Source of the DNA: Oscillospiraceae bacterium
Lineage (GTDB): Bacteria > Bacillota > Clostridia > Oscillospirales > Ruminococcaceae
Length of the DNA: 64,000 bases
Assembly: GCA_021769725.1 (NCBI GenBank)
Contig: JAETSI010000002.1
Span: 62,001 to 126,000 of the forward strand
Reading direction: 5' to 3'
Shown: positions 1 to 64,000 of the stretch, one piece after another
Numbering within the stretch: the stretch's first letter is position 1
How the letters are laid out: every line of letters starts with the position of its first letter
Notes under the pieces: model-generated
Database searches by the model: none
What the model was told of the DNA's origin: nothing
What the model saw: only the letters and a program-made list of their open reading frames with translations
Position numbers and translations under genes: made by a program

Positions 1-2231
1 AAATATCTGTTGTTAATAATAATAAATATCAGGCTATGGCTAATAGTCAGCATTTCGGCTCAATAACAATATCAGCTCACAGAGGCTCGATCTTTGACGC
101 TAATGGGAATGTTCTTGCCAAGAGCGCAACAGTATATAAGGTATTTCTTGATCCGTCAATGTATAAAAATGAACTGGAAGAGCTTCAAAAACGTATAGAC
201 AAGAGGAATGAAGACAAAAAAAACGGCGACTACAAGCCTGAATATGATGAAAACGGAGTAGAAATGAATGCTCTTCCCGAATCTGCAAACGCTTTCACTG
301 AGCAAACGGTGGCTTTTTTGTCGGAAAAACTTGCTATTGAGCCGGATAAGGTTCGTAAGGCTATGGAGGAAGATACACAGTATAGTGTGCTCCAGGATCA
401 GGTCGAAAAGCCTGTAGCAGATGAAGTACTCAGCTTCTTTAACAAATACGGCTTTGTTTCGTTGGCAGTAGAGGAAGATACAAAGCGCTATTATCCACAG
501 TCAGAACTGGCAGCGTCTGTTATCGGATTTACCTCTGCCGACGGAAACGGAATGTACGGCGTTGAAGCATCCTATAATGAATACCTTTCCGGTATTGACG
601 GCAGAACGATCTCTGCAAAAGATTCAAACGGAAACGAACTTCCGTACAGATATTCCAAGACGTATGACGCCAAGAACGGTGACGATGTGTATCTGACGAT
701 AGATATGAACATTCAGTATTATCTGGAACAGCATCTCCAGGAAATGGTTGAAAAATACAAGGTCAAGAACAGGGGCTGCGCTATTCTTATGAATGCCAAG
801 ACCGGCGCTATATACGGCATGGCACAGTATCCGAGCTACGATCTTAATAATCCGTATAAGATCTCTGAAGATAAGGAAACTGCAATAAAGGCACTGAAAA
901 ATGAGACGGAGGCTGACAAGAAGCTTGCCGAGGAACGTGAGACACAGTGGCGCAATAAGAATATAACCGAAGTATATGAGCCAGGGTCGGTTTTTAAGGT
1001 GATAACAAGCGCTGCGGCTTTTGAAGAAAATCTCATCGATCTTGCAAAAGATTCATTCTATTGCTCCGGAGCTGTCAAGATTGAAGGTCATCCCGAACCG
1101 ATAAAGTGTCATAAGCATGAGGGTCACGGAGCGCAGACATATCAGGAAGCGCTTACCCACTCATGCAACCCTGCATTTATGGAAATAGGAAAGCGGCTTG
1201 GCATTGAGAAATTTTCATATTATCTGGATGCCTTTGGCATTGACCAGAAAACAGGGATCGACCTCCTGGCAGAAAGTGCAGGTATCATAAAAGAAGCCGA
1301 TGAAATGACGAATGTTGACCTTGCGGTAAATTCTTTCGGACAAGGCGAGACCATAACGCCTATAGAGATGATAACATCCTATTGTGCGGTAATAAACGGC
1401 GGATATTTGCTACAGCCATATGTGGTTGACAAAGTTGTTGATAATGACGGAAACATCGTTTTCAAGAACGAGAGAACCGTGCGCCGTCAGGTAATATCTG
1501 AGGATACTTCCGCAACCATGAGAGAGGCTCTGTTTAACGTGGTAAACGGCAACGGCAAGGGCAATGTTTCTATAAAAGGATATTCTATCGGCGGAAAGTC
1601 CGGTACGGCAGAGCGTCTGAGCGCAGGAGATATGAAAGATGAATACGCAGCTTCTTATGTCTGCTTTACTCCTGCTGATGATCCTGAAATAGTTCTTCTT
1701 GTAATGGCAGATATGCCTGACAAGGAAAACGAGAGATATTACGGCAGCGTTGTTGCTGTTCCGACTGCGAGAGATATCCTTACCGATGTTTTGCCTTATC
1801 TGGGCATCAGCCCTGAATATACCGACGAAGAACTTGCAAATCTTGATGTGAAGATACCTCTTCTGGAAGGTCCCCTTGATGATGCTAAAAGAACGCTTGA
1901 AGGTCAGGGTATAAAGTATGAAGTTATCGGAAACGGTATTGAAGTAGTCGCACAGTCGCCGATAACGGGAAAAAGCGTTGCAAAGGACGGATGCGTATAT
2001 CTGTACACCGAGCCGAGCCATACAGTTGAATACACAACTGTTCCGGATGTAACAAATGGTTATCTTGACTGGGCAAATGAACAGCTTACATATTGCCAGC
2101 TCAATTACGTGGCAAAAGGAGCTATGAGAGATGAGGCTGTTGTAAGCAGTCAGTCGATAGATCCTGGTACTCCTGTTCCGATAGGAACTACTATAGAGCT
2201 GGAACTTACCGTTTACGACAGCGGAGACTGA
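1..2231 (+). CDS. Penicillin-binding transpeptidase with two PASTA domains (SpoVD/FtsI type), 5' end missing
   Basis: Class B penicillin-binding protein that cross-links septal or spore peptidoglycan. The reading frame is open to the left edge (codons from position 3), and the residues before the first ATG at 36 fit the family's usual lead-in to the RGxIxDxNG motif, so the true start with its membrane anchor lies outside the window. Counting from the ATG at 36, the active-site SxxK is Ser318-Lys321 (PGSVFK), the SxN motif is at 376 (SCN) and the KSG triad at 521 (KSGTAE). Two PASTA-like repeats follow from about residue 605 to the end; such repeats are common in SpoVD and some division PBPs. 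It heads the dcw cluster, directly upstream of murE. The choice between ftsI (vegetative) and spoVD (sporulation) cannot be made from sequence alone. Confidence 0.93.
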   Translation, partial: ISVVNNNKYQAMANSQHFGSITISAHRGSIFDANGNVLAKSATVYKVFLDPSMYKNELEELQKRIDKRNEDKKNGDYKPEYDENGVEMNALPESANAFTEQTVAFLSEKLAIEPDKVRKAMEEDTQYSVLQDQVEKPVADEVLSFFNKYGFVSLAVEEDTKRYYPQSELAASVIGFTSADGNGMYGVEASYNEYLSGIDGRTISAKDSNGNELPYRYSKTYDAKNGDDVYLTIDMNIQYYLEQHLQEMVEKYKVKNRGCAILMNAKTGAIYGMAQYPSYDLNNPYKISEDKETAIKALKNETEADKKLAEERETQWRNKNITEVYEPGSVFKVITSAAAFEENLIDLAKDSFYCSGAVKIEGHPEPIKCHKHEGHGAQTYQEALTHSCNPAFMEIGKRLGIEKFSYYLDAFGIDQKTGIDLLAESAGIIKEADEMTNVDLAVNSFGQGETITPIEMITSYCAVINGGYLLQPYVVDKVVDNDGNIVFKNERTVRRQVISEDTSATMREALFNVVNGNGKGNVSIKGYSIGGKSGTAERLSAGDMKDEYAASYVCFTPADDPEIVLLVMADMPDKENERYYGSVVAVPTARDILTDVLPYLGISPEYTDEELANLDVKIPLLEGPLDDAKRTLEGQGIKYEVIGNGIEVVAQSPITGKSVAKDGCVYLYTEPSHTVEYTTVPDVTNGYLDWANEQLTYCQLNYVAKGAMRDEAVVSSQSIDPGTPVPIGTTIELELTVYDSGD

Positions 2232-2294
2232 TACAATATTACAGAAATTTATTTCTGTAAATACAATTTATGATTTCTAAAAGGAGTGATTTGA

Positions 2295-3740
2295 TTGAAA
2301 CTATGCGATCTTCTTGAAAATAATGCGGAAACAAGGCTTGGTAACATTGAAATAAGTTCTGTTACCGATGATACAAGAAAAGTAACGGATGGGGCTCTCT
2401 TTGTCTGCGTTAAAGGCGGAAGCTTCGACGGGCACGATTCGGCTGCTGAAATGCTTGAAAAAGGCGCTGCTGCCGTAGTATGCGAACATGATCTGGGACT
2501 TGGCGACAGACAGATTCTCACCAACAATTCACGTGCGCTTTACGGAAAACTCTGCGCTGCATGGTTCGGTCATCCTGAACGGGAACTTAAAATGATAGGA
2601 GTCACCGGTACTAACGGCAAAACTACTATTACCAATGTAATCAAGTATATCCTAACAGCAAATGGTCATAAAACCGGTCTTGTGGGTACGATCCAGAATG
2701 AGATCGGCGATAAGATCCTTCACACCGACAATACTACGCCTCTTACATATGATTTTATGGCTCTGCTTCGCCAGATGGCTGATGAACACTGTGAATACGT
2801 GGTTATGGAAGTCAGCTCATTCGGACTTGTCCAGAACAGAATAGGAAGCTCTCATTTTGATATAGCTGTTTTCACAAATCTTACTCAGGATCACCTGGAT
2901 TATCATAAGGATATGGAAAATTACTATCAGGCAAAGAAAATGCTTTTTAATATCTGTGATACGGCGATAATTAACGATGACGACGAGTACGGAAGAAGGC
3001 TTTTTGAAGAAATAAACTGTGATAAACTCAGATATAGTGTGAAGTCCGGTACTGATTTTTACGCTGATGGCATAAAGATCAAGGCAAGCGGTTCGAGCTT
3101 TTGGTTCTGTGACAGTCATAAATCCTATCTGGTAAAATCACATATGCCGGGAGCTTTCAATGTTTCCAATCTTACCGCTGCAATGGCTGTATGTCTTAAA
3201 GCCGGTCTCAGTATTGACAGCATTATATCTGCTGTTGAATCATGCGTGGGAGTTAAGGGAAGATGCGAGGTTATCCCGACAGATACTGATTTCACGGTTA
3301 TCTGCGATTATGCTCATACACCGGATGCAGTTGAGAATATTCTTTGCAGTGCCCGTGAGTATACAAAGCACAATCTGATATGTCTTTTCGGCTGCGGCGG
3401 AAACCGTGATGCAGCCAAGCGTCCGAAAATGGCTGCGGCTGCGGCTAAGTATGCGGATAAACTGATAGTAACATCTGATAATCCAAGAAACGAAGATCCC
3501 GAAGCAATTATCAGCGATATACTGATGGGACTGAAAGACAGCAGTGTTCCTTATGATGTTGTGACGGACAGAAAGGAAGCTATCTTCCATGCCTTGAAAA
3601 TTGCGGAAAAAGATGATATAATAGTTCTTGCAGGCAAGGGACATGAAGATTATCAGATTCTTGCAGGCATGAAGCATATTCACTTTGACGAAAGAGAGAT
3701 TGTCCGTGAGGGTCTGGAATTACTGCGCAGTGAGAAGTAA
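2295..3740 (+). CDS. murE: UDP-MurNAc-tripeptide synthetase, meso-DAP adding
   Basis: Cytoplasmic ATP-dependent ligase that adds the third stem-peptide residue to UDP-MurNAc-L-Ala-D-Glu. The ATP loop GTNGKTT is at residues 105-111. The substrate-selecting motif DNPR at about 395-398 is the form associated with meso-diaminopimelate rather than lysine, which agrees with a diaminopimelate dehydrogenase gene at 27.6 kb. The start is a TTG at 2295 with AAGGAG eight bases upstream (2281-2286); no ATG fits better. At 481 residues it has normal family length. It lies between the PBP and mraY, about 63 bp after the PBP stop, and is presumably co-transcribed with them. Confidence 0.96.
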   Translation: MKLCDLLENNAETRLGNIEISSVTDDTRKVTDGALFVCVKGGSFDGHDSAAEMLEKGAAAVVCEHDLGLGDRQILTNNSRALYGKLCAAWFGHPERELKMIGVTGTNGKTTITNVIKYILTANGHKTGLVGTIQNEIGDKILHTDNTTPLTYDFMALLRQMADEHCEYVVMEVSSFGLVQNRIGSSHFDIAVFTNLTQDHLDYHKDMENYYQAKKMLFNICDTAIINDDDEYGRRLFEEINCDKLRYSVKSGTDFYADGIKIKASGSSFWFCDSHKSYLVKSHMPGAFNVSNLTAAMAVCLKAGLSIDSIISAVESCVGVKGRCEVIPTDTDFTVICDYAHTPDAVENILCSAREYTKHNLICLFGCGGNRDAAKRPKMAAAAAKYADKLIVTSDNPRNEDPEAIISDILMGLKDSSVPYDVVTDRKEAIFHALKIAEKDDIIVLAGKGHEDYQILAGMKHIHFDEREIVREGLELLRSEK

Positions 3741-3785
3741 AGGCAATACCTCAGTTAATAATAAGGTAAAGAAAGGGAACGCATA

Positions 3786-4817
3786 ATGTCTTATTGGATA
3801 ATAAATCTTGCGGTAACGCTGCTTTCATTTGTAGTTGCCGGAGTATCGGGAATTTTTCTTATTCCTTTTCTCAGAAGAATAAAATTTGGTCAGCCTATAA
3901 AAACCGAGGACGGGCCTAAATGGCACGCCAAAAAACAGGGAACTCCCACAATGGGCGGATTCATGTTTATTATCGCCTCGGTGCTGTCGGCTATGGTCGG
4001 ATATTGGATCTACAGAATCAGAGGCGGTATTGATGTTACCTCCGTGGCTGTCTGGCATTCGTTCTACAGAATGCTGAGCGTTATAGTTTTTTCTGTTTTA
4101 TTTGGATTGATCGGATTTATCGACGATTTTACCAAAGTCGCCAGAAAGAAAAACGATGGATTGAGCCCTATGCAGAAAATTGCACTTCAGACGGTATTTT
4201 CTGTAGGATTCCTTTTTGCACTGTATAAGTTCGGCGACGGTTCTACAAGGATAAACCTCGGATTCTGGCAGACGCCGTCATTGGGAATTTTCTACTACAT
4301 AATTATGATTCCCGTAATAATTTACCTGACCAACGCCGTTAATCTTACCGACGGTGTGGACGGACTATGCGGGTCTGTGACGTTTGCGGCAATGCTGATC
4401 TTTACTGTCTGTTGCGCTATTCTCAGGGAAACAGAGCTTTCACTTTTTACTATGGCTCTTGCAGGCGGATGTCTGGGTTTTCTCATATGGAATCTCAATC
4501 CGGCAAAGTGTTTTATGGGCGACACTGGTTCAATGTTCCTGGGGGCAGCCGTTACCGGCGTGGGACTTGTTCTCCACAATCATCTGCTGCTGTTTCTTAC
4601 GGCTCTTGTGTATATTATTGAAGCGCTTTCGGTTGTTATACAGGTGTCGTATTTTAAGTATACAAAAAAGAAAACAGGCGAGGGTAAGCGTATTTTCAAG
4701 ATGACTCCTATACATCATCATTTTGAGATGAGCGGTTTCAGCGAATATAAAATAGTTATAACTTTCACGCTTGCAGGCATTATTTTCGGAATTCTGGGAA
4801 TAATAACCCTGCTTTGA
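3786..4817 (+). CDS. mraY: Phospho-MurNAc-pentapeptide transferase (lipid I synthase)
   Basis: Integral membrane enzyme that moves phospho-MurNAc-pentapeptide from UDP onto undecaprenyl phosphate to make lipid I. The sequence shows about ten hydrophobic segments, the DDFTK acidic pair, the NAVNLTDGVDGL loop and the C-terminal HHHFE histidine motif, all hallmarks of MraY. The 343-residue length is slightly above the usual 320-330. There is a purine-rich ribosome site (AAAGAAAGG) before the ATG. It sits between murE and ftsW in the usual dcw context. Confidence 0.96.
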   Translation: MSYWIINLAVTLLSFVVAGVSGIFLIPFLRRIKFGQPIKTEDGPKWHAKKQGTPTMGGFMFIIASVLSAMVGYWIYRIRGGIDVTSVAVWHSFYRMLSVIVFSVLFGLIGFIDDFTKVARKKNDGLSPMQKIALQTVFSVGFLFALYKFGDGSTRINLGFWQTPSLGIFYYIIMIPVIIYLTNAVNLTDGVDGLCGSVTFAAMLIFTVCCAILRETELSLFTMALAGGCLGFLIWNLNPAKCFMGDTGSMFLGAAVTGVGLVLHNHLLLFLTALVYIIEALSVVIQVSYFKYTKKKTGEGKRIFKMTPIHHHFEMSGFSEYKIVITFTLAGIIFGILGIITLL

Positions 4818-4878
4818 ATGATTATCGGCTGACTATATGACCTCCGGCAGCTCCGGAGAAAAGGAAAGGAGAAACGGA

Positions 4879-6171
4879 ATGGCATCAGGCAGACAAAAGA
4901 AACAAACGACCTTCAATCAGCTATGGAAAACCTTTGTGGGTGAAGGCAGAAACAGTGATCTTAGCCTTTCCTTTTTTGCTTACGTAATGATACTTCTTGT
5001 GGTTGGTATCGTAATGATGTCATCCGCAAGCTATGCCTGGGCATACAGCGAACATGGCGGTGACGGTCTCTATTATGCGAAAAATCAGGCAAAAAATGCG
5101 GTGATTGGGTTTGTAGCTCTGATTTTCTTTATGAAAATGGATTATCACAATCTTAAAAATATCAAGCTTCCGGTTTTAAAGAAGTTCAATATAGCCGGAC
5201 TTCTTTATTTCCTCGGCGCAGTCCTGCTTGTTATCGTATTGTTTTTCGGAAGTGACGAAGGCGGTACTATGGGGGCTAAAAGATGGCTTTCTCTTGGTTC
5301 GTCGCTGAGCTTTCAGCCGTCTGAGGTAGCAAAGCTTGCAATTATCATATTTTTTGCCTACAGTATGGAGCGTGACGGCAAGAAAATGGACAATTTCCGT
5401 GTAGGAATCGTAAAATATGCCCTGCTTATGGGAGTATATGCATTTCTGTTGTTTCTGGAACCTCATTTGTCCGGTATCATTCTGGTAGCTTCGATTTCAG
5501 TTGCAATGATACTTTGCGGCGGCGCAAACAGGAAACAGTTTCTTGTTCTGGGGGCTTCGGTTCTGACAGCAGCAATAATAATCATTGTCGTTCAGGCAAA
5601 TATTCCCGGAAGCTATGTTGCAGTCAGAATAAAGTCATGGCAGAATCCCTTTGCTGATGTGCTCAATGATACGTGGCAGACTGCAAATTCAATTATAGCC
5701 ATTGGTTCGGGCGGACTTTTCGGTCTTGGTCTTGGGAATTCACGCCAGAAGTATCTTTATCTCCCTGAGACAAAAAATGACTTTGTATTCCCTATCGTTT
5801 GTGAGGAACTGGGATTTATCGGGGCGTTGGCTATAATTCTCGTTTTCTTTCTTCTCGTAGTTGAAGGATTTTCGATTGCAGTGCGCTGTAAAGATCGTTT
5901 CGGAATGCTTATTGCTGTAGGAATCACAACACAGATCGGCATACAGACTATACTTAATCTGGCGGTTGTAAGTAATCTTATACCGAATACGGGAATCAGT
6001 CTGCCGTTTTTCAGTTACGGCGGAACAGCTCTTATAATGCAGCTTGCAGAAATGGGAATAATGCTGAATATTTCTCAGCAAAGATACTATCCGGAAGAAC
6101 ACAGGGCAAAGAAGAAAAAAACTGTTTATAAACAGAAAAAAACTGTACCGGATGGAAGAAAATCAGCATGA
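4879..6171 (+). CDS. ftsW: FtsW/SpoVE-type lipid II polymerase
   Basis: SEDS family membrane glycosyltransferase that polymerises lipid II, usually paired with a class B PBP such as the one at the window start. It has around ten transmembrane segments and the conserved LPFFSYGGTALI stretch near the C-terminus. I place the start at ATG 4879, 14 codons inside the longest frame (4837), because AAAGGAG lies just ahead of it and the product begins MASGRQKKQ. A basic tail (KKKKTVYKQKK) ends the protein. FtsW, SpoVE and RodA cannot be told apart from motifs alone; the dcw position favours FtsW or SpoVE. Confidence 0.92.
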   Translation: MASGRQKKQTTFNQLWKTFVGEGRNSDLSLSFFAYVMILLVVGIVMMSSASYAWAYSEHGGDGLYYAKNQAKNAVIGFVALIFFMKMDYHNLKNIKLPVLKKFNIAGLLYFLGAVLLVIVLFFGSDEGGTMGAKRWLSLGSSLSFQPSEVAKLAIIIFFAYSMERDGKKMDNFRVGIVKYALLMGVYAFLLFLEPHLSGIILVASISVAMILCGGANRKQFLVLGASVLTAAIIIIVVQANIPGSYVAVRIKSWQNPFADVLNDTWQTANSIIAIGSGGLFGLGLGNSRQKYLYLPETKNDFVFPIVCEELGFIGALAIILVFFLLVVEGFSIAVRCKDRFGMLIAVGITTQIGIQTILNLAVVSNLIPNTGISLPFFSYGGTALIMQLAEMGIMLNISQQRYYPEEHRAKKKKTVYKQKKTVPDGRKSA

Positions 6172-6204
6172 TGCATTATGAGAACAGATTATCAGAACTA
6201 ATAT

Positions 6205-6270
6205 GAGCCTGTTTGTGATTTTTTTACGCAGTAAGAGACAGAATATGCCTATGAAAAAATGAACAGGCTC
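6205..6270. repeat. Inverted repeat with GAGCCTGTT arms between ftsW and murG
   Basis: The arms GAGCCTGTT and AACAGGCTC are separated by about 48 bases and could pair into a 9 bp stem in the mRNA. The same GAGCCTGT word opens the palindromic element at 28694 and recurs at about 37239, suggesting a dispersed repeat family rather than an operon-specific signal. It is not followed by a T-run, so terminator function is unlikely. Confidence 0.55.
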
Positions 6271-6286
6271 TAAGAAAGGTGAAAAT

Positions 6287-7417
6287 ATGAAAGTACTTAT
6301 CGCCTGTGGAGGCACGGGAGGACATATCAATCCCGGACTTGCTATTGCAGATATAATTAAGGAAAAATATCCCGATGCTGAATTCCTTTTTGCAGGAACG
6401 CCAAGGGGAATGGAATCCAAGCTTGTGCCGAAGGCAGGCTACAGAATTGAAACTATTAAGGTCGCAGGATTCCAGAGGAAGATATCCTTTGAAAATATCG
6501 GAAGAAACGCCAAGGCTCTTGCGTATCTGGCAGTTTCAGGAAAGCGTGCAAAGGAGATAATCAAGGGATTTTCTCCGGATATTGCTATAGGCACGGGCGG
6601 ATATGCCGCCGGTCCGGTAATACGAAAGGCAGCAAAATTGGGTATTCCCACTGCTATACATGAACAGAACGCTTATCCAGGAGTTACAAACAGGCTTCTT
6701 TCAAAAGAAGTTGATTACGTTATGCTTACGGTAATAGAGGCTCTGAAATTTATGGATAAGAGTAAATTTGAATACAGCGTGACGGGACTTCCGGTAAGAA
6801 GCAATATTAATACTATCAGTAAGACAGATGCAAGGAAAAAGCTGGGATTTGACAACAGTTTCACGATCCTGTCTTTTGGCGGAAGCCTGGGGGCAGGATG
6901 CATAAACGATACTATGACCGAAACCATAAGGTGGCACGTTCGGAACGGATTGAAGATCAATCATATTCACGGCTACGGCGGTATGGGAAAGGAAACTTTT
7001 CCAAAAGCAATGGAAGAATCTGGAATTCCGCTGAAAAGCAGCCGTTTGCGCATAACCGAGTACATAAACGATATGGATGTATGTCTTGCGGCTGCCGATC
7101 TGGTGATTTGCCGTTCCGGTGCATCGACTCTTGCAGAACTGGAAGCGGCAGGAAAGGCTTCAATACTTATTCCTTCTCCTATTGTGGCAGGAAATCATCA
7201 GTTTCACAATGCTATGGTGCTCGGCAAGGCGGGAGCTGCTGTTGTCATTGAGCAGAAAGATGTTACAAATGAAAAGATTATTGGTGAGATAGAGCGTCTG
7301 TATAATTCACCGGACACAATTGAGATAATGTCGCAATGTGCTGCTGATCTTCATCTCAGCGATACAAATGAACGTATTCTTACAGTAGTTGAAAAGCTGT
7401 TGAAAAAGCGCAGCTAA
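6287..7417 (+). CDS. murG: UDP-GlcNAc:lipid I N-acetylglucosaminyltransferase
   Basis: Membrane-associated GT28 glycosyltransferase that converts lipid I to lipid II. The N-terminal glycine loop GGTGGHINPG at residues 8-17 and the C-terminal donor-binding region (RSGASTLAELEAAGKASILIP and the following HQ) are clear. At 376 residues it has usual length. The ATG at 6287 is preceded by AAGAAAGGTG. It follows ftsW after a 115 bp gap that holds an inverted repeat. Confidence 0.96.
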   Translation: MKVLIACGGTGGHINPGLAIADIIKEKYPDAEFLFAGTPRGMESKLVPKAGYRIETIKVAGFQRKISFENIGRNAKALAYLAVSGKRAKEIIKGFSPDIAIGTGGYAAGPVIRKAAKLGIPTAIHEQNAYPGVTNRLLSKEVDYVMLTVIEALKFMDKSKFEYSVTGLPVRSNINTISKTDARKKLGFDNSFTILSFGGSLGAGCINDTMTETIRWHVRNGLKINHIHGYGGMGKETFPKAMEESGIPLKSSRLRITEYINDMDVCLAAADLVICRSGASTLAELEAAGKASILIPSPIVAGNHQFHNAMVLGKAGAAVVIEQKDVTNEKIIGEIERLYNSPDTIEIMSQCAADLHLSDTNERILTVVEKLLKKRS

Positions 7418-7475
7418 AGATTCACATATAATCTGCCCGCAGCATAATATACAAAAAATGCTGTGAGGTGGTATA

Positions 7476-8735
7476 ATGCAGAAATTGATTATAAACGGCG
7501 GCAGACGTCTCAGAGGAGAGCTGTCACTTCAGGGCAGCAAAAACAGTGCTTTGCCCATAATGGCAGCTTCACTGCTTTGCAGAGGAGAGTGTACGCTTCA
7601 CAACTGCCCTAAGCTTACTGATGTATACTCTGCCGCAAGAATACTTAACTGTGTGGGATGCAGATGCAATTTTTCGGGAAATACGGCTGTTATCGACTCG
7701 TCGGTAATAAGTGAAACGGTTATTTCCGAGGCTCTTATGCGTGAAATGCGGTCTTCAATTATTTTCATGGGCGCAATGTTGGGCAGTACGGGAGAATGTT
7801 CCGTAAGCGTACCGGGGGGGTGCGAACTCGGACCTCGTCCTATTGACATGCATCTTGCTGCACTGCGGAAAATGGGTGTGGATATCCGTGACGGAGGCGG
7901 CAGAATAATATGCAGAACGCAGTCGGGAAGCGTAAGGGGGGCAAGGATCTCTCTTTCGTTCCCGTCGGTGGGGGCAACGGAAAATATCATTCTTTGCGCC
8001 GTTACGGCGGAGGGCGAGACTGTTATCAACAATGCAGCAAGAGAACCGGAAATTTGCGATCTATGTGGTTTTCTTAGAGCTTGCGGCGCTGATATTTCCG
8101 GGGATGGAGAAAGCAGGATAGTCGTCAGAGGCAAAAAAAGGCTTCACGGCTGTGAATACCGCATTATGCCTGATCGTATAGCAGGAGCTACTTATCTTTC
8201 CATGACTGCTGCGACACGGGGTGAGATCATACTTACAAACGCCTGCGTCACCGAAATGGAACCGTTCCTGTCAGTGCTTGAGCAGACGGGGTGCAGTATA
8301 TATGCAAGAGACGACAGGATCTATCTGCGGAGCGGGTCAAGACTAAAAGCGGTCAGGGATAGGATACGGACAATGCCTCATCCAGGATTTCCGACGGATG
8401 CTCAGGCAGTGCTTATGGCTGCGTTGGTAACGGCTGAGGGCACAAGCGTGTTTGAGGAAAATATTTTTAACTGCCGTTATCGCCACACTGACGCTTTGGT
8501 AAAAATGGGTGCAGATATACAGGTTCTGGGAAAGGCGGCTATTATAAAAGGAGTTCCGTCACTGAGCGGTGCGGCTGTTGAGGCAACAGATCTTCGTGGA
8601 GGTGCGGCAATGGCAGCAGCAGCTCTTTCGGCAGAAGGGACATCGGAGATCAGTCGGATATCTCACATAGACAGAGGTTATGAAAAAATTGAAGAAGCTG
8701 TCAGAAAACTTGGCGGTGATATGATCCGCATCTGA
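7476..8735 (+). CDS. murA: UDP-GlcNAc 1-carboxyvinyltransferase
   Basis: Catalyses the first committed step of peptidoglycan precursor synthesis, transfer of enolpyruvate from PEP to UDP-GlcNAc. The catalytic cysteine of the flexible loop is Cys116 in PGGCELGPRPID, so the enzyme should be of the fosfomycin-sensitive type. The N-terminal substrate motif is KNSALP (residues 22-27) where KNAALP is usual. At 419 residues it has full length. A ribosome site GAGGTGG precedes the ATG. The gene is locally richer in GC than its neighbours. Confidence 0.95.
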   Translation: MQKLIINGGRRLRGELSLQGSKNSALPIMAASLLCRGECTLHNCPKLTDVYSAARILNCVGCRCNFSGNTAVIDSSVISETVISEALMREMRSSIIFMGAMLGSTGECSVSVPGGCELGPRPIDMHLAALRKMGVDIRDGGGRIICRTQSGSVRGARISLSFPSVGATENIILCAVTAEGETVINNAAREPEICDLCGFLRACGADISGDGESRIVVRGKKRLHGCEYRIMPDRIAGATYLSMTAATRGEIILTNACVTEMEPFLSVLEQTGCSIYARDDRIYLRSGSRLKAVRDRIRTMPHPGFPTDAQAVLMAALVTAEGTSVFEENIFNCRYRHTDALVKMGADIQVLGKAAIIKGVPSLSGAAVEATDLRGGAAMAAAALSAEGTSEISRISHIDRGYEKIEEAVRKLGGDMIRI

Positions 8736-8752
8736 CAGTATATGGAGATAAT

Positions 8753-9733
8753 ATGAAAGACGTTGAGAAAAGAAATGTAGAGCGGAATAACAGCCGCAAA
8801 CGTACAAGACGCCGAAGTCGTTGGAATAATCTTTACGGATTGGCAGTTGTGCTGATAGTACTTACGGTGGGAATTACAATTAGTTATACATTTTTGTTTA
8901 ATCTGAATGAGATACGAGTCTCAGGAGAATCTGATATGTACTCCGCAGAGGAAATAGTCAATGCGGCAGGCATAGAAAAAGGTGATAATCTTCTGAGACT
9001 CGATACTAAAGAAAGTGAAAAGAAGATATTGGACAAGCTGCTTTATGTTGAAACTGCAAAGGTTAGCAAGAAATTTCCGTCCTCGGTCGAGATTAAAGTG
9101 ACACGATGTATTCCTGCGTACAACGTCTTTTACAATGACGGCAGCAGTGTTCTTCTGGTGAGCAAGAAAGGAAAGATACTTGAAAATAGCAGCAGCTCTG
9201 ATGTATCAAACGGACTTCCTTCAATTTATGGCTATGATCCGTCAGTCCAGACTTCCGGAAAACTGATCTCAACAGAAAACGAGCAAAAGAAAGAAGCGTT
9301 TGACGAACTTATAGCCTGTCTTGGAACGAAAGGCGACAGTGATATAACTGCCGTTGATATGACAGATGAATTCAGTGTAAAGGTTACTTATAAGAATGGA
9401 ATGATTTTCCGCATGGGAGGATGCAGCGACATTGAATACAAGCTGAATCTTGCCGAAAGCGTAATGCAGGATGAATCAATAAGAGGAAAAAAAGGCTATC
9501 TTACAATGATCGGAACTAATCAGTGCAGTTTCAGAATGACTGATGATCCGGTTAATGTTCCCGGTGGGGCAGGCAGTCAGAATACTGGTAGTTCCGAGGA
9601 AAACAGTGTTCCGGCAGGAGAGTCTAATCCGGATCAGGAGGCGCTTTTTGAAGAACACAACAATCCGACCAGTCAGACAGAAACTACTTCACAGGCAGAT
9701 ACGCAGCATGAGGATGTTTATGGTCAGACATGA
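8753..9733 (+). CDS. ftsQ: Division protein FtsQ/DivIB with POTRA domain
   Basis: Bitopic membrane protein of the divisome that links cytoplasmic and septal components. A basic N-terminal tail (RKRTRRRSRW) precedes one transmembrane segment at about residues 28-50. A POTRA domain follows (about 53-120, starting FNLNEIRVSG), then the beta domain. The last 60 residues or so are low-complexity and Ser/Glu/Gln/Thr rich (for example TSQTETTSQAD), a disordered tail not needed for the family. It starts 18 bp after murA, with TGGAG as ribosome site. Confidence 0.88.
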   Translation: MKDVEKRNVERNNSRKRTRRRSRWNNLYGLAVVLIVLTVGITISYTFLFNLNEIRVSGESDMYSAEEIVNAAGIEKGDNLLRLDTKESEKKILDKLLYVETAKVSKKFPSSVEIKVTRCIPAYNVFYNDGSSVLLVSKKGKILENSSSSDVSNGLPSIYGYDPSVQTSGKLISTENEQKKEAFDELIACLGTKGDSDITAVDMTDEFSVKVTYKNGMIFRMGGCSDIEYKLNLAESVMQDESIRGKKGYLTMIGTNQCSFRMTDDPVNVPGGAGSQNTGSSEENSVPAGESNPDQEALFEEHNNPTSQTETTSQADTQHEDVYGQT

Positions 9734-9815
9734 AACGATGATTTGTGAAAAATAACTTAAAATCATGAACGTGTATTGTGAAATCTGCTGAAATTTGAAA
9801 ACTTTAAATTATAAC

Positions 9816-9844
9816 TTGCAAAAAAGCAGATATTATGCTAAAAT
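9816..9844 (+). promoter_or_regulatory. Candidate sigma-A promoter for ftsZ
   Basis: TTGCAA (9816-9821), a 17-base spacer and TAAAAT (9839-9844), about 75 bases upstream of the ftsZ start. It would give ftsZ its own transcript in addition to read-through from the dcw cluster. Confidence 0.45.
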
Positions 9845-9917
9845 AATAAGTGTATTTATAGTGTGTAATCATGTCTGGTTAAATATACAGGATAATACAA
9901 GTAGGAGGAGTTTTACA

Positions 9918-11039
9918 ATGTCTGATTTCAATTACGAAGAATCGCTTGAACCCGATGTAAATATAAAGGTCATCGGTGTAGGCGGCGGCGGCGGAAATGC
10001 CGTAAACTGCATGGTCGATTCAGGAGTAAGTAATATTGAATATATTGCAGTCAATACTGATGCAAAGGCTCTTAACAAGTCGAGAGCTACCACAAGAATC
10101 CCGATTGGTGCAAAGCTTACAAAGGGAAGAGGCGCTGGAAACAAGCCCGAAATTGGTCAGAAGAGTGCAGAAGAAAACCGTGATGAGATCGAGACGCATC
10201 TTAAAGGCGCCGATATGATTTTCATTACTGCCGGTATGGGCGGCGGTACAGGCACAGGAGCAGCTCCCGTAGTTGCCAAAATAGCTAAGGAAATGGATAT
10301 TCTGACAGTTGCCGTCGTTACCAAGCCTTTCCTTTTTGAGAGAGAACAGAAAATGGCTCAGGCTGAAAAAGGTATCGCAGAACTGAAAAAGTATGTTGAC
10401 TCCCTTATCGTTATTCCGAATGAAAGACTTCTCGTAGGTCTGGACAAGCCACTGACAATGATGCAGTCTTTTGCTCTTTCTGATGATGTGCTTAAAACAG
10501 GTGTAAAGAGCATTTCTGATCTTATTGTTGAAGAGGGTTACATAAACCTTGATTTTGCAGATGTATCAACAATCATGAAGGGCGCAGGCTATGCTCATAT
10601 GGCTATAGGTCACGGTTCAGGAAAGGATAAGGCAAGAGACGCCGCAAATGCAGTTATTTCCAGTCCTTTGCTTGAAACATCTATCTCCGGCGCTAAGAGA
10701 CTTCTTATTAATATCGCTATGTCCGAGGATATACTTTCGTCCGATGTTGACGCTGCTACAAAGATGATAACAGATACAGCAGCTGACGGCGTTGAATTTA
10801 TCTTTGGTACAGCATTCAAGGAAGATATGCAGGACGAGATGACCATTACGGTTATTGCTGCCGGATTTGAAGAAGAAGATGCAGATCTGGGAGAAGAAGA
10901 GGCTTCTGCTGAAGAAGATGTTATCCAGATCGATAATCCTCTTATAGACGGTCTTGGATTGAATGGAAGTTCTTCAAAGAGTTCATCTGCAAATCAGGAT
11001 TATGACCTCGACGATATTTTCAAAATGTTGGGCAACTGA
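9918..11039 (+). CDS. ftsZ: Cell division GTPase FtsZ
   Basis: Tubulin-like GTPase that forms the Z ring. The tubulin signature [10 protein letters not shown] is present, as is the N-terminal [11 protein letters not shown] nucleotide loop. The start is ATG 9918 with AGGAGG upstream, giving MSDFNYEE and 373 residues; a longer frame from 9795 adds 41 residues without family resemblance. The C-terminal linker is acidic, and the tail ends [11 protein letters not shown], a form of the conserved peptide that binds partner proteins. No ftsA lies beside it, so its membrane tether must be encoded elsewhere or be of SepF type. Confidence 0.97.
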
Positions 11040-11051
11040 TGTGATTGATTC

Positions 11052-11081
11052 AGCGGTTTCTCTTACAGGGAAGCCGCTTTT
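11052..11081 (+). terminator. Rho-independent terminator after ftsZ
   Basis: The stem AGCGGTTTC / GAAGCCGCT (9 bp with one G-U pair) has a 9-base loop and is followed by TTTT. It closes the dcw transcript. Confidence 0.7.
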
Positions 11082-11180
11082 GTCGTATGCGGATTATTTC
11101 CTGCAACATTACCATATGTATAAAATGTCTTTTTATATTAAGTGCACTAAAATCAGCACGAAAATTCTACATATTAATAA

Positions 11181-11209
11181 TTGAAATTTAATATTGAATA
11201 TGATATAAT
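11181..11209 (+). promoter_or_regulatory. Sigma-A promoter of the DivIVA-like gene
   Basis: TTGAAA (11181-11186), a 17-base spacer and TATAAT (11204-11209), about 70 bases before the chosen start. Confidence 0.65.
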
Positions 11210-11279
11210 TATTAAAAGGCATATTATTTCCTTGAATATATTCATACCTCGTTCATTCGGGGGGAAATGGAGTTTTACA

Positions 11280-12827
11280 ATGGCAGAATCAACAATCTTA
11301 AGAGAAACTAAAGGTATGCAAAAGGGATTCGTCAAGGAAGACGTTATGACTTACATAGACGAACTTAATTCCAGAATAGTTTCCCTGGAGGACGAAATTA
11401 AAAAAGGTGCACCGGCAAATAATGTGGATCAGCAGGAAATTATCAAATACCGCAATCAAGTAGATAATCTTCAGGAAAAACTTAATGCTTCTAATAATGC
11501 ACTTAGAGCAGCAAAGAAAGAAAATGAGGAACTTCAGAAACAGCATGAATCTGACCAGAACCTTATTAATCAGCTGAAAGCTGGCGGATCAGGCGCAGCA
11601 GCTGCTGTGGCTCAGTCCAATGCTCAGACGACTGCGGCTCTTGAAGCAGCAAGGAAAGAAATAGATAGGCTTAAAGCACAGCTTCAGGACAATCAGAAGA
11701 AAGAATCCGCAGCAGCTTCTCAGCAGCAGAATGCACAGGCAGCACAGGCAACAGCTGCTCTTGAAGCAGCCAAGAAAGAAATCGACAAGCTTAGAGCACA
11801 GCTCAAGGAAGCTCAGTCAAAGCCGGCAGCAGTTCCACAGGCAGCTCCCGCACCGGCAGAACAGGCTGCAAATAATGCTGAACTCGCTAAGACAAAGCAG
11901 GAGATCTCAAGACTTACAAGCGAACTCGGCAGCAAAGCAAAGGAAATCGCTGAGAGAGACAAGACTATCGCTCAGATTAATAAAGAAAAAGATGAAGCAG
12001 CTTCTAAGATCAAGGATAAAGATGCTGAGATCACTAAGCTCAACAGTGAGATCGTTACACTTAAAGAAAGTGCAAATGATCCCACAGCTCAAATGGGGCT
12101 TATTTTTGCAGAGGCTCAGAAGACAGTCAATATGCTGAAAACTCAGGCTAAGACTGAGGCTGACAAGACAATGGCAGATGCAAACGAAAAGGCAGATGCT
12201 ATTCTCCGAGAGGCTAACTCAAAGGCAGAAAAGACTATTAATGATGCAAATATTACAGCTGAAGCCTGCATAAAGGAAGCAAATGAACAGGCAAAGGCTA
12301 CTGTCGATGATGCAAACAAACACGCTGACAAGGTAAATGAGATGTCATCCACCGTAAGATCAATGCTTCTTAATGAAATAGAGAGCGTAAATGTTAAATT
12401 TAATGATATATCTTCTGTTCTTGGACGTCTCACAAGTCAGGCAACAGATCGTATGAGTGAAGCCCAGCTTATTATTGGCGAAGCAAAGAAATCTGTAGGC
12501 TCAGGAGATACAGTAAAGAAAGCAGAAGCTCCGAAGGCTGATTTTAAGGCATCTGAAGCTCCGAAAGTTTCTTTGAGTGACTTGGGTAAGGATAATTCAT
12601 CATCTCCGGCTGGTGAGGCAGATCCTTTTGCAAGCATTGGTTCAGCAGGTTCGTATGCAAGCAAGAATCATGGATATAATAATGCAGGATCTTCACACAA
12701 CAGCAAGCCGGCACCTGCACCTCAGCCAAAGCAGTCTCCTTCTCCTAAGAAGAATAACTTTAGTTTCGATATGGAGGCTCTTTTAAAGGCAGCTGAAGAG
12801 GAAGCAGCTAAAAATCCCGAAGAATAA
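11280..12827 (+). CDS. DivIVA-like coiled-coil protein
   Basis: Begins with a DivIVA-type N-terminal segment (KGFVKEDVMTYIDELN at about residues 14-29, then a heptad-rich stretch). Two near-identical Ala/Lys/Gln-rich repeats (ALEAA-KKEID-LKAQL) follow at about 120-190, then a long coiled coil, an Ala-rich amphipathic helix region and a disordered Pro/Ser/Lys tail. Such proteins mark curved membranes or the septum. The start is ATG 11280, 33 codons inside the longest frame, because the ribosome site TGGAG and the segment GAGTTTTACAATG mirror the ftsZ start. At 515 residues it is much longer than classical DivIVA (about 165). Its place after ftsZ fits a division role; the exact role is inferred. 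Confidence 0.7.
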   Translation: MAESTILRETKGMQKGFVKEDVMTYIDELNSRIVSLEDEIKKGAPANNVDQQEIIKYRNQVDNLQEKLNASNNALRAAKKENEELQKQHESDQNLINQLKAGGSGAAAAVAQSNAQTTAALEAARKEIDRLKAQLQDNQKKESAAASQQQNAQAAQATAALEAAKKEIDKLRAQLKEAQSKPAAVPQAAPAPAEQAANNAELAKTKQEISRLTSELGSKAKEIAERDKTIAQINKEKDEAASKIKDKDAEITKLNSEIVTLKESANDPTAQMGLIFAEAQKTVNMLKTQAKTEADKTMADANEKADAILREANSKAEKTINDANITAEACIKEANEQAKATVDDANKHADKVNEMSSTVRSMLLNEIESVNVKFNDISSVLGRLTSQATDRMSEAQLIIGEAKKSVGSGDTVKKAEAPKADFKASEAPKVSLSDLGKDNSSSPAGEADPFASIGSAGSYASKNHGYNNAGSSHNSKPAPAPQPKQSPSPKKNNFSFDMEALLKAAEEEAAKNPEE

Positions 12828-12834
12828 TTATTTT

Positions 12835-12878
12835 CAGGATTCCGCATGATCCGGTTTTCCGGGTCTGCGGAAAATCCT
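12835..12878 (+). terminator. Hairpin after the DivIVA-like gene, likely terminator
   Basis: CAGGATTCCGCA pairs with TGCGGAAAATCCTG (two-base bulge) around an inner CCGG/CCGG stem. The T-run after it is weak (TAATTTACTTCTTT). Confidence 0.5.
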
Positions 12879-12904
12879 GTAATTTACTTCTTTGGAACAG
12901 ATAC

Positions 12905-12967
12905 GGCCGTGTAGCTTAAAAAGAGCGTTGAATTTCAAAGGTGCTGGTGCAAGTCCAACCGTGGTCA
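12905..12967 (+). ncRNA. tRNA-like leader upstream of the zinc-ribbon gene
   Basis: A 63-base segment folds like a shortened tRNA. GGCCGTG (12905-12911) can pair with CGTGGTC (12960-12966) using G-U pairs. A D-arm-like GCTT-AAAAA-GAGC follows at 12914-12926, then a short TTG/CAA hairpin where the anticodon arm would be. A T-arm-like TGG-TGCAAGT-CCA sits at 12945-12957, with its seven-base loop one base away from the tRNA T-loop consensus. The full anticodon arm is missing, so it is not a normal tRNA. The word GGTGCAAGTCC also occurs in cobalamin riboswitches, but their other boxes are absent. It ends about 20 bases before the next ribosome site, so a cis-regulatory role is plausible; this is inference. 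Confidence 0.4.
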
Positions 12968-12993
12968 AAAAATAATAAGAGAGGTATATGAAA

Positions 12994-13269
12994 ATGTACG
13001 AAGACAAGACATTAGTCTGCAAAGAATGTGGAAATGAATTTATCTTTTCTGCAGGAGAGCAGGAATTTTACGCAGAAAAAGGATTTGTAAACGAACCTCA
13101 AAGATGTAAGGCTTGCCGCAGCGCCAGAAAAAATGCTGGCAGAACCGAGCGTGTATTGTATACTGCTGTATGTGCTTCATGTGGTGGAGAAGCGAAGGTT
13201 CGTTTTGAACCAAAAGAAGGCAGACCTGTTTACTGCAGTGAGTGTTTCGCAAAAATGAACCAGGCTTAA
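12994..13269 (+). CDS. Small zinc-ribbon protein (zf-trcl-like, CxxC type)
   Basis: A protein of 91 residues with two paired CxxC units: CKECG with CKACR in the first half, and CASCG with CSECF in the second. The second half carries the characteristic VRFEPKEGRPVYCSECF stretch seen in a family of small Firmicutes zinc-ribbon proteins of unknown function. I prefer ATG 12994 over the ATG two codons earlier (12988), because GAGAGG ends nine bases before it and family members begin MYxDKTL. It is probably a zinc-binding or redox protein in the cytoplasm. It is preceded by the tRNA-like leader. Confidence 0.8.
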   Translation: MYEDKTLVCKECGNEFIFSAGEQEFYAEKGFVNEPQRCKACRSARKNAGRTERVLYTAVCASCGGEAKVRFEPKEGRPVYCSECFAKMNQA

Positions 13270-13324
13270 TTGTTATGCCTTACTCTATTGCAAAATGTCT
13301 GTCGAAAGATATGGATGGATTGCA

Positions 13325-13562
13325 TTAAAGGCTGGTATATAAGTCGTCTTGGCACAGCCGGGTATATTTCCGGCTGTGCCCGGAGAGGTCATCGCTATTT
13401 GCCTATATACTCCACTGGTTAAAGTTCAGATTGATAAAAGGCTGTATCTGTGAGTTTCTGTAGAATTGATTCGGCAGAATGTCACAGGGACAGCGTCCCT
13501 TGTTATGCTTGCCTCTGCTGCAAATTATCCGGTAATGTCGGACACTTTGCAGCAGCGGCAAG
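13325..13562 (+). ncRNA. Highly structured non-coding region upstream of the DUF1858 gene
   Basis: The 326 bases between the zinc-ribbon and DUF1858 genes hold no convincing gene but three strong hairpins. Hairpin A has a perfect 11 bp stem GGCACAGCCGG/CCGGCTGTGCC (13351-13380, 8-base loop). Hairpin B pairs ACAGGGAC with GTCCCTTGT (13484-13503, AGC loop). Hairpin C (13508-13562) pairs CTTGCC with GGCAAG and CTGCTGCAAA with TTTGCAGCAG, 16 bp with one mismatch and an inner CCG/CGG. TGG-TATAT (13333-13340) can pair with ATATA-CTCCA at about 13405-13414, enclosing hairpin A. No stem is followed by a T-run, so these are not ordinary terminators. It may be a stand-alone structured RNA or a long leader; no known RNA class was recognised. 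Confidence 0.45.
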
Positions 13563-13595
13563 TATATGTTCAAACAATCGAAAGGATGAATTTAA

Positions 13596-13796
13596 ATGCA
13601 GGTTACAAAAGAAACTATTATCGGGGATATTCTTGATGCTGATTTTGAAGTTGCACCCTTCTTTCTTGAAATAGGAATGCACTGTCTCGGCTGCCCCGCT
13701 TCAAGAGGAGAATCAATTGAGGAGGCGTGCGCCGTTCATGGAACTGATCCGGATGCTCTCGTTGAAAAGCTTAACATTTATTTTGCTTCTAAGTAA
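13596..13796 (+). CDS. DUF1858 domain protein (putative disulfide redox domain)
   Basis: A 66-residue protein matching the DUF1858 family: it starts with the typical TKETIIGDIL segment and carries the pair CLGCP (Cys29 and Cys32) in the form MHCLGCPASRGESIEEACAVHG. The family is often found fused to or near hybrid-cluster and redox proteins and is thought to hold a redox-active disulfide; its function here is unproven. The ATG at 13596 follows AAAGGATG. It is preceded by a 250-base structured region and followed by a terminator-like hairpin. Confidence 0.8.
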   Translation: MQVTKETIIGDILDADFEVAPFFLEIGMHCLGCPASRGESIEEACAVHGTDPDALVEKLNIYFASK

Positions 13797-13806
13797 TTAT
13801 GTTCCG

Positions 13807-13842
13807 GCGTGCTGTGGTCAATGCGGCACGCTGTTATTTTTT
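13807..13842 (+). terminator. Terminator-like hairpin between DUF1858 and trmK-nif3
   Basis: GCGTGC (13807-13812) pairs with GCACGC (13826-13831), extended inward by wobble pairs, and is followed by TGTTATTTTTT. It lies just ahead of the next ribosome site, so it may attenuate read-through into the downstream run of genes. Confidence 0.55.
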
Positions 13843-13858
13843 GAGAAGGGGTGCAGAA

Positions 13859-15310
13859 ATGCTTGATAACAGACTGAAAATGTGTGCGGAACTTGTTTCG
13901 GGACGTGGAACGGCTGTTGATGTTGGCACAGATCATGCTTATCTTGCGGCAGATCTGATTCTTAGCGGAAAGTGCAGCAAGGTCATTGCTTCTGATATTA
14001 AGGAAGGCCCGCTTGAATCCGCACGAAAAACTGTTGAAAAGTATAACATATCTGATAAGGCAGAACTTGTGCTGTCTGACGGGCTTGAGAATATAAATCT
14101 TGACGGAGTAACGGATATAATAATTGCCGGAATGGGCGGTGAGACAATAATTGAAATACTTAAACCGAAAGTTTATGAGCTTTACGGCGTTAATCTGATT
14201 CTACAGCCTATGACAAAGCCTGAAATTCTCAGGAAATGGCTGTATGAATCCAATATTCAGATAAAAACCGAGAAAGCGGCAGATGTAAACGACAGGCTAT
14301 ATACGGTTATTTGTGCTGAAAGCGACATTGAAGCTTATAGCAAACTGACGGAGTCTGAGTCTGTTTCCGGATTTTTTGATGATGATGACGAACTTGGGAA
14401 AAAATATCGTCAGATCGAATCGAAGCGGCTTGAAAAGGTGAGCGAAGCTCTTGAAAAATCCGGAAAAATTAATGAAGCTGTTCATTATCGCTGTCTTGGA
14501 AAAAGGGTCTCGGAGGGCGCACAGTCTGTGGATATGAATGAGCTGTATGTATTTCTGGATGAAAAATATCCTTTTTCCGCTCAGGAAAAGTGGGATAATT
14601 CCGGATTTTTGGTCAATTCTTGCTTTGATTCAGTCAGAAAAGTTCTATTGGCTCTTGATATAACGAATGAAGTGATTGAAGAGGCAGATAATAAAAGAGC
14701 AGATGTAATAATTTCACATCATCCTGTGATATTTGAGCCGCTGAAAAAAATAACTGCTGATGATCCTGTCTATAAGCTTATAAGCTGCGATATATCTGCA
14801 ATTTGTATGCATACCAACCTTGATATTGCACAAAATGGTACTAATGGGGTAATATTGAAAATGCTCTCCGGAAGTTTTGCCTTTTCAAAAAAGCCTGAGC
14901 CTTTTGAGGAACTTGGCAATGGACGTAATCTCGGCTGGATAATCGAACTTGATGAAAAGGTATTTTCAGATGAATTTGCTGTTGAATTAAAACGGATCTT
15001 TGGATGTGAATATGTTCGCACCTCAAGGAATACCAGAAAAATGATCTCACGTATTGCATTTTGCTCCGGTTCGGGCGGCTCGATGCTCGGACTTGCAAAG
15101 CGTAAAAATTGCGATGCCCTTATCACAGGAGATGTTAAGCACGATGTCTGGGTAGCTTCAAATGCTATTGATATCGCTGTATTCGACTGTGGTCATTTCC
15201 ACACGGAAAATCCTGTTTTATGGGAACTAAGACGTGTTCTTGAAGAAAAATATCCGCAGCTTGATGTTGAGATATCTGAACGTTCGGTTGATCCTGTAAT
15301 TTATTTCTGA
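13859..15310 (+). CDS. Fusion of TrmK (tRNA m1A22 methyltransferase) and a Nif3-like metal protein
   Basis: One continuous frame of 483 residues joins two proteins that in Bacillus are separate neighbours (YqfN/TrmK and YqfO). Residues 1 to about 225 are TrmK-like: SAM loop VDVGTDHAYLAADL, acidic SDIKEGPLESARK, and the IAGMGGETIIEIL motif; TrmK methylates N1 of A22 in tRNAs. From about residue 230 a Nif3-family domain follows, with KWDNSGFLV, HHPVIFEPLKKI, HTNLD, GSGGS and DCGHFHTENP, the histidines and acids that bind two metals. The domain lacks the PII-like insert of YqfO. The start is ATG 13859 behind AGAAGGGG; an upstream frame from 13799 overlaps the terminator hairpin. It is the first gene of a tight run extending to 21.7 kb. 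Confidence 0.88.
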   Translation: MLDNRLKMCAELVSGRGTAVDVGTDHAYLAADLILSGKCSKVIASDIKEGPLESARKTVEKYNISDKAELVLSDGLENINLDGVTDIIIAGMGGETIIEILKPKVYELYGVNLILQPMTKPEILRKWLYESNIQIKTEKAADVNDRLYTVICAESDIEAYSKLTESESVSGFFDDDDELGKKYRQIESKRLEKVSEALEKSGKINEAVHYRCLGKRVSEGAQSVDMNELYVFLDEKYPFSAQEKWDNSGFLVNSCFDSVRKVLLALDITNEVIEEADNKRADVIISHHPVIFEPLKKITADDPVYKLISCDISAICMHTNLDIAQNGTNGVILKMLSGSFAFSKKPEPFEELGNGRNLGWIIELDEKVFSDEFAVELKRIFGCEYVRTSRNTRKMISRIAFCSGSGGSMLGLAKRKNCDALITGDVKHDVWVASNAIDIAVFDCGHFHTENPVLWELRRVLEEKYPQLDVEISERSVDPVIYF

Positions 15311-15319
15311 GGTGGAAAA

Positions 15320-16141
15320 ATGAGCATTCTAATTTGTCCGGTTTGCGGAAATGATCTGGATATATCAGAAAACAGTTATATTTGCAGAAATAATCACTGT
15401 TTTGATATCGCTAAAAGCGGCTATGTGAATCTTTTGCTTTCAAAGCATAGTGGAAAGTCAATTCACGGCGACAATAAACTTATGCTTCAGGCACGAAGGA
15501 ACTTCCTGGAAAAGGGATATTATTCCCCTCTTCGTGACGAACTGTGCGCTATGGTAAGTAGAAATTTCAGCGGCGGTGTGATACTTGATGCCGGCTGCGG
15601 CGAGGGATATTATACCTCTGCCGTTTATGATGCTTTGCGTCAAGCAGAAGTTCCGGTGGATATATACGGAATTGATATATCAAAAATTGCGGTGGAAATG
15701 GCAGCAAAGCGAAAAAAAAATATTACTTACAGTACAGCAAGCGTATTTCATATTCCTGTGCATGATAATGGCTGTGATATGACAATAACATTATTTGCAC
15801 CGTACTGCGGAGAAGAGTTCAGGAGAGTTCTTGTACCGGGCGGAATACTAATAATGGCGATACCATCTAAGGATCATTTGTGGGAAATGAAACAGGCAAT
15901 CTACGATATACCGTATAAAAATCAGGTCAAACCCTATGAACTTGATGGATTCCGGCTTGTGGAAAAGAAACGTATTACTTATAGGGCAGCGCTCGTATCA
16001 AGGGAAGATATTCAGTCTCTTTTCGCTATGACGCCCTACTACTACAGAACAGCGGTTGGTCAGAAAGAACGGCTCAAACAATTTGACAGGCTGGAAACAA
16101 CTATGGATTTTGAACTCCTTGCTTATATAAACAGTAAATAA
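15320..16141 (+). CDS. 23S rRNA guanine-N1 methyltransferase, RlmA family
   Basis: A protein of 273 residues with an N-terminal zinc finger (CPVCG at 6-10, then CRNNHCFD) and a Rossmann methyltransferase domain (ILDAGCGEGYY). This is the layout of RlmA, which methylates G745 or G748 in 23S rRNA helix 35. The segment DIAKSGYVNLL is typical. It starts 10 bp after the TrmK-Nif3 stop with GAGGTGG as ribosome site. The exact target base, and any link to tylosin-type resistance (TlrB/RlmA-II), cannot be decided from sequence. Confidence 0.85.
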   Translation: MSILICPVCGNDLDISENSYICRNNHCFDIAKSGYVNLLLSKHSGKSIHGDNKLMLQARRNFLEKGYYSPLRDELCAMVSRNFSGGVILDAGCGEGYYTSAVYDALRQAEVPVDIYGIDISKIAVEMAAKRKKNITYSTASVFHIPVHDNGCDMTITLFAPYCGEEFRRVLVPGGILIMAIPSKDHLWEMKQAIYDIPYKNQVKPYELDGFRLVEKKRITYRAALVSREDIQSLFAMTPYYYRTAVGQKERLKQFDRLETTMDFELLAYINSK

Positions 16142-16193
16142 TGATAAGTCCATGATTGGATAAATGACCAAATTTATAAAAAGGAATGATTAT

Positions 16194-17945
16194 ATGGCTC
16201 TCGACGGAGCGTTTATATATGCAGTAAAAAAAGAACTGCAACCTCTCATCGGAGGTCGTGTTGATAAGATCTATCAGCCCTCACGAGAGGAGATAGTTAT
16301 TGTTATCAGGACAAGGAACGGCAGCAAAAAACTTTATATATCGGCAAATGCCGGCAGTGCTCGAGTGCACGTGACCGATAAAAGCATTGATAATCCACAA
16401 ACTCCTCCGATGTTTTGTATGCTGCTCAGGAAGCATATCGGCGGCGGACGTCTTATTGATATCCGTCAGGATGGTCTGGAGCGCATATTATTTCTTGATT
16501 TCGAGTGTGTAAATGAGCTTGGCGACATGGTGACGGTGACGCTTGCCTGTGAGATCATGGGACGTTGTTCAAATCTTGTAATAATAAGTCGGGAGGGACG
16601 CATTATCGACAGTATTAAGCGTGTCGATGCGGAAATGTCACGGGAACGCATGGTTCTTCCCGGTATGAATTATACGCTTCCGCCCCGTGACAGCAGACTG
16701 AATTTTCTTAATGCCAGTGACGAGGAAATGATATCTGCAATACGCAGTTCAAATCCTGCGGAACTTTCAAAGGCTCTGATACGTGTTTTCGAGGGAATAT
16801 CACCTGTTCTTGCACGTGAATGGACATTTTTTGCCGGCAGGGGAAGCCATATCGACAGCGATCTTATCACTGAAGATCAGCTCGGACGTCTGCTTTTTAT
16901 AATCCGGCGGACACGGGATCAGCTTATGAATGGCGGGTGTTGTTTTTCTGTTGTTCTCACGAAAGACGGACAGTTAAAGGATTTCTCATTTATCCGTCTG
17001 TCGCAGTTCGGAACACTTATGTATACAAAAGAAATGCCTTCCGCCTCAGAGCTCCTTGACTATTTTTACTATGAGCGTGACAGCGTTCAGCGAACCAAGC
17101 AGCGTGCCAATGATCTTTTTAAGCTCCTGGTGAATCTTACGGAGCGTGTCTCACGGCGAATCGCAGCTCAGCGTGAGGAACTTGCAGGGTGTGCCGGAAA
17201 GGAGCATTTCAAGCTTTGCGGTGATTTAATTTCTGCGAATATGTACAGGATCGTCAAAGGTGATGATTCGTTCTCGGCGGAAAATTTTTATGAAGAGGGA
17301 TGCCCTGTTGTCAGAATAAGTCTTGATCCACGGAAATCACCCTCTCAGAATGCTCAGAAATACTACTCTGAGTATAAAAAATGCATTACTGCTGAGGAAA
17401 AACTTACCGATCGTATTGAAAAAGGTGAAGAGGAACTCCAGTATCTTGAAAGCGTTTTCGACGCTCTGACCCGGGCAAATTCGGAGAACGATATTATTCA
17501 GCTGCGTCTTGAACTTCGTGAACAGGGCTATGTGAAGTCGGCAGGCGGAAAGACAAAACCTCCGAAAGCTCTTCCGCCGGTTGAGTACAGATCAGGTGAC
17601 GGATTTACAATACTTGTCGGCAGGAATAATTACCAGAACGATCAGCTTTCATTGAAGTTTGCTGAAAAAAACGATTTGTGGCTTCATACTCAGAGTATAA
17701 CCGGCTCTCATGTTATTATTGTTTCACAGGGACGGGAGATACCGGATAAAACTATCGAGGAAGCTGCGGTGATCGCCGCCTGCAACAGCCGGGGACGGGA
17801 TTCAAGTCTTGTTCCGGTCGATTATTGTCTTGCCCGATATGTAAAAAAGCCTGTGGGAGCAAAGCCCGGAAAAGTTATTTTTACAAACTACAAAACTGCT
17901 TTTGTCAAGCCGGATATTGAGCTTGAAAAACAATTGAGGGTATAA
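16194..17945 (+). CDS. rqcH: RqcH/NFACT family ribosome quality control protein (fibronectin-binding-like)
   Basis: NFACT family protein of 584 residues. Bacterial RqcH binds stalled 50S subunits and recruits alanyl-tRNA to add C-terminal Ala tails; older names call it fibronectin-binding protein. Visible are NFACT-N (MALDGAFIYAVKKEL, DNPQTPPMFCMLLRKHI), a central coiled coil (about 300-420) and the C-terminal NFACT-R domain (KNDLWLHTQSITGSHVII). The D-R pair reported for B. subtilis RqcH appears here as E-R (GLERIL). The start is ATG 16194 with AAAGGA upstream rather than ATG 16164, since family members begin MALDG. It is followed 3 bp later by the glycosylase gene. Confidence 0.88.
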   Translation: MALDGAFIYAVKKELQPLIGGRVDKIYQPSREEIVIVIRTRNGSKKLYISANAGSARVHVTDKSIDNPQTPPMFCMLLRKHIGGGRLIDIRQDGLERILFLDFECVNELGDMVTVTLACEIMGRCSNLVIISREGRIIDSIKRVDAEMSRERMVLPGMNYTLPPRDSRLNFLNASDEEMISAIRSSNPAELSKALIRVFEGISPVLAREWTFFAGRGSHIDSDLITEDQLGRLLFIIRRTRDQLMNGGCCFSVVLTKDGQLKDFSFIRLSQFGTLMYTKEMPSASELLDYFYYERDSVQRTKQRANDLFKLLVNLTERVSRRIAAQREELAGCAGKEHFKLCGDLISANMYRIVKGDDSFSAENFYEEGCPVVRISLDPRKSPSQNAQKYYSEYKKCITAEEKLTDRIEKGEEELQYLESVFDALTRANSENDIIQLRLELREQGYVKSAGGKTKPPKALPPVEYRSGDGFTILVGRNNYQNDQLSLKFAEKNDLWLHTQSITGSHVIIVSQGREIPDKTIEEAAVIAACNSRGRDSSLVPVDYCLARYVKKPVGAKPGKVIFTNYKTAFVKPDIELEKQLRV

Positions 17946-17947
17946 TA

Positions 17948-18466
17948 ATGAATAAGATATTGACGTATGATTTTTTTCGGCGTGATGCTCTGAAGGTCGC
18001 TCCTGATCTTGTAGGAAAGATATTGGTGAGAACCCTGGAGGACGGCACAGAGCTGAGAGAGAGGATTTCAGAAACGGAAGCTTACCGTGGTGAGGAGGAT
18101 AAGGGATGTCACGCTTCAAGGGGCAGGACAAAGCGGACGGAACTTCTTTATGGTGAAAGCGGGGTTATCTACGTTTATCTGTGTTACGGAGTCCATTGGC
18201 TTATGAATGTGATAACCGGCGAAAAGGATCAGCCGCAGGGGGTACTTTTCAGGTGTGGAGAGCTCCACAGTGGACCCGGAAAGCTGACAAAATTTCTGAA
18301 AATAGACGGAAGTTTTAACGGAGAGAGTTTCTGCGGAAACGAGAAGATCAGGATTGAGGATGACGGCTTCCGTCCGGATATAATAACTGCTCCGAGAGTC
18401 GGTATAGACTATGCCGGAGACTATTGGAAGAACGTAGAATGGCGTTTTATATCGAACGGGAAGTGA
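17948..18466 (+). CDS. DNA-3-methyladenine glycosylase (AAG/MPG family)
   Basis: Base excision repair enzyme that removes alkylated or deaminated purines. Family motifs are visible: ISETEAY (the catalytic acid region), RTKRTELLY, and GVIYVYLCYGVHWLMNV, followed by QPQGVLFR and GPGKLTK. At 172 residues it is slightly shorter than the usual 180-200, ending soon after the PRVGIDYAGDYW motif, but nothing essential appears missing. It starts 3 bp after rqcH, so it is in the same operon. Confidence 0.9.
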   Translation: MNKILTYDFFRRDALKVAPDLVGKILVRTLEDGTELRERISETEAYRGEEDKGCHASRGRTKRTELLYGESGVIYVYLCYGVHWLMNVITGEKDQPQGVLFRCGELHSGPGKLTKFLKIDGSFNGESFCGNEKIRIEDDGFRPDIITAPRVGIDYAGDYWKNVEWRFISNGK

Positions 18467-18470
18467 CGGA

Positions 18471-19250
18471 ATGAATATTAACAGTGTTGGATTTCATTCT
18501 GTTTATGACTGCGACTACAGGGTTTGTCGGGAAACGGCGAGCGGTCGGTATATCCTTATCCTGACGAAAAGCCGGGGGCAGTTTGAGTTCGGTGGGACTG
18601 TCGTTTCTCTTCCTGCCGGAACTGCCGTTCTGTATGGCGGCGGATACGTGCGTAGTTACGGAGCGGACGACGAACCATTTGTTTGCGACTGGATAGATTT
18701 TGAAGGAGAAGATGACAGAGAATTTCTGGATTCTCTGGAACTTGAAATAAATCGTCCAATGCGTTTTCATGACACTGATTTTATAAGCGGTCTTATCCGC
18801 AGCATTGCATCGGAGTTTTATTCCATAAATGCAAGGCGTGTTAAGATGTTGGACAATCTTATGAAAACTCTTTTGATGAAGCTGAGCGATACAGGAATAT
18901 ACAAGGGAAATGTCCAGCTCTCGTCTGAACCGCATTATAGTTCTCTTATAGACCTGAGAGAAAAGATATATCGTAATCCGCAGATGAAATGGAATGTTGA
19001 TTCAATGGCTGCGGATGTGAATATGTCAAGGTCGTATTTTCAGCATCTTTATAGTGAAGTTTTCGGGGTGTCGTGTATGACTGACGTTATCAGCGGTAAG
19101 ATCGAGAAAGCTAAGGAGATACTGAGCGAAACGAGCTGTACCGTGTCGCAGGTCGCCTCAATGTGCGGCTATGATAATGAAGAGCATTTTATGAGGCAGT
19201 TTAAGAAAATTGTAGGTGTCACGCCAACAAAATACAGGCATAACAGATAG
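18471..19250 (+). CDS. AraC family transcriptional regulator
   Basis: A protein of 259 residues with an N-terminal cupin-like sensing domain and a C-terminal double helix-turn-helix (about 165-257: WNVDSMAADVNMSRSYFQ, then CTVSQVASMCGYDNEEHF and the closing KKIVGVTPTKYR). Such regulators respond to carbon sources or stress. It starts 4 bp after the glycosylase stop with AGTGACGGA as a weak ribosome site. Its target is unknown; being embedded in a repair/translation operon gives no clear hint. Confidence 0.85.
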   Translation: MNINSVGFHSVYDCDYRVCRETASGRYILILTKSRGQFEFGGTVVSLPAGTAVLYGGGYVRSYGADDEPFVCDWIDFEGEDDREFLDSLELEINRPMRFHDTDFISGLIRSIASEFYSINARRVKMLDNLMKTLLMKLSDTGIYKGNVQLSSEPHYSSLIDLREKIYRNPQMKWNVDSMAADVNMSRSYFQHLYSEVFGVSCMTDVISGKIEKAKEILSETSCTVSQVASMCGYDNEEHFMRQFKKIVGVTPTKYRHNR

Positions 19251-19277
19251 TGCGCCAATGGATGAGAGGAGAAGAAT

Positions 19278-19640
19278 ATGACAGAATATCTGAAAAGGTA
19301 CATGGAATTAATAAATAAGCGTCTTTCGGATTACGACAGCCGTGAGGAACTTGAAGAAATATTCAGCGAGCACAAGGACAAGATTGCCTTTATGCAGCAT
19401 GAGCGGATTGTTCATTTTCTGGTAACTATGATGTTTGCCATTATTCTTTCGGTATTCATGACGGCTGTTCTGTTTCTGGAACATCCGGCAATGATCGTGC
19501 TTGTTGCCATAATCATTGTGCTGTTGGGATTCTACATAAGGCATTACTACTTTCTGGAAAATACTGTTCAGGAGATGTACAGGGTTTATGACAGGATTCT
19601 TGAAGAGCGCAGACAACAGTCAAAGGAGGAAAAATCATGA
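19278..19640 (+). CDS. Small membrane protein of unknown function
   Basis: A protein of 120 residues with two adjacent hydrophobic segments at about 54-72 and 74-89 (HFLVTMMFAIILSVFMTA and MIVLVAIIIVLLGFYI) flanked by charged, helical ends. It is not recognised as a named family. The ribosome site is GAGGAGAAG. Its stop overlaps the nth start by four bases (ATGA), so it is translationally coupled to nth. Confidence 0.75.
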   Translation: MTEYLKRYMELINKRLSDYDSREELEEIFSEHKDKIAFMQHERIVHFLVTMMFAIILSVFMTAVLFLEHPAMIVLVAIIIVLLGFYIRHYYFLENTVQEMYRVYDRILEERRQQSKEEKS

Positions 19641-20281
19641 CCAGAAAGGAAATAGCGGCTCTTGCCTGCAAAGAGCTTGAAATAATATACCCTGATATTG
19701 ACTGCACGCTGAACTACGAAAAGCCATATGAGCTGATGTTTGCAGCCAGGCTGGCAGCTCAGTGTACCGATGCACGTGTCAATATCGTCACTAAAACGCT
19801 GTTCAAAAAATATCCGACTCTTGAAGCTTTTGCCAACGCTGATCTACAGGAACTTGAACAGGATGTAAAGCCGTGCGGTTTTTATCATACAAAGGCTCTG
19901 AGCCTGAAAACAATGGCTTCTCAGCTTATTGAAAATTTCGGCGGCGAGGTGCCGTCAACTATGGAAGAACTGCTGACCTTATCAGGAATAGGGCGCAAAA
20001 CTGCCAATCTTATGCTTGGGGATGTATTTAAAAAACCGGCGATCGTTACCGATACGCATTGCATAAGGATTACCGGCAGGCTGGGACTTACTGACAACAA
20101 AGAGCCGGCAAAAGTGGAAAAGGATCTGATAAAGCTTATACCTCCGGAGATCTCTTCCCATTTCTGTCATCAGACGGTGCAGTTCGGCAGGGATATATGC
20201 AGGGCAAGAAGTCCTAAATGCAGCGAATGCACGCTCAGTTATTTTTGCAGATATAATAAAAACAATCAAGGGGGAGTGTAA
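19637..20281 (+). CDS. nth: Endonuclease III
   Basis: DNA glycosylase/AP lyase for oxidised pyrimidines, 214 residues as usual. The helix-hairpin-helix LSGIGRKTANLML contains the catalytic Lys, and the catalytic Asp lies in VTDTHCIRI. The [4Fe-4S] cluster ligands are the C-terminal cysteines of CRARSPKCSECTLSYFC. The start overlaps the preceding membrane protein gene by four bases. The stop codon directly abuts the ATG of the next gene. Confidence 0.95.
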   Translation: MTRKEIAALACKELEIIYPDIDCTLNYEKPYELMFAARLAAQCTDARVNIVTKTLFKKYPTLEAFANADLQELEQDVKPCGFYHTKALSLKTMASQLIENFGGEVPSTMEELLTLSGIGRKTANLMLGDVFKKPAIVTDTHCIRITGRLGLTDNKEPAKVEKDLIKLIPPEISSHFCHQTVQFGRDICRARSPKCSECTLSYFCRYNKNNQGGV

Positions 20282-21655
20282 ATGAAAAAATTTATAAAAA
20301 AAGCAGTGACTGTTCTGACGTCGCTGGCAGCCGCAGCGTCCGTTACAGCGTCATTGGCGGTGTATGCTGATATGACGCCGAATCCGGTCATAAGCCGTAA
20401 CTGTCCGGCATACGATCTTAGCGGCGAATCCTATTCTGCCAAGCAGGGAAACGACGAGCATTATTTTTCGTTCTGGAACGCAAGTACACCAAATTACCTG
20501 GCGTATGATCTTTCAGAAGTTCCGGAGGAGCAGCGCCGTACCGTTATGGCAGTATGGTACAATACAAGTTCCTATGACAGTATCGGACAGTACCAGTCAC
20601 GAAATATGGAGCCGTTCAGCTATACTATAGAGGTGAATAAAGCTCCCGGCGGAGAATTCCCCGTTGACGGCTGGGAGACGGCTGTTTCGGTTGACGATAA
20701 TACTCTCAGTTCACGTTAGCACGTTGTGGATATGTCAGGATATAACTGGATACGCATGAATGTTGCATCTTCGGACGGCGGAACAGGCTCCAATGTCAGC
20801 ATCAATTTCGATGTTCACGATATATCTGACGGTATTTATGACAGTTGGCTGTTCCTTGGGGATTCTATTACCGCAGGCGGCATGAACAACTGCTACGGTA
20901 CAGGCTTTGCAACCTATGTAAATCAACTTGACTGCCGCTATTTCCCTATCCAGGAGAACGGCGGCATCGGCGGTATACGCTCTGTTGACGGCAGAGAAAA
21001 TATCGACCGCTGGTTGTCTGTATATTCGGGGAAATACGTAAGCATTGCCTACGGCACGAACGACGCATGGGGAAACGATGGTTCTGGAGCCGAGGCATAT
21101 TATGAAAACACAAAATACATGATAGACGCTGTTCTTGCAGCCGGAAAGATTCCGGTGCTGCCTAAGATCCCATATTCCACTAACGCAGATGTAAACGGAC
21201 ATCTCGACGATTTCAACGGCATGATCGACAGGCTTTATAAAGAATATGACGGCAAACTTATCCAGGGGCCTGATTTTGAAACATACTTCCGTGAAAATCC
21301 CGATGGTCTCAGCGGTGACGGAGTTCATCCGTCCTCAGAAGGATATGACGCCATGAGACAGATCTGGGCGAAAACTATGTATGAAACAGTTTATAAGGCA
21401 GCACCGGATGATACGGATCCGCTGTACGGTGATGCAGATTGTGATGGTCAGGTTTTTCTGAATGACGCAGTGCTTGTAATGCAGGCTATCGGAAATCCGG
21501 ATGAGTACGGAGTGGAAGGCAGTGACCCCAGTCACATTACCGAAGAGGGAAAAATTAATGCCGATGTTTCCGGCAATAGCGACGGTCTTACAAATATGGA
21601 CGCACTGGCTATACAGAAGTACATTATCCACCTTATAGACGAGCTTCCGGAATAA
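20282..21655 (+). pseudogene. Dockerin-bearing SGNH hydrolase interrupted by an in-frame TAG
   Basis: The frame runs 20282-20719, meets TAG at 20717-20719, and continues in the same frame to 21655; together this gives a normal secreted enzyme of 457 codons. The N-terminus is a signal peptide (KKFIKKAVTVLTSLAAAAS) and a beta-rich module. The part after the stop has the SGNH/GDSL lipase motifs FLGDSITAGG (nucleophile Ser) and DGVHPSSEGY (Asp and His). A dockerin with two Ca-binding repeats follows (DADCDGQVFLNDAVLVMQ and ADVSGNSDGLTNMDALAIQ). The codon context SSR-stop-HVVDMSGYNW suggests a CAG to TAG change. Either it is a nonsense pseudogene, a phase-variable or suppressed gene, or an assembly error. 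No good start lies just after the stop. Confidence 0.85.
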
Positions 21656-21702
21656 TATACACGCTGCTGCTGCAATTATTCTCAAAAAATTACAGAAAAC
21701 AG

Positions 21703-21731
21703 TTGACTATTTCTTGATAATAGGGTATTAT
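21703..21731 (+). promoter_or_regulatory. Sigma-A promoter of the GH25 lysozyme gene
   Basis: TTGACT (21703-21708), a 17-base spacer and TATTAT (21726-21731), 33 bases before the TTG start. Confidence 0.6.
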
Positions 21732-21763
21732 AAGTGTAGACAAAGAACAAAGGAGATAGTAAA

Positions 21764-22498
21764 TTGCATTTATTAAAAAAAATCACATGTATTCTTACGG
21801 GAGGTATTCTTACCGGAGCGGCAATGGCAGCATCCTGCTACTATTCTTCGGCAACGGTAAATCATGCGAAGTATCCGGTTTTCGGTGTTGATGTATCCAA
21901 TTATCAGGGAATTATTGACTGGAAATGTCTGGAATCTCAGAATGTTTCATTTGCCTTTATAAAGGCTACCGAGGGAAGCGGTCATGTGGACGAATCTGTC
22001 AGAAGAAATCTGAGTGATGCCTCAGAAACAGATATAAAACTGTCGGCGTATCATTTTTTCAGTTTTGACAGTCCCGGAGAAACTCAGGCGGCAAATTTTA
22101 TTTCTGTCGTGTCAAGGAATGATATAGATATGCCACCGGTGGTTGATGTGGAATATTACGCTGACAAGAAAAGCAATAAGCCTTCATGTGAGGAAGCAGA
22201 GGCTATTCTTAAACCTCTTCTGGATGATCTGGAGGAATATTACGGAAAAAAACCAATTCTTTATACTACGCTCCCTGTTTACTGCCGTTATATAAGGGAG
22301 AGTTTCGGAGATTATCCCCTGTGGATAAGAAGCGTGAACATGGAACCCGATCTTCTGGACTGGAAATTCTGGCAATACTGTGATTCCGGATGTCTCGACG
22401 GTTATGAGGGTGACGAAGAATGCATAGATTTTAATGTCTACAACGGCTCTATGGAAGAATTTATTAAGGAATACGGAGGAGAAAATGACGCCATTTGA
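21764..22498 (+). CDS. GH25 family lysozyme (secreted muramidase)
   Basis: A protein of 244 residues with a signal peptide or membrane anchor (KKITCILTGGILTGAAMA) and a GH25 domain. The catalytic region shows GVDVSNYQGIIDW near residue 43, FIKATEG, and PVVDVEYY with the acidic residues of the family. GH25 enzymes cut the MurNAc-GlcNAc bond. The start is TTG 21764 with AAGGAG eight bases upstream. The gene overlaps the next (manA-type) by 14 bases. It may act in cell-wall turnover or against competing bacteria. Confidence 0.88.
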   Translation: MHLLKKITCILTGGILTGAAMAASCYYSSATVNHAKYPVFGVDVSNYQGIIDWKCLESQNVSFAFIKATEGSGHVDESVRRNLSDASETDIKLSAYHFFSFDSPGETQAANFISVVSRNDIDMPPVVDVEYYADKKSNKPSCEEAEAILKPLLDDLEEYYGKKPILYTTLPVYCRYIRESFGDYPLWIRSVNMEPDLLDWKFWQYCDSGCLDGYEGDEECIDFNVYNGSMEEFIKEYGGENDAI

Positions 22499-23465
22499 AC
22501 TTAAACCGACTATTAAAGATTATATCTGGGGTGGAACAAGGCTGAGAGACGAATTCGGTATGGAAAGCAATCTTGAACGTCTGGCAGAAAGTTGGGAACT
22601 GAGCTGCCATAAGGACGGACTGAGCGTCATATCCGGCGGAGAGTATGACGGAATGACACTTGAAGATTTTCTGAAAGGTCATCCTGAAGCAATACGGAAA
22701 GATTGCATGGAATACGAGGAATTTCCTATCTTAATAAAAATTATAGACGCAAGGGAAAATTTGTCTGTCCAGGTGCATCCGGATAGCGAATATGCCCGGA
22801 AATTCGAGGGTGACAACGGCAAGACCGAAATGTGGTATGTTATGGACTGTGATGAGGGTGCAGAGCTGATATATGGATTTAAGGAGAAAATTTCACAGGA
22901 AGAATTTAAAAGGGCAATAGACGAAAATACGCTTCTTGAAAAGGTGAACCGGGTAAAAGTTCATAAGGGTGACGTATTTTTCATTGAGCCGGGAACGCTC
23001 CATGCAATCGGAAAAGGAATTCTTATTGCCGAAATTCAGCAGAGTTCAAATGTGACATATCGTGTTTACGATTACGGACGTCTCGGCGCTGACGGCAAAC
23101 CGAGAGAACTTCATATCCAAAAGGCTCTTGATGTTACAAGGCTTGAACCGCCGTCTGCAAAGTACGGTCAGCCTGAAATTGTCAGACTGCCGGATGCCGA
23201 ATGTCGTCCGCTTTGTGGCTGCGAATATTTTTCAACAGCCAGATACGATATTTTTACTCAGTTTTCTATAAGCAATCCGGATGTGTTCTCTCATATTCTG
23301 GTTATCGACGGAGAAGCTGATATCTATCCGGGTTCAGAGAACGATCAACTGCCGGAAAGCAGCAGGATCATGCATATAAAAAAAGGCTCAAGCGTGTTTG
23401 TTCCGGCAGGAACTGATGCGATTTATATAAAAGGCAGATGCAGTATAATTTTAACAACAATCTAA
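22485..23465 (+). CDS. Mannose-6-phosphate isomerase (class I)
   Basis: Zinc enzyme that interconverts mannose-6-P and fructose-6-P. The metal-binding residues are visible in QVHPDSEYA, the Glu of KTEMWYV, and the His of GTLHAIGKG. It resembles the short Firmicutes form (327 residues). The start is ATG 22485 behind GGAGGAG and overlaps the end of the lysozyme gene; the longer frame from 22434 has no ribosome site. It is followed 13 bp later by glucokinase, forming a small hexose-phosphate unit useful for mannan and cellulose sugars. Confidence 0.92.
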   Translation: MTPFELKPTIKDYIWGGTRLRDEFGMESNLERLAESWELSCHKDGLSVISGGEYDGMTLEDFLKGHPEAIRKDCMEYEEFPILIKIIDARENLSVQVHPDSEYARKFEGDNGKTEMWYVMDCDEGAELIYGFKEKISQEEFKRAIDENTLLEKVNRVKVHKGDVFFIEPGTLHAIGKGILIAEIQQSSNVTYRVYDYGRLGADGKPRELHIQKALDVTRLEPPSAKYGQPEIVRLPDAECRPLCGCEYFSTARYDIFTQFSISNPDVFSHILVIDGEADIYPGSENDQLPESSRIMHIKKGSSVFVPAGTDAIYIKGRCSIILTTI

Positions 23466-23478
23466 GGAGGATTTTAAA

Positions 23479-24435
23479 ATGAAATATTATGTAGGAATTG
23501 ATCTGGGCGGTACAAATATCGTTGCCGGAGTTGTGGACGAAGAGTACAATATCGTTGCAAAGGCAAGCACGAAGACCAACTGTCCACGTCCGGAAAAGGA
23601 GATCGCCGACGATATGGCAAAAATGGCTTTGCAGGCTGTAAAGAATGCCAATCTTACAATCAACGATATCGAGTGGATAGGAATAGGAACCCCGGGAATC
23701 GCCAACAGCTCTACAGGCGTTATCGAAAGAGCAAATAATCTCGGATTTGAAAATACGCCTATGGTAAAGTATATCAGTGAAGCTATCGACAAGCCTGTTT
23801 TTATCGAGAACGACGCCAATGCAGCAGCCTACGGAGAATATGTTGCCGGAGCTGCAAAGGGCGCTAAGAACGCTGTATGCATCACACTCGGCACAGGCGT
23901 GGGCGGAGGTATCATTGTTGACGGCAGGATATATGCAGGCTCAAACTTTGCAGGAGCAGAGATCGGTCACACTGTTATCGAGGTTGACGGCGCACAGTGT
24001 TCATGCGGAAGAAAGGGATGCTTTGAGGCTTATTCCTCAGCAACCGGTCTTATCAGAATGTCGAAAGAGGCAATGGCTCAGTTCCCTGAAAGTATCATGA
24101 ATAAAATGGCAGAGGAAAAGGGCAAGGTGACGGCTCGTACATCTTTCGATGCAATGAGGGCAGGGGACAAGGCTGCCAAGGATGTTGTTGATAAGTACAT
24201 AAAGTATCTTGCTGCCGGAATTACAAATACTATTAACATATTCCAGCCTGACGTACTTTGTATCGGCGGCGGTGTCTGCAATGAGGGAGATCCTCTGCTG
24301 CTTCCCGTAAAGGCTCTTGTTGAAAAGGAGGATTTTGCAAGCAATTCTGCAAAGCGTACAGATATAGTGATTGCAAAACTGGGCAATGACGCCGGAATTA
24401 TCGGCGCAGCTTTTCTCGGCAGAGCAAATTCGTAA
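23479..24435 (+). CDS. glk: ROK family glucokinase
   Basis: Cytoplasmic glucokinase of the ROK family, 318 residues. It shows the ATP motif DLGGTN at 8-13, the catalytic END near FIENDANAAAYGE, and the ROK zinc site CSCGRKGCFEAYSS (about 174-187). The ribosome site is AAGGAGG. It ends in a strong terminator, so the unit lysozyme-isomerase-kinase stops here. Substrate glucose is the family default; other hexoses cannot be excluded. Confidence 0.9.
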   Translation: MKYYVGIDLGGTNIVAGVVDEEYNIVAKASTKTNCPRPEKEIADDMAKMALQAVKNANLTINDIEWIGIGTPGIANSSTGVIERANNLGFENTPMVKYISEAIDKPVFIENDANAAAYGEYVAGAAKGAKNAVCITLGTGVGGGIIVDGRIYAGSNFAGAEIGHTVIEVDGAQCSCGRKGCFEAYSSATGLIRMSKEAMAQFPESIMNKMAEEKGKVTARTSFDAMRAGDKAAKDVVDKYIKYLAAGITNTINIFQPDVLCIGGGVCNEGDPLLLPVKALVEKEDFASNSAKRTDIVIAKLGNDAGIIGAAFLGRANS

Positions 24436-24452
24436 CGTATAGGATTTATTTG

Positions 24453-24506
24453 TTGGCTATATGTACAATTTTCCAATTGGTTTTTTGTACATATAGCCAA
24501 TTTTTT
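24453..24506 (+). terminator. Strong terminator after glk
   Basis: A perfect 16 bp stem TTGGCTATATGTACAA / TTGTACATATAGCCAA is followed by TTTTTT (24501-24506). Its stem sequence is closely related to that of the cellulase terminator at 41297-41350. Confidence 0.9.
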
Positions 24507-24575
24507 GTCTTGTGATTGTCAATTTGCCTTATTTCTGACACTATATTTATGAATCGATTCAAAGGAGGGATTTGA

Positions 24576-25085
24576 ATGAATGATTTCTCCGCAGATGTCC
24601 GACTTGCACAGCAGGGCAGCAGCGATGCCTTTTCAAGGCTCTATGGGACAGTGTACAAGGATATGTATCATATTGCACTATACAGCCTGAGAAATTCTCA
24701 TGATGCCGCAGATGCTGTCAGCGATACTGTTTTGGATGCTTTCTGCTCCATAAAAAAACTGAAAGATCCTGATTGTTTCCGGGGCTGGATAATGAAAATA
24801 CTTTCCGCAAAGATCAAACGAATTCAGCGGAATTACTTTGATGTTCCCGGCGAGCTTAAAGACGATACTTCAATAAGTGAATTTGATTTTGAGTCAGTGG
24901 AACTCAGAGAGTCAATAGATCGGCTTAATACAGGATCAAGATTGCTGCTTTCACTCTCTGTTTTAGGAGGGTATTCAAGTGAGGAAATTTCAAAAATCTG
25001 CGATATAAAAGCAAGTACGGTGAGATCAAGGCTTGCTGCTATAAAAAAGGCTCTGAGGCTTGAACTTACATCTGATATCACCTGA
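24576..25085 (+). CDS. ECF-type RNA polymerase sigma factor
   Basis: A protein of 169 residues with sigma region 2 (ALYSLRNSHDAADAVSDTVLDAFCSIKKL) and region 4 helix-turn-helix (YSSEEISKICDIKASTVRSRLAAIKKAL). It is compact, as ECF factors are. It starts behind AAAGGAGGG. The next gene begins 13 bp later and encodes a membrane-anchored protein that probably acts as its anti-sigma or sensor partner. Its target promoters are unknown. Confidence 0.88.
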   Translation: MNDFSADVRLAQQGSSDAFSRLYGTVYKDMYHIALYSLRNSHDAADAVSDTVLDAFCSIKKLKDPDCFRGWIMKILSAKIKRIQRNYFDVPGELKDDTSISEFDFESVELRESIDRLNTGSRLLLSLSVLGGYSSEEISKICDIKASTVRSRLAAIKKALRLELTSDIT

Positions 25086-25098
25086 AAGGAGTACAAAT

Positions 25099-27510
25099 AT
25101 GAGCGCAAACGATGAGAAGGTCAGAGAGATGCTTAATAAAGAACCTGTTCCTCAGGAACTTGAACCTGAGAAGATAAAAATTATGCTGGATGAAAAAGCT
25201 CCGGCGAAAAAGAGAAGAAATATAAAGAAAACTGCCGCCAGAATTACGGCAGGTGCGGCGGCTTGTGCCGTTATCTGCGGAACTTCGGTTTATTTTGCAG
25301 GACAAAAGAATTTATTTGATAAAGGAAAGCTTGAGTCAGACAGTGAAAGTCGGAAATCAGCCGCATCAACGGTAGAAGGAAACAAACCGCTGATCGTAAA
25401 TACTCAGGCTGCTTATATGAGCGGAGCGTCCGGTTATGAAGATGTATACAATCTGTATAAGGACGCTGAAAGGAAGTATTCTGAAAATCAGAAAAAAACG
25501 TATGATTTTTCATCAACAGGAAGAGAAGAAACAGCGGATATTTATGACGATGCAATTATGAATGAAGCTCCTGTGGCTGCTCCGGAAATGGAAGAAAAAG
25601 GGGAAGCGGATTTCGACGGCGAAACAAATGGAAACAGCGTTGCCGGTGGCGATATGGCACAGCCTCCTGTATCTGATGAACCGGTACAGGGTGAGATAAA
25701 GGATGCTCCACAGGAAGAACCTACAGAACCGGAATATCAGCCGGATGACGAGGACGAAAACACCTCAGAGCACTCTGAAACATACAATCAGGAGGAGGGC
25801 GTTCTTGAGGCTGATATCGTAAAGACTGACGGCAAAAATATATACTACTTATATAATAGTGATGAGGGAAGTTTGTCATATGAGCTTGGATTCAGCGACT
25901 ATTACTGTGGTACGTCGGCAAAGCTGAATATTGCCTCAATCGAGAACGGAAAATTCACGGATTCCCAGACAATAGATATCGGCGTTGCATCTGATTATGC
26001 TTTCGGGGACGGTTATAAGGATACAAGTATGTATGTCAGCGATATGTATCTCTACAACGATATGCTTCTTGTAGTGGGTACTGTAAGCGGAGAAAAGGAG
26101 GAGGAGATAAAAGCTCCTTTGCTCGATAGGGTGTTCGGATATGATGAGATCGAGACATACTACAGCAGCAAGAGTGCCGTTTTCGTATCCGTTTACAGCA
26201 CTGATGAAGATCACAGGCTTATCGACACGTATTATCAGGAGGGATCATACGATGACGTCAGGATTTCTCCGGACGGATATATGTATCTTATATCAAGCTA
26301 TATAACGCAGGATCTCGGTAATATTGACGAAGATCAGCTGGACGGATATATCCCGAAGTGCGGCGTTGGCAAAAATACGCTCTTTATTTCGCCGGAGGAT
26401 ATTCTTATGCCGGAGGAGGAACTGACAGAGAGTGAAACATTCGGCTGCACCGTTATAGGCAGCCTTGATCTGAATGTTCCGGGAGAGATATCGGCTGTTG
26501 ATTCAAAGGCTCTTGCCGGATATACAGGGGAGATATACAGTTCTGCTGGTAATCTTTATACAACTGTCGGCTGGGACGATACAGAGATCACACGTATTGC
26601 AATTGGCGAGGGAAATATAACCCCTGCGGCTAACGGAAACGTTGAGGGCAGGGTAAAGGATCAGTTCTCCATGAGCGAGTACGGCGGATATTTCCGTATT
26701 GCAACTACAAAGGACAGCTATGAGGATGCCACAGAGGAGTACACATGGTATGATGAAAATAATGTTCCGCATACAGAAAGTTATGCAGTTCATTCACGCA
26801 CAAAGCGTGACAATCGTGTTTACGTTCTGGATATGGATATGAATATTGTCGGAAGTCTTACGGATTTTGGTATTGACGAGGAGATAAAGTCGGTCAATTT
26901 CAGCGGCGATACGGCTTATGTTGTGACCTACGAGCAGACAGATCCGTTGTTTGCCGTTGATCTGAGCGATCCTGCCAATCCTACGATAATGGACGAATTT
27001 AAAATTCTGGGTTACAGCACTTATATGCAGCAGTGGCAGGACGGAATGCTTCTTGGTTTTGGTGTATCGGCAGACGAGGATGGCATCGAGCAGGGCATAA
27101 AGCTTACGATGTTTGATAATTCCGATCCGTATAATCTTGACGCTCTGGACACTTATGAGATCAATCGTGGTGAGGACTACGAGGACTGGATAAGTTCAGT
27201 GGCAGTGTGGGAGAGAAAAGCTCTTCTTATTGCTCCCGAGAAGAATCTTATCGGCGTTCCGGTAATGAGAGAAACATGGGATGATAGTGAAGACGGTTTT
27301 AATGCAGAAAGCAGCTATGTATTTTTCTCATTTGAAAACGGCAGCTTCGTCTATAAGGGAGAGATCGGCGGCGATATAAACGGATATAATGAAAATGATA
27401 TATTCTATAGATCTGTTTATGCCGGAGATTACGTATATATTCTCTGCGGAAACAAGTTTGTGGCTGCAAATATTGAAACAATGGAAGTAACTGATGAAGT
27501 GATCTTCTGA
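25099..27510 (+). CDS. Membrane-anchored beta-propeller protein, putative sigma partner
   Basis: A protein of 803 residues. A cytoplasmic N-terminus of about 45 residues (MSANDEKVREMLNKE...) resembles short anti-sigma heads. One transmembrane segment follows at about 52-68 (ITAGAAACAVICGTSVYFAG), then an acidic, disordered Glu/Pro/Asp-rich linker. From about residue 235 there is a C-terminal beta-propeller of the secreted type (ADIVKTDGKNIYYLYN, then RVYVLDMDMNIVGSLTDFG). The ATG at 25099 has AAAGGAG in front. Its position after the sigma gene suggests it holds the factor until a surface signal is sensed; this is inferred. Confidence 0.75.
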   Translation: MSANDEKVREMLNKEPVPQELEPEKIKIMLDEKAPAKKRRNIKKTAARITAGAAACAVICGTSVYFAGQKNLFDKGKLESDSESRKSAASTVEGNKPLIVNTQAAYMSGASGYEDVYNLYKDAERKYSENQKKTYDFSSTGREETADIYDDAIMNEAPVAAPEMEEKGEADFDGETNGNSVAGGDMAQPPVSDEPVQGEIKDAPQEEPTEPEYQPDDEDENTSEHSETYNQEEGVLEADIVKTDGKNIYYLYNSDEGSLSYELGFSDYYCGTSAKLNIASIENGKFTDSQTIDIGVASDYAFGDGYKDTSMYVSDMYLYNDMLLVVGTVSGEKEEEIKAPLLDRVFGYDEIETYYSSKSAVFVSVYSTDEDHRLIDTYYQEGSYDDVRISPDGYMYLISSYITQDLGNIDEDQLDGYIPKCGVGKNTLFISPEDILMPEEELTESETFGCTVIGSLDLNVPGEISAVDSKALAGYTGEIYSSAGNLYTTVGWDDTEITRIAIGEGNITPAANGNVEGRVKDQFSMSEYGGYFRIATTKDSYEDATEEYTWYDENNVPHTESYAVHSRTKRDNRVYVLDMDMNIVGSLTDFGIDEEIKSVNFSGDTAYVVTYEQTDPLFAVDLSDPANPTIMDEFKILGYSTYMQQWQDGMLLGFGVSADEDGIEQGIKLTMFDNSDPYNLDALDTYEINRGEDYEDWISSVAVWERKALLIAPEKNLIGVPVMRETWDDSEDGFNAESSYVFFSFENGSFVYKGEIGGDINGYNENDIFYRSVYAGDYVYILCGNKFVAANIETMEVTDEVIF

Positions 27511-27517
27511 TAACGAA

Positions 27518-27544
27518 AAACGGGCATCAGATTGATGCCCGTTT
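27518..27544. terminator. Bidirectional terminator between the beta-propeller gene and ddh
   Basis: A perfect 12 bp stem AAACGGGCATCA / TGATGCCCGTTT with a 3-base loop. Both convergent genes end within 12 bases of it. Confidence 0.8.
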
Positions 27545-27554
27545 AGTTTACTTT

Positions 27555-28544
27555 TTAAAGCATTTGCGCTCTGAGTTCCTCACCGCTGAGTCTGGAAAGA
27601 TATGCTGGGGCAATATCAAAAGCAGTCATACAGCCGGTTTTTCCCTCTGACTTCAGTCTTGCAAGAGCTCTTGCATAGCAGATCAGCACGCTGGCAGTAA
27701 ATTCGGGATTTGATTCAAGTTTAATAGCGTATTCGATCATCTGATGCGTCTTTTCGCCGTCGCCTGTAAGTCCGCTTCTCATAACAAATCCGCCGTGAGG
27801 CATCTTATTGTGAACAGCATCGAATTCTTCTTCAGTAATGAAGTTTACAGTAGTATCGTACTGGTCAAAATAGTTTTTCATTGTTTTGATCTCGTTTTCA
27901 ATAGCGGCAAGATCTGCTCCATCCTCCGGAACGACGAAACATTCTCTTGTATGTTTCTCACGTGTTGAAAGCTCAGGCTGACTGCCGGAACGTACGGCGT
28001 CCATAGCTGATTCTACCGGAACAGTATACTGAATTCCTTTTTTTACTCCTTTTACACGTCTGATAGCGTCAGAATGTCCCTGGCTTACGCCTTTGCCCCA
28101 GAAAGTATAGCTTTTTCCGTTGGGAAGAATTGATTCGGCATAGAGTCGGTTGAGTGAAAACAGACCCGGATCCCAGCCAAGAGAGATAAATGCCAGATGA
28201 CCGGATTCCTTTGCAGCCTTGTCAACATTGGTGAAATGTTCAGGAATCCTTGCGTGAGTATCGAAGCTGTCGATAACATTGAAATATCCGGCAAGTTCAG
28301 GAGTCTGCTCAGGCAGGTCAGTGGCGCTTCCTCCGCATATTATCATAACATCTATTTTATCTTGCATATTTTTTGCATCTTCAATGCGGTAAACAGGAGC
28401 AGTCTCTGTGACAGTCGTTACTGTTTCGGGATTGCGTCTTGTAAATATGCCGGCAAGCTCCATATCATCATTTTGTTTTATTGCAAGCTCTACTCCTCTG
28501 CCGAGGTTACCATATCCTGCGATACCGATTCTTACTTTGTTCAT
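27555..28544 (-). CDS. ddh: meso-Diaminopimelate D-dehydrogenase
   Basis: NADPH-dependent enzyme that aminates tetrahydrodipicolinate to meso-DAP in one step, bypassing the succinylase route. It has the N-terminal Rossmann loop GIAGYGNLGRGVE (residues 7-19) and the segments FISLGWDPGLFSLNR and KGVSQGHSDAIRRV that line the substrate site. The length of 329 residues is typical. It feeds the DAP-specific MurE of this window. The ribosome site on the minus strand is AGGAGGAAAAG. Confidence 0.94.
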   Translation of the reverse strand: MNKVRIGIAGYGNLGRGVELAIKQNDDMELAGIFTRRNPETVTTVTETAPVYRIEDAKNMQDKIDVMIICGGSATDLPEQTPELAGYFNVIDSFDTHARIPEHFTNVDKAAKESGHLAFISLGWDPGLFSLNRLYAESILPNGKSYTFWGKGVSQGHSDAIRRVKGVKKGIQYTVPVESAMDAVRSGSQPELSTREKHTRECFVVPEDGADLAAIENEIKTMKNYFDQYDTTVNFITEEEFDAVHNKMPHGGFVMRSGLTGDGEKTHQMIEYAIKLESNPEFTASVLICYARALARLKSEGKTGCMTAFDIAPAYLSRLSGEELRAQML

Positions 28545-28622
28545 ATTCTTTTCCTCCTGTATTTTATAAAACTACAGCGTGTTGACATAAGAGTGTATAC
28601 TCAGTAAACAAGCATTTACTTT

Positions 28623-28651
28623 ATTATATCATACTTGTAAGAAATTGTAAA
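28623..28651 (-). promoter_or_regulatory. Sigma-A promoter of ddh
   Basis: On the minus strand TTTACA (28646-28651), a 17-base spacer and TATAAT (28623-28628). The transcript would have a leader of about 70 bases. Confidence 0.65.
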
Positions 28652-28693
28652 GAAAAATATGGATACATAAACATCAATTTTGGCATAGGGTAA

Positions 28694-28854
28694 GAGCCTG
28701 TCCACATAGAAAATTCAGCACGTCTTTTCGGCAAATTTTGCCGATGTCCGCATTGAAAAAGTTTACTATACGTCAGTATGTTTTCACTTTTTCGCCTTGC
28801 CCTCGTCAAAATTATGTACGAAAATCCGCACATAATTTTTATTTGGACAGGTTC
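28694..28854. mobile_element. MITE-like palindromic element
   Basis: A 161-base non-coding segment bounded by inverted repeats GAGCCTGTCCA and TGGACAGGTTC (10 of 11 pairs). Inside are further hairpins: CGGCAAA-TTTTGCCG near 28730, GAAAAAGT/ACTTTTTC around ATAC-GTCA-GTAT (about 28755-28795), and an AATTATGT/ACATAATT pair near 28810-28838. It has no coding capacity. The terminal word GAGCCTGT also occurs at 6205 and 37239. This is the appearance of a small non-autonomous repeat; no target duplication was established. Confidence 0.5.
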
Positions 28855-29021
28855 CAAAGGTGGGACGTCTCCCTTGCAAGTGATAGCCAGATATTGATTT
28901 ATATAATACGTTTACACAAAGTTAACAATTTTTCCACGGTCTTATCACATAAATATTATACAATGAAAAAATAAATTTCTGAAATGGAGGAGTTTTAAGA
29001 TAACCTTAAAAAACATTAAAA

Positions 29022-30215
29022 ATGGATAAGAAAGAAATAAAAAGATATATTTTTATAGCGATTCTTGCTGTAGCTGTCTGCGTTGTAGTACAGAACTTCA
29101 GTCTGATACAAGGCTTTGCTGAAATAGCTGTTAGTGCTTTGAAGCCTTTGTTTATCGGATGTATAATGGCGTACATTTTCAATATCATCATGAATTTTTT
29201 TGAGAAGCACTACTTTCCAAAAAAAGATTCCGGCTTTATATATAAAAGCCGGCGTCCCGTATGCCTTATACTTTCTTTTGCTATTGCAATTGCTCTTATT
29301 GCTCTGATACTTAATATTATTATCCCAGAGATTGTCAGTGCTATCAAGCTTATTTCAGCGGAGATACCGCCTTTGTTTGTCCGTACAAAAGACTGGGCTC
29401 TTAAAAAGTTGGAGGAATATCCGGACATCTACAACGAACTGAGCAGTATTGAACTTGATACAGCTTCAATGGCAGCCAAACTGACAGACGGCGCATTTGG
29501 TCTTTTCAGCTCAGTAATATCATTTATAGGCGCTGTAACAGCTACTGTTACAAATATCCTTCTTGGTACAATTTTTGCAATATATCTTCTTCTGCGTAAA
29601 GATAAACTTGCAAGTGATGTTCGCCGTTTTATGAAACTCTACCTGAGCGAAAATGCTGGACGCAGGATAAATCATTTTTGTTCTGTAGCACATCAGACAT
29701 TCACTGGATTTTTTATCGGTCAGTTCATAGAGGCTATAATTATAGGTTCTCTGACTTTTATCGGAGCATCTATTCTGCGGCTTCCCTATGCGGCAATGAC
29801 GGGAACAATCGTTGGTGTAACGGCACTTATTCCCATTGTCGGAGCTTTTGTAGGTGCAGGTCTGAGTGCATTTATTATTTGTACTGAAAGTCCGAAACAG
29901 GCGCTGCTTTTCCTGGTTTTCCTTGTAATTCTTCAGCAGATTGAAACTAATGCGATATATCCGAAAGTTGTGGGATCGTCAATAGGACTCCCTGGTATCT
30001 GGGTTCTTGCTTCCGTGACACTTGGCGGGGGAATTTGCGGCATTATGGGCATGATACTCGGAGTTCCTCTGGCTGCAACTGTTTACAAGTTATATTTTGA
30101 ATATGTCAATCAGTGTGAAAATGAACTTACCGTATCCGTTTCGACGCCTGAAGAAGTTTCTGTCATACTTCCGGAGAAAAACAAACAAGAAAAGGTATCA
30201 AAGAAAAAACATTAA
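29022..30215 (+). CDS. AI-2E family membrane permease
   Basis: A protein of 397 residues with about eight transmembrane segments and the family's C-terminal pattern (GALIPIVGAFVGA-like TALIPIVGAFVGAG, QQIETNAIYPKVVGSSIGLPGIWVL, GGGICGIMGMILGVPLAA). Members have been proposed to export autoinducer-2 or to move ions; the substrate is unknown. The first usable start is ATG 29022, since a TAA lies in frame at 29007. The clear GGAGGAG is 30 bases upstream, an unusually long gap. Confidence 0.85.
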   Translation: MDKKEIKRYIFIAILAVAVCVVVQNFSLIQGFAEIAVSALKPLFIGCIMAYIFNIIMNFFEKHYFPKKDSGFIYKSRRPVCLILSFAIAIALIALILNIIIPEIVSAIKLISAEIPPLFVRTKDWALKKLEEYPDIYNELSSIELDTASMAAKLTDGAFGLFSSVISFIGAVTATVTNILLGTIFAIYLLLRKDKLASDVRRFMKLYLSENAGRRINHFCSVAHQTFTGFFIGQFIEAIIIGSLTFIGASILRLPYAAMTGTIVGVTALIPIVGAFVGAGLSAFIICTESPKQALLFLVFLVILQQIETNAIYPKVVGSSIGLPGIWVLASVTLGGGICGIMGMILGVPLAATVYKLYFEYVNQCENELTVSVSTPEEVSVILPEKNKQEKVSKKKH

Positions 30216-30262
30216 GGCAATACCGTACAAATCCGTCAGGTGCGCTTTGTGTGGTGTTGCCT
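30215..30262. repeat. Palindromic repeat, AATACCG family, copy 1
   Basis: A 17 bp stem (with G-U pairs) built on GGCAATACCGTACAAA and its partner ending GGTGTTGCC. Related hairpins lie at 33698 and 58234. It directly follows the permease stop. Confidence 0.65.
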
Positions 30263-30273
30263 AAAAGGTATAT

Positions 30274-30306
30274 GCTCTCCTTGTGTATTCAGGGAGAGCG
30301 TTTTTT
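30274..30306 (+). terminator. Terminator after the AI-2E permease gene
   Basis: The stem GCTCTCC / GGAGAGC with a loop of about 12 bases is followed by G and TTTTTT (30301-30306). Confidence 0.8.
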
Positions 30307-30388
30307 GTCAATCTGTTCCATTTTTTGTTTTAATTCGCTGATATTTATGTTATAGTATACAAACTTTGACGAAGAGATTATTTTATCA

Positions 30389-30417
30389 TTGACAATTGCA
30401 TAATATTAGTATATAAT
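30389..30417 (+). promoter_or_regulatory. Consensus sigma-A promoter of the feo operon
   Basis: A perfect TTGACA (30389-30394), 17-base spacer and TATAAT (30412-30417), about 49 bases before feoA. A strong promoter of this kind usually needs a repressor to be controlled. Confidence 0.8.
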
Positions 30418-30442
30418 AACATAGGTTAGAGAACACTAATAT
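30403..30442. promoter_or_regulatory. Inverted repeat over the feo promoter, candidate operator
   Basis: ATATTAGT (30403-30410) and ACTAATAT (30435-30442) form a perfect 8 bp inverted repeat flanking the -10 box and the expected transcription start. It may be a site for an iron-responsive repressor (Fur or DtxR/IdeR type), but it does not match a Fur box well. Confidence 0.4.
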
Positions 30443-30465
30443 CATTATGAAAGGATGATTTTTAT

Positions 30466-30675
30466 ATGCCTTTGACACTTGCAGATACAGAAAAAATGTA
30501 TGTAATAAAGAAAATCGGTGGTTCACCTGAGGTAAAAAAACATCTTGAAAATCTTGGATTTGTTGTGGGAGGTACTTTGTCGGTAATCAATGTAATCAAC
30601 GGAAATCTTATCGTAAATGTCAAGGAGACAAGAGTTGCTGTAAGTCGTGAGATGGCTATGAAAATAATGGTCTGA
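30466..30675 (+). CDS. feoA: FeoA-like protein 1
   Basis: A 69-residue SH3-like FeoA domain protein, accessory to ferrous iron uptake by FeoB. It begins MPLTLADTEKMYVIKKIGG and shows the family's GFVVGGTLSVIN and RVAVSREMAMKIMV segments. The ribosome site is AAAGGATG. The second feoA follows 12 bp later; paired FeoA proteins are common in Clostridia. Confidence 0.9.
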   Translation: MPLTLADTEKMYVIKKIGGSPEVKKHLENLGFVVGGTLSVINVINGNLIVNVKETRVAVSREMAMKIMV

Positions 30676-30687
30676 GGAGGTGTTTTG

Positions 30688-30909
30688 ATGAATCTTAAGG
30701 AAGTAAAGATCGGCGGCACTGCTAAAGTGAAAAAACTCACCGGAGAAGGCGCTGTCAAACGGAGAATTATGGATATGGGCATAACAAAGGGGGTTGAAGT
30801 TACTGTTCGCAAGGTCGCACCGCTGGGAGATCCTATCGAAGTAACAGTTCGTGGGTATGAACTGTCTATCCGTAAGGCGGATGCTGAAATGATTGAAGTT
30901 GAAATATAG
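30688..30909 (+). CDS. feoA: FeoA-like protein 2
   Basis: A 73-residue second FeoA domain protein (LKEVKIGGTAKVKKL, MDMGITKGVEVTVRKVAPLGDPIEVTVRGYELSIRK). The start is ATG 30688 behind GAGGAGG at 30674-30680; a TTG one codon earlier is less well placed. This copy is closer to the canonical FeoA with the LGDPIE-V-RGYELS-RK pattern. It lies 113 bp ahead of feoB. Confidence 0.92.
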   Translation: MNLKEVKIGGTAKVKKLTGEGAVKRRIMDMGITKGVEVTVRKVAPLGDPIEVTVRGYELSIRKADAEMIEVEI

Positions 30910-30929
30910 GGAGTCTTATCCTTTGTTAT

Positions 30930-30959
30930 GAAATCCTCCCCGGAAGGGGATTTCGTTTT
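30930..30959 (+). terminator. Hairpin between feoA2 and feoB, possible attenuator
   Basis: GAAAT...CCCC pairs with GGGG...ATTTC around a GGAA loop with a three-base bulge, followed by GTTTTC. It may lower feoB transcript relative to feoA. Confidence 0.4.
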
Positions 30960-31022
30960 CAAAGATTATTAGCAGAAGCTAACAAAATAAAGCCGTTTAC
31001 CGGCGAAAGAGAGGTCTGTTAA

Positions 31023-33521
31023 ATGAGTATAAAAATTGCGCTGGCAGGCAATCCGAACTGCGGCAAAACCACCATCTTCAACGCACTTACAGGCTCAAAT
31101 CAGTTTGTAGGAAACTGGCCCGGGGTTACCGTTGAAAAAAAGGAGGGAAAACTAAAAAAACACGACGGAGTTGTTATTACCGATCTCCCCGGTATATACT
31201 CACTTTCACCATATACTCTGGAGGAAGTTGTCGCAAGAAACTATCTTATAAGTGAACGTCCTGACGCTATTCTGAATATTATCGACGGAACAAATCTTGA
31301 ACGAAATCTGTATCTGACAACTCAGCTTACCGAATTGGGTATTCCCGTGGTAGCAGCAGTGAATATGATGGACGTTGTACGGAAAAACGGGGACAAGATC
31401 AATCCTGAACAGCTGTCAAAAGCTATAGGATGTAAGGTTGTTGAAATTTCTGCCCTAAAGAATGAAGGAGTCATGGATGCTGCCGAGACTGCTATTGCAG
31501 CTGCAAAATCTGCAAAGTCTGTTCCCCAGCATACTTTTTCCGGCCCTGTAGAACATGCTCTTGCTCATATTGAAGAGGCTGCTCTTCATAGTATGCCGGA
31601 AGAAATGCAGCGCTGGTACGCTATAAAGCTCTTTGAACGTGACGAAAAGGCTATAGAGAAGCTTGATCTTCCGGAAAACGTTCTCAAACACATTGAAAAT
31701 GATATAGCAGCTGTTGAAAAGGAAATGGATGATGATGCAGAATCCATAATCACAAACGAAAGATATGATTATATTTCAAGGATAATTGGAAGCTGTCTGA
31801 AAAAGAAAAACAAGGGACGTCTTTCTACATCTGATAAAATTGACAAAATTGTTACCAATCGTTGGCTTGGTTTGCCTATATTTGCCGTTGTTATGTTTCT
31901 GGTATACTACATTTCCATGGTGACGGTCGGAACGACTGCTACAGATTGGGCAAACGACAGTCTTTTTGGCGATGGATTTCATTTATTCGGAATCGGAAGC
32001 AATGACGCAGAGAAAGCTGCTGAAGAATATGGAAATACTGATGCAATAATTGCAGGCGGTCTTGAATTTGCAGCATCAAGAGGAATAGATGTTTCCGCCG
32101 CTGAAGCTGCTATTGATACTGAATCAGATGATTTTGATGCAGATGCAGCAGCAGATCTGCTTAAACTTATAGCTTCTCGCTGCGCAGTCAATGATGAATT
32201 TACATATGAACTTGAGGATGAAGAAACACTTGAAGTTACAAAGGAAACCGCTGATATGGCTGAGTTCCAAACCGCAGCTGCTATGTTTGCAAAATATGAC
32301 GGCGGCGTTGACCCGTCAAGCTATGGCACATGGGTGCCTGGTGTTCCGGTTCTTGCAGAAAAGCTGCTTGGCGATAACTGTCCTGATTGGCTTCACGGAC
32401 TGATTATTGACGGAATCATCGGCGGTGTAGGTGCTGTTTTGGGATTTGTTCCCCAGATGCTTGTATTGTTCCTGCTTCTTGCTTTCATTGAGGCGTGTGG
32501 ATATATGTCACGTGTAGCGTTTGTTCTTGACAGAGTTTTCCGCAGATTCGGTCTTTCGGGAAAGTCGTTTATTCCGATTCTCGTAGGAACAGGATGTGGT
32601 ATTCCCGGAATAATGGCTTCACGTACAATTGAAAATTCACGTGATCGCCGTATGACTATTATGACAACTACATTTATTCCCTGCGGAGCGAAAACTCCTT
32701 TTATCGCCATGATAGCAGGCGCTATATTTGGCGGTTCACCGTGGGTTGCAGTCTCTGCATACTTCCTTGGAATGGCAGCTATCGTTATATCTGGAATTAT
32801 TCTTAAAAAGACCAGAATGTTTGCAGGCGATCCTGCACCGTTTGTAATGGAACTTCCTGCATATCATATGCCTACTCTCGGCAACGTTCTCCGCTCTATG
32901 TGGGAAAGAGGCTGGTCGTTTATCAAGAAGGCAGGAACGATTATTCTTCTTTCAACTGTTGTCATTTGGTTCCTGACCTACTTCGGAACAGTAGACGGTT
33001 CTTTCCGTATGCTTTCTGAGGATGAACTCGACCGCAGTGTACTTGCAACGATCGGTAAGGGGATCGCATGGATCTTCATTCCTCTGGGCTGGGGCAACTG
33101 GCAGTCAGCAGTTGCATCGATCACCGGACTTGTTGCAAAGGAGAATATCGTTGGCGCTATGGGAATCCTCTTTGGTTCAGGTGATACACCACTTTATACG
33201 GCTCTCGGAGCGCAGTTTACTGCTGCTGCCGGATATTCATTCATGGTATTCAATCTTCTCTGCGCTCCCTGCTTTGCAGCCATCGGAGCTATACGTCGTG
33301 AGATGAACAATCCTAAATGGACGGCTTTTGCTGTAGCATATCAGTGCGTATTTGCCTATATAACTGCATTTGTAATTTATCAGCTTTCTACCCTTTTCGG
33401 AGGAACAGTGACAGGTCTCGGAATTGTCGGTGCAGTTATCTCGTTTTTAGTTATTGCTGTAGCTATCTGGTTGATCGCAAGACCATACAAAGAGGCATCA
33501 AAGCTTAATATATTAAAGTAA
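31023..33521 (+). CDS. feoB: Ferrous iron transporter FeoB
   Basis: A membrane iron transporter of 832 residues with a cytosolic G domain. It has the GTPase P-loop GNPNCGKT (residues 9-16), the switch region NWPGVTVEKKEG, G3 DLPGIYSL, and G4 NMMD. Core membrane domains show the two Gate motifs (VLVGTGCGIPGIMASRTIE-like and AGAIFGGSP; LLCAPCFAAIGAIRREM). It is longer than the usual 650-770 residues because of an acidic, Ala-rich insert of about 110 residues after the first transmembrane helix (about 318-445, from FGDGFHLFGIGSN to WVPGVPVLAEK). The insert lies where the protein should be outside the cell. The Cys-rich peptide gene follows 12 bp later. Confidence 0.95.
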   Translation: MSIKIALAGNPNCGKTTIFNALTGSNQFVGNWPGVTVEKKEGKLKKHDGVVITDLPGIYSLSPYTLEEVVARNYLISERPDAILNIIDGTNLERNLYLTTQLTELGIPVVAAVNMMDVVRKNGDKINPEQLSKAIGCKVVEISALKNEGVMDAAETAIAAAKSAKSVPQHTFSGPVEHALAHIEEAALHSMPEEMQRWYAIKLFERDEKAIEKLDLPENVLKHIENDIAAVEKEMDDDAESIITNERYDYISRIIGSCLKKKNKGRLSTSDKIDKIVTNRWLGLPIFAVVMFLVYYISMVTVGTTATDWANDSLFGDGFHLFGIGSNDAEKAAEEYGNTDAIIAGGLEFAASRGIDVSAAEAAIDTESDDFDADAAADLLKLIASRCAVNDEFTYELEDEETLEVTKETADMAEFQTAAAMFAKYDGGVDPSSYGTWVPGVPVLAEKLLGDNCPDWLHGLIIDGIIGGVGAVLGFVPQMLVLFLLLAFIEACGYMSRVAFVLDRVFRRFGLSGKSFIPILVGTGCGIPGIMASRTIENSRDRRMTIMTTTFIPCGAKTPFIAMIAGAIFGGSPWVAVSAYFLGMAAIVISGIILKKTRMFAGDPAPFVMELPAYHMPTLGNVLRSMWERGWSFIKKAGTIILLSTVVIWFLTYFGTVDGSFRMLSEDELDRSVLATIGKGIAWIFIPLGWGNWQSAVASITGLVAKENIVGAMGILFGSGDTPLYTALGAQFTAAAGYSFMVFNLLCAPCFAAIGAIRREMNNPKWTAFAVAYQCVFAYITAFVIYQLSTLFGGTVTGLGIVGAVISFLVIAVAIWLIARPYKEASKLNILK

Positions 33522-33533
33522 AGGGATGATTCT

Positions 33534-33692
33534 ATGCAATGGATTTTTGGGCTCATTTTTGTTGTACTTATCGTCGGGCTGGCTGTCTTTTCCCTGATTC
33601 GTAATAAGAAACAGGGAAAGACTTCCTGTGGCTGTGGTTGTTCGGACTGTGCCCTGAACGGAGAATGTCATAAAAATAATAAAATGAAATAA
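33534..33692 (+). CDS. FeoB-associated Cys-rich membrane peptide
   Basis: A 52-residue protein: an N-terminal transmembrane helix (IFGLIFVVLIVGLAVFSLI) and a short cytosolic tail with five cysteines (CGCGCSDCALNGEC). This is the FeoB-associated Cys-rich membrane protein family, thought to assist FeoB or bind iron. The ATG at 33534 follows AAGGGATG, 12 bp after the feoB stop. It ends just before a palindromic terminator. Confidence 0.88.
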   Translation: MQWIFGLIFVVLIVGLAVFSLIRNKKQGKTSCGCGCSDCALNGECHKNNKMK

Positions 33693-33697
33693 TAGGA

Positions 33698-33734
33698 AAT
33701 ACCGCATAAAACTTACATTGTTTTGTGCGGTATT
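33698..33734. terminator. Terminator of the feo operon; AATACCG family, copy 2
   Basis: AATACCGCATAAAAC pairs with GTTTTGTGCGGTATT (15 bp, one G-U) around TTACATT. On the plus strand it is followed by GCTTTAT only, but its position six bases after the peptide gene fits a terminator. Confidence 0.6.
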
Positions 33735-33783
33735 GCTTTATACTAATTCCTAACCGAACCCATGAAAAGATTTGGGATTAGTA

Positions 33784-35577
33784 TTATATGTATGCATTTT
33801 TTTTCAGAAGTGCCGTGACAGTGCGTCCAATAATTGAAAGGTAATTTATATCAGAAACAGACCATTTCTTAAAACGGCTGATATAGCAGAAAGATATCAT
33901 TCCCTTGATAACGTTATTTTCAGTCATGAGATACTGAACTGCTCCGCCGATTTTTTGAGAAGTAAGCTGAGCATAGGCATTGTCGTCACGCCCCTCAAGT
34001 TCATTTACATTGTCGATAACAAATACGCCTTCTCCCGTAAAACGCTCTGTATAACTGTTTTCAAACAGATATGCAGCGTTTTTTGACTGTGCATTTCCGC
34101 AGCTAAGGATAAGATTCATGTCTTTTCCGGCGTAAACGCAGATATCGTCAATGGCAAACTGCGAGCGTATTTGCTCCAAAAGTACGGAAATATCCGGCAG
34201 CCTGCCTAATACCAGACTTTCGACAAGTTGTCCCATAAATCCAAGCGTTTCGTTGGAGGGGTCCTTGCGGCTGAGATATACGATCTTGTTTTCAACATCC
34301 TTTTCAACCGGGCCGTGCTTTTCAATATCATAAATAACGTAGCGGTTCTGACCTTTTTGCTGCGCTATATACAGCGCCTTGTCAGCCTGCATGAAAAGTT
34401 CGTCATAGTCTGAGCTGTCTTTGGGATATGCCGAAACTCCCATGGAACAGGTCAGCCGGAAATTTTCAAAACGGTCAGAAAATGCAAATTCCGTATTTGT
34501 TCGTATAGCTCTTAGTACGCCACGAAGGTTTTCTTCGTTCTTTGTATCTTCCAGCACGATAAGAAAACTGCTCCCGCTGATTCTTCCGGCAATTCCATGA
34601 GAACCGATTTCTTTTTTTACAATACCGGCAACTTTGTATATTACCTCGTCTCCGAAAAGATGACCATAGCTGCTGTTTATTTCGCTGAAATTATCAATAT
34701 CAAGAATGACAAGAACCACGGTATATGCAGGGGTTTCAGCAAGGAGTTTTGTTGCAAATGATGTTACGGCACGCTTGTTGAGCAGACCTGATATAGAATC
34801 TCTGTTGGCTTCAATAGAAAGATTGATGTCCTTATTTTTCTGACGGGAGCTTACAACAGAGATAATACCGCTGACCTTTCTGCTGTCCGGAGAATCATAT
34901 CGAGTTATGCCACGAAAAAGGCAGAGTTCTCTTGACTCACCTGCGGTAAGCACTGAGGATTCTATTTCGTAGTCAAATCGGTACACGCCATTTTTTATGT
35001 CCCGGCAAAGGTTGTTGAATGTATTGATATACCGTGACTGGATAAATCCTGCCTCAATGGAGTTGTTCCGCCATTTTTCCAGTTCTTCTTTAATAAGAAT
35101 TATTTCACGGCAGCAGTCAAACATATAAATTTGGATTTCACCGGTTTCAAAGCTGTATTCAAAGGCAAGATCGCTTATAAGACTGAGAATATAGCGATAT
35201 TCTGAGATTTTACGCTGACGCAGATATGCCAGATTCTCTAATGACAGCACGTCGCTTAAAGAAATGCTGAAAAGCGGTTCTTCACTGTTATGTGACGGCA
35301 GTTTTTTTATTGCCGCAAGAATGTATCTTTCAAGACCGTTGACGCCTTTCATGCGGATGACAGTACGGTGTATTTCTCCCACTGACGCTGATTCCAGACA
35401 TTTAATAATATGCGGATAATCTTTATCGCTGATAGTACGCCGTATAGAGTATATGACATCGTTTCCGAAATAACGGAAAAAAACTTCGTCGGCACTTTGG
35501 GTGTGCAGACTTTTATCAACCACAACACGTCCGATTCTGTAGAGCTTTTCAGTAAGGAATTCTCCGGAGATTTCCAT
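33784..35577 (-). CDS. GGDEF-family protein with degenerate active site and C-terminal GAF-like region
   Basis: A protein of 597 residues without a clear transmembrane segment. The N-terminal 240 residues look like a PAS-type sensory region. The central GGDEF-fold domain has the usual framework (LDIDNFSEINSSYGHLFGDEVIYKVA, MGVSAYPKDSSDYDELFMQADKALYIAQQKGQNRYVIYD). The signature loop, expected as RxGGDEF, is RISGSSF at about residues 331-337, so diguanylate cyclase activity is unlikely. A GAF-like domain of about 130 residues ends the protein. It may bind GTP or c-di-GMP, or act as a scaffold. The start is ATG 35577 behind GGAGGG; a longer frame from 35640 lacks a ribosome site. Confidence 0.8.
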   Translation of the reverse strand: MEISGEFLTEKLYRIGRVVVDKSLHTQSADEVFFRYFGNDVIYSIRRTISDKDYPHIIKCLESASVGEIHRTVIRMKGVNGLERYILAAIKKLPSHNSEEPLFSISLSDVLSLENLAYLRQRKISEYRYILSLISDLAFEYSFETGEIQIYMFDCCREIILIKEELEKWRNNSIEAGFIQSRYINTFNNLCRDIKNGVYRFDYEIESSVLTAGESRELCLFRGITRYDSPDSRKVSGIISVVSSRQKNKDINLSIEANRDSISGLLNKRAVTSFATKLLAETPAYTVVLVILDIDNFSEINSSYGHLFGDEVIYKVAGIVKKEIGSHGIAGRISGSSFLIVLEDTKNEENLRGVLRAIRTNTEFAFSDRFENFRLTCSMGVSAYPKDSSDYDELFMQADKALYIAQQKGQNRYVIYDIEKHGPVEKDVENKIVYLSRKDPSNETLGFMGQLVESLVLGRLPDISVLLEQIRSQFAIDDICVYAGKDMNLILSCGNAQSKNAAYLFENSYTERFTGEGVFVIDNVNELEGRDDNAYAQLTSQKIGGAVQYLMTENNVIKGMISFCYISRFKKWSVSDINYLSIIGRTVTALLKKNAYI

Positions 35578-35640
35578 GTTTTTCCCTCCATTCAAGTTTA
35601 TACTAAACGCTATTGCTATATAATTGTAATTGATTTCCAA

Positions 35641-35741
35641 AGGGGGAATTCCCTACAGTGTAGGGATATGTCACGAAGTGACAGAGGGTATCGGCACTGT
35701 CAGGAGCAGAGCATCCATTTAGTCTGCTGTTATTGAAGCAA
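35641..35741. repeat. Cluster of short palindromes
   Basis: The 100-base gap holds GGGAATTCCC, CCCTACAGTGTAGGG, and TGTCAC-GAA-GTGACA in tandem. The lead-in TTTCCAAAGGGGG matches the start of the repeat at 47482. It looks like a dispersed structured repeat that could also separate the two minus-strand genes. Confidence 0.5.
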
Positions 35742-37178
35742 TCAATTTCTGCGAAAAAGAAAATAATGAAGTGTCTGATCGTAATATGGGAATGCTTCTT
35801 CTGCAACACAGGTATACAGCGGAAAATCAGGATGCGTTCCGGAATAACTTCTGGTAACGATAAAGTCTGGTATTCCGTCATTTGCGCATTGCTGCTGACT
35901 TTTTATCATTTCGTCAAGATTCATGTTGTTGCAGCAGAAATACCGTTGTTCGGGGATAATATCGGCTGCCAGATAGAATCCACCGTCGAGAAAGCCGTAG
36001 TTCAGCAGTGAAGGATCTTCCGTTTTGTTTATGAACTCTGCAAATTTATACTGCGGAAGCTGATCCTTTTTGAAGTGCATCAGGTAAGTATTGGGGCTGA
36101 GTATGAAAGTTCCGATCGTGCATAAAATCAGACTGGCAGCAGCGGTAAAAGAATGTGAAAAATCAAATCTTTTGCTTATGAAAGAAATCGCTGCTGCACC
36201 AAAAATCACGGCAAACGGAGCAAGAATAAGCGAATAGTACCTGTAGCTGAGATGACCGGCAAATGTTCCGAGAAAAGCTGTGAGCATGGATCCAAGACCA
36301 TAGGCGGCATATTTTTTCTTTCCACTGAGAAGAACAGCAGTAATTCCGGAAACGATCATCAATGATCCAAGAGGAAAAAATCTAAGGGTAAAGACGCATC
36401 CGTTTGCAAGATTTTTAAACAGTGATGTTTTTTCTCCGCCATAGACAAAAATATTATTGTAAAAATAAACTTCGGTCATGCTATACAGGGAATTTTTGAC
36501 GGCAAAATATAATATAATCGGCAAAGATACAGCAGCGACACCCAATACAGAAACGCTGCACATTCTTATTATAGGCATTATTCCGTTTTTTCGGGACAGA
36601 AATGCAATGACAAGAAATGCACCGGCGTAAAATCCAAGAAGATTGAATTTAATCCATAGAACGATACCTGAAAGAACACCGAGCTGAAAAACGTTTTTAT
36701 CGGACATTACTGTTCCATTTTCAACGGTTGGCAGACCAAGTGAAAAAGAGCAGAGAATGATAGGGAGGCAGAATTCTTCAGCGCTGTCGCCATGGCAGAA
36801 AGTCTGTGAACTGTAGACGATCATTGCGAATAACGGGACAGACCATAAAGAACATCTTCCCGTAAATCGCCGCATGATACCGCAGCAAAGATATAGAAAC
36901 CAGATACACGACGCTGCTTCAATAAGAAAAATACCGAAAAATGAACTATCTGAAATTAGTGCCCCGACAGCATGGAGAATGTAAATTATCGGGCCTTTGT
37001 GCTCAAACAGATCACGGTATGGTATTTTTCCCTCTATCATGGAACGACCGACCGTCATGTAGCAATTAGCATCAACCCAGTCGTTTGTGGGGTAAAACGG
37101 AGAGGATTTCGTGCATATCAGCATGGTGACAAAACCTGTCAGAATGATAAATAAAGTTTCAGAACGTTTTAGTTTCAT
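35742..37178 (-). CDS. Polytopic membrane glycosyltransferase-like protein
   Basis: A protein of 478 residues with around ten to twelve hydrophobic segments. The first periplasmic-type loop has YPTNDWVDANCYMTVGR and IPYRDLFEHKGPIIYILH, which resemble the acidic D-x-N / EHKGP region of lipid-linked-sugar glycosyltransferases (GT39/GT83-like). Such enzymes transfer a sugar from an undecaprenyl carrier outside the membrane. Acceptor and sugar are unknown. It stands alone between two hairpin clusters. Confidence 0.7.
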   Translation of the reverse strand: MKLKRSETLFIILTGFVTMLICTKSSPFYPTNDWVDANCYMTVGRSMIEGKIPYRDLFEHKGPIIYILHAVGALISDSSFFGIFLIEAASCIWFLYLCCGIMRRFTGRCSLWSVPLFAMIVYSSQTFCHGDSAEEFCLPIILCSFSLGLPTVENGTVMSDKNVFQLGVLSGIVLWIKFNLLGFYAGAFLVIAFLSRKNGIMPIIRMCSVSVLGVAAVSLPIILYFAVKNSLYSMTEVYFYNNIFVYGGEKTSLFKNLANGCVFTLRFFPLGSLMIVSGITAVLLSGKKKYAAYGLGSMLTAFLGTFAGHLSYRYYSLILAPFAVIFGAAAISFISKRFDFSHSFTAAASLILCTIGTFILSPNTYLMHFKKDQLPQYKFAEFINKTEDPSLLNYGFLDGGFYLAADIIPEQRYFCCNNMNLDEMIKSQQQCANDGIPDFIVTRSYSGTHPDFPLYTCVAEEAFPYYDQTLHYFLFRRN

Positions 37179-37205
37179 AAATCATTGTCTTTCGGAATTA
37201 TTATT

Positions 37206-37234
37206 AAAGGGCAGCTTAAAGCTGCCCCTTTTTT
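37206..37234. terminator. Hairpin between the VanY-type and glycosyltransferase genes
   Basis: GGGCAGCT / AGCTGCCC with a TAA loop, flanked by AAA on the left and CTTTTTT on the right. It can act on the minus strand for the carboxypeptidase gene, though the T-run is better on the plus strand. Confidence 0.55.
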
Positions 37235-37246
37235 ATTAGAGCCTGT

Positions 37247-38389
37247 TTAGTAGTTGTACTGTGAGGTTATTCCAAGATATTCCTCCAGGCAAAGACCGCT
37301 GTCATGAACAGCTTTTGCCTTTTCTACACCTATATAGCGTATGTGCCATGGTTCGTACTTATATCCGGTAATACCTTCTTTGCTCTTGGGGTAACGGATT
37401 ATAAAACCATATTCGTGGCAGTGATTTTCCAGCCAGATGGCTTCCGGAGTTCCAGTAAAGCTGTCGTCAATAATATTGCAGTCAATAGCAAGACCTGTCT
37501 GATGTTCAGAATGTCCGGGACGAGCCGAATAGGTATCGGCATTTGCCTGACCGTCAATTGCAACGTAATTGTTGTATATCTGTGCCTGATAATCGTAGGA
37601 ACGGAATCCGGATGACAGATAGATATTGATATTGTCAGCGGCTGCACCGTTTACAAGCTGCTGGAAAGCAGCAGAACATTCTCCGGTAAGTCCGCCCGGA
37701 TTATAACTTGCAGGCAGAGAATATGTCTTATTGGCAATGAGGACGCCGTCGATGTATGTAACACCGTCGGCTACCGGAACTTCTGGAGCATCTTCGACTT
37801 TTACATTTACTTTGGCTTTAACATCAGGATTGGCACTGGAAGCAACTGTAACAGTACAGCTTCCTTTACCTACTCCGGTAATATTACCGTAAGCGTCAAC
37901 TATGGCGACTGATTCGTCAGAACTTGTCCATATTTCGCCCTTATTGGGAGCATCAGCAGGGAGCATGGTTACAATGGGCATTTTTGAACTGCCTACCGTC
38001 AGAGTAACATCATAAAAAGTCAGGGAAATATCGGTTATCTGTGAACTGCTTCCTGAGCTGCCGTTACCTGATGAGCCGTTTGGAACGGTTCCGGATGGTT
38101 GACCCGAAACAGGCTTGTCAGAACCGGAAGCTGTATATCCTTTTTTATCTGTAGTGCCGGGAACTGTTTCGGTCTGTTTTTCAGTCGATCCAGTTGTTTC
38201 GTCAGCAGAATCTGCCTGATAGGAAGTTTCGGAGGGATCGGAAGAGCCGTCTTTTGTAGGCTCTTCTGTTCCTGATGAAATAATTTTCTTCTCATCGTTT
38301 TTCTGATCGACTTTTCCACATGATGTTCCGGCGAATATCATAAGGAAAGCGGTAAGCGCTGCGGATACCTTGACAAAATTGTTTTTCAT
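37247..38389 (-). CDS. Lipoprotein D-alanyl-D-alanine carboxypeptidase (VanY/M15B) with Ig-like domain
   Basis: A protein of 380 residues. It carries a lipoprotein signal (lipobox GTSC at about residue 24), then a Ser/Thr/Gly-rich linker to about 115 and a bacterial Ig-like (BIG2) domain at about 118-200 (ITGVGKGSCTVTVAS). An M15B peptidase domain follows, with SGFRSYDYQ, SARPGHSEHQTGLAIDCN (zinc His and Asp) and the last zinc His in YEPWHIRYIG. It trims the terminal D-Ala of peptidoglycan stems on the outer face. No vancomycin resistance genes are nearby, so housekeeping trimming is likely. Confidence 0.9.
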   Translation of the reverse strand: MKNNFVKVSAALTAFLMIFAGTSCGKVDQKNDEKKIISSGTEEPTKDGSSDPSETSYQADSADETTGSTEKQTETVPGTTDKKGYTASGSDKPVSGQPSGTVPNGSSGNGSSGSSSQITDISLTFYDVTLTVGSSKMPIVTMLPADAPNKGEIWTSSDESVAIVDAYGNITGVGKGSCTVTVASSANPDVKAKVNVKVEDAPEVPVADGVTYIDGVLIANKTYSLPASYNPGGLTGECSAAFQQLVNGAAADNINIYLSSGFRSYDYQAQIYNNYVAIDGQANADTYSARPGHSEHQTGLAIDCNIIDDSFTGTPEAIWLENHCHEYGFIIRYPKSKEGITGYKYEPWHIRYIGVEKAKAVHDSGLCLEEYLGITSQYNY

Positions 38390-38452
38390 TATCTCACATC
38401 TTTCTTTTGATTTATATTTATTTATTAATAAATTGATATTAATAAGCTTATA

Positions 38453-40054
38453 TTAAGCGTTCATATTCTTTTTAAACGCCAGGAAGTCCTCATATGTTCC
38501 TTGACGGTCTATACAGCCGCTGGGAGTGATCTCGATAATACGGTTTGCTGTTGTTTGTAAGATCTCATGGTCATGAGATGCCAGCAGAACAACACCCTTG
38601 AAGTTTATCAGACTGTTGTTTACGGCGGTAATACTTTCAAGATCAAGGTGGTTTGTAGGACGATCCAGAACCAGTACATTAGAGCCGAAAAGCATCATCC
38701 GTGAGAACATACAGCGAACCTTTTCACCGCCAGAGAGAACGTTTACGGGCTTGTAAACATCATCGCCGGAGAAAAGCATTCTGCCCAGAAATCCTCTGAG
38801 ATATGTTTCAGTTTCGTCTTTTACGGAATACTGACGAATCCAGTCGATTATTGAAAGTTCGCAGCCGTTGAAGTAAGCGGAGTTATCCACTGGCATATAT
38901 GATGTAGAGACGGAGACCCCCCACTTAAAAGTACCGGAATCCGGCTGCTCTTCTTCCATAAGTATTTTAAACAGCATAGTAACAGCCTGTTCGCTTTCAC
39001 CGATGAAAGCAACCTTGTCGTTTCTGCCGAGAGTGAAGCTTACGTTATCCAGTAGTTTTACGCCGTCAACGGTTTTTGAGAGACTGTCAACCTGTAGTAT
39101 ATCTTTTCCAAGTTCTCTTTCTATGTCGAAGCCGATAAACGGATAACGTCTGCTTGATGCAGGAAGTTCTTCAACGGTGAGCTTTTCAATGAGCTTTCGT
39201 CTTGAAGTAGCCTGGTTGGATTTTGATTTATTGGCAGAGAATCTTGCAATGAATTCCTTGAGTTCCTTTATTTTTTCCTCGTTTTTCTTGCTTTGCTGCT
39301 TTATCATTCGCTGGATAAGCTGACTGGATTCATACCAGAATTCGTAGTTGCCCACGTACATTTTAATTTTGTTATAATCTATATCAACGATATGCGTGCA
39401 GACGTTGTTAAGGAAATGGCGGTCATGAGATACTACGATAACCGTGCCGAAATATTCTGAGAGAAATTCTTCCAGCCACTTTACAGCGTCGATATCCAGG
39501 TGGTTCGTAGGCTCGTCCAGAAGAATTATGTCCGGATTTCCGAAAAGAGCCTGAGCCAGGAGAACCTTTACTTTTTCGTTTCCTGAAAGGGCGGACATCT
39601 GGGAATATAATATATCCTCCGGCAGACCGAGACCCTGTATCAGTTTTGAAGCGTCAGATTCAGCTTCCCAGCCGTTCAGTTCAGCAAATTCGCCCTCGAG
39701 CTCGGATGCCTTTACGCCGTCCTCTTCCGTGAAATCCTCTTTGGCGTAAAGAGCGTCTTTTTCCTGCATTATCTCATAAAGACGTGCGTTTCCCATGATG
39801 ACCGTGTCAAGGACGGTATACTCCTCATATGCAAAATGATCCTGCCGGAGTACGCTGAGACGCTCTTCCTTTGGCATTGCTACTTCACCGGAAGCCGGTT
39901 CAAGTTCACCGCAGAGAACACGGAGAAATGTAGATTTTCCTGCGCCGTTTGCTCCTATAACGCCGTAGCAGTTGCCGTTTGTGAATTTAAGATTCACGTT
40001 TTTAAAAAGTGTAGTTCCTCCGAACTGAACGCTGACATTGCTTACTGTTATCAT
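38453..40054 (-). CDS. ABC-F family ATPase with degenerate second nucleotide-binding domain
   Basis: A soluble protein of 533 residues with two ABC domains; ABC-F proteins act on ribosomes during translation or antibiotic protection. NBD1 is intact: Walker A GANGAGKST, signature LSGNEKV, Walker B IILLDEPTNHLD. A charged linker with KKNEEKIKELKEFIARF follows. NBD2 has a signature LSGGEKVRCMF, but its Walker A reads GESEQAVTM, lacking the lysine. Its Walker B reads VLVLDRPTNHLD with Arg in place of the catalytic Glu. So only one composite site probably hydrolyses ATP. It resembles the YbiT-like subgroup. The ribosome site is GGAGGTATC. Confidence 0.9.
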   Translation of the reverse strand: MITVSNVSVQFGGTTLFKNVNLKFTNGNCYGVIGANGAGKSTFLRVLCGELEPASGEVAMPKEERLSVLRQDHFAYEEYTVLDTVIMGNARLYEIMQEKDALYAKEDFTEEDGVKASELEGEFAELNGWEAESDASKLIQGLGLPEDILYSQMSALSGNEKVKVLLAQALFGNPDIILLDEPTNHLDIDAVKWLEEFLSEYFGTVIVVSHDRHFLNNVCTHIVDIDYNKIKMYVGNYEFWYESSQLIQRMIKQQSKKNEEKIKELKEFIARFSANKSKSNQATSRRKLIEKLTVEELPASSRRYPFIGFDIERELGKDILQVDSLSKTVDGVKLLDNVSFTLGRNDKVAFIGESEQAVTMLFKILMEEEQPDSGTFKWGVSVSTSYMPVDNSAYFNGCELSIIDWIRQYSVKDETETYLRGFLGRMLFSGDDVYKPVNVLSGGEKVRCMFSRMMLFGSNVLVLDRPTNHLDLESITAVNNSLINFKGVVLLASHDHEILQTTANRIIEITPSGCIDRQGTYEDFLAFKKNMNA

Positions 40055-40112
40055 GATACCTCCGAAATTATACTCGCCGAATTGGCAGATACGTTATTAC
40101 TTTCCGTAGATT

Positions 40113-40141
40113 ATTATATCATTTTTTTATCCCGATGTAAA
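40113..40141 (-). promoter_or_regulatory. Sigma-A promoter of the ABC-F gene
   Basis: On the minus strand TTTACA (40136-40141), a 17-base spacer and TATAAT (40113-40118), with a leader of about 50 bases. Confidence 0.65.
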
Positions 40142-40163
40142 GTATTTCAGAGATTTTTTTCTT

Positions 40164-41240
40164 TTATTTTGCAATTTCCTTAAAATCAAGCTTATCGTAG
40201 ATCTCTCTTATTTCTTCCGCAACAGGATCGTCCAGTTCTCCGGTGTTATCGCCTTTTGTCCGTAGCTTGAGCAGCATATTATCTTTATTGTCGATATCTA
40301 CCATGTAAAGAGAATGCTGTCCGTAATCACAGCATTCGTGTTTCAACTCAAAATCTGCGTCACGGTTAATCGTGACTATCATCGCATAGCAGTCAAGAAT
40401 AGTATCGGCATCCACCATAGCTACCGGAGAATTTTTATAGTAGAATTCGTAGTACAGTGCATCCACGAACGCCTGATCGTAGGTGATGTTCTCATCTCCG
40501 AGCCGTTCCATTGCCTCTTCGATAAGGGTTATGCCGTCCATATCATACTCATAGACATAGCCGTGTACGTCGATAAAACGCCCGTGATTCTGTGGTTCCC
40601 ATGCGTAGTTGGAATATCCGTCAACAAAAACGATATGATCCTTGGGATAGCTGTCGGTTATGGTTGTGTACGAGTAGTCCGGCAGCTTGTAGACATCAAT
40701 GATGTTGTCCTTGTTTGCAACACCGTCGGCGACTATTTTGTCAAACCGTTCCTTGACTTCATTTGGCACAAGATATGTTTCACTATCGCATTTCTGAGCG
40801 TTTTCTCCGGTTTGGATGGAAATAGCAGGTTCATAGCTTTCGGTTGCATTGTCGAGATCATCATAGCCGTAAACCGTCGCCGTTCCGGAAGCTATGCGGA
40901 TAAATCCTGCCTCTTTGCTCTTGATAGCTACCGAATACTCATCGTTAAGACCGCTGTTCGGCTTTTCGTAGCCGGAAAAATCCAGATTTTCAATAAATTC
41001 CCAGAGTTCTTCGCTGTCCTCTAAATCGCCGCTGTACGTTGTCTGGTATGAATAATCCTCGTCAGTTATCCTGCACCAACCGTGAACGCTGCATTGGCTG
41101 AGATCGGCTTCATTTTCCATAGTTCCTATCTGGAAAGCCTGTTCGTTTTTCTTTTCCCTGTCGGATGATTTTTCAATATCCGCATTGCCGCATCCTGCAA
41201 GAAAAGCTGTGCATAATAATAAAGATATAATTTTTTTCAT
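40164..41240 (-). CDS. Lipoprotein of unknown function
   Basis: A protein of 358 residues with a lipoprotein signal peptide, lipobox LAGC near residue 17 (LLLCTAFLAGCGNADIE). The mature part is acidic and shows no repeat or catalytic motif I recognise; it contains several Tyr/Asp-rich stretches (SYQTTYSGDLEDSEELWEF). The ribosome site is AAGGAGCTG. It stands between the ABC-F gene and the cellulase gene without evident linkage to either. Confidence 0.75.
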   Translation of the reverse strand: MKKIISLLLCTAFLAGCGNADIEKSSDREKKNEQAFQIGTMENEADLSQCSVHGWCRITDEDYSYQTTYSGDLEDSEELWEFIENLDFSGYEKPNSGLNDEYSVAIKSKEAGFIRIASGTATVYGYDDLDNATESYEPAISIQTGENAQKCDSETYLVPNEVKERFDKIVADGVANKDNIIDVYKLPDYSYTTITDSYPKDHIVFVDGYSNYAWEPQNHGRFIDVHGYVYEYDMDGITLIEEAMERLGDENITYDQAFVDALYYEFYYKNSPVAMVDADTILDCYAMIVTINRDADFELKHECCDYGQHSLYMVDIDNKDNMLLKLRTKGDNTGELDDPVAEEIREIYDKLDFKEIAK

Positions 41241-41296
41241 AAGATCAGCTCCTTTCTGATTAAGTGTCGAATTTTAATTGAAATGACAATTAAGTC

Positions 41297-41350
41297 CAAA
41301 AAAATTGGCTGTATGTACAAATCTGCAATGAGATTTTTGTGCATACAGCC
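41297..41350 (-). terminator. Terminator after the GH5 cellulase gene
   Basis: On the minus strand GGCTGTATGCACAAAAATCT pairs with AGATTTGTACATACAGCC (two-base bulge) and is followed by AATTTTTTT. Its stem is related to the glk terminator at 24453-24506. Confidence 0.8.
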
Positions 41351-41355
41351 GGATA

Positions 41356-43050
41356 TCATGAATTTACAGGTAATTTGTCAATAAGATTAAGCAGATATTT
41401 CTGAATAGTCAGCGCATCCTGATTAGTAAGACCAGTTCCGGGATCATAAACGTCTGCATTTGTCATGCCAGTTTCGGTTACGGCATTTTCAGATGTTCCG
41501 CCAATACCATATATATCGGGATTGCCGACAGCCTGCATTATAAGAACAGCGTCGTTAAGATAGATCTTTCCGTCACAGTTGGTGTCGCCGTATGAGAGGG
41601 TATCGTCAGGATCGGGAGCAGAACCGGAATAGTATTCTGTCAGCGAGATTCCGTTGCCGCTTTGTCCCAAGGGGATCTTGTGGTCAAGACTTATGAACTT
41701 TCCGTCCTCGTTCTGCCAGAGAGCAGGCTTTACGAATTCATATTTATCAACATCCCAGTCCTGGAAGTCGTTTGTGAGAAGTCCGCCTGTGTCGCCGGAG
41801 TTTTCGTTAAAGCACCAGAATGTGTGGTGGATGTGTTTTTCGATCATGTAGTCCCTGAGAATCTGCATCCACTTCTTGTTGTCACCGGTAGGATCATGTG
41901 TTTCGTCAATAAAGCCGCCCCATTCGCCCATAAGCAGGGGAGAGATTTTTTCTTCGATAAGGTATGCCCAGGTATCGTACCAGTAATCATCAAGGAGAGT
42001 TTGACGGGTGAAGTCTTTCTTGAACCATTCCTGTTCCCAAACAAGGGGACCATAATCGTGGGGGGAATAGACAAGCTGAGACTGATACTTGCCGAGATCA
42101 ACCGGGAAGTCACGTGCACCACGGAAATTTCCTCCCCACCATGCGCCGTGGAATGCCTGTGCGTTAGGGTCGTCGTAGTGGGCATAATCAATAGCAGGAC
42201 TGTTCCAGTCCTTGCCGTTTTCAAATTTTGGATAGACCTCGTTTCCCTCTACCATTATAAGCAGATTAGGATTCTGTTCCAGAACGGCTGCGGCACCTCT
42301 TTCGGCTGCGTATTTCCAGTTGTTTTCGGCAGTGGAATCATCCCATATAGCCATGCCCTGACCATCGTTCTTGCCGTGGGGTTCGTTTTTAAGGTCGATA
42401 GCGATAATGGTATCATCGTCCTTGTAGTATTCCGCAAACCAGGCAAGAGCTTCCAGCCAGTCGTCGGTGCTGTAATTGCTGTCGTACCACAGCGGATACT
42501 GATGTCCGTTTGAAGCGGTTGTGGCACTGTGGATGTCGATCATGATTTTGATACCGTTCTCTCTGCACCACTGGACAGCCATGTTCCATATATCAAAGCT
42601 GTATTTTGGAGTTCCTCCTTGAACGCCTTCAACTGTAAGTTCCGGATTTTTCCATTCGTTGATTTTTACCATGTATGGGTCGGGATCGTGATTTTTCCAT
42701 TGCAAAAGAATCTGAGTGGACATAGGTACACGCATAAGATTAAAGCCGTGATCTGCCATTTCGTTGAGCATTTCATGCATATTTCTTGACCAAACGCCGT
42801 CAAAGCACTGCGTGGTAACGTTATATCCGAACCAGTTACATCCGGTGAGCCATACCGGGTTTCCGTACATATCCACGATCTCAGCGTTTTCATTTACGTG
42901 CAGCCAGTCGTCGTGATATTCATCCGGAGCGGCGGCGTCGGCATGGAGAATTTCGGTTTTCGGAGCTTTTGCGTCAGGAGTAAGCACCAGAAGCATTGCC
43001 GAGGCTGCTGCAAGAGCGGTTAGTTTCTTGTAGATATTCATGTTTTTCAT
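41356..43050 (-). CDS. GH5 endoglucanase with C-terminal dockerin
   Basis: A secreted enzyme of 564 residues that cuts beta-1,4-glucan. The signal peptide is at 1-30 or so (KKLTALAAASAMLLVLTPDAKA). The GH5 catalytic domain shows NEPHG (acid/base Glu, about residue 222), HDYGPLVW, and GEWGG (nucleophile Glu, about 375). After a short linker (SAPDPDD) there is a dockerin with two Ca-binding repeats (DTNCDGKIYLNDAVLIMQ and GTGLTNQDALTIQKYL). It closely parallels the dockerin of the broken SGNH hydrolase at 21.4 kb. It would dock onto a cellulosome scaffoldin encoded elsewhere. Confidence 0.95.
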   Translation of the reverse strand: MKNMNIYKKLTALAAASAMLLVLTPDAKAPKTEILHADAAAPDEYHDDWLHVNENAEIVDMYGNPVWLTGCNWFGYNVTTQCFDGVWSRNMHEMLNEMADHGFNLMRVPMSTQILLQWKNHDPDPYMVKINEWKNPELTVEGVQGGTPKYSFDIWNMAVQWCRENGIKIMIDIHSATTASNGHQYPLWYDSNYSTDDWLEALAWFAEYYKDDDTIIAIDLKNEPHGKNDGQGMAIWDDSTAENNWKYAAERGAAAVLEQNPNLLIMVEGNEVYPKFENGKDWNSPAIDYAHYDDPNAQAFHGAWWGGNFRGARDFPVDLGKYQSQLVYSPHDYGPLVWEQEWFKKDFTRQTLLDDYWYDTWAYLIEEKISPLLMGEWGGFIDETHDPTGDNKKWMQILRDYMIEKHIHHTFWCFNENSGDTGGLLTNDFQDWDVDKYEFVKPALWQNEDGKFISLDHKIPLGQSGNGISLTEYYSGSAPDPDDTLSYGDTNCDGKIYLNDAVLIMQAVGNPDIYGIGGTSENAVTETGMTNADVYDPGTGLTNQDALTIQKYLLNLIDKLPVNS

Positions 43051-43076
43051 CCTTTCTATGAATTTATTTATTATTA

Positions 43077-43105
43077 ATTATATAATATTTTTCAAGAGAT
43101 GTCAA
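43077..43105 (-). promoter_or_regulatory. Consensus sigma-A promoter of the cellulase gene
   Basis: On the minus strand a perfect TTGACA (43100-43105), 17-base spacer and TATAAT (43077-43082), about 27 bases before the start codon. Confidence 0.75.
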
Positions 43106-43135
43106 TAAAATGGAGAAAATTATAAAATTTTCCTT

Positions 43136-43164
43136 AAATATTTCACATCCGATGTGTCATAATA
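43136..43164 (+). promoter_or_regulatory. Candidate sigma-G promoter of the spore protein gene
   Basis: AAATA (43136-43140), a 17-base gap and CATAATA (43158-43164). CATAATA matches the sigma-G -10 form; the -35 matches four of five positions. The lack of a sigma-A promoter here supports forespore expression. Confidence 0.45.
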
Positions 43165-43251
43165 CTATCACGGCATCAACAAAGCGTTTTTTACGGACGT
43201 AAAGTTCCGGAAAAACAGATTAAAAAATTAATTTTAAGGAGACTTTTAATT

Positions 43252-43431
43252 ATGAAGGGTGAAATGACTCAGAAGGGCAAGGAAGCTCTTGAAAGATTTA
43301 AGATGGAATCAGCAAACGAAATGGGCGTAAATCTCAAGCCCGGTTACAACGGCGATCTTACCTCAAGAGAGGCTGGATCTATCGGCGGTCAGATGGTCAA
43401 GAAAATGATCGATGCATATAAGATGCAGTAG
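43252..43431 (+). CDS. Alpha/beta-type small acid-soluble spore protein
   Basis: A 59-residue protein that coats DNA in spores. The family core is visible: ALERFKMESANEMGV (the conserved E-A-E-L region with the GPR protease cut site) and the second motif GDLTSREAGSIGGQMVKKMI. Its start is ATG 43252 with AAGGAG about ten bases upstream. It ends at TAG 43431 just before a terminator. It shows that the host can form, or descends from an ancestor that formed, endospores. Confidence 0.92.
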   Translation: MKGEMTQKGKEALERFKMESANEMGVNLKPGYNGDLTSREAGSIGGQMVKKMIDAYKMQ

Positions 43432-43447
43432 TTCAGATCATAAAATG

Positions 43448-43476
43448 GGGGGCGCAGAAATGCGTCCCCTTATTTT
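43448..43476. terminator. Shared terminator between the spore protein gene and degV
   Basis: GGGGGCGCA / TGCGTCCCC (9 bp, one G-U) with a GAAA loop, followed by TTATTTTG. It lies between convergent genes and can serve both. Confidence 0.75.
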
Positions 43477-43485
43477 GTTATATTT

Positions 43486-44361
43486 TTATTGTTTATTTTT
43501 TCGTCTGACAAGAACTGCCACAAGATCAGGACCAATATTCGAGGCAACTGCTGCGCCGATAGAACCGTACATTTCAGCTTTTCTGCCTGTGCGTTTAATA
43601 AGTTCCTTTTCTACCTCTTTTGCAAGAGTCGCATCCTGACCGTGTATGAGCAGATATGGCGTCTGGGGAGTCATATTTTTTTCAACGCATTCCACCAGTT
43701 TGGGGACGATATTTTTCTCTCCTCTGATTTTCTCTACAGTTTCTGTTTTGCCGTCGGCAAAGAGAATTATCGGCTTAAGACCCAGCAGTTCCCCGGCAAA
43801 TGCGGCGGCAGCGGAGATCCTTCCCGATTTTCTGGCATATTTCAGATTGTATGGAACAGCATATATACCGCAGACATTGAACCAGTCTTCAAGATATGCC
43901 ACGATCTCTTCGGCTTCTGCACCCTTGCGGATCTTTTTTACTGCTTCCATGATCGGATAGCCGTAGAACACCGTATAGCATTTTGAATCGAGGTTGAATA
44001 TGCGTATTTTTCCTTTAGCGTCGGGATTATTCTCAAAGAAGTCGTTTTTCGCCGTAATCGAATTATTATAAGTGCCTGAGCCTTGGGAATTTATCGAAAC
44101 GCTGATAATATCCGTATATCCCTGGTCGTAAAGCTCTTTGTAGGCTTCTTCAAAAGTGAGCGGGTTTATCATGGCGTGTTTTGGTATCTCATCGGTCTGC
44201 GACATGATCTCGTAGACTTCCTGAGTTGATTTATCAAAGATTTCCCGGAAAGACTGACCGTTTACGGTAAGCGTGAAGGGCAGAACCTTTATTCCGAGTT
44301 CGTTAATGGTTTCCAGCGGCAGATCGCAGCAGCTGTCAGTCAGTATCATTATTCTGGACAT
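43486..44361 (-). CDS. DegV family fatty-acid-binding protein
   Basis: A protein of 291 residues that starts MSRIMILTDSCCDLP, typical of DegV proteins, which bind a fatty acid and can be the FakB partner of fatty acid kinase. It also shows TSQPSP-loop equivalents (TDEIPKHAMINPLTFEEAY) and ISVSINSQGSGTYNN. No FakA gene lies in this window. The ribosome site is AGGAAGTG on the minus strand. The bound lipid is unknown. Confidence 0.9.
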   Translation of the reverse strand: MSRIMILTDSCCDLPLETINELGIKVLPFTLTVNGQSFREIFDKSTQEVYEIMSQTDEIPKHAMINPLTFEEAYKELYDQGYTDIISVSINSQGSGTYNNSITAKNDFFENNPDAKGKIRIFNLDSKCYTVFYGYPIMEAVKKIRKGAEAEEIVAYLEDWFNVCGIYAVPYNLKYARKSGRISAAAAFAGELLGLKPIILFADGKTETVEKIRGEKNIVPKLVECVEKNMTPQTPYLLIHGQDATLAKEVEKELIKRTGRKAEMYGSIGAAVASNIGPDLVAVLVRRKNKQ

Positions 44362-44408
44362 ATTTTAACACTTCCTTTTTTAGGCGGCAGCGCAGGACGA
44401 CCTGCGTT

Positions 44409-44906
44409 TTACCATATATATTTAGTGAGTTTTCCTTCACGTGAAAGGTCGGGATAGTCCCACTGGCGCAGAACCTCATAGACTGCAATGGCTGCGGAAT
44501 TTGAGAGATTCAGGCTTCGCAGTTCGCTGCGCATAGGGATACGGACGCATGAATCCGGGTTTGCATAGAGCAGTTTTTCCGGAAGTCCTTTGTCCTCACG
44601 TCCGAATACAAGGTAGGCGTTGTCCGGATAGGTTACGCTGCTGTGAACGGTCCGACCTTTTGTTGTGAAATAGAAAAAATTTCCGTCCCGGTTTTTGTCA
44701 AAAAAATCGCCGAGACTGTCGTAATAGGTTATATCGAGCTTATCCCAGTAATCAAGACCGGCACGTTTGAGATGTTTGTCTGTTACTTCAAATCCCAGCG
44801 GACGCACAAGATGAAGTCTTGCACCGGTAACGGCGCACGTGCGGGAGATATTCCCGGTGTTTTGCGGTATCTGCGGCTCGACGAGTACGATGTTAAGATT
44901 ATGCAT
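44409..44906 (-). CDS. trmL: tRNA (cytidine(34)-2'-O)-methyltransferase TrmL
   Basis: A protein of 165 residues of the SPOUT class, starting MHNLNIVLVEPQIPQNTGNI, which is diagnostic. It also has the C-terminal knot LVFGREDKGLPEKL and MRSELRSLNLSNSAAIAVYE. It methylates the wobble ribose of tRNA-Leu isoacceptors. The gene is divergent from a small helical protein gene at 44993. Confidence 0.95.
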   Translation of the reverse strand: MHNLNIVLVEPQIPQNTGNISRTCAVTGARLHLVRPLGFEVTDKHLKRAGLDYWDKLDITYYDSLGDFFDKNRDGNFFYFTTKGRTVHSSVTYPDNAYLVFGREDKGLPEKLLYANPDSCVRIPMRSELRSLNLSNSAAIAVYEVLRQWDYPDLSREGKLTKYIW

Positions 44907-44992
44907 TTATGTTCCTCTTGAATAAAATCCGATCTGCGGCAGACAATATACGTGCGGATGATCCGCATAATAAACAGAATCGGAGTAAAGTT

Positions 44993-45166
44993 ATGGATAT
45001 AAAATCTCTTGCAAAGGGAGCAGCAGCCGGTGCTGCGGTAGGTTTTACCTATTATGCTCTGTCAACGGCAACTCCCATGAAAAAATACAGCATCAAGAAA
45101 AATGCCGGAAAAACTCTCAAGGCAGCAGGAAGTTTGCTGGATGATATCAAATCGGTGATTATGTAA
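44993..45166 (+). CDS. Small Gly/Ala-rich membrane-associated protein
   Basis: A 57-residue protein: MDIKSLAKGAAAGAAVGFTYYALSTA, with a Gly/Ala-rich hydrophobic helix, then a basic amphipathic C-terminus. It has a ribosome site CGGAGTAAAG. The longer frame from 44909 overlaps trmL upstream sequence and has no ribosome site. Function is unknown. Its last eight bases overlap the 3' end of ruvX on the other strand. Confidence 0.65.
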   Translation: MDIKSLAKGAAAGAAVGFTYYALSTATPMKKYSIKKNAGKTLKAAGSLLDDIKSVIM

Positions 45167-45584
45167 TACCAGTATTTTTCCTGTAAGCCAGAAAACTTTC
45201 CAGAATTATAGTTGCTGCTACAGCGTCCACAACAGCCTTGCGTTTTTTTCCTCTTGTATTGGTGATATTGAGGGCGCTGTGTGCGGAGACAGTAGTATTC
45301 CGCTCGTCCCAGAGAGTGACGGGGCATCCGGTGAGAAAACCGAGTTTTTCGGCGAAAAGACTGCATTTTTCGGCTCTTTCGCCAATAGTTCCGTTCATAT
45401 TCTTAGGATAGCCAACTACAATATGTTCAGCACGCTGCTCTTTTGCAAGGGCAGCGGTTTTTTCTATGCATTTATCAAAATCCTTTTCGGATATGACGCA
45501 GACAGGGGATGCAATCATTTCGCTTTTGCCGCAAACTGCAATTCCTGTTCTTGCGTCTCCGAAATCAACTGACATTATTATCAT
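45159..45584 (-). CDS. ruvX: Holliday junction resolvase-like protein RuvX/YqgF
   Basis: A protein of 141 residues of the RNase H fold, starting MSVDFGDARTGIAVCG with the metal-binding Asp after a short lead-in, and having VVGYPKNMNGTIG and LWDERNTTVSAHSALN. Family members process pre-16S rRNA ends. It lies 4 bp after pyrD and is the last gene of that unit. Confidence 0.93.
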   Translation of the reverse strand: MIIMSVDFGDARTGIAVCGKSEMIASPVCVISEKDFDKCIEKTAALAKEQRAEHIVVGYPKNMNGTIGERAEKCSLFAEKLGFLTGCPVTLWDERNTTVSAHSALNITNTRGKKRKAVVDAVAATIILESFLAYRKNTGIT

Positions 45585-45588
45585 AACG

Positions 45589-46500
45589 TCACCAGGGATT
45601 TACTGAGCCGATGATCTCGTTTACCGATGAAATTCCCTTGCTGTCAAGAAAATCGTTAATTTCTTCAACGATCCTCACAGGGGCGAACGGATCGGTAAAT
45701 ATAGCAGCTCCGACCTGAACAGCAGAAGCGCCTGCCATCATAAGCTCAATGGCGTCATGCCCTGATGAAACTCCGCCCATGCCTATAACAGGGATTTTTA
45801 CCGCATTTGCGACTTGCCATACCATGCGGACAGCAATGGGGAAAACTGCAGGGCCGCTCATTCCGCCCACGTTATTCCGGAGAATAGGACGTCCGGTATT
45901 TATGTCGATCCGCATACCAAGCAAAGTATTTATAAGAGAAACTGCGTCTGCGCCGGCGTCCTCAACAGATCTGGCGATATCCGCAATACTTGTAACATTA
46001 GGGGAAAGTTTGACTATAAGAGGCTTTGTTGTAGCCTTTCTCACCTGACGTGTTACTTCAGCAGCCGTTTCGCAGCTTGTTCCGAATGCAGCTCCGCCTT
46101 GTTTTACATTGGGACAAGAGATATTCAGCTCAATCATGTGTACATCGGTTTTTTCAAGCTTTTCTGCGACCTTAACGCATTCCTCGGCGGTAGATCCGGC
46201 GATATTGGCAAGTATCGTCACATCTTTCGTGAGCAGATACGGAAGCTCCTTTTCGATAAAATGGTCGATACCCGGATTCTGAAGTCCTACAGAATTAAGC
46301 ATTCCTGCCGGAGTTTCGGCTATTCTCGGAGAAAGGTTTCCGGTGCGTCGGTTAAGAGTAGTTCCCTTAGTAGCAATTCCGCCCAGTTTACTGAGAGGAA
46401 AAAGCTCCTCGTATTCACGCCCGTATCCGAAAACTCCTGAAGCGGGGATTATCGGATTTTTAAAATCAACATCACAGATTTTTACAGAAAGATCAGCCAT
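45589..46500 (-). CDS. pyrD: Dihydroorotate dehydrogenase B, catalytic subunit
   Basis: FMN enzyme that oxidises dihydroorotate with NAD via PyrK, in pyrimidine synthesis. Class 1B features: NPIIPASGVFGYG near the start, NISCPNVKQGG with the catalytic Cys, and the FMN phosphate loop GMGGVSSGHDAIELMMAGAS. The start is ATG 46500 with GGAGG in front, one base overlapping the pyrK stop (TAATG). A longer frame to 46617 runs inside pyrK and has no ribosome site. Length 303. Confidence 0.95.
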   Translation of the reverse strand: MADLSVKICDVDFKNPIIPASGVFGYGREYEELFPLSKLGGIATKGTTLNRRTGNLSPRIAETPAGMLNSVGLQNPGIDHFIEKELPYLLTKDVTILANIAGSTAEECVKVAEKLEKTDVHMIELNISCPNVKQGGAAFGTSCETAAEVTRQVRKATTKPLIVKLSPNVTSIADIARSVEDAGADAVSLINTLLGMRIDINTGRPILRNNVGGMSGPAVFPIAVRMVWQVANAVKIPVIGMGGVSSGHDAIELMMAGASAVQVGAAIFTDPFAPVRIVEEINDFLDSKGISSVNEIIGSVNPW

Positions 46501-47270
46501 TACCAGAGCACCTCCTCTGCGTTGAATACAGGACCGTCTTTGCAGACGTGTGCAAAGTATTCTTCGTCGTTTCTTTTGGTTTTGCACGCACAGCCAAGAC
46601 AGGCACCTATGCCGCACGCCATACGTTCTTCAAGTGAAATTTCGCAGAAAATATTATTTTTACTGCATATTGCGGCAACGTTTTTCAGCATCGGGGCAGG
46701 GCCGCAGGCGAAAACAGCGTCGATTTTCCCGGACTTTACAAGATTTTCAAGCGGCTGCGTTACAAAACCGTGAATGCCTGCCGAGCCGTCATCGGTGCAG
46801 AGGATAGTTTCCGCTCCTGTTCCGGCAAAGTCCTCCTGAAGTATGACAGCAGATGCGTTCCTGAATCCGGATATTGCAACAGCCTTTTTTCCGTATATCC
46901 AGGCAAGTGGGAGCATTGGCGGTGTTCCGATACCTCCGCCTATAAGGACGACTTTTTCAAAATCCGGATCTATTGTGAATCCGTGACCGAGAGGCGCGAG
47001 CATATCAATGACATCTCCTTCGTTGAGACGTGAAATTGCAGAAGTTCCCTCGCCCCTGATCTCAAAAACGATCCTGAGAGAGCCCTTTTTCGGATCAATG
47101 CCGCATATAGATACAGGACGGCGGAGAGTAAATCCGTCGGCTCTGATATGTACGAACTGACCTGGCACGGCTATCCGGGCAATTTCGGGGCAGCTTATGG
47201 TAAAGCTGTATATATTGCGTGCTATAGCCGCTTTTTGTATTATAATATATTTTCCCTGAGTATATTTCAT
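46500..47270 (-). CDS. pyrK: Dihydroorotate dehydrogenase electron transfer subunit
   Basis: A protein of 256 residues that carries FAD and a [2Fe-2S] cluster and passes electrons from PyrD to NAD. FAD-binding RRPVSICGID (about 51-60), NAD-binding IGGGIGTPPMLPLAW, and cluster cysteines in CGIGACLGCACKT plus HVCKDGPVF are visible. It is the first gene of pyrK-pyrD-ruvX. The ribosome site is GGAGGTTTA. No PyrR-type attenuator was seen in its short leader. Confidence 0.95.
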   Translation of the reverse strand: MKYTQGKYIIIQKAAIARNIYSFTISCPEIARIAVPGQFVHIRADGFTLRRPVSICGIDPKKGSLRIVFEIRGEGTSAISRLNEGDVIDMLAPLGHGFTIDPDFEKVVLIGGGIGTPPMLPLAWIYGKKAVAISGFRNASAVILQEDFAGTGAETILCTDDGSAGIHGFVTQPLENLVKSGKIDAVFACGPAPMLKNVAAICSKNNIFCEISLEERMACGIGACLGCACKTKRNDEEYFAHVCKDGPVFNAEEVLW

Positions 47271-47303
47271 ATAAACCTCCTGTTCAAATTAATTGCTGTA
47301 TAC

Positions 47304-47332
47304 ATTATAACATATTCTTCTTGTTTTGACAA
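47304..47332 (-). promoter_or_regulatory. Sigma-A promoter of pyrK-pyrD-ruvX
   Basis: On the minus strand TTGTCA (47327-47332), a 17-base spacer and TATAAT (47304-47309), leaving a leader of only about 27 bases. Confidence 0.65.
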
Positions 47333-47431
47333 GGCTTTTTAGAAGCTTTATATGGCAACAGTATTCACTTTTATGGGAATATGTCTTTTATTTCGTTGTT
47401 AAAGGAAACATATTCCGTCTGATATCCGATA

Positions 47432-47473
47432 TAATTTTTCAAAATGCTCTTTTAAGGGTATTTTGAAAAATTA
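47432..47473. repeat. AT-rich palindrome in the pyrK-smpB gap
   Basis: A perfect 14 bp inverted repeat, TAATTTTTCAAAAT / ATTTTGAAAAATTA, around a 14-base loop. It lies between divergent promoters and has no coding role. Confidence 0.6.
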
Positions 47474-47481
47474 ATAATGGG

Positions 47482-47536
47482 TTTCCAAAGGGGATTTATT
47501 CCCCTTTGGCAGGGGGTAAGGGTGACAGCGTCCCCC
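47482..47536. repeat. Structured repeat, CCAAAGGGG palindrome with GACAGCGTCCC tail
   Basis: A perfect 9 bp hairpin CCAAAGGGG / CCCCTTTGG (47485-47509) is followed by GGGGG...GTGACAGCGTCCCCC. The lead-in TTTCCAAAGGGG recurs at 35637 and the word GACAGCGTCCC recurs at 13489. The remaining gap (47343-47573) holds nothing else recognisable apart from the smpB promoter. Confidence 0.55.
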
Positions 47537-47573
47537 TATAAAAGTAAATGCTGCTGCTTTTATTTTATCCGGC

Positions 47574-47602
47574 TTGACAATCCCTGTTTTATAATGTATA
47601 AT
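47574..47602 (+). promoter_or_regulatory. Consensus sigma-A promoter of smpB
   Basis: Perfect TTGACA (47574-47579), 17-base spacer and TATAAT (47597-47602), 35 bases before the start codon. Confidence 0.8.
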
Positions 47603-47636
47603 AATACCATGACAAACTGAAAGGAGCTGTATATCA

Positions 47637-48095
47637 ATGCGTTCAAAGGGAACAAAGACTATCGCCGAAAACCGCAAGGCACGCCATGATTATTTCGTTC
47701 TTGAAACTTATGAAGCCGGAATTGAACTGGTCGGAACAGAAGTAAAATCCATTCGTCAGGGAAGCGTGAATCTAAAAGATTCCTGGTGTTCTATTGACAA
47801 AGGCGAACTCTGGGTAAAGGGAATGCATATCTCACCGTATGAAAAGGGGAACATTTTCAATCGTGATCCCATGAGAGTAAGAAAGCTCCTTATGCATCGC
47901 CGTGAGATCAATAAGCTTTTCGGCATCGTCAAACAGGACGGTTTGTCGCTTATACCGCTAAGCCTTTATTTCAAGGACTCAAAGGTAAAAATGCAGCTTG
48001 GACTCTGCAAGGGTAAAAAACTCTATGATAAACGTGACGCTGCTGCAAAGAAAGACGCAAGACGTGAAATTGAAAGAAATATGAAAATAAGATAA
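47637..48095 (+). CDS. smpB: SsrA-binding protein SmpB
   Basis: Small basic protein of 152 residues that loads tmRNA onto stalled ribosomes. Family features: [34 protein letters not shown] core, GSVNLKDSW, and a basic tail ([15 protein letters not shown]). The ribosome site is AAAGGAGCTG. The tmRNA gene itself is not in the window. It functionally complements the RqcH pathway gene at 16.2 kb. Confidence 0.96.
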
Positions 48096-48097
48096 CA

Positions 48098-48125
48098 AAA
48101 GCGCAGCTTTACGAAGCTGCGCTTT
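48098..48125. terminator. Bidirectional terminator between smpB and the AraC regulator gene
   Basis: A perfect 12 bp stem AAAGCGCAGCTT / AAGCTGCGCTTT with a TACG loop, between convergent stops. Confidence 0.85.
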
Positions 48126-48128
48126 CCT

Positions 48129-48881
48129 TTACTTGTTGCCGTCGATATTATCATTGTAATATATATCCCTGTATTTTGCCGGTGTGACGCCGGTATTTTT
48201 ACGGAATACCGTCGTAAATGCACTTTGAGTGCAGAATCCCAGGGAAAGTGATATATCAAGAATGGAAAAATCAGAATATTTCAGCATATTTTTTGCTGTA
48301 GTTATTTTTGCTTGAGTTATATATCCCTTTACCGTATATCCGGTTTCTTTCAGAAAAAGCCTTGAAAAATAGCTTGGATTCAGTTTTTCTTTCTTTGCGA
48401 GTTCCTTGAGAGTTATCAGCTCATGAAGATGATTATAGATATAGTCTATAGACCGTCTTACGTGAATTGATATGGCGTTTGTCTTTCTCAGCTCCCTCAT
48501 GCGTCCGGCAAAATCAAGCTGCATTTCCTCCAGCAGATCAATTACTTCTTCCGTGCTCGTGCAGCAGTCCGCTTTTCGGATGTAAATATCTGTCAAAGTA
48601 TATGCTACGTCCTGTTCCATTCCTGCCTCAACGCAGAATCGTGCTATAAGCGCTCCGGCTACTACAAGATGATAAATGGTATTTCTGATTGGATCGTCGG
48701 AAAGAACCCCTTTTCCATCCTCAAAATTTCCTTTTATTTTCTCGAAATTCTCCCTGACTTTTTCTACGTCGCCGCTGCGTATAGTTGCATAACGTTCGTA
48801 TTCCGTGTGGATATCCGTGCGGATAAAATTGCTTTCTTTATGTATAAACAGTCTGTAGTTAAGATCACGATTGGTATTCAT
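48129..48881 (-). CDS. AraC family transcriptional regulator
   Basis: A protein of 250 residues. The C-terminal 100 residues hold the double helix-turn-helix (ITLKELAKKEKLNPSYFSRLFLKETG, then FSILDISLSLGFCTQSAFTTVFRKNTGVTPAKYR). The N-terminal region has no family name I recognise. It is divergent from the MATE transporter gene across a 129 bp gap, the usual arrangement for a local regulator, so it may control that exporter. Confidence 0.88.
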   Translation of the reverse strand: MNTNRDLNYRLFIHKESNFIRTDIHTEYERYATIRSGDVEKVRENFEKIKGNFEDGKGVLSDDPIRNTIYHLVVAGALIARFCVEAGMEQDVAYTLTDIYIRKADCCTSTEEVIDLLEEMQLDFAGRMRELRKTNAISIHVRRSIDYIYNHLHELITLKELAKKEKLNPSYFSRLFLKETGYTVKGYITQAKITTAKNMLKYSDFSILDISLSLGFCTQSAFTTVFRKNTGVTPAKYRDIYYNDNIDGNK

Positions 48882-49010
48882 TATTCTGACCTCCGGCGAT
48901 AAAATCTTTAGTAGATAATACCATACTTTTGCAAAAAAAGCAATACTTTTGATATAAAAAAACTCTTTGCCTGATTATAATATAGTAAATTAATCAGGGA
49001 GGAATATTTT

Positions 49011-50378
49011 ATGTCAAAAATTTCTGATATGACCGAGGGCAAAGTTTCAAATCTTATACTTGCATTCTTTTTTCCCATGCTTGTTACAAATATGCTTCAG
49101 CAGCTTTATTCGATCGCTGATACGGCTATAGTTGGAAAAGGGTTGGGTGACGACGCACTTGCTGCTGTCGGTAATATGTCCTCGTTGACATTCCTGATAA
49201 TAGGATTTTCACTGGGACTATCAAACGGTTTTTCCGTTCTCATTGCACAGAGCTTTGGTGCAAAGGACTACGCTAAAATGCGGCGTACCACCGCTGCTTC
49301 GATCAAGCTTGCTGCTGTAATAACGATCGTACTTACTGCCGTCAGTGTTTTGTTTCTGAAATCTGTGCTGAAAATTTTGCAGACGGACAGCACGATTATG
49401 AAAGACAGCTTGATATATGGTTATATTATTTTCGGAGGTCTGGCAGCTGCTATCGCATATAATATGTGTTCCGGAATATTGCGTGCGCTCGGCGACAGCC
49501 GCACACCGCTGACTGCTATAATTATTTCCACTGTTATCAATATTTTCCTGGACGCTTTCTTTATATTTGTTTTGAAAACAGGCGTTGAGGGAGCCGCCGC
49601 CGCAACGGTTTTTGCACAGATAATATCAGCTGCCGTTTGCTATTCAAAGCTTCGCAAACTGGATATTCTCCGTCTCAGCCGTGAGGATTTCTCGTCAGAT
49701 GTACGTCTCAGCGCAGATCTTCTGAAAAACGGCATTCCTATGGCTCTTATGAATTCAATTACTGCTGTAGGATGCATGGTTATTCAGTATTTTGTCAACG
49801 GTCTTGGAGTTGCTTATACATCAGCATATTCCGCTTGCAGTAAATTTATCAATATGTTCATGCAGCCTGCCTGCACCGCAGGATTCACCATGTCATCGTT
49901 TACAAGTCAGAATTACGGAGCACAAAAATACATGCGTATAAAAGAAGCTCTTCATGTCTGTCTGACTATTTCATTTATATCTTATCTGATATTCGGATCT
50001 GTTATGGTGTTCTTTCCAAGGCAGATTTCGGCTCTGATGCTCAACGGAAATGAGCAGATCGGTCTTGCAGCTCAATATTTGCCTATCAGCGGTGTTATGT
50101 TGATATTTGTAGATTTCCTCTTTGTTTTCAGAAGCGGAGTGCAGGGGATGAGTTATCCGCTTATTCCAATGTGTTCAGGAATACTTGAAATGGTACTGAG
50201 AATAGGAGTTATTATTATATTTGTTCCGACGGTTGGCTTCACAGCAACCGCATGGGCTGAGGCAGCTGCATGGTTTGGAGCAGTTCTGCTCAACGGTGTG
50301 GCATTCGCAGTCATTCTTCGTAATAAGACCGGAAGTGAGAAATTTTTGCGGGCAGGAAAAAAACTCAGGAGCGTATAA
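49011..50378 (+). CDS. MATE family efflux transporter
   Basis: A protein of 455 residues with twelve expected transmembrane segments. It begins in family style (MTEGKVSNLILAFFFPMLVTNMLQQLYSIADTAIVGKGLGDDALAAVG) and repeats the fold in its second half (NGIPMALMNSITAVGCMVIQYFVNGLG). MATE proteins export drugs or metabolites in exchange for Na or H ions. The ribosome site is GGGAGGAA. The substrate is unknown. Confidence 0.93.
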   Translation: MSKISDMTEGKVSNLILAFFFPMLVTNMLQQLYSIADTAIVGKGLGDDALAAVGNMSSLTFLIIGFSLGLSNGFSVLIAQSFGAKDYAKMRRTTAASIKLAAVITIVLTAVSVLFLKSVLKILQTDSTIMKDSLIYGYIIFGGLAAAIAYNMCSGILRALGDSRTPLTAIIISTVINIFLDAFFIFVLKTGVEGAAAATVFAQIISAAVCYSKLRKLDILRLSREDFSSDVRLSADLLKNGIPMALMNSITAVGCMVIQYFVNGLGVAYTSAYSACSKFINMFMQPACTAGFTMSSFTSQNYGAQKYMRIKEALHVCLTISFISYLIFGSVMVFFPRQISALMLNGNEQIGLAAQYLPISGVMLIFVDFLFVFRSGVQGMSYPLIPMCSGILEMVLRIGVIIIFVPTVGFTATAWAEAAAWFGAVLLNGVAFAVILRNKTGSEKFLRAGKKLRSV

Positions 50379-50408
50379 AAAAACCGCACATTTCTGTGCG
50401 GTTTTTTA
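50379..50408 (+). terminator. Terminator after the MATE gene
   Basis: A 13 bp stem AAAAAACCGCACA / TGTGCGGTTTTTT with a TTTC loop; T-run included. Confidence 0.9.
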
Positions 50409-50442
50409 TAATAAAATCAATGATTCCCAAATTTAAACGGGA

Positions 50443-51099
50443 TTATTTTAGATAACTTGAAAATTCGTCCAATTCATCCAATGAAGCGGGGAATACCTTC
50501 CAGCCTTCGCCTTTCATTTTTATAAGTACGCATTCCATATAATATTTCGTTCCGCCGGTTTTGAATTTGATCTTGTATTCATAACCTTTCTGAATTTTGA
50601 CCTTTTCGTCTATACCTGCCATGGTACAAAGAAAATTGTAATATTTTTCAATATTCCTGCAATCCTTTGATTTGATTTTCTTGCCGGTTTTTACGCCAAG
50701 AAAAGAAGGATTTCCCTTGATTTTGATTTCCCGGGAACTTTTTTGTATAGCACTCTTACAGGTATCGTACATATCGTCTCTGTCTTTTATAAGCTTTTCC
50801 GGAAAAGCCATTTCAACTGCATCGTCGATATTTTTTCCGCTTACGATTGCTTTTCCAAATTTTCTCGCCTGCATATATGATGGGGCAAGTGTGATTAATG
50901 CAATTGCAAAGATCGCCACAAGCACAATTACGGTGATTATAGCAACCCTTGACGGTTTCTTTTTAGTTGGTACTACCGGCGGCAGCGTTTCAGGTGTTTG
51001 TCCGTACTGTCCATATTGTCCTTGCTGTCCGTATTGCCCATACTGTCCAGTAGTCTCTTCGGATGTACCCGAAGTGTTGTTGTCTCTGATATCGTCCAT
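50443..51099 (-). CDS. Membrane protein with GQYGQ repeats, paralogue A
   Basis: A protein of 218 residues. The cytoplasmic N-terminus has Gln/Tyr/Gly repeats (QYGQYGQQGQYGQYG) and a Pro/Lys stretch. One transmembrane segment follows at about 55-75 (AIITVIVLVAIFAIALITLA), then an external domain of 140 residues ending KMKGEGWKVFPASLDELDEFSSYLK. The external domain is similar to that of the neighbouring gene (KGYE-KIKFK, K-KG-GWKV-P). The start is ATG 51099 with AAGGAGG. No function is known. Confidence 0.75.
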   Translation of the reverse strand: MDDIRDNNTSGTSEETTGQYGQYGQQGQYGQYGQTPETLPPVVPTKKKPSRVAIITVIVLVAIFAIALITLAPSYMQARKFGKAIVSGKNIDDAVEMAFPEKLIKDRDDMYDTCKSAIQKSSREIKIKGNPSFLGVKTGKKIKSKDCRNIEKYYNFLCTMAGIDEKVKIQKGYEYKIKFKTGGTKYYMECVLIKMKGEGWKVFPASLDELDEFSSYLK

Positions 51100-51149
51100 A
51101 AAAACCTCCTTAATATTTGCAGAAATCTGCAAATTGTATAATAATATAT

Positions 51150-51178
51150 AGTTTATCACATAATTGTCACAATGTCAA
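51150..51178 (-). promoter_or_regulatory. Promoter of paralogue A
   Basis: On the minus strand TTGACA (51173-51178), a 17-base spacer and TAAACT (51150-51155). The spacer TTGTGACAATTATGTGA is nearly the same as in the promoter at 51973-52001. Confidence 0.6.
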
Positions 51179-51228
51179 GGAAAAAACAAAAAAAATCCGG
51201 AGTTTTTACACTCCGGATAAATTTTTTA

Positions 51229-51939
51229 TTAATCTAAATAGTCTTCAAGATCATCAAGATCATAATCGCCTCTGCTCTCCAGAGAATCAGCGCTTACCGG
51301 AATGACTTTCCAACCATCGCCTTTTACCTTCACAACGCAAATCCTATTCGTTCTGGTGTCCGTATCACCGTCTTCTTTAATCTTCATTTTAACCTTAAAC
51401 TCATAACCCTTTTTTACTTCTATATCGTCATCAACATCATATTCTTGAGCCTGAAGCTTGAAGTAAAGTTTAGCTCCCTTAAGTGCTTTGCTTTTAAGCT
51501 TATTGCCTTTTTTCACGCTTTTGATTTTAGTTTTTATGTCTTCATCCTTCAGGTCTTCAATACTTTCTTCAAAAATGTCTTTATCATCGTCAAAGTCGTC
51601 GCTGTCCTTGTACTCCTTGTAAGCGTCGTCAAGCATTGTGATCTTTGTAGTCTTCTTGAATCCGCTCTTTTTTATTACATTTTTAGCATACTTGTTAGCC
51701 GCACCCTTTGCGCCCATATGACCGCCCAAGAAAACAATGACGAGAACGATAACGATAACAGCAATAACTGCTCCGATAATAGCGCTCTTATTCTTCTTTA
51801 CGTGCTCCATAGCGTCGTTAAATCCGCCGTCAAGAGGATTGCCGGACTGTGCAGGCGCCTGCTGTGCTCCGGGACAAGCGGGATTCGGGCATGAACCTCC
51901 GTCGGGATATTCTGTTCCACAGTGTTTGCAAAATGCCAT
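51229..51939 (-). CDS. Zinc-ribbon membrane protein, paralogue B
   Basis: A protein of 236 residues. The N-terminus has a zinc ribbon (CKHCG, then CPNPAC), then a Pro/Gln linker, one transmembrane segment at about 54-72 (AIIGAVIAVIVIVLVIVFLGG) and a charged external domain (YKEYKDSDDFDDDKDIFEES...KVKGDGWKVIPVSADSLES). It shares layout and the C-terminal domain with paralogue A but has a zinc ribbon in place of the GQYGQ repeats. The start codon ATG 51939 follows GGAGG. Function unknown. Confidence 0.75.
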   Translation of the reverse strand: MAFCKHCGTEYPDGGSCPNPACPGAQQAPAQSGNPLDGGFNDAMEHVKKNKSAIIGAVIAVIVIVLVIVFLGGHMGAKGAANKYAKNVIKKSGFKKTTKITMLDDAYKEYKDSDDFDDDKDIFEESIEDLKDEDIKTKIKSVKKGNKLKSKALKGAKLYFKLQAQEYDVDDDIEVKKGYEFKVKMKIKEDGDTDTRTNRICVVKVKGDGWKVIPVSADSLESRGDYDLDDLEDYLD

Positions 51940-51972
51940 AATAATTGACCTCCATATTTTTATTTCGTGATT

Positions 51973-52001
51973 ATTTTATCACAAAATTTTCACAATGTCA
52001 A
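51973..52001 (-). promoter_or_regulatory. Promoter of paralogue B
   Basis: On the minus strand TTGACA (51996-52001), a 17-base spacer TTGTGAAAATTTTGTGA and TAAAAT (51973-51978). Confidence 0.65.
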
Positions 52002-52087
52002 TATGCTGCAGCCACATTTCCCGATATTCAGGGGATTTTCAGCAGTTTGCATAAAATAGAGATTTTTATCTGCGTTAATTAGCGAAA

Positions 52088-52116
52088 ATGACATTTGCAA
52101 TAGAGGCGATTATAAT
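52088..52116 (+). promoter_or_regulatory. Candidate promoter for a small gene
   Basis: ATGACA (52088-52093), a 17-base spacer and TATAAT (52111-52116), on the plus strand about 105 bases before the ATG at 52221. Confidence 0.4.
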
Positions 52117-52220
52117 ACAGGCTGACTATACATATTTCCAACCTGAACGGAAATAATATAACGTGTTCACACAATAGTGATTTTACAGCTATTACATTTT
52201 CAAAGAAAGGTGATCTTGCA

Positions 52221-52337
52221 ATGTGCAGTGATGATACAAAGATTTATGTTCCCGCAGAGCCTGTTCCGGTGAGCATACCGGAAAACGAAACTGAGGACGT
52301 CAGGATCTTTTCCGGCAGATTGTCCCCAGAAGGCTGA
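52221..52337 (+). CDS. Possible small protein, 38 residues
   Basis: Frame ATG to TGA with a good ribosome site (AAAGAAAGGTG) and a promoter-like sequence upstream. The product is acidic and Pro/Glu-rich (VPAEPVPVSIPENETED) and matches nothing I know. Its last 38 bases overlap the 3' end of znuB on the other strand. It may be a real small gene, a decayed gene start cut by the zinc operon, or the start of a leader RNA. Confidence 0.35.
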   Translation: MCSDDTKIYVPAEPVPVSIPENETEDVRIFSGRLSPEG

Positions 52338-53133
52338 AAAACAGGAAAAAGAATACGTTTACAATTACTATGCTTGCTCCGGGAGCTGTATTAAGCAGCA
52401 GCGACATGAACATTCCTATAAGAAAGCTGACAACAGAGACAGTTCCCGCCGTAAGCACGACTCCACGGAAGCTGCGGCATATACGCATCGCCGTCAGTGT
52501 GGGGATAACTATAAGGCTTGAAATAAGCAGCGCTCCCATCATCATCATGCCCAGCACCACGGTCACGGCGGTGAGGACGGCAAATATCATATTGTATACT
52601 CCTGCATTTACGCCCGTAGCACGTGCAAAGCTTTCGTCAAAGGTTACTGAAAATATTCTGTTATACAGGAAGATAAAGGCGGCTATCACTATTGCAGAAA
52701 GAACCACGCTGAGAATAACGTCGCTTTTGCTCATAGCGAGAATACTGCCGAACATATAATGGCTGACATCGTTTGTTATGCCTGCTTTTGAGGACACGAG
52801 AATACCTATTGACAGCGCAGTTGTAGAAAACAGTGCAATGGCGGAATCTCCGCTGATTTTGCTGTTTTCACTGAGCCGGAGCAGTATAAATGCTGCGATT
52901 ACTACTACCGGGAGCGCAACTTTCAATGGTGCAAGATTCATTACAGCAGCTACTGAAAGAGCGCCGTAGCCTATGTGGGACAGTCCGTCACCGATCATTG
53001 AATACCTTTTCAGAACAAGGGTGACGCCCAGCAGTGATGAACATATAGTTACTGCCAGTCCTCCGATAAGAGCCGGAAGAAGGATTGCTCTGAAAAATTC
53101 TGGTGTAAACATTAATCTGATATTTTCCGTCAT
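52300..53133 (-). CDS. znuB: Zinc ABC transporter permease ZnuB
   Basis: Membrane permease of 277 residues with about eight hydrophobic segments; the ABC-3 family pattern ALIGGLAVTICSSLLGVTLVLKRYSMIGDGLSHIGYGALSV is clear. It forms the channel for the metal delivered by the ZnuA-type protein. It lies 3 bp after znuC. Zinc rather than manganese is inferred from the His-rich loop of the binding protein and the Fur-family gene that heads the operon. Confidence 0.92.
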   Translation of the reverse strand: MTENIRLMFTPEFFRAILLPALIGGLAVTICSSLLGVTLVLKRYSMIGDGLSHIGYGALSVAAVMNLAPLKVALPVVVIAAFILLRLSENSKISGDSAIALFSTTALSIGILVSSKAGITNDVSHYMFGSILAMSKSDVILSVVLSAIVIAAFIFLYNRIFSVTFDESFARATGVNAGVYNMIFAVLTAVTVVLGMMMMGALLISSLIVIPTLTAMRICRSFRGVVLTAGTVSVVSFLIGMFMSLLLNTAPGASIVIVNVFFFLFFSLLGTICRKRS

Positions 53134-53136
53134 GGT

Positions 53137-53841
53137 TTAATCTCCTAAAAATCTGCTGCTTATGTGGGAATTTGCGTATTCTTCCGGAGTACCGAAAAAG
53201 CTGTGATCCCGGCTGCAAAGACAGAGAATTCTGTTGGCGCACTCCAGTGATCTCACTACATCGTGAGATACCATTATAATAGTCATGCCGTCGTTTTTAT
53301 TAAGATCGCCAATAAGCTGATACATTTCCGATGTGGCAGTGGGGTCAAGTCCGGTAACAGGTTCGTCCAGGAGCAGAAGCTTCTTTGCGGCACACATTGC
53401 TCTTGCCAGGAACATCCGCTGTTGCTGACCTCCTGAAAGTTCACGGCAGCTTCGGTCTGCAAGGTCTGCTACGCCGAGACGTTTCATGGCATTACGGGCT
53501 GTTTCTTTTTCTTTTGAAGAATAAAACGGACGCAGTCCTCTTCTGCCAAGGCAACCTGAAATCACTACTTCTCCAACTGTTGCCGGAAATCCTGCCGCCA
53601 GGTTTGTATGCTGCGGAAGATAGCCTATATCAGCTGTTTTAAGTCCATTTCCCAGAATTATTCTTCCGCTGTCCGGAGCTTTTATTCCCAGCAGACATTT
53701 CACAAGCGTGCTTTTGCCTGAACCGTTTTCGCCGAGTATACAAAGGTAGTCTCCCTCGTTAAGAGAAAAACTCAGTCCTCTGAGTACATCAGATCCGTCG
53801 TAACTGGCATTTAATTTGCTGCATTCAAGTATTTTTTTCAC
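53137..53841 (-). CDS. znuC: Zinc ABC transporter ATP-binding protein ZnuC
   Basis: ATPase of 234 residues with Walker A GENGSGKST (about 37-45), signature LSGGQQQRMFLARAM, Walker B LLLLDEPVTGLD and the switch His in MVSHDV. It overlaps the znuA stop by four bases and precedes znuB by three, all typical of one polycistronic transcript. Confidence 0.93.
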   Translation of the reverse strand: MKKILECSKLNASYDGSDVLRGLSFSLNEGDYLCILGENGSGKSTLVKCLLGIKAPDSGRIILGNGLKTADIGYLPQHTNLAAGFPATVGEVVISGCLGRRGLRPFYSSKEKETARNAMKRLGVADLADRSCRELSGGQQQRMFLARAMCAAKKLLLLDEPVTGLDPTATSEMYQLIGDLNKNDGMTIIMVSHDVVRSLECANRILCLCSRDHSFFGTPEEYANSHISSRFLGD

Positions 53842-54824
53842 GAAAGAGCCTCCTTTAGATTTTTCAGATTTTCATACATAAGATCAATATAAGTCACGCC
53901 GCTGCTGAAATCATCTTTAGAAACATTGTGACAGGAATTAAGCGGAAGCATTTTTGCTCCTGTTGCGTCACAAAGTTTTTCCGCAAGTTTTCTGGTTGAA
54001 AATTCAAGATAAAATACCGTATCGGCGTTATGTTCCAGTATTTCGTCGATAAGGAACGCCATAGTATACACCGACGGCTCGGATTCAGAGCTGCATCCGC
54101 TGAATGCCGCAAAATATTCAAGATCGTATTCATGTGCAAGATAGCGGAAAGGAAATCTGTCTCCGACAATTATTACTTTTTCACCGGTATTTTCTGTGAT
54201 TTTACGGAAATCGCTGTCAAGCTGCTCCAGACGTTTGATGTATTCTTCAGCATTGCTGCGGTAGAATTCAGAATTTTCGATGTATTTTTCACAAAAAGCG
54301 TCCTCGATAGCTTGAACGCATTTTACGGCGTTTTCGGGGGATGTCCAGATATGACCGTCGGCATTATTTTCATTTACTTTACTGTCATGTTCATGCTCGT
54401 CTTCACTGTGGTGGTGGTGATGGTCGTGACCGTCGGGGGAAGCTCCCGCAACTGCCTCTTCTTCAAGAAGTTCCGCATAGTCGAAAAGACGTATTACGGT
54501 CATTGAATCGTTGTCAACAGCCTCAAGAACGCTGTCCACCCAGACTTCGTCCTCGCCGCCTATACAGATGAAAACGTCGCAGTTCTGTATCTCCGCTATA
54601 TCCCGTGGAGTCGGCTCATATGAGTGAGCCTCAGCGCCGGTGTTTAGAAGCATAGTGATATCGGCTGTATCTCCTGCAACAGCTCTTGCAAAATCATACG
54701 GCGGAAAACATGTGGTGACAACGGTAATCTTTCCATCGTTTTTTTTCTGTCCGTAAGCGCAGCCTGAAAGAAGTCCGGTCGTCAGAACGGCAGTCATTAC
54801 AAGGAAACATATTATACGTCTCAT
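53838..54824 (-). CDS. znuA: Zinc-binding lipoprotein ZnuA
   Basis: Solute-binding protein of cluster 9 (A-1), 328 residues, with a lipobox LSGC at about residue 22. The metal ligands include the His in TGAEAHSYEPTPRDI and the His near VIIVGDRFPFRYLAHEYDL. A His/Asp/Glu-rich loop (HDHHHHHSEDEHEHD) at about 133-147 is a hallmark of zinc-specific members. The gene overlaps zur and znuC by four bases each. Confidence 0.94.
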   Translation of the reverse strand: MRRIICFLVMTAVLTTGLLSGCAYGQKKNDGKITVVTTCFPPYDFARAVAGDTADITMLLNTGAEAHSYEPTPRDIAEIQNCDVFICIGGEDEVWVDSVLEAVDNDSMTVIRLFDYAELLEEEAVAGASPDGHDHHHHHSEDEHEHDSKVNENNADGHIWTSPENAVKCVQAIEDAFCEKYIENSEFYRSNAEEYIKRLEQLDSDFRKITENTGEKVIIVGDRFPFRYLAHEYDLEYFAAFSGCSSESEPSVYTMAFLIDEILEHNADTVFYLEFSTRKLAEKLCDATGAKMLPLNSCHNVSKDDFSSGVTYIDLMYENLKNLKEALS

Positions 54825-55240
54825 TCGGCATCACCTCGGCAGTCGGAACATACGCCGTAGAATACTGTCATTGAAGTATCCACGGAAAATCCGTGATGTT
54901 CCAGAATATGGCGGCTCACATCTGAAAGATGTGCGCAGTCTGTGTGGATCAGTTTGCCGCAGCTCTTGCATTTCAGGTGAAAATGCTGATGACATCCGCC
55001 TGCGCTGTCAACATACTGATAGCAGGCGCCTGTTTTGCCGTCAATTGTATACCGGCGGACAATGCCCTGTTCCACCAGCCGGTCAAGCTGGCGATAAATA
55101 GTTGCTGTTCCTACCGGTGTACCCTCAGCTGCCAGATATGCGCTTATTCCGTTAACGTTGGTGTGCTCGTCCTTATTTGAAATCAGGTAGGACAGAAGCT
55201 TTTCTTTTTGTCTTGTATTATATCCTGAATCTTTTTTCAT
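54821..55240 (-). CDS. Fur-family metal regulator, likely Zur
   Basis: A protein of 139 residues with the Fur fold: winged helix (VGTATIYRQLDRLVEQGIVRRY), the metal-site stretch HQHFHLKCKSCGKLIHTDC, and a second CxxC pair near the C-terminus (CSDC). It is the first gene of the zinc operon, with an operator-like palindrome directly upstream, so it probably represses its own operon when zinc is ample. PerR or Fur identity is less likely given the context. Confidence 0.85.
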   Translation of the reverse strand: MKKDSGYNTRQKEKLLSYLISNKDEHTNVNGISAYLAAEGTPVGTATIYRQLDRLVEQGIVRRYTIDGKTGACYQYVDSAGGCHQHFHLKCKSCGKLIHTDCAHLSDVSRHILEHHGFSVDTSMTVFYGVCSDCRGDAE

Positions 55241-55255
55241 ACTTTTCTCCGAATT

Positions 55256-55276
55256 TGAAATTGATTTTCATTTTCA
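55256..55276. promoter_or_regulatory. Fur/Zur-box-like operator
   Basis: On the minus strand TGAAAATGA-AAA-TCAATTTCA, a 21-base near-palindrome (8 of 9 paired positions) that resembles Fur-family boxes. It lies just downstream of the promoter -10 box, over the expected transcription start. Confidence 0.6.
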
Positions 55277-55277
55277 T

Positions 55278-55306
55278 ATTGTATCACAGTTTTTATCAAT
55301 TGTCAA
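55278..55306 (-). promoter_or_regulatory. Sigma-A promoter of the zinc operon
   Basis: On the minus strand TTGACA (55301-55306), a 17-base spacer and TACAAT (55278-55283). Confidence 0.7.
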
Positions 55307-55327
55307 GTGCTGAGTGCAATTATTACA

Positions 55328-55353
55328 AAAACAATCAGGCAAGATGCCTGACT
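55328..55353 (-). terminator. Terminator after the solute-binding lipoprotein gene
   Basis: On the minus strand TCAGGCA-TCT-TGCCTGA is followed by TTGTTTTTG. Confidence 0.7.
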
Positions 55354-55369
55354 GTTCTATGTGATAATT

Positions 55370-56635
55370 TTATTCTTTTGCTTCGCTGAGTATTTCACCG
55401 AATCGTATGTAAAGTTCTTCCGCCTTGTCGGATGCACTTGACTTTCCATAATAAACTGCATTGCAGCCATCCCGGAATTCGTCAATAAGGTCATCATTCT
55501 CAAAATATGGACTGATTATTGACAGCATATCGGTATATTCCTGCATTTTAAGAAAAGCGGTATACTGCATTCCGTTCAGCATATCGTTGCTTTCAAGAAA
55601 GTTCTGTGCCGAATCGCTGAGAGGAATTCCCTTTTCAATCCCCTGAAGTTCTGCCATTTCAGGAGAGTTCAGCAGAAAATCAAGAAGCATGGCAGATTCC
55701 TCTGGATAGCTTGTATTTTTGCTTATTGCATACATTGTAGCTGGCTTTGCATACCATCCGCTGCCGGAGACTGTATCTTCCGTGTGCGGATAATCGGCTG
55801 CAATTATCTCAAATCCATTTTCGACAGCGCCGTCACAGTATGCTGAAGCATCACTGAGCCATGCCATAGTTCCGGCATATTTTCCGGAAGCAACTTCCAG
55901 ACGGTCGTAATACTCCACTTGCGGAATAACTTTTTCATCCACAAGTCTTTTATAGAAGTTCAGCATGAGCTCTATATCGTCCGGAGTGAATGATAGCTCA
56001 CCATTCATTGTCATAAATTGTTTTCCCGTGACCTGTTCTGCATAACTGGTAATAAAGAACCATGATGATTTTGATGTCATAGACATAGGATAGCAATCGC
56101 TGTTCATGACCTTTGCCGCCCGGAAAAGATCTTCCCAGGTCTCCGGCACTGACAGTCCGTATTTAGTGTAGATAGTTTTATTGATGTACATTGTCTGAGT
56201 ATTCAGAGCAATTGGCACGGCGTTGAGCTTTCCGTTCTGCTGTCCGTAGGAAAGTTCGTCAATGCTGAAATTTGTAAGATCTACATAGTCATCCAAACTT
56301 TTGAGATCGTAATAACCGCTGCCGTCTGGAGAATGTTCCTGAAGCCATGAATAATTGATCTGCATAACATCTGCTTCGGTGCCGGAGACCATTTTTATAT
56401 CGTATCTTGACTTGTATCCCGACCATTCAGAATAGCTGCAATTGACCTTTATATCGGGATGAAGTTCTTCAAATTTGTCAATGGCCTCAAGAGTGTATTC
56501 ATTGCGTACGTCGTTTCCCCACCAGGAGAGTGAGATCTCCGTCTGCTCTTTTTTATTGTAGGTGATGTGGTGATTGCCGCAGCCTGTGACAAGAGTAAGG
56601 GTTACAGCAGGTATCAATAATAGTTTCCGTTTCAT
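55370..56635 (-). CDS. Family 1 extracellular solute-binding lipoprotein, no cognate permease
   Basis: A protein of 421 residues with a lipoprotein signal (lipobox VTGC at about residue 18). It has the sugar-binding-protein fold: ISLSWWGNDVRNEYTLEAIDKFEELHPDIKV and NGKLNAVPIALNTQTMYINK, typical of carbohydrate ABC transporter binding proteins. It starts at ATG 56635, overlapping the stop of the cyclase gene by four bases (ATGA), so the two are translationally coupled. No permease or ATPase gene is near. It probably presents a sugar to a sensor rather than, or besides, a transporter. Confidence 0.85.
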   Translation of the reverse strand: MKRKLLLIPAVTLTLVTGCGNHHITYNKKEQTEISLSWWGNDVRNEYTLEAIDKFEELHPDIKVNCSYSEWSGYKSRYDIKMVSGTEADVMQINYSWLQEHSPDGSGYYDLKSLDDYVDLTNFSIDELSYGQQNGKLNAVPIALNTQTMYINKTIYTKYGLSVPETWEDLFRAAKVMNSDCYPMSMTSKSSWFFITSYAEQVTGKQFMTMNGELSFTPDDIELMLNFYKRLVDEKVIPQVEYYDRLEVASGKYAGTMAWLSDASAYCDGAVENGFEIIAADYPHTEDTVSGSGWYAKPATMYAISKNTSYPEESAMLLDFLLNSPEMAELQGIEKGIPLSDSAQNFLESNDMLNGMQYTAFLKMQEYTDMLSIISPYFENDDLIDEFRDGCNAVYYGKSSASDKAEELYIRFGEILSEAKE

Positions 56636-58119
56636 TTCAGCTCCTCCGAATAAATGGTGTATGTATCTTTTCCGGAACGCTTGGAGTTGTAAAGAGCCGA
56701 ATCTGCGCATTTATAGAGAGTGCTGAAATCGCTTCCGTGTTCCGGTGAAAAGGATGCGCCTATACTTACTGAGATCTTATAGTCGTGGTTGTCGCCCATA
56801 TATTTGTTTCTGAATGCTCCGCATAGTTCTTCGCATTTCTTTTTTATGAGTTTATGGCAGTAGTCGTCACTGATAAGTGACATTCTCATTCCAACGCAGA
56901 ACTCATCGCCGCCAAGACGTCCGATGAAGTCGCCGCTGCGGAATACGGCTCTGAGAACATCGCCGACGTCTGCAAGTACTTTATCGCCGTTATCGTGACC
57001 AAGGGTGTCATTTACGTGTTTGAAGTTGTCTATATCAAGTATTATCAGCGCAAGTCCGCTTCCTTCATAGGGCGAAGCAAGAGCATTTTCAATAGTTTCT
57101 TCAAATGATCGTTTATTCATAGTTCCTGTAAGCTGATCTATATGGGCTTTGCTATCCAGTACAGCCAGCATATTGTTTACGGGATTGGAGATCTTTTGGG
57201 ACAGGAAAATGCTTAGCAGTATGGCAAGGATCATGGCTGATATTCCTACTATAATTATGAAGATCTGGATCTCGTTTTTTTCTTTCATGATTATCCCGGT
57301 AGGTACAGAACAGAGCATTTGCCAGTTGTCGCCGCAGTCGCTCATTGTAACGAGGAACTTGTCATCCATTACGGTTGAGGCGCTTACGTCTTCAATTCTG
57401 GAGCGGATAGAATCAGGGAGTGTTCCGCCGATTTCTTCAATATCGGATGAGTAGATTATACCGAAATTGTCGTCAATGAGACGGATAGTTACATCGTTTG
57501 TGCTTTGTGAATGTTCCAGAACATTTTTTAATTCTGTGGCATATAAAGAAATGACCAGAACAGCATTTTCATTTATTTTTTTGGTGTAGTAAATGCGTTT
57601 GTAGTTGCCGTTATATCCGGTTTGCCAGCCATCGTTAGTTCTCGGTCGATTGATAAAGGATGAGAGATCGGTATAAAGATTTTCACCAAAGAGTTCCTTT
57701 GTACCGTTGGAGATTTTGCCGACTATATGATTATTTCTGTAGACGATACCGAAATCCACAAAATTTTCCATAATGCACAGGTCAAAAAGCTTGTCTGAAA
57801 TTATCTTTTCTGTTTGCAGAGACTCATAGCTGTTGTTGTTTTCGGCTATCGGGTCATACATATATACTTCTTCGGCAGCGAATACGAGAGTTCCCATAGT
57901 TTCCATACGCTTCAGATAGCTGTCAACGTTCATCTGCATTTGCACGTTAAGCGAAGAAGTCATGTTGCTTACTTTTGTTTTTAATGCTCTCCCGGTTTTG
58001 TTTACGGTGAGAGCTGTTATGAGAACGGTAATAAGCATGATTATTGCGGCATAACCCAAGATCATGGAGCGCTTCAGCCAGCTTATTCTTTTTATTTCTT
58101 TGTCATGTTTTGCCGGCAC
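56632..58119 (-). CDS. Membrane diguanylate cyclase (dCache-like sensor, GGDEF)
   Basis: A protein of 495 residues. One transmembrane helix lies at about 18-40 (MILGYAAIIMLITVLITALTV), an extracellular sensor region of dCache type at about 41-270, and a second helix at about 275-295 (IFIIIVGISAMILAILLSIFL). A GGDEF domain ends the protein, with intact RLGGDEF at about residue 400 and LDIDNFKHVNDTLGHDNGD. It should make c-di-GMP in response to an external signal. I prefer GTG 58119 because GGAGG lies eight bases upstream; the GTG at 58128 abuts the ribosome site. Confidence 0.88.
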   Translation of the reverse strand: MPAKHDKEIKRISWLKRSMILGYAAIIMLITVLITALTVNKTGRALKTKVSNMTSSLNVQMQMNVDSYLKRMETMGTLVFAAEEVYMYDPIAENNNSYESLQTEKIISDKLFDLCIMENFVDFGIVYRNNHIVGKISNGTKELFGENLYTDLSSFINRPRTNDGWQTGYNGNYKRIYYTKKINENAVLVISLYATELKNVLEHSQSTNDVTIRLIDDNFGIIYSSDIEEIGGTLPDSIRSRIEDVSASTVMDDKFLVTMSDCGDNWQMLCSVPTGIIMKEKNEIQIFIIIVGISAMILAILLSIFLSQKISNPVNNMLAVLDSKAHIDQLTGTMNKRSFEETIENALASPYEGSGLALIILDIDNFKHVNDTLGHDNGDKVLADVGDVLRAVFRSGDFIGRLGGDEFCVGMRMSLISDDYCHKLIKKKCEELCGAFRNKYMGDNHDYKISVSIGASFSPEHGSDFSTLYKCADSALYNSKRSGKDTYTIYSEELK

Positions 58120-58168
58120 TATGTTCACCTCCCGAGGATCAAAAAGTGCTTCTGTTTTTATTTATATA

Positions 58169-58197
58169 ATTATACCATATTATTCAATAAAAATCAA
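58169..58197 (-). promoter_or_regulatory. Promoter of the cyclase/binding-protein pair
   Basis: On the minus strand TTGATT (58192-58197), a 17-base spacer and TATAAT (58169-58174). Confidence 0.55.
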
Positions 58198-58233
58198 TGC
58201 TTTTTAGACTTGATTTACAAGATGTTAACAAAA

Positions 58234-58273
58234 AATACCGCACAGAGCAGTAGATTCTGCTTTGTGCGGTATT
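58234..58273 (-). terminator. Terminator after the hybrid kinase gene; AATACCG family, copy 3
   Basis: A 17 bp stem AATACCGCACAAAGCAG / CTGCTCTGTGCGGTATT (minus strand) followed by TTTTGTT. It shares its outer stem with the hairpin at 33698 and, more loosely, with that at 30215. Confidence 0.8.
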
Positions 58274-58299
58274 GTATCAGCTGACAATTTTTATAAAAA

Positions 58300-61200
58300 T
58301 TACTTAATCCATTTTTTCAGTGCTTTAAGGAGCTGATCGAGGTCGAGAGGCTTTGCGATATGTTCGTTCATACCAGCGTTTTTAGCGGCGGCTACATCCT
58401 CTGCAAATGCGTTTGCCGTCATTGCAATGATCGGCACAGATTTCACATAATTGCCCGGCAGTGTCCGAATAGCTCTTGCTGCTTCATATCCGTTCATTAT
58501 AGGCATTTGAATGTCCATGAAAATTATGTTGAAATAGTTTTCTTCTGCATTGCTCATGATATCGACAGCTTCCTTGCCGTCCTTTGCGTATTCTACTGAA
58601 AGTCCGGTCATTTCAAGGATTTCTCCAGCTATTTCAGCATTCAGGAAATTATCTTCAACCAAAAGTGCACGTCTGCCGCTGAAATCCTCATTGGAGAAGA
58701 TCTCAAGATCGGAAGCGCATTTTTCATTTTCATTTTCGCCCGTGAGTTCATGGAACAGGTGTATCATTCTTGACTTGAATAGAGGCTTTGAAATGAAAGC
58801 GTCTGCACCTGCAGCTCTGGCTTCAAGTTCAATATCAGACCAGTCGTAGGCGGAAATAATAATTATGGGTACATCTCTGCCGACCAGCCGCCGTATTTCT
58901 CTTGTAGTCTCTATTCCGTCCATTCCGGGCATTTTCCAGTCGAGGATAACTGCAAAGAAATCGCTGCCGTTTTCATGATGCTCTACAGTTTTGTTTACAG
59001 CATCCTGTCCATTGAGCACCCATTCTCCCCTCATGCCAATTTCTTCAAGGATTTCGCAGGTATATATACAGGAATTTTCGTCATCATCTGCAACAAGGAC
59101 GGGAAGGTCAATAAATTTTTCAAAAGATGTTTTTTCGTCTTCTGATTTGAGCTTGAGGAAGATATTAACGGTGATTCTTGTTCCTACGTCAGGTTTGCTT
59201 TCTACATTTATAGTACCGTTCATCATCTGAATGATGTTTCTTGTAATCGGCATTCCAAGACCAGTTCCTTGTATTTTCTCAACACGTGCGTCATCCCGGT
59301 TGCGTGTAAACGGTTCAAAAATATGCTTAAGATATTCCTGACTCATGCCAATTCCGTTATCTTCAAAGATAAATTCATAGCATCCGACTTTTGGCTTGTT
59401 GGTAGATTTTTCAGTAATATACAGATTTATCTTTCCGCCTGCCGGGGTATACTTGATAGCGTTGCTCATAAGGTTCATGAATACCTGCTGTATGCGCTGG
59501 CTATCTCCGATAACGTGCTCGTGTTCTATACTTATAACAGAAACGTTCAGTTCGTGTTTTTTAGCGGAGACTTCCGGTTTCGACATTGTAAGAAGATTAT
59601 CGATAAGCTCCGGGAGACTGAATTCATCGTCCTGAAGTTCCATTTTGCCTGATTCGATTTTCGACATATCAAGCACTTCGTTGATTATTCCCAGAAGATG
59701 TTTTGAAGATATGGTTATCTTGGACAGGCAGTCAACCAGACGTTCCCTGTCATCAATGTGAGTGCCGGCAATGGCGGTCAGACCGATAATTGCGTTCATA
59801 GGCGTGCGTATGTCATGGCTCATATTTGCAAGGAAATCCGTTTTTGCAGAATTAGCGATGTTGGCCGATTCGTAAGCTGCTTTCAGTGCTTCCTGCTGTG
59901 CAAGTTCCGCCTGCTTCTGTTCTTCTATGACGGTTCCGGCTACAACGGCAGTAACAGCGTTGCCGTTTTCGTCACGCTCGGATACGACAACGGTAATGCT
60001 GCACCAGCCGAATCTTTTTCTCCGGAATTCAATGGTACAGTAGTTTTTGTTTTTGAGACGCCGGTTGATATTGCCTATATCAAAGAATTCTTCCAGTCTT
60101 TTTTTGTCTTCGTTTTCAACAAAGCTATTTACATATATTTCCGATAATTGCTGATATGTACCTCTTTTATTAATTTTCAGCGCCATATCGTCGTACTGTT
60201 TGAAAGCAATATATTCATGATCTTTGAGGGAGAAAAGATAAAGTTCGGAATATATTTTTCCGAGAGATTCAATTATTGCCTGATACTCTCTTTTTTCCTG
60301 ACGGCTTGATGTAACATCATAAATTGCAAAGCTTACATGGATATGGCTGTAGATCTTGAAAAGCAGTGTCAGTACACGATAATATTTGTCGGATGACGGA
60401 ACGTGATATTCGACTTCAAAGATTGTCTTGCCATTTTCATAAGCTGTAATCATCTTTTCACGGGATTTTAAGGTATCCAGAAAAGTACATCCGGAAATTA
60501 TTCTGTCTTTATGGAACCATTTATTCATCAGATCCTCGTATCTTGCCGGAACGTTTATACCGATTTTTTTGGTAATGTTTGTGTTGTCAGCAAAGAAAAC
60601 ATGATTATACAGCCATCCGTCGGTAAGATCAATAGTGAAAATAGCTTCGCTGCTGTACGCAAGAGCGTTGCGGTACTGGCGGCGTTCCTCTTCAAGTCTT
60701 TTTTCCATAAGTTCCTGTTGGGTTATATCCGTTATGGAACTGAGAATAAGCTGTTTTCCATCAAAAAGATTGAGGAGTTTTGTGGTTGTTTTGAATGTAA
60801 GGCGTCCGTTTGGTGAGAGTGAATGGAATATGTATTCAACCTGGTCACCGGGTTCCCTCAAACTTTTTACAGCGTCACGTATTTCCGGTATATCGGCAGG
60901 ATCTATTCTTGACATTATATCAAGACTGTTTTCTTTTGATTCTGTCTCGGTATCTGTACTAGTTCCAATAGAACTGAACAATTTTTTTGCTTCATGGTTC
61001 ATGATAAGTATTTCACGTTCCGGCAGGGTATATGCAAGAATTCCGCTGCCCAGTGATTCAGCCATTTTCGACTGTATGGACAGTGCGGTATTGAGCTGCC
61101 GGTTTCTGTCCTCAAGTTCCGTGATATCCTGCATTATGGCATAATAGAATTTCTTTTCTTTTGTTTCATCAACGATAAGCTTTCCTTGTTCAATGACCCA

Positions 61201-62919
61201 TTTTACGCTTCCGTCTTTGTGAATAACACGGTATTTTACATTATATGTACCGTTTTCACTGATTTGTCTTTTTATTTCGGCAAAAATTGTTTCTTTGTCG
61301 TCTGCATGGATATTGCTTGTTATGTCTTGTGCAAAATTATCCATAAATTCATCTACAGTATATCCCTGAAGTTCAGCTGCCCCCTCGCTGATGTAAGCGT
61401 AGCTAAGATTTGAGTCATCATCGGCATTAATAATTTTAAGTCCTCCGGAAATACCGCTGAGAATGGTATTTATCCTAATGTTTATTTCGGAATTGACAGA
61501 GGCAAGCCTTTCATTTGCTTCCTGAAGGGCTTTTTTCTGTATGCGTTCTTTTTTTCTGATATCAGTGATATCAGACGCTATTACTGACGCATAGATATGA
61601 CCTGTTTCGTCGTCCAGATAAGTCAGACAGATTATTCTTATATGAATATCAGAATACGGAGAATAATATTCCGTTATGGAATTGGTAATGCCGTTTTTAA
61701 AGTTATCCAGAAGTCCTTTGCAGGTAAAATTCTTTCTCATGGATTCGTCTACAAATTCCGGCTTGAAAACATCTGTATATTTTCTGAGAAGTTCGTCAAA
61801 GCTGACCGGAACAGTGCAGTTAAGTTTACGTACTATGTTTATTCCGTGAGCTGTGACAAATTCTTGATGGATAATTCCTTCGGTGACATCAAAGAAAAAG
61901 TTGAATTCGCTGTTGCTGACCAGGGCATCCCTGTAGGTTTTTTTCTCCATGGCAAGAGAATTTGTCAGATGTTTCTGAGTTGTTACGTCTAAAAGCGAAC
62001 AGAGGATGTATTTTTGTCCGTTGGCAAACTGCAGAAGCTTGATGGTCGATTCAACGAATATTATTTTACCGTTGACTCTGGCTTTGTATGCCGACTGAAT
62101 TACATCTCCTATCGCCTGAGGTGTGTTTTCCGGACTGAGAATGCGCTTACGATCTTCGGGAATGATCTTTTTTCTGAGAAAAGTTACCAATGTATTTAGT
62201 GCATCCTCGCTGTCACTGCATCCGATAATATTTTTTGCGGCATCGTTGACGGCAAGGAGTTTGTGATCAGGAAGAGTATAGGCGATAACTCCGCAGTTTA
62301 TAGAGCCGATGATCTCTTTCTGCATATCACGGCTGTCTTTCATATCGGCATGGCTTATGAGAACTTTTTCATGTTCGCTGCGGTTATACATTGCAATTCC
62401 GATAAATGAACCGAGAAGAGAGAGGGAATCGGCAATAAGCCTTGTTATGTCTTCCGGAGCGTTATCAACTCCGATGAATCCGGACAGAACACCATTAATG
62501 GTGATAGGGGCTTCGATAACGCTTTTTATGTTTTGCCTTGAAAGAATATCATACATAAACGGGTCAGATGATTTTATTTTTTCTATATCAGAAATAATAA
62601 CGCAATCTCCTGCGCTCAGCGGCGATATCCATGTAATATCTTCCTTCTGGATATTTTGAAGAGTGTCTTTTTCCGGACGAACTCCGGGAGCGCACCATTC
62701 GACGGTATTTGAATAAAGTCCGTCGGATTCTTCAAATATATATGCTCTTTCGGCATTCATATATCTGCCTACACAAATGAGAACTTCTTCTATGGCTGCA
62801 TTAAGATCGGCTGCAGAATTTAGTATTGCGATCTGCTTATGTATCATTTTTGAAGCTTCAAGTTCTTTTAAAAGCATAGGTACATCCTGATTTGAATAAT
62901 CATTTTCATTATGGTTCAT
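58300..62919 (-). CDS. Large hybrid histidine kinase (GAF, several PAS, HisKA, HATPase, two receivers)
   Basis: A cytoplasmic protein of 1539 residues without clear transmembrane segments. Order: GAF (about 25-170, RYMNAERAYIFEE), then a chain of PAS-type units to about 1000 (for example INADDDSNLSYAYISEGAAELQG, YRVIHKDGSVKWVIEQG). Next come HisKA with the phospho-His in MSHDIRTPMNAI (about 1035) and HATPase_c (NAIKYTPAGGKI, DNGIGM, GTGLGMPI). Receiver 1 has its Asp in VILDWKMPGMDG (about 1325), and receiver 2 in IIFMDIQMPIMNG (about 1467). There is no Hpt domain and no DNA-binding output domain, so the phosphate must go to an unlinked partner. The start ATG 62919 follows GAGGAG. Confidence 0.92.
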   Translation of the reverse strand: MNHNENDYSNQDVPMLLKELEASKMIHKQIAILNSAADLNAAIEEVLICVGRYMNAERAYIFEESDGLYSNTVEWCAPGVRPEKDTLQNIQKEDITWISPLSAGDCVIISDIEKIKSSDPFMYDILSRQNIKSVIEAPITINGVLSGFIGVDNAPEDITRLIADSLSLLGSFIGIAMYNRSEHEKVLISHADMKDSRDMQKEIIGSINCGVIAYTLPDHKLLAVNDAAKNIIGCSDSEDALNTLVTFLRKKIIPEDRKRILSPENTPQAIGDVIQSAYKARVNGKIIFVESTIKLLQFANGQKYILCSLLDVTTQKHLTNSLAMEKKTYRDALVSNSEFNFFFDVTEGIIHQEFVTAHGINIVRKLNCTVPVSFDELLRKYTDVFKPEFVDESMRKNFTCKGLLDNFKNGITNSITEYYSPYSDIHIRIICLTYLDDETGHIYASVIASDITDIRKKERIQKKALQEANERLASVNSEINIRINTILSGISGGLKIINADDDSNLSYAYISEGAAELQGYTVDEFMDNFAQDITSNIHADDKETIFAEIKRQISENGTYNVKYRVIHKDGSVKWVIEQGKLIVDETKEKKFYYAIMQDITELEDRNRQLNTALSIQSKMAESLGSGILAYTLPEREILIMNHEAKKLFSSIGTSTDTETESKENSLDIMSRIDPADIPEIRDAVKSLREPGDQVEYIFHSLSPNGRLTFKTTTKLLNLFDGKQLILSSITDITQQELMEKRLEEERRQYRNALAYSSEAIFTIDLTDGWLYNHVFFADNTNITKKIGINVPARYEDLMNKWFHKDRIISGCTFLDTLKSREKMITAYENGKTIFEVEYHVPSSDKYYRVLTLLFKIYSHIHVSFAIYDVTSSRQEKREYQAIIESLGKIYSELYLFSLKDHEYIAFKQYDDMALKINKRGTYQQLSEIYVNSFVENEDKKRLEEFFDIGNINRRLKNKNYCTIEFRRKRFGWCSITVVVSERDENGNAVTAVVAGTVIEEQKQAELAQQEALKAAYESANIANSAKTDFLANMSHDIRTPMNAIIGLTAIAGTHIDDRERLVDCLSKITISSKHLLGIINEVLDMSKIESGKMELQDDEFSLPELIDNLLTMSKPEVSAKKHELNVSVISIEHEHVIGDSQRIQQVFMNLMSNAIKYTPAGGKINLYITEKSTNKPKVGCYEFIFEDNGIGMSQEYLKHIFEPFTRNRDDARVEKIQGTGLGMPITRNIIQMMNGTINVESKPDVGTRITVNIFLKLKSEDEKTSFEKFIDLPVLVADDDENSCIYTCEILEEIGMRGEWVLNGQDAVNKTVEHHENGSDFFAVILDWKMPGMDGIETTREIRRLVGRDVPIIIISAYDWSDIELEARAAGADAFISKPLFKSRMIHLFHELTGENENEKCASDLEIFSNEDFSGRRALLVEDNFLNAEIAGEILEMTGLSVEYAKDGKEAVDIMSNAEENYFNIIFMDIQMPIMNGYEAARAIRTLPGNYVKSVPIIAMTANAFAEDVAAAKNAGMNEHIAKPLDLDQLLKALKKWIK

Positions 62920-62964
62920 GAAAAACGTCTCCTCAATTGTGATTTTTTAAGCAATATTAATTAT

Positions 62965-62993
62965 ATTATAACATTTTTCCTCAGAAAATGCAA
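62965..62993 (-). promoter_or_regulatory. Promoter of the hybrid kinase gene
   Basis: On the minus strand TTGCAT (62988-62993), a 17-base spacer and TATAAT (62965-62970). Confidence 0.6.
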
Positions 62994-63072
62994 TACTAAA
63001 TTTTGAAATGGTTCATAGTATTACTTCTATTGTAATCCTACAAATTGATTTCTGTTATAGCATATCACAATA

Positions 63073-63101
63073 TTGACACAAATATCAATATGTGGTATAA
63101 T
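63073..63101 (+). promoter_or_regulatory. Consensus sigma-A promoter of aroC
   Basis: Perfect TTGACA (63073-63078), 17-base spacer and TATAAT (63096-63101), 34 bases before the TTG start. Confidence 0.8.
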
Positions 63102-63135
63102 ATAAATATATTTTCCAAAACAGGAGCTGACTAAT

Positions 63136-64000
63136 TTGAAAAATACTTTTGGTTCAAGCGTTTCGGTCACCATTTTTGGCGAGAGTCATGGCAGCATGAT
63201 CGGCGCCGTTCTTGACGGAATTGCTCCCGGTGTTACGGTAGATGAAGAATTTATTGCCGCACAGATGTCACTCAGGAGAGCTTCGGGATCTATCTCCACT
63301 GCACGTCACGAAGCAGATAAAGTGAGGATAGTGAGCGGTGTTTTCAACGGGAAAACCACGGGAACTCCTATCACATTCATTATTGAAAATCAGGATACAA
63401 GAAGCCGTGATTACGGTGAGCTTGCTTATAAGGCACGTCCCGGACACGCTGATTATACGGCTTTTATGAAGTATCACGGCTATCAGGATTTCCGTGGCGG
63501 CGGTCATTTTTCCGGAAGGATAACTGCCGGTCTTGTGGCTTCCGGAGCTGTTGCTATAAGTGCTCTCAAGGCAAAGAATATCAGGATCGGAACGCACATC
63601 CTATCCTGTGCCGGAGTTTATGACCGCAGCTTTTCCGAAAATCCGGAAACTGATATAGAAAAGCTGGGAACATCTGCTTTTGCTGTTCTTGACGAGAGTG
63701 TTAAGGACAAGATGATTGCCGGAATAGAAGCGGCAAAGAGTGTCGGAGACAGCGTTGGCGGACGCCTTGAAACAGTCGTTACAGGAGTTCCGGCAGGAGT
63801 AGGCGAGCCGTGGTTCGATACCCTTGAAAGTGTGCTTTCGCATATTATTTTCAGTATTCCTGCGGTTAAGGGCGTTGAATTCGGCGACGGATTTGGTCTT
63901 GCAGATATGACCGGCAGTCAGGCAAACGATCCTTTCCGTTCTGAGAACGGAACTATATGTACCGAGACGAATCACTGCGGCGGTATTCTTGGCGGAATCT
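63136..64000 (+). CDS. aroC: Chorismate synthase, 3' end missing
   Basis: Makes chorismate from EPSP, the last step of the shikimate pathway, using reduced FMN. The start is TTG 63136 with AGGAG upstream; the frame is open to the right edge of the window. Family signatures are visible: FGSSVSVTIFGESHG at the N-terminus, RRASGSISTARHEADKV, and FRGGGHFSGRITAGL, which is the second classical signature. About 288 residues of the usual 360 or so are present. It begins a new transcription unit divergent from the hybrid kinase. Confidence 0.95.
   Translation, partial: MKNTFGSSVSVTIFGESHGSMIGAVLDGIAPGVTVDEEFIAAQMSLRRASGSISTARHEADKVRIVSGVFNGKTTGTPITFIIENQDTRSRDYGELAYKARPGHADYTAFMKYHGYQDFRGGGHFSGRITAGLVASGAVAISALKAKNIRIGTHILSCAGVYDRSFSENPETDIEKLGTSAFAVLDESVKDKMIAGIEAAKSVGDSVGGRLETVVTGVPAGVGEPWFDTLESVLSHIIFSIPAVKGVEFGDGFGLADMTGSQANDPFRSENGTICTETNHCGGILGGI

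What the first reader, a model, noticed from the sequence alone, without database searches (positions are those of the whole stretch)
13325..13562. Unassigned structured RNA candidate upstream of a DUF1858 gene
About 240 bases with no plausible gene hold three strong hairpins: perfect 11 bp, about 8 bp, and 16 bp with one mismatch. A possible long-range TGGTATAT/ATATACTCCA pairing encloses the first. None is followed by a T-run. It does not show the marks of RNase P, tmRNA, SRP RNA or 6S RNA. It may be a novel non-coding RNA or a complex leader controlling the putative redox gene.
Basis: partly seen in the sequence, partly recalled or inferred. Interest (0 to 1): 0.7.

Follow-up and report, generated by a model that had tools for sequence, protein, structure and literature searches.

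The report
Three stem-loops, one a transposon relic
The 240 bases between two small bacterial genes are not one new RNA but three unrelated hairpins side by side: a likely former transcription terminator, a hairpin kept in five related species that likely acts in the messenger RNA, and a likely recent insertion of a 63-base transposon relic.

Summary
The hairpins are real (fold z -7.2, 0 of 200 shuffles as stable), but they are three independent things. (1) The 11-bp hairpin, 13351-13380, is the orthologue of the stem-loop that follows the CxxC zinc-finger gene in 39 of 49 distinct loci. A T-run follows it in 30 of 34 loci outside the window's clade and in 1 of 5 inside, so here it is probably a degenerated terminator. 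(2) The middle hairpin, 13441-13494, is found at one locus in five of 125 genus genomes. Its sequence is strongly kept, but covariation is inconclusive. (3) The last hairpin, 13504-13566, is a 63-bp MITE: the sister species has an empty site with a single TA, and the own genome holds 30 matches to its end motif, reversed control 0. No Rfam family reaches threshold in the stretch. The most striking RNA nearby lies outside the coordinates: an anticodon-less tRNA-like leader (12905-12967) before the zinc-finger gene, with strong covariation and a strong model hit in 48 of 117 genomes of the order.

The parts
13274..13339 (.).
   Evidence: Absent from sister G112; the 20-base flanks joined with one TA match G112 at 38 of 42, without TA at best 23 of 40. 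Left end matches the end pattern with 3 mismatches. Fold z -2.3.
13351..13380 (+). Hairpin 1: orthologue of the 3'-end (terminator-type) stem-loop of the zinc-finger gene, without a T-run here
   Evidence: Core stem in 39 of 49 distinct loci with compatible pair changes; TTT within 16 nt after the core in 30 of 34 loci outside the clade, 1 of 5 inside.
13441..13494 (+). Hairpin 2: single-locus stem-loop conserved in five species
   Evidence: Alignment A2, 35 of 54 positions invariant; model R1 finds five loci at E <= 8.4e-15 in 125 genomes, next locus 4.4e-4; covariation not significant.
13486..13500 (+). Short hairpin that overlaps the 3' arm of hairpin 2 (possible alternative fold)
   Evidence: Alternative pairing in all five species; p 0.021, 0.004, 0.028, 0.009 against shuffled downstream letters in four, 0.264 in the window.
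13504..13566 (.). Hairpin 3: 63-bp palindromic MITE
   Evidence: Both ends match the end pattern without mismatch; empty site with one TA in G112, 37 of 42 matched against 24 of 40 without TA; z -8.2.
12988..13269 (+). Zinc-finger gene (zf_Tbcl; CxxC-x17-CxxC), upstream neighbour
   Evidence: Pfam PF13451 2.2e-25, PF23477 1.5e-17; TIGR04272.
13596..13796 (+). DUF1858 gene (hybrid-cluster-protein-associated redox disulfide domain), downstream neighbour
   Evidence: Pfam PF08984 1.6e-20; TIGR03980 1.3e-25.
13805..13843 (+). Intrinsic-terminator-like site after DUF1858, probable end of the transcript
   Evidence: 12-pair stem followed by TTATTTTTTG; consensus match only.

Best explanation
The stretch is a patchwork of three unrelated stem-loops between two small genes that are likely transcribed together: the 3'-end hairpin of the zinc-finger gene, without the T-run that likely makes it a terminator in relatives; a stem-loop kept in five species that likely acts in the mRNA; and a 63-bp MITE that likely inserted at a TA after the split from the sister species. 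Shown: the position and pair changes of hairpin 1, the restriction and sequence conservation of hairpin 2, and the repeat nature and TA-flanked empty sites of hairpin 3 and of a decayed copy upstream. Inferred: in much of the genus hairpin 1 with its T-run limits read-through from the zinc-finger gene into DUF1858. In this clade the T-run is gone and hairpin 2 has been added, so both genes would lie on one read-through mRNA in which hairpin 2 sets stability or processing between the two reading frames. The MITE adds a further hairpin, for which I can show no selected function.
For: Hairpin 1: core stem in 39 of 49 distinct loci, with GC/AT/CG/GT/TA types at one pair and CG/TA/TG at others; T-run in 30 of 34 outside, 1 of 5 inside the clade. 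20 of 29 loci with both genes have only 78-160 bases from the zinc-finger stop to the DUF1858 start, and the scan finds no promoter between 13380 and 13596. Hairpin 2: five loci only, 35 of 54 positions invariant although TrmK-Nif3 is 59-61% identical to the window's in three of the four other genomes. Hairpin 3: end pattern 30 times in the own genome, control 0; eleven further paired copies of 160-279 bp; a 64-bp copy in G017; TA-flanked empty sites for both copies in G112.
Against: No transcript data: co-transcription and loss of termination are inferred. The hairpin 1 pair counts come from single folds and lean towards pairing. Hairpin 2 shows no significant covariation (78 to 88 of 500 shuffles do as well) and could be an old insertion. 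10 of 49 loci lack the hairpin 1 core, and 4 of 34 outside the clade lack a T-run. No partner transposase was proven: the own genome and four other high-copy genomes have no DDE_3 match.
Confidence: 0.7

Rival explanations
1. Hairpin 2 is a two-state regulatory leader of DUF1858: the long stem (13441-13494) and the overlapping short hairpin (13486-13500) exclude each other, and a ligand or protein would choose between them.
For: All five species can form an overlapping short hairpin with different downstream letters; in four it is better than shuffled downstream sequence at p < 0.03. The arms are almost invariant.
Against: The long stem is 14 to 24 kcal/mol more stable and forms first; in the window p is 0.264. 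No T-run or paired start site common to the five explains an output. Window and G112 are near copies, so there are few independent cases.
Confidence: 0.15
2. Hairpin 2 is the fossil of another palindromic element that entered the ancestor of the five species and has no function.
For: Relatives without it have a much shorter spacer (for example L070); two other palindromes did enter this spacer.
Against: No second strong copy in 125 genus genomes or 295 order genomes; 35 of 54 positions are invariant across genomes whose TrmK-Nif3 is 59-61% identical to the window's.
Confidence: 0.15
3. All three hairpins form one structured RNA.
For: Strong joint fold, z -7.2.
Against: The sister species lacks hairpin 3 and the 5' arm of the long-range pairing; hairpin 1 follows the zinc-finger gene in many species without hairpins 2 and 3; the spacer between hairpins 1 and 2 is unstructured.
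Confidence: 0.03
4. The minus strand of hairpin 2 is an HDV-like (CPEB3-type) ribozyme.
For: CPEB3_ribozyme match at 13459-13511 on the - strand, 20.5 bits, E 0.0044 and 0.0019.
Against: Far below the gathering score of 35; the alignment has 3 bases where the family has 24 in the core and breaks three pairs; the + strand matches too, at 10.2 bits.
Confidence: 0.02

Closest known systems
MITEs with TA target sites (IS630/Tc1-mariner-like class; class recalled)
   Same: Short, non-coding, palindromic ends, many copies, TA duplicated at the site, empty site in the sister species
   Different: Extreme short form (63 bp, almost one hairpin); no partner transposase proven in the own genome
Intrinsic terminators
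   Same: GC-rich stem right after a stop codon in relatives, mostly with a T-run
   Different: In the window the T-run is missing and the hairpin is pushed about 80 bases from the stop by a MITE copy
Intercistronic mRNA stem-loops that set stability or processing in operons (recalled)
   Same: Long stem between two co-oriented genes with little room for a promoter in most relatives
   Different: Known at one locus in five species, both arms conserved in sequence; no transcript data
REP/BIME-type palindromic repeats (recalled)
   Same: Dispersed palindromes between genes
   Different: TA duplication and longer versions with the same inverted ends point to transposition of a MITE

Membership tests
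MITE (hairpin 3) | Terminal inverted repeats | tested here: met
   Ends of 13504-13566 both match the end pattern without mismatch
MITE (hairpin 3) | Many dispersed copies | tested here: met
   30 end matches in the own genome at up to 2 mismatches, reversed control 0; eleven further paired copies
MITE (hairpin 3) | Target-site duplication and empty site | tested here: met
   Flanks joined with one TA match G112 at 37 of 42, without TA 24 of 40 at best
MITE (hairpin 3) | Autonomous partner with the same ends | tested here: inconclusive
   Truncated HTH frame just inside a related end in G130, weak IS630 match below cut-off; DDE_3 loci in 3 of 8 genomes, none in the own genome, without convincing ends
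Intrinsic terminator (hairpin 1) | GC-rich stem at the 3' end of a gene | tested here: met
   Core stem in 39 of 49 loci; window stem z -6.4
Intrinsic terminator (hairpin 1) | T-run after the stem | tested here: not met
   Window: none within 16 nt of the core; 30 of 34 loci outside the clade have TTT
Known Rfam family | Score at or above gathering threshold | tested here: not met
   No match in the stretch; weak ones only
Riboswitch or regulatory leader (hairpin 2) | Conserved structure supported by compensatory changes | tested here: inconclusive
   Two compensated pairs in five sequences; 78 to 88 of 500 shuffles as good
Riboswitch or regulatory leader (hairpin 2) | Ligand-dependent change of expression | not testable with these tools
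   Needs probing and reporter assays
HDV-like ribozyme (minus strand of hairpin 2) | Complete nested pseudoknot core | tested here: not met
   20.5 bits against gathering 35; core stretch missing in the alignment

The most novel reading that the evidence does not exclude
The zinc-finger/DUF1858 transcript is controlled by RNA on both sides of its first gene: an anticodon-less tRNA mimic in its 5' leader, widespread in the order, and, in five species only, a terminator that was rebuilt into a two-state stem-loop (13441-13500) that couples the redox-disulfide gene to the zinc-finger gene.
Probability: 0.15. Interest if true: 0.75.

Novelty: new member of a known kind. Interest (0 to 1): 0.42.

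Why it matters
It shows how a convincing candidate RNA (z below -7) can arise from unrelated hairpins, part of it mobile DNA, and how one sister genome settles this. It describes an abundant TA-target MITE family of this genus. It narrows the real question to a 54-nt stem-loop conserved in five species. The walk along the likely transcript also turned up a tRNA-like leader with strong covariation in front of a zinc-finger gene, a directly testable case of tRNA mimicry in a bacterial mRNA leader.

Tried and rejected
Known RNA classes: no Rfam match at gathering threshold in the stretch. The weak matches (CPEB3 ribozyme, miRNA precursors, a CRISPR repeat, Gut-1) look like chance matches to palindromes.

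Long-range pairing TGGTATAT/ATATACTCCA: rejected as a conserved pairing, since the 5' arm lies in a transposon remnant missing from G112.

Own promoter for DUF1858: the consensus scan lists none between 13380 and 13596; weak evidence.

Hairpin 2 as a dispersed repeat: rejected, no second strong locus. The best weak hit (G067, L174, E 4.4e-4) follows a frame with zinc-ribbon-like cysteines (read by eye) and has its own T-run, so I read it as an ordinary terminator.

Autonomous transposon: DDE_3 matches in 3 of 8 genomes (none in the own genome, G088, G143, G129 or G148); in 19 loci fetched the only end-like sites were two 3-mismatch ones in L297. Frames beside ends in two further G130 stretches are short or broken, and a G109 stretch beside an end held no transposase-sized frame.

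Literature: eight full-text searches gave no relevant report; six returned nothing, two returned one listing each; I saw only listings with the start of an abstract and read no paper.

Full report
WHAT WAS CHECKED. The stretch 13325-13562 lies between a 93-aa CxxC zinc-finger gene (12988-13269; zf_Tbcl, TIGR04272) and a 66-aa DUF1858 gene (13596-13796; TIGR03980). The three hairpins exist as described. The whole stretch folds at z -7.2, and each hairpin alone is significant (z -6.4, -4.9, -8.2), while the spacer 13390-13436 is not structured. No Rfam family reaches its threshold in the stretch; weaker matches are few and look like chance.

WHY IT IS NOT ONE RNA. 125 genomes are held for the genus. 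Relatives were collected by the TrmK-Nif3 protein (matches in 115 of 120 genomes) and by DUF1858 (116 of 125); the intergenic region was read in the 30 best loci of each. The sister genome G112 (TrmK-Nif3 92% identical) has the same region but lacks two pieces, about 66 bp at 13274-13339 and about 63 bp at 13504-13566. Joining 20 window bases on either side with one TA between them matches G112 at 38 of 42 and 37 of 42 positions; without the TA the best ungapped matches are 23 of 40 and 24 of 40. Both pieces thus behave as insertions with a duplicated TA. Precise loss from G112 is the less likely alternative.

HAIRPIN 3 IS A MITE. A pattern for the element's end occurs 30 times in the own genome with up to 2 mismatches, against 0 for the pattern read backwards. 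52 of 125 genus genomes have at least one match; many have only one or two, which is the level of the control, but G088, G017 and G143 have 169, 88 and 50. With 3 mismatches the own genome has 47 matches against 8. In the 30 own loci fetched, eleven further paired copies of 160 to 279 bp were found. A 64-bp copy in G017 and a shorter one of about 57 bp in G032 show that the short form recurs. A partner transposon was not proven: in G130 a truncated HTH protein begins just inside a related end, with an IS630 match far below cut-off. DDE_3 genes were found in 3 of 8 genomes and not in the own genome, G088, G143, G129 or G148, which carry many ends; none of the 19 loci had convincing ends. That counts against a resident IS630-type source.

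HAIRPIN 1 IS THE 3' END OF THE ZINC-FINGER GENE. From 72 loci given, 49 distinct downstream sequences remained after dropping loci without a usable match and duplicates; 39 of 49 form the same core stem (CAG/CTG) after the stop codon. The pairs vary compatibly: offset -4 AT 12, GC 11, GT 8, CG 5, TA 1, unpaired 2; offset -2 CG 26, TA 7, TG 3, unpaired 3; offset +3 CG 21, TG 11, TA 6, unpaired 1. These counts come from sequences folded one by one and lean towards pairing. A TTT within 16 nt after the core is found in 30 of 34 loci outside the clade and in 1 of 5 inside it (L068, 12 nt away). In 20 of 29 DUF1858-anchored loci that hold both genes the distance from stop to start is 78-160 bases; in six it is 424-429, and in the window, G112 and L092 it is 329, 203 and 204. 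I infer an intercistronic terminator with some read-through in the genus, which has lost its T-run in the window's clade. The scan's best terminator lies after DUF1858 (13805-13833).

HAIRPIN 2 IS THE UNSOLVED PART. It occurs in the window, G112, G066, G011 and G142, each time upstream of DUF1858. A covariance model built from these five finds them at E 1e-16 to 8e-15 in 125 genus genomes; the next locus stands at 4.4e-4. In 295 order genomes only the own locus stands out (next 0.0023). Of its 54 positions 35 are invariant, although TrmK-Nif3 of G066, G011 and G142 is 59-61% identical to the window's. Covariation is not significant: 91.8% of cells pair, two pairs have a compensatory change, and 78 to 88 of 500 shuffles do as well on these measures. 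An overlapping short hairpin can form in all five. It beats shuffled downstream sequence at p 0.021, 0.004, 0.028 and 0.009 in four of them and 0.264 in the window, but the long stem is 14 to 24 kcal/mol more stable. I take a selected mRNA stem-loop as most likely, and a switch or a fossil insertion as possible.

NEXT DOOR: A tRNA-LIKE LEADER. Rfam reports a tRNA at 12905-12967 (37.3 bits), where ARAGORN finds none. The same cloverleaf, with a very short or replaced anticodon arm, no CCA and a T-loop that mostly begins UG instead of UU (tRNA rules recalled), precedes the zinc-finger gene in many genus loci, though a subgroup (for example L080-L090) shows another leader, and in many but not all of 80 named loci. 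Of 12 such loci sent to Rfam only L067 reached the tRNA threshold. 35 of the 58 rows were aligned; false, near-identical and very long rows were left out by eye. The 20-pair structure has 54 cells changed on both sides against 22.4 in shuffles (0 of 500) and at most 10 when slid; the two weaker measures were reached by 12 and 33 of 500 shuffles. A model scan of 117 order genomes gives 48, own included, with a hit of at least 45.8 bits. Of 29 such loci fetched besides the own one, 28 lie directly upstream of the zinc-finger gene; the 29th has a short contig with no room for it. In a class-wide scan of 148 genomes 28 have hits at 1e-8; of 18 new loci examined 5, all in one family of another order, again precede this gene, and of the other 13 the seven printed look like ordinary tRNAs. 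Searches gave no report of it. It lies about 360 bases upstream of the finding and presumably on the same transcript. Its function is untested; mimicry of tRNA to bind the encoded protein or a tRNA-handling protein is my guess.

VERDICT. The finding is a composite of a degenerated terminator hairpin, a clade-restricted stem-loop and a MITE.

Noticed in passing
window 12905-12967 (+); loci L262-L290, L313-L316, L326: A tRNA-like leader without a normal anticodon arm stands in front of the zinc-finger gene. Cloverleaf covariation is strong (54 cells changed on both sides against 22.4 in shuffles); 48 of 117 order genomes have a strong hit, and 28 of 29 loci checked lie directly before this gene.
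   Followed up: partly
window 52094-52114 (-): Another match to the MITE end (1 mismatch) in the same window, C202:114094-114114, without a paired end found.
   Followed up: no
L167, L168, L166 (G138): G138 carries arrays of short hairpins (CCAAAGGG/CCCTTTGG, AGGGACAGCGTCCCT, CGGGGC/GCCCCG, GGACAGCGTG) in inverted pairs about 390 bases apart; one of them equals 13485-13500 letter for letter.
   Followed up: no
L002, L004 (own genome): A second dispersed hairpin (GCAACACCGCACAAAG...CTTTGTGCGGTGTTGC type) lies beside MITE copies.
   Followed up: no
window 13856-15310: TrmK tRNA methyltransferase and a Nif3/DUF34 domain are fused in one frame; near-full-length matches occur in most of 120 genus genomes.
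   Followed up: no
L080-L082, L084, L089, L090: In six relatives the zinc-finger to DUF1858 gap is 424-429 bases and seems to hold a further small reading frame.
   Followed up: no
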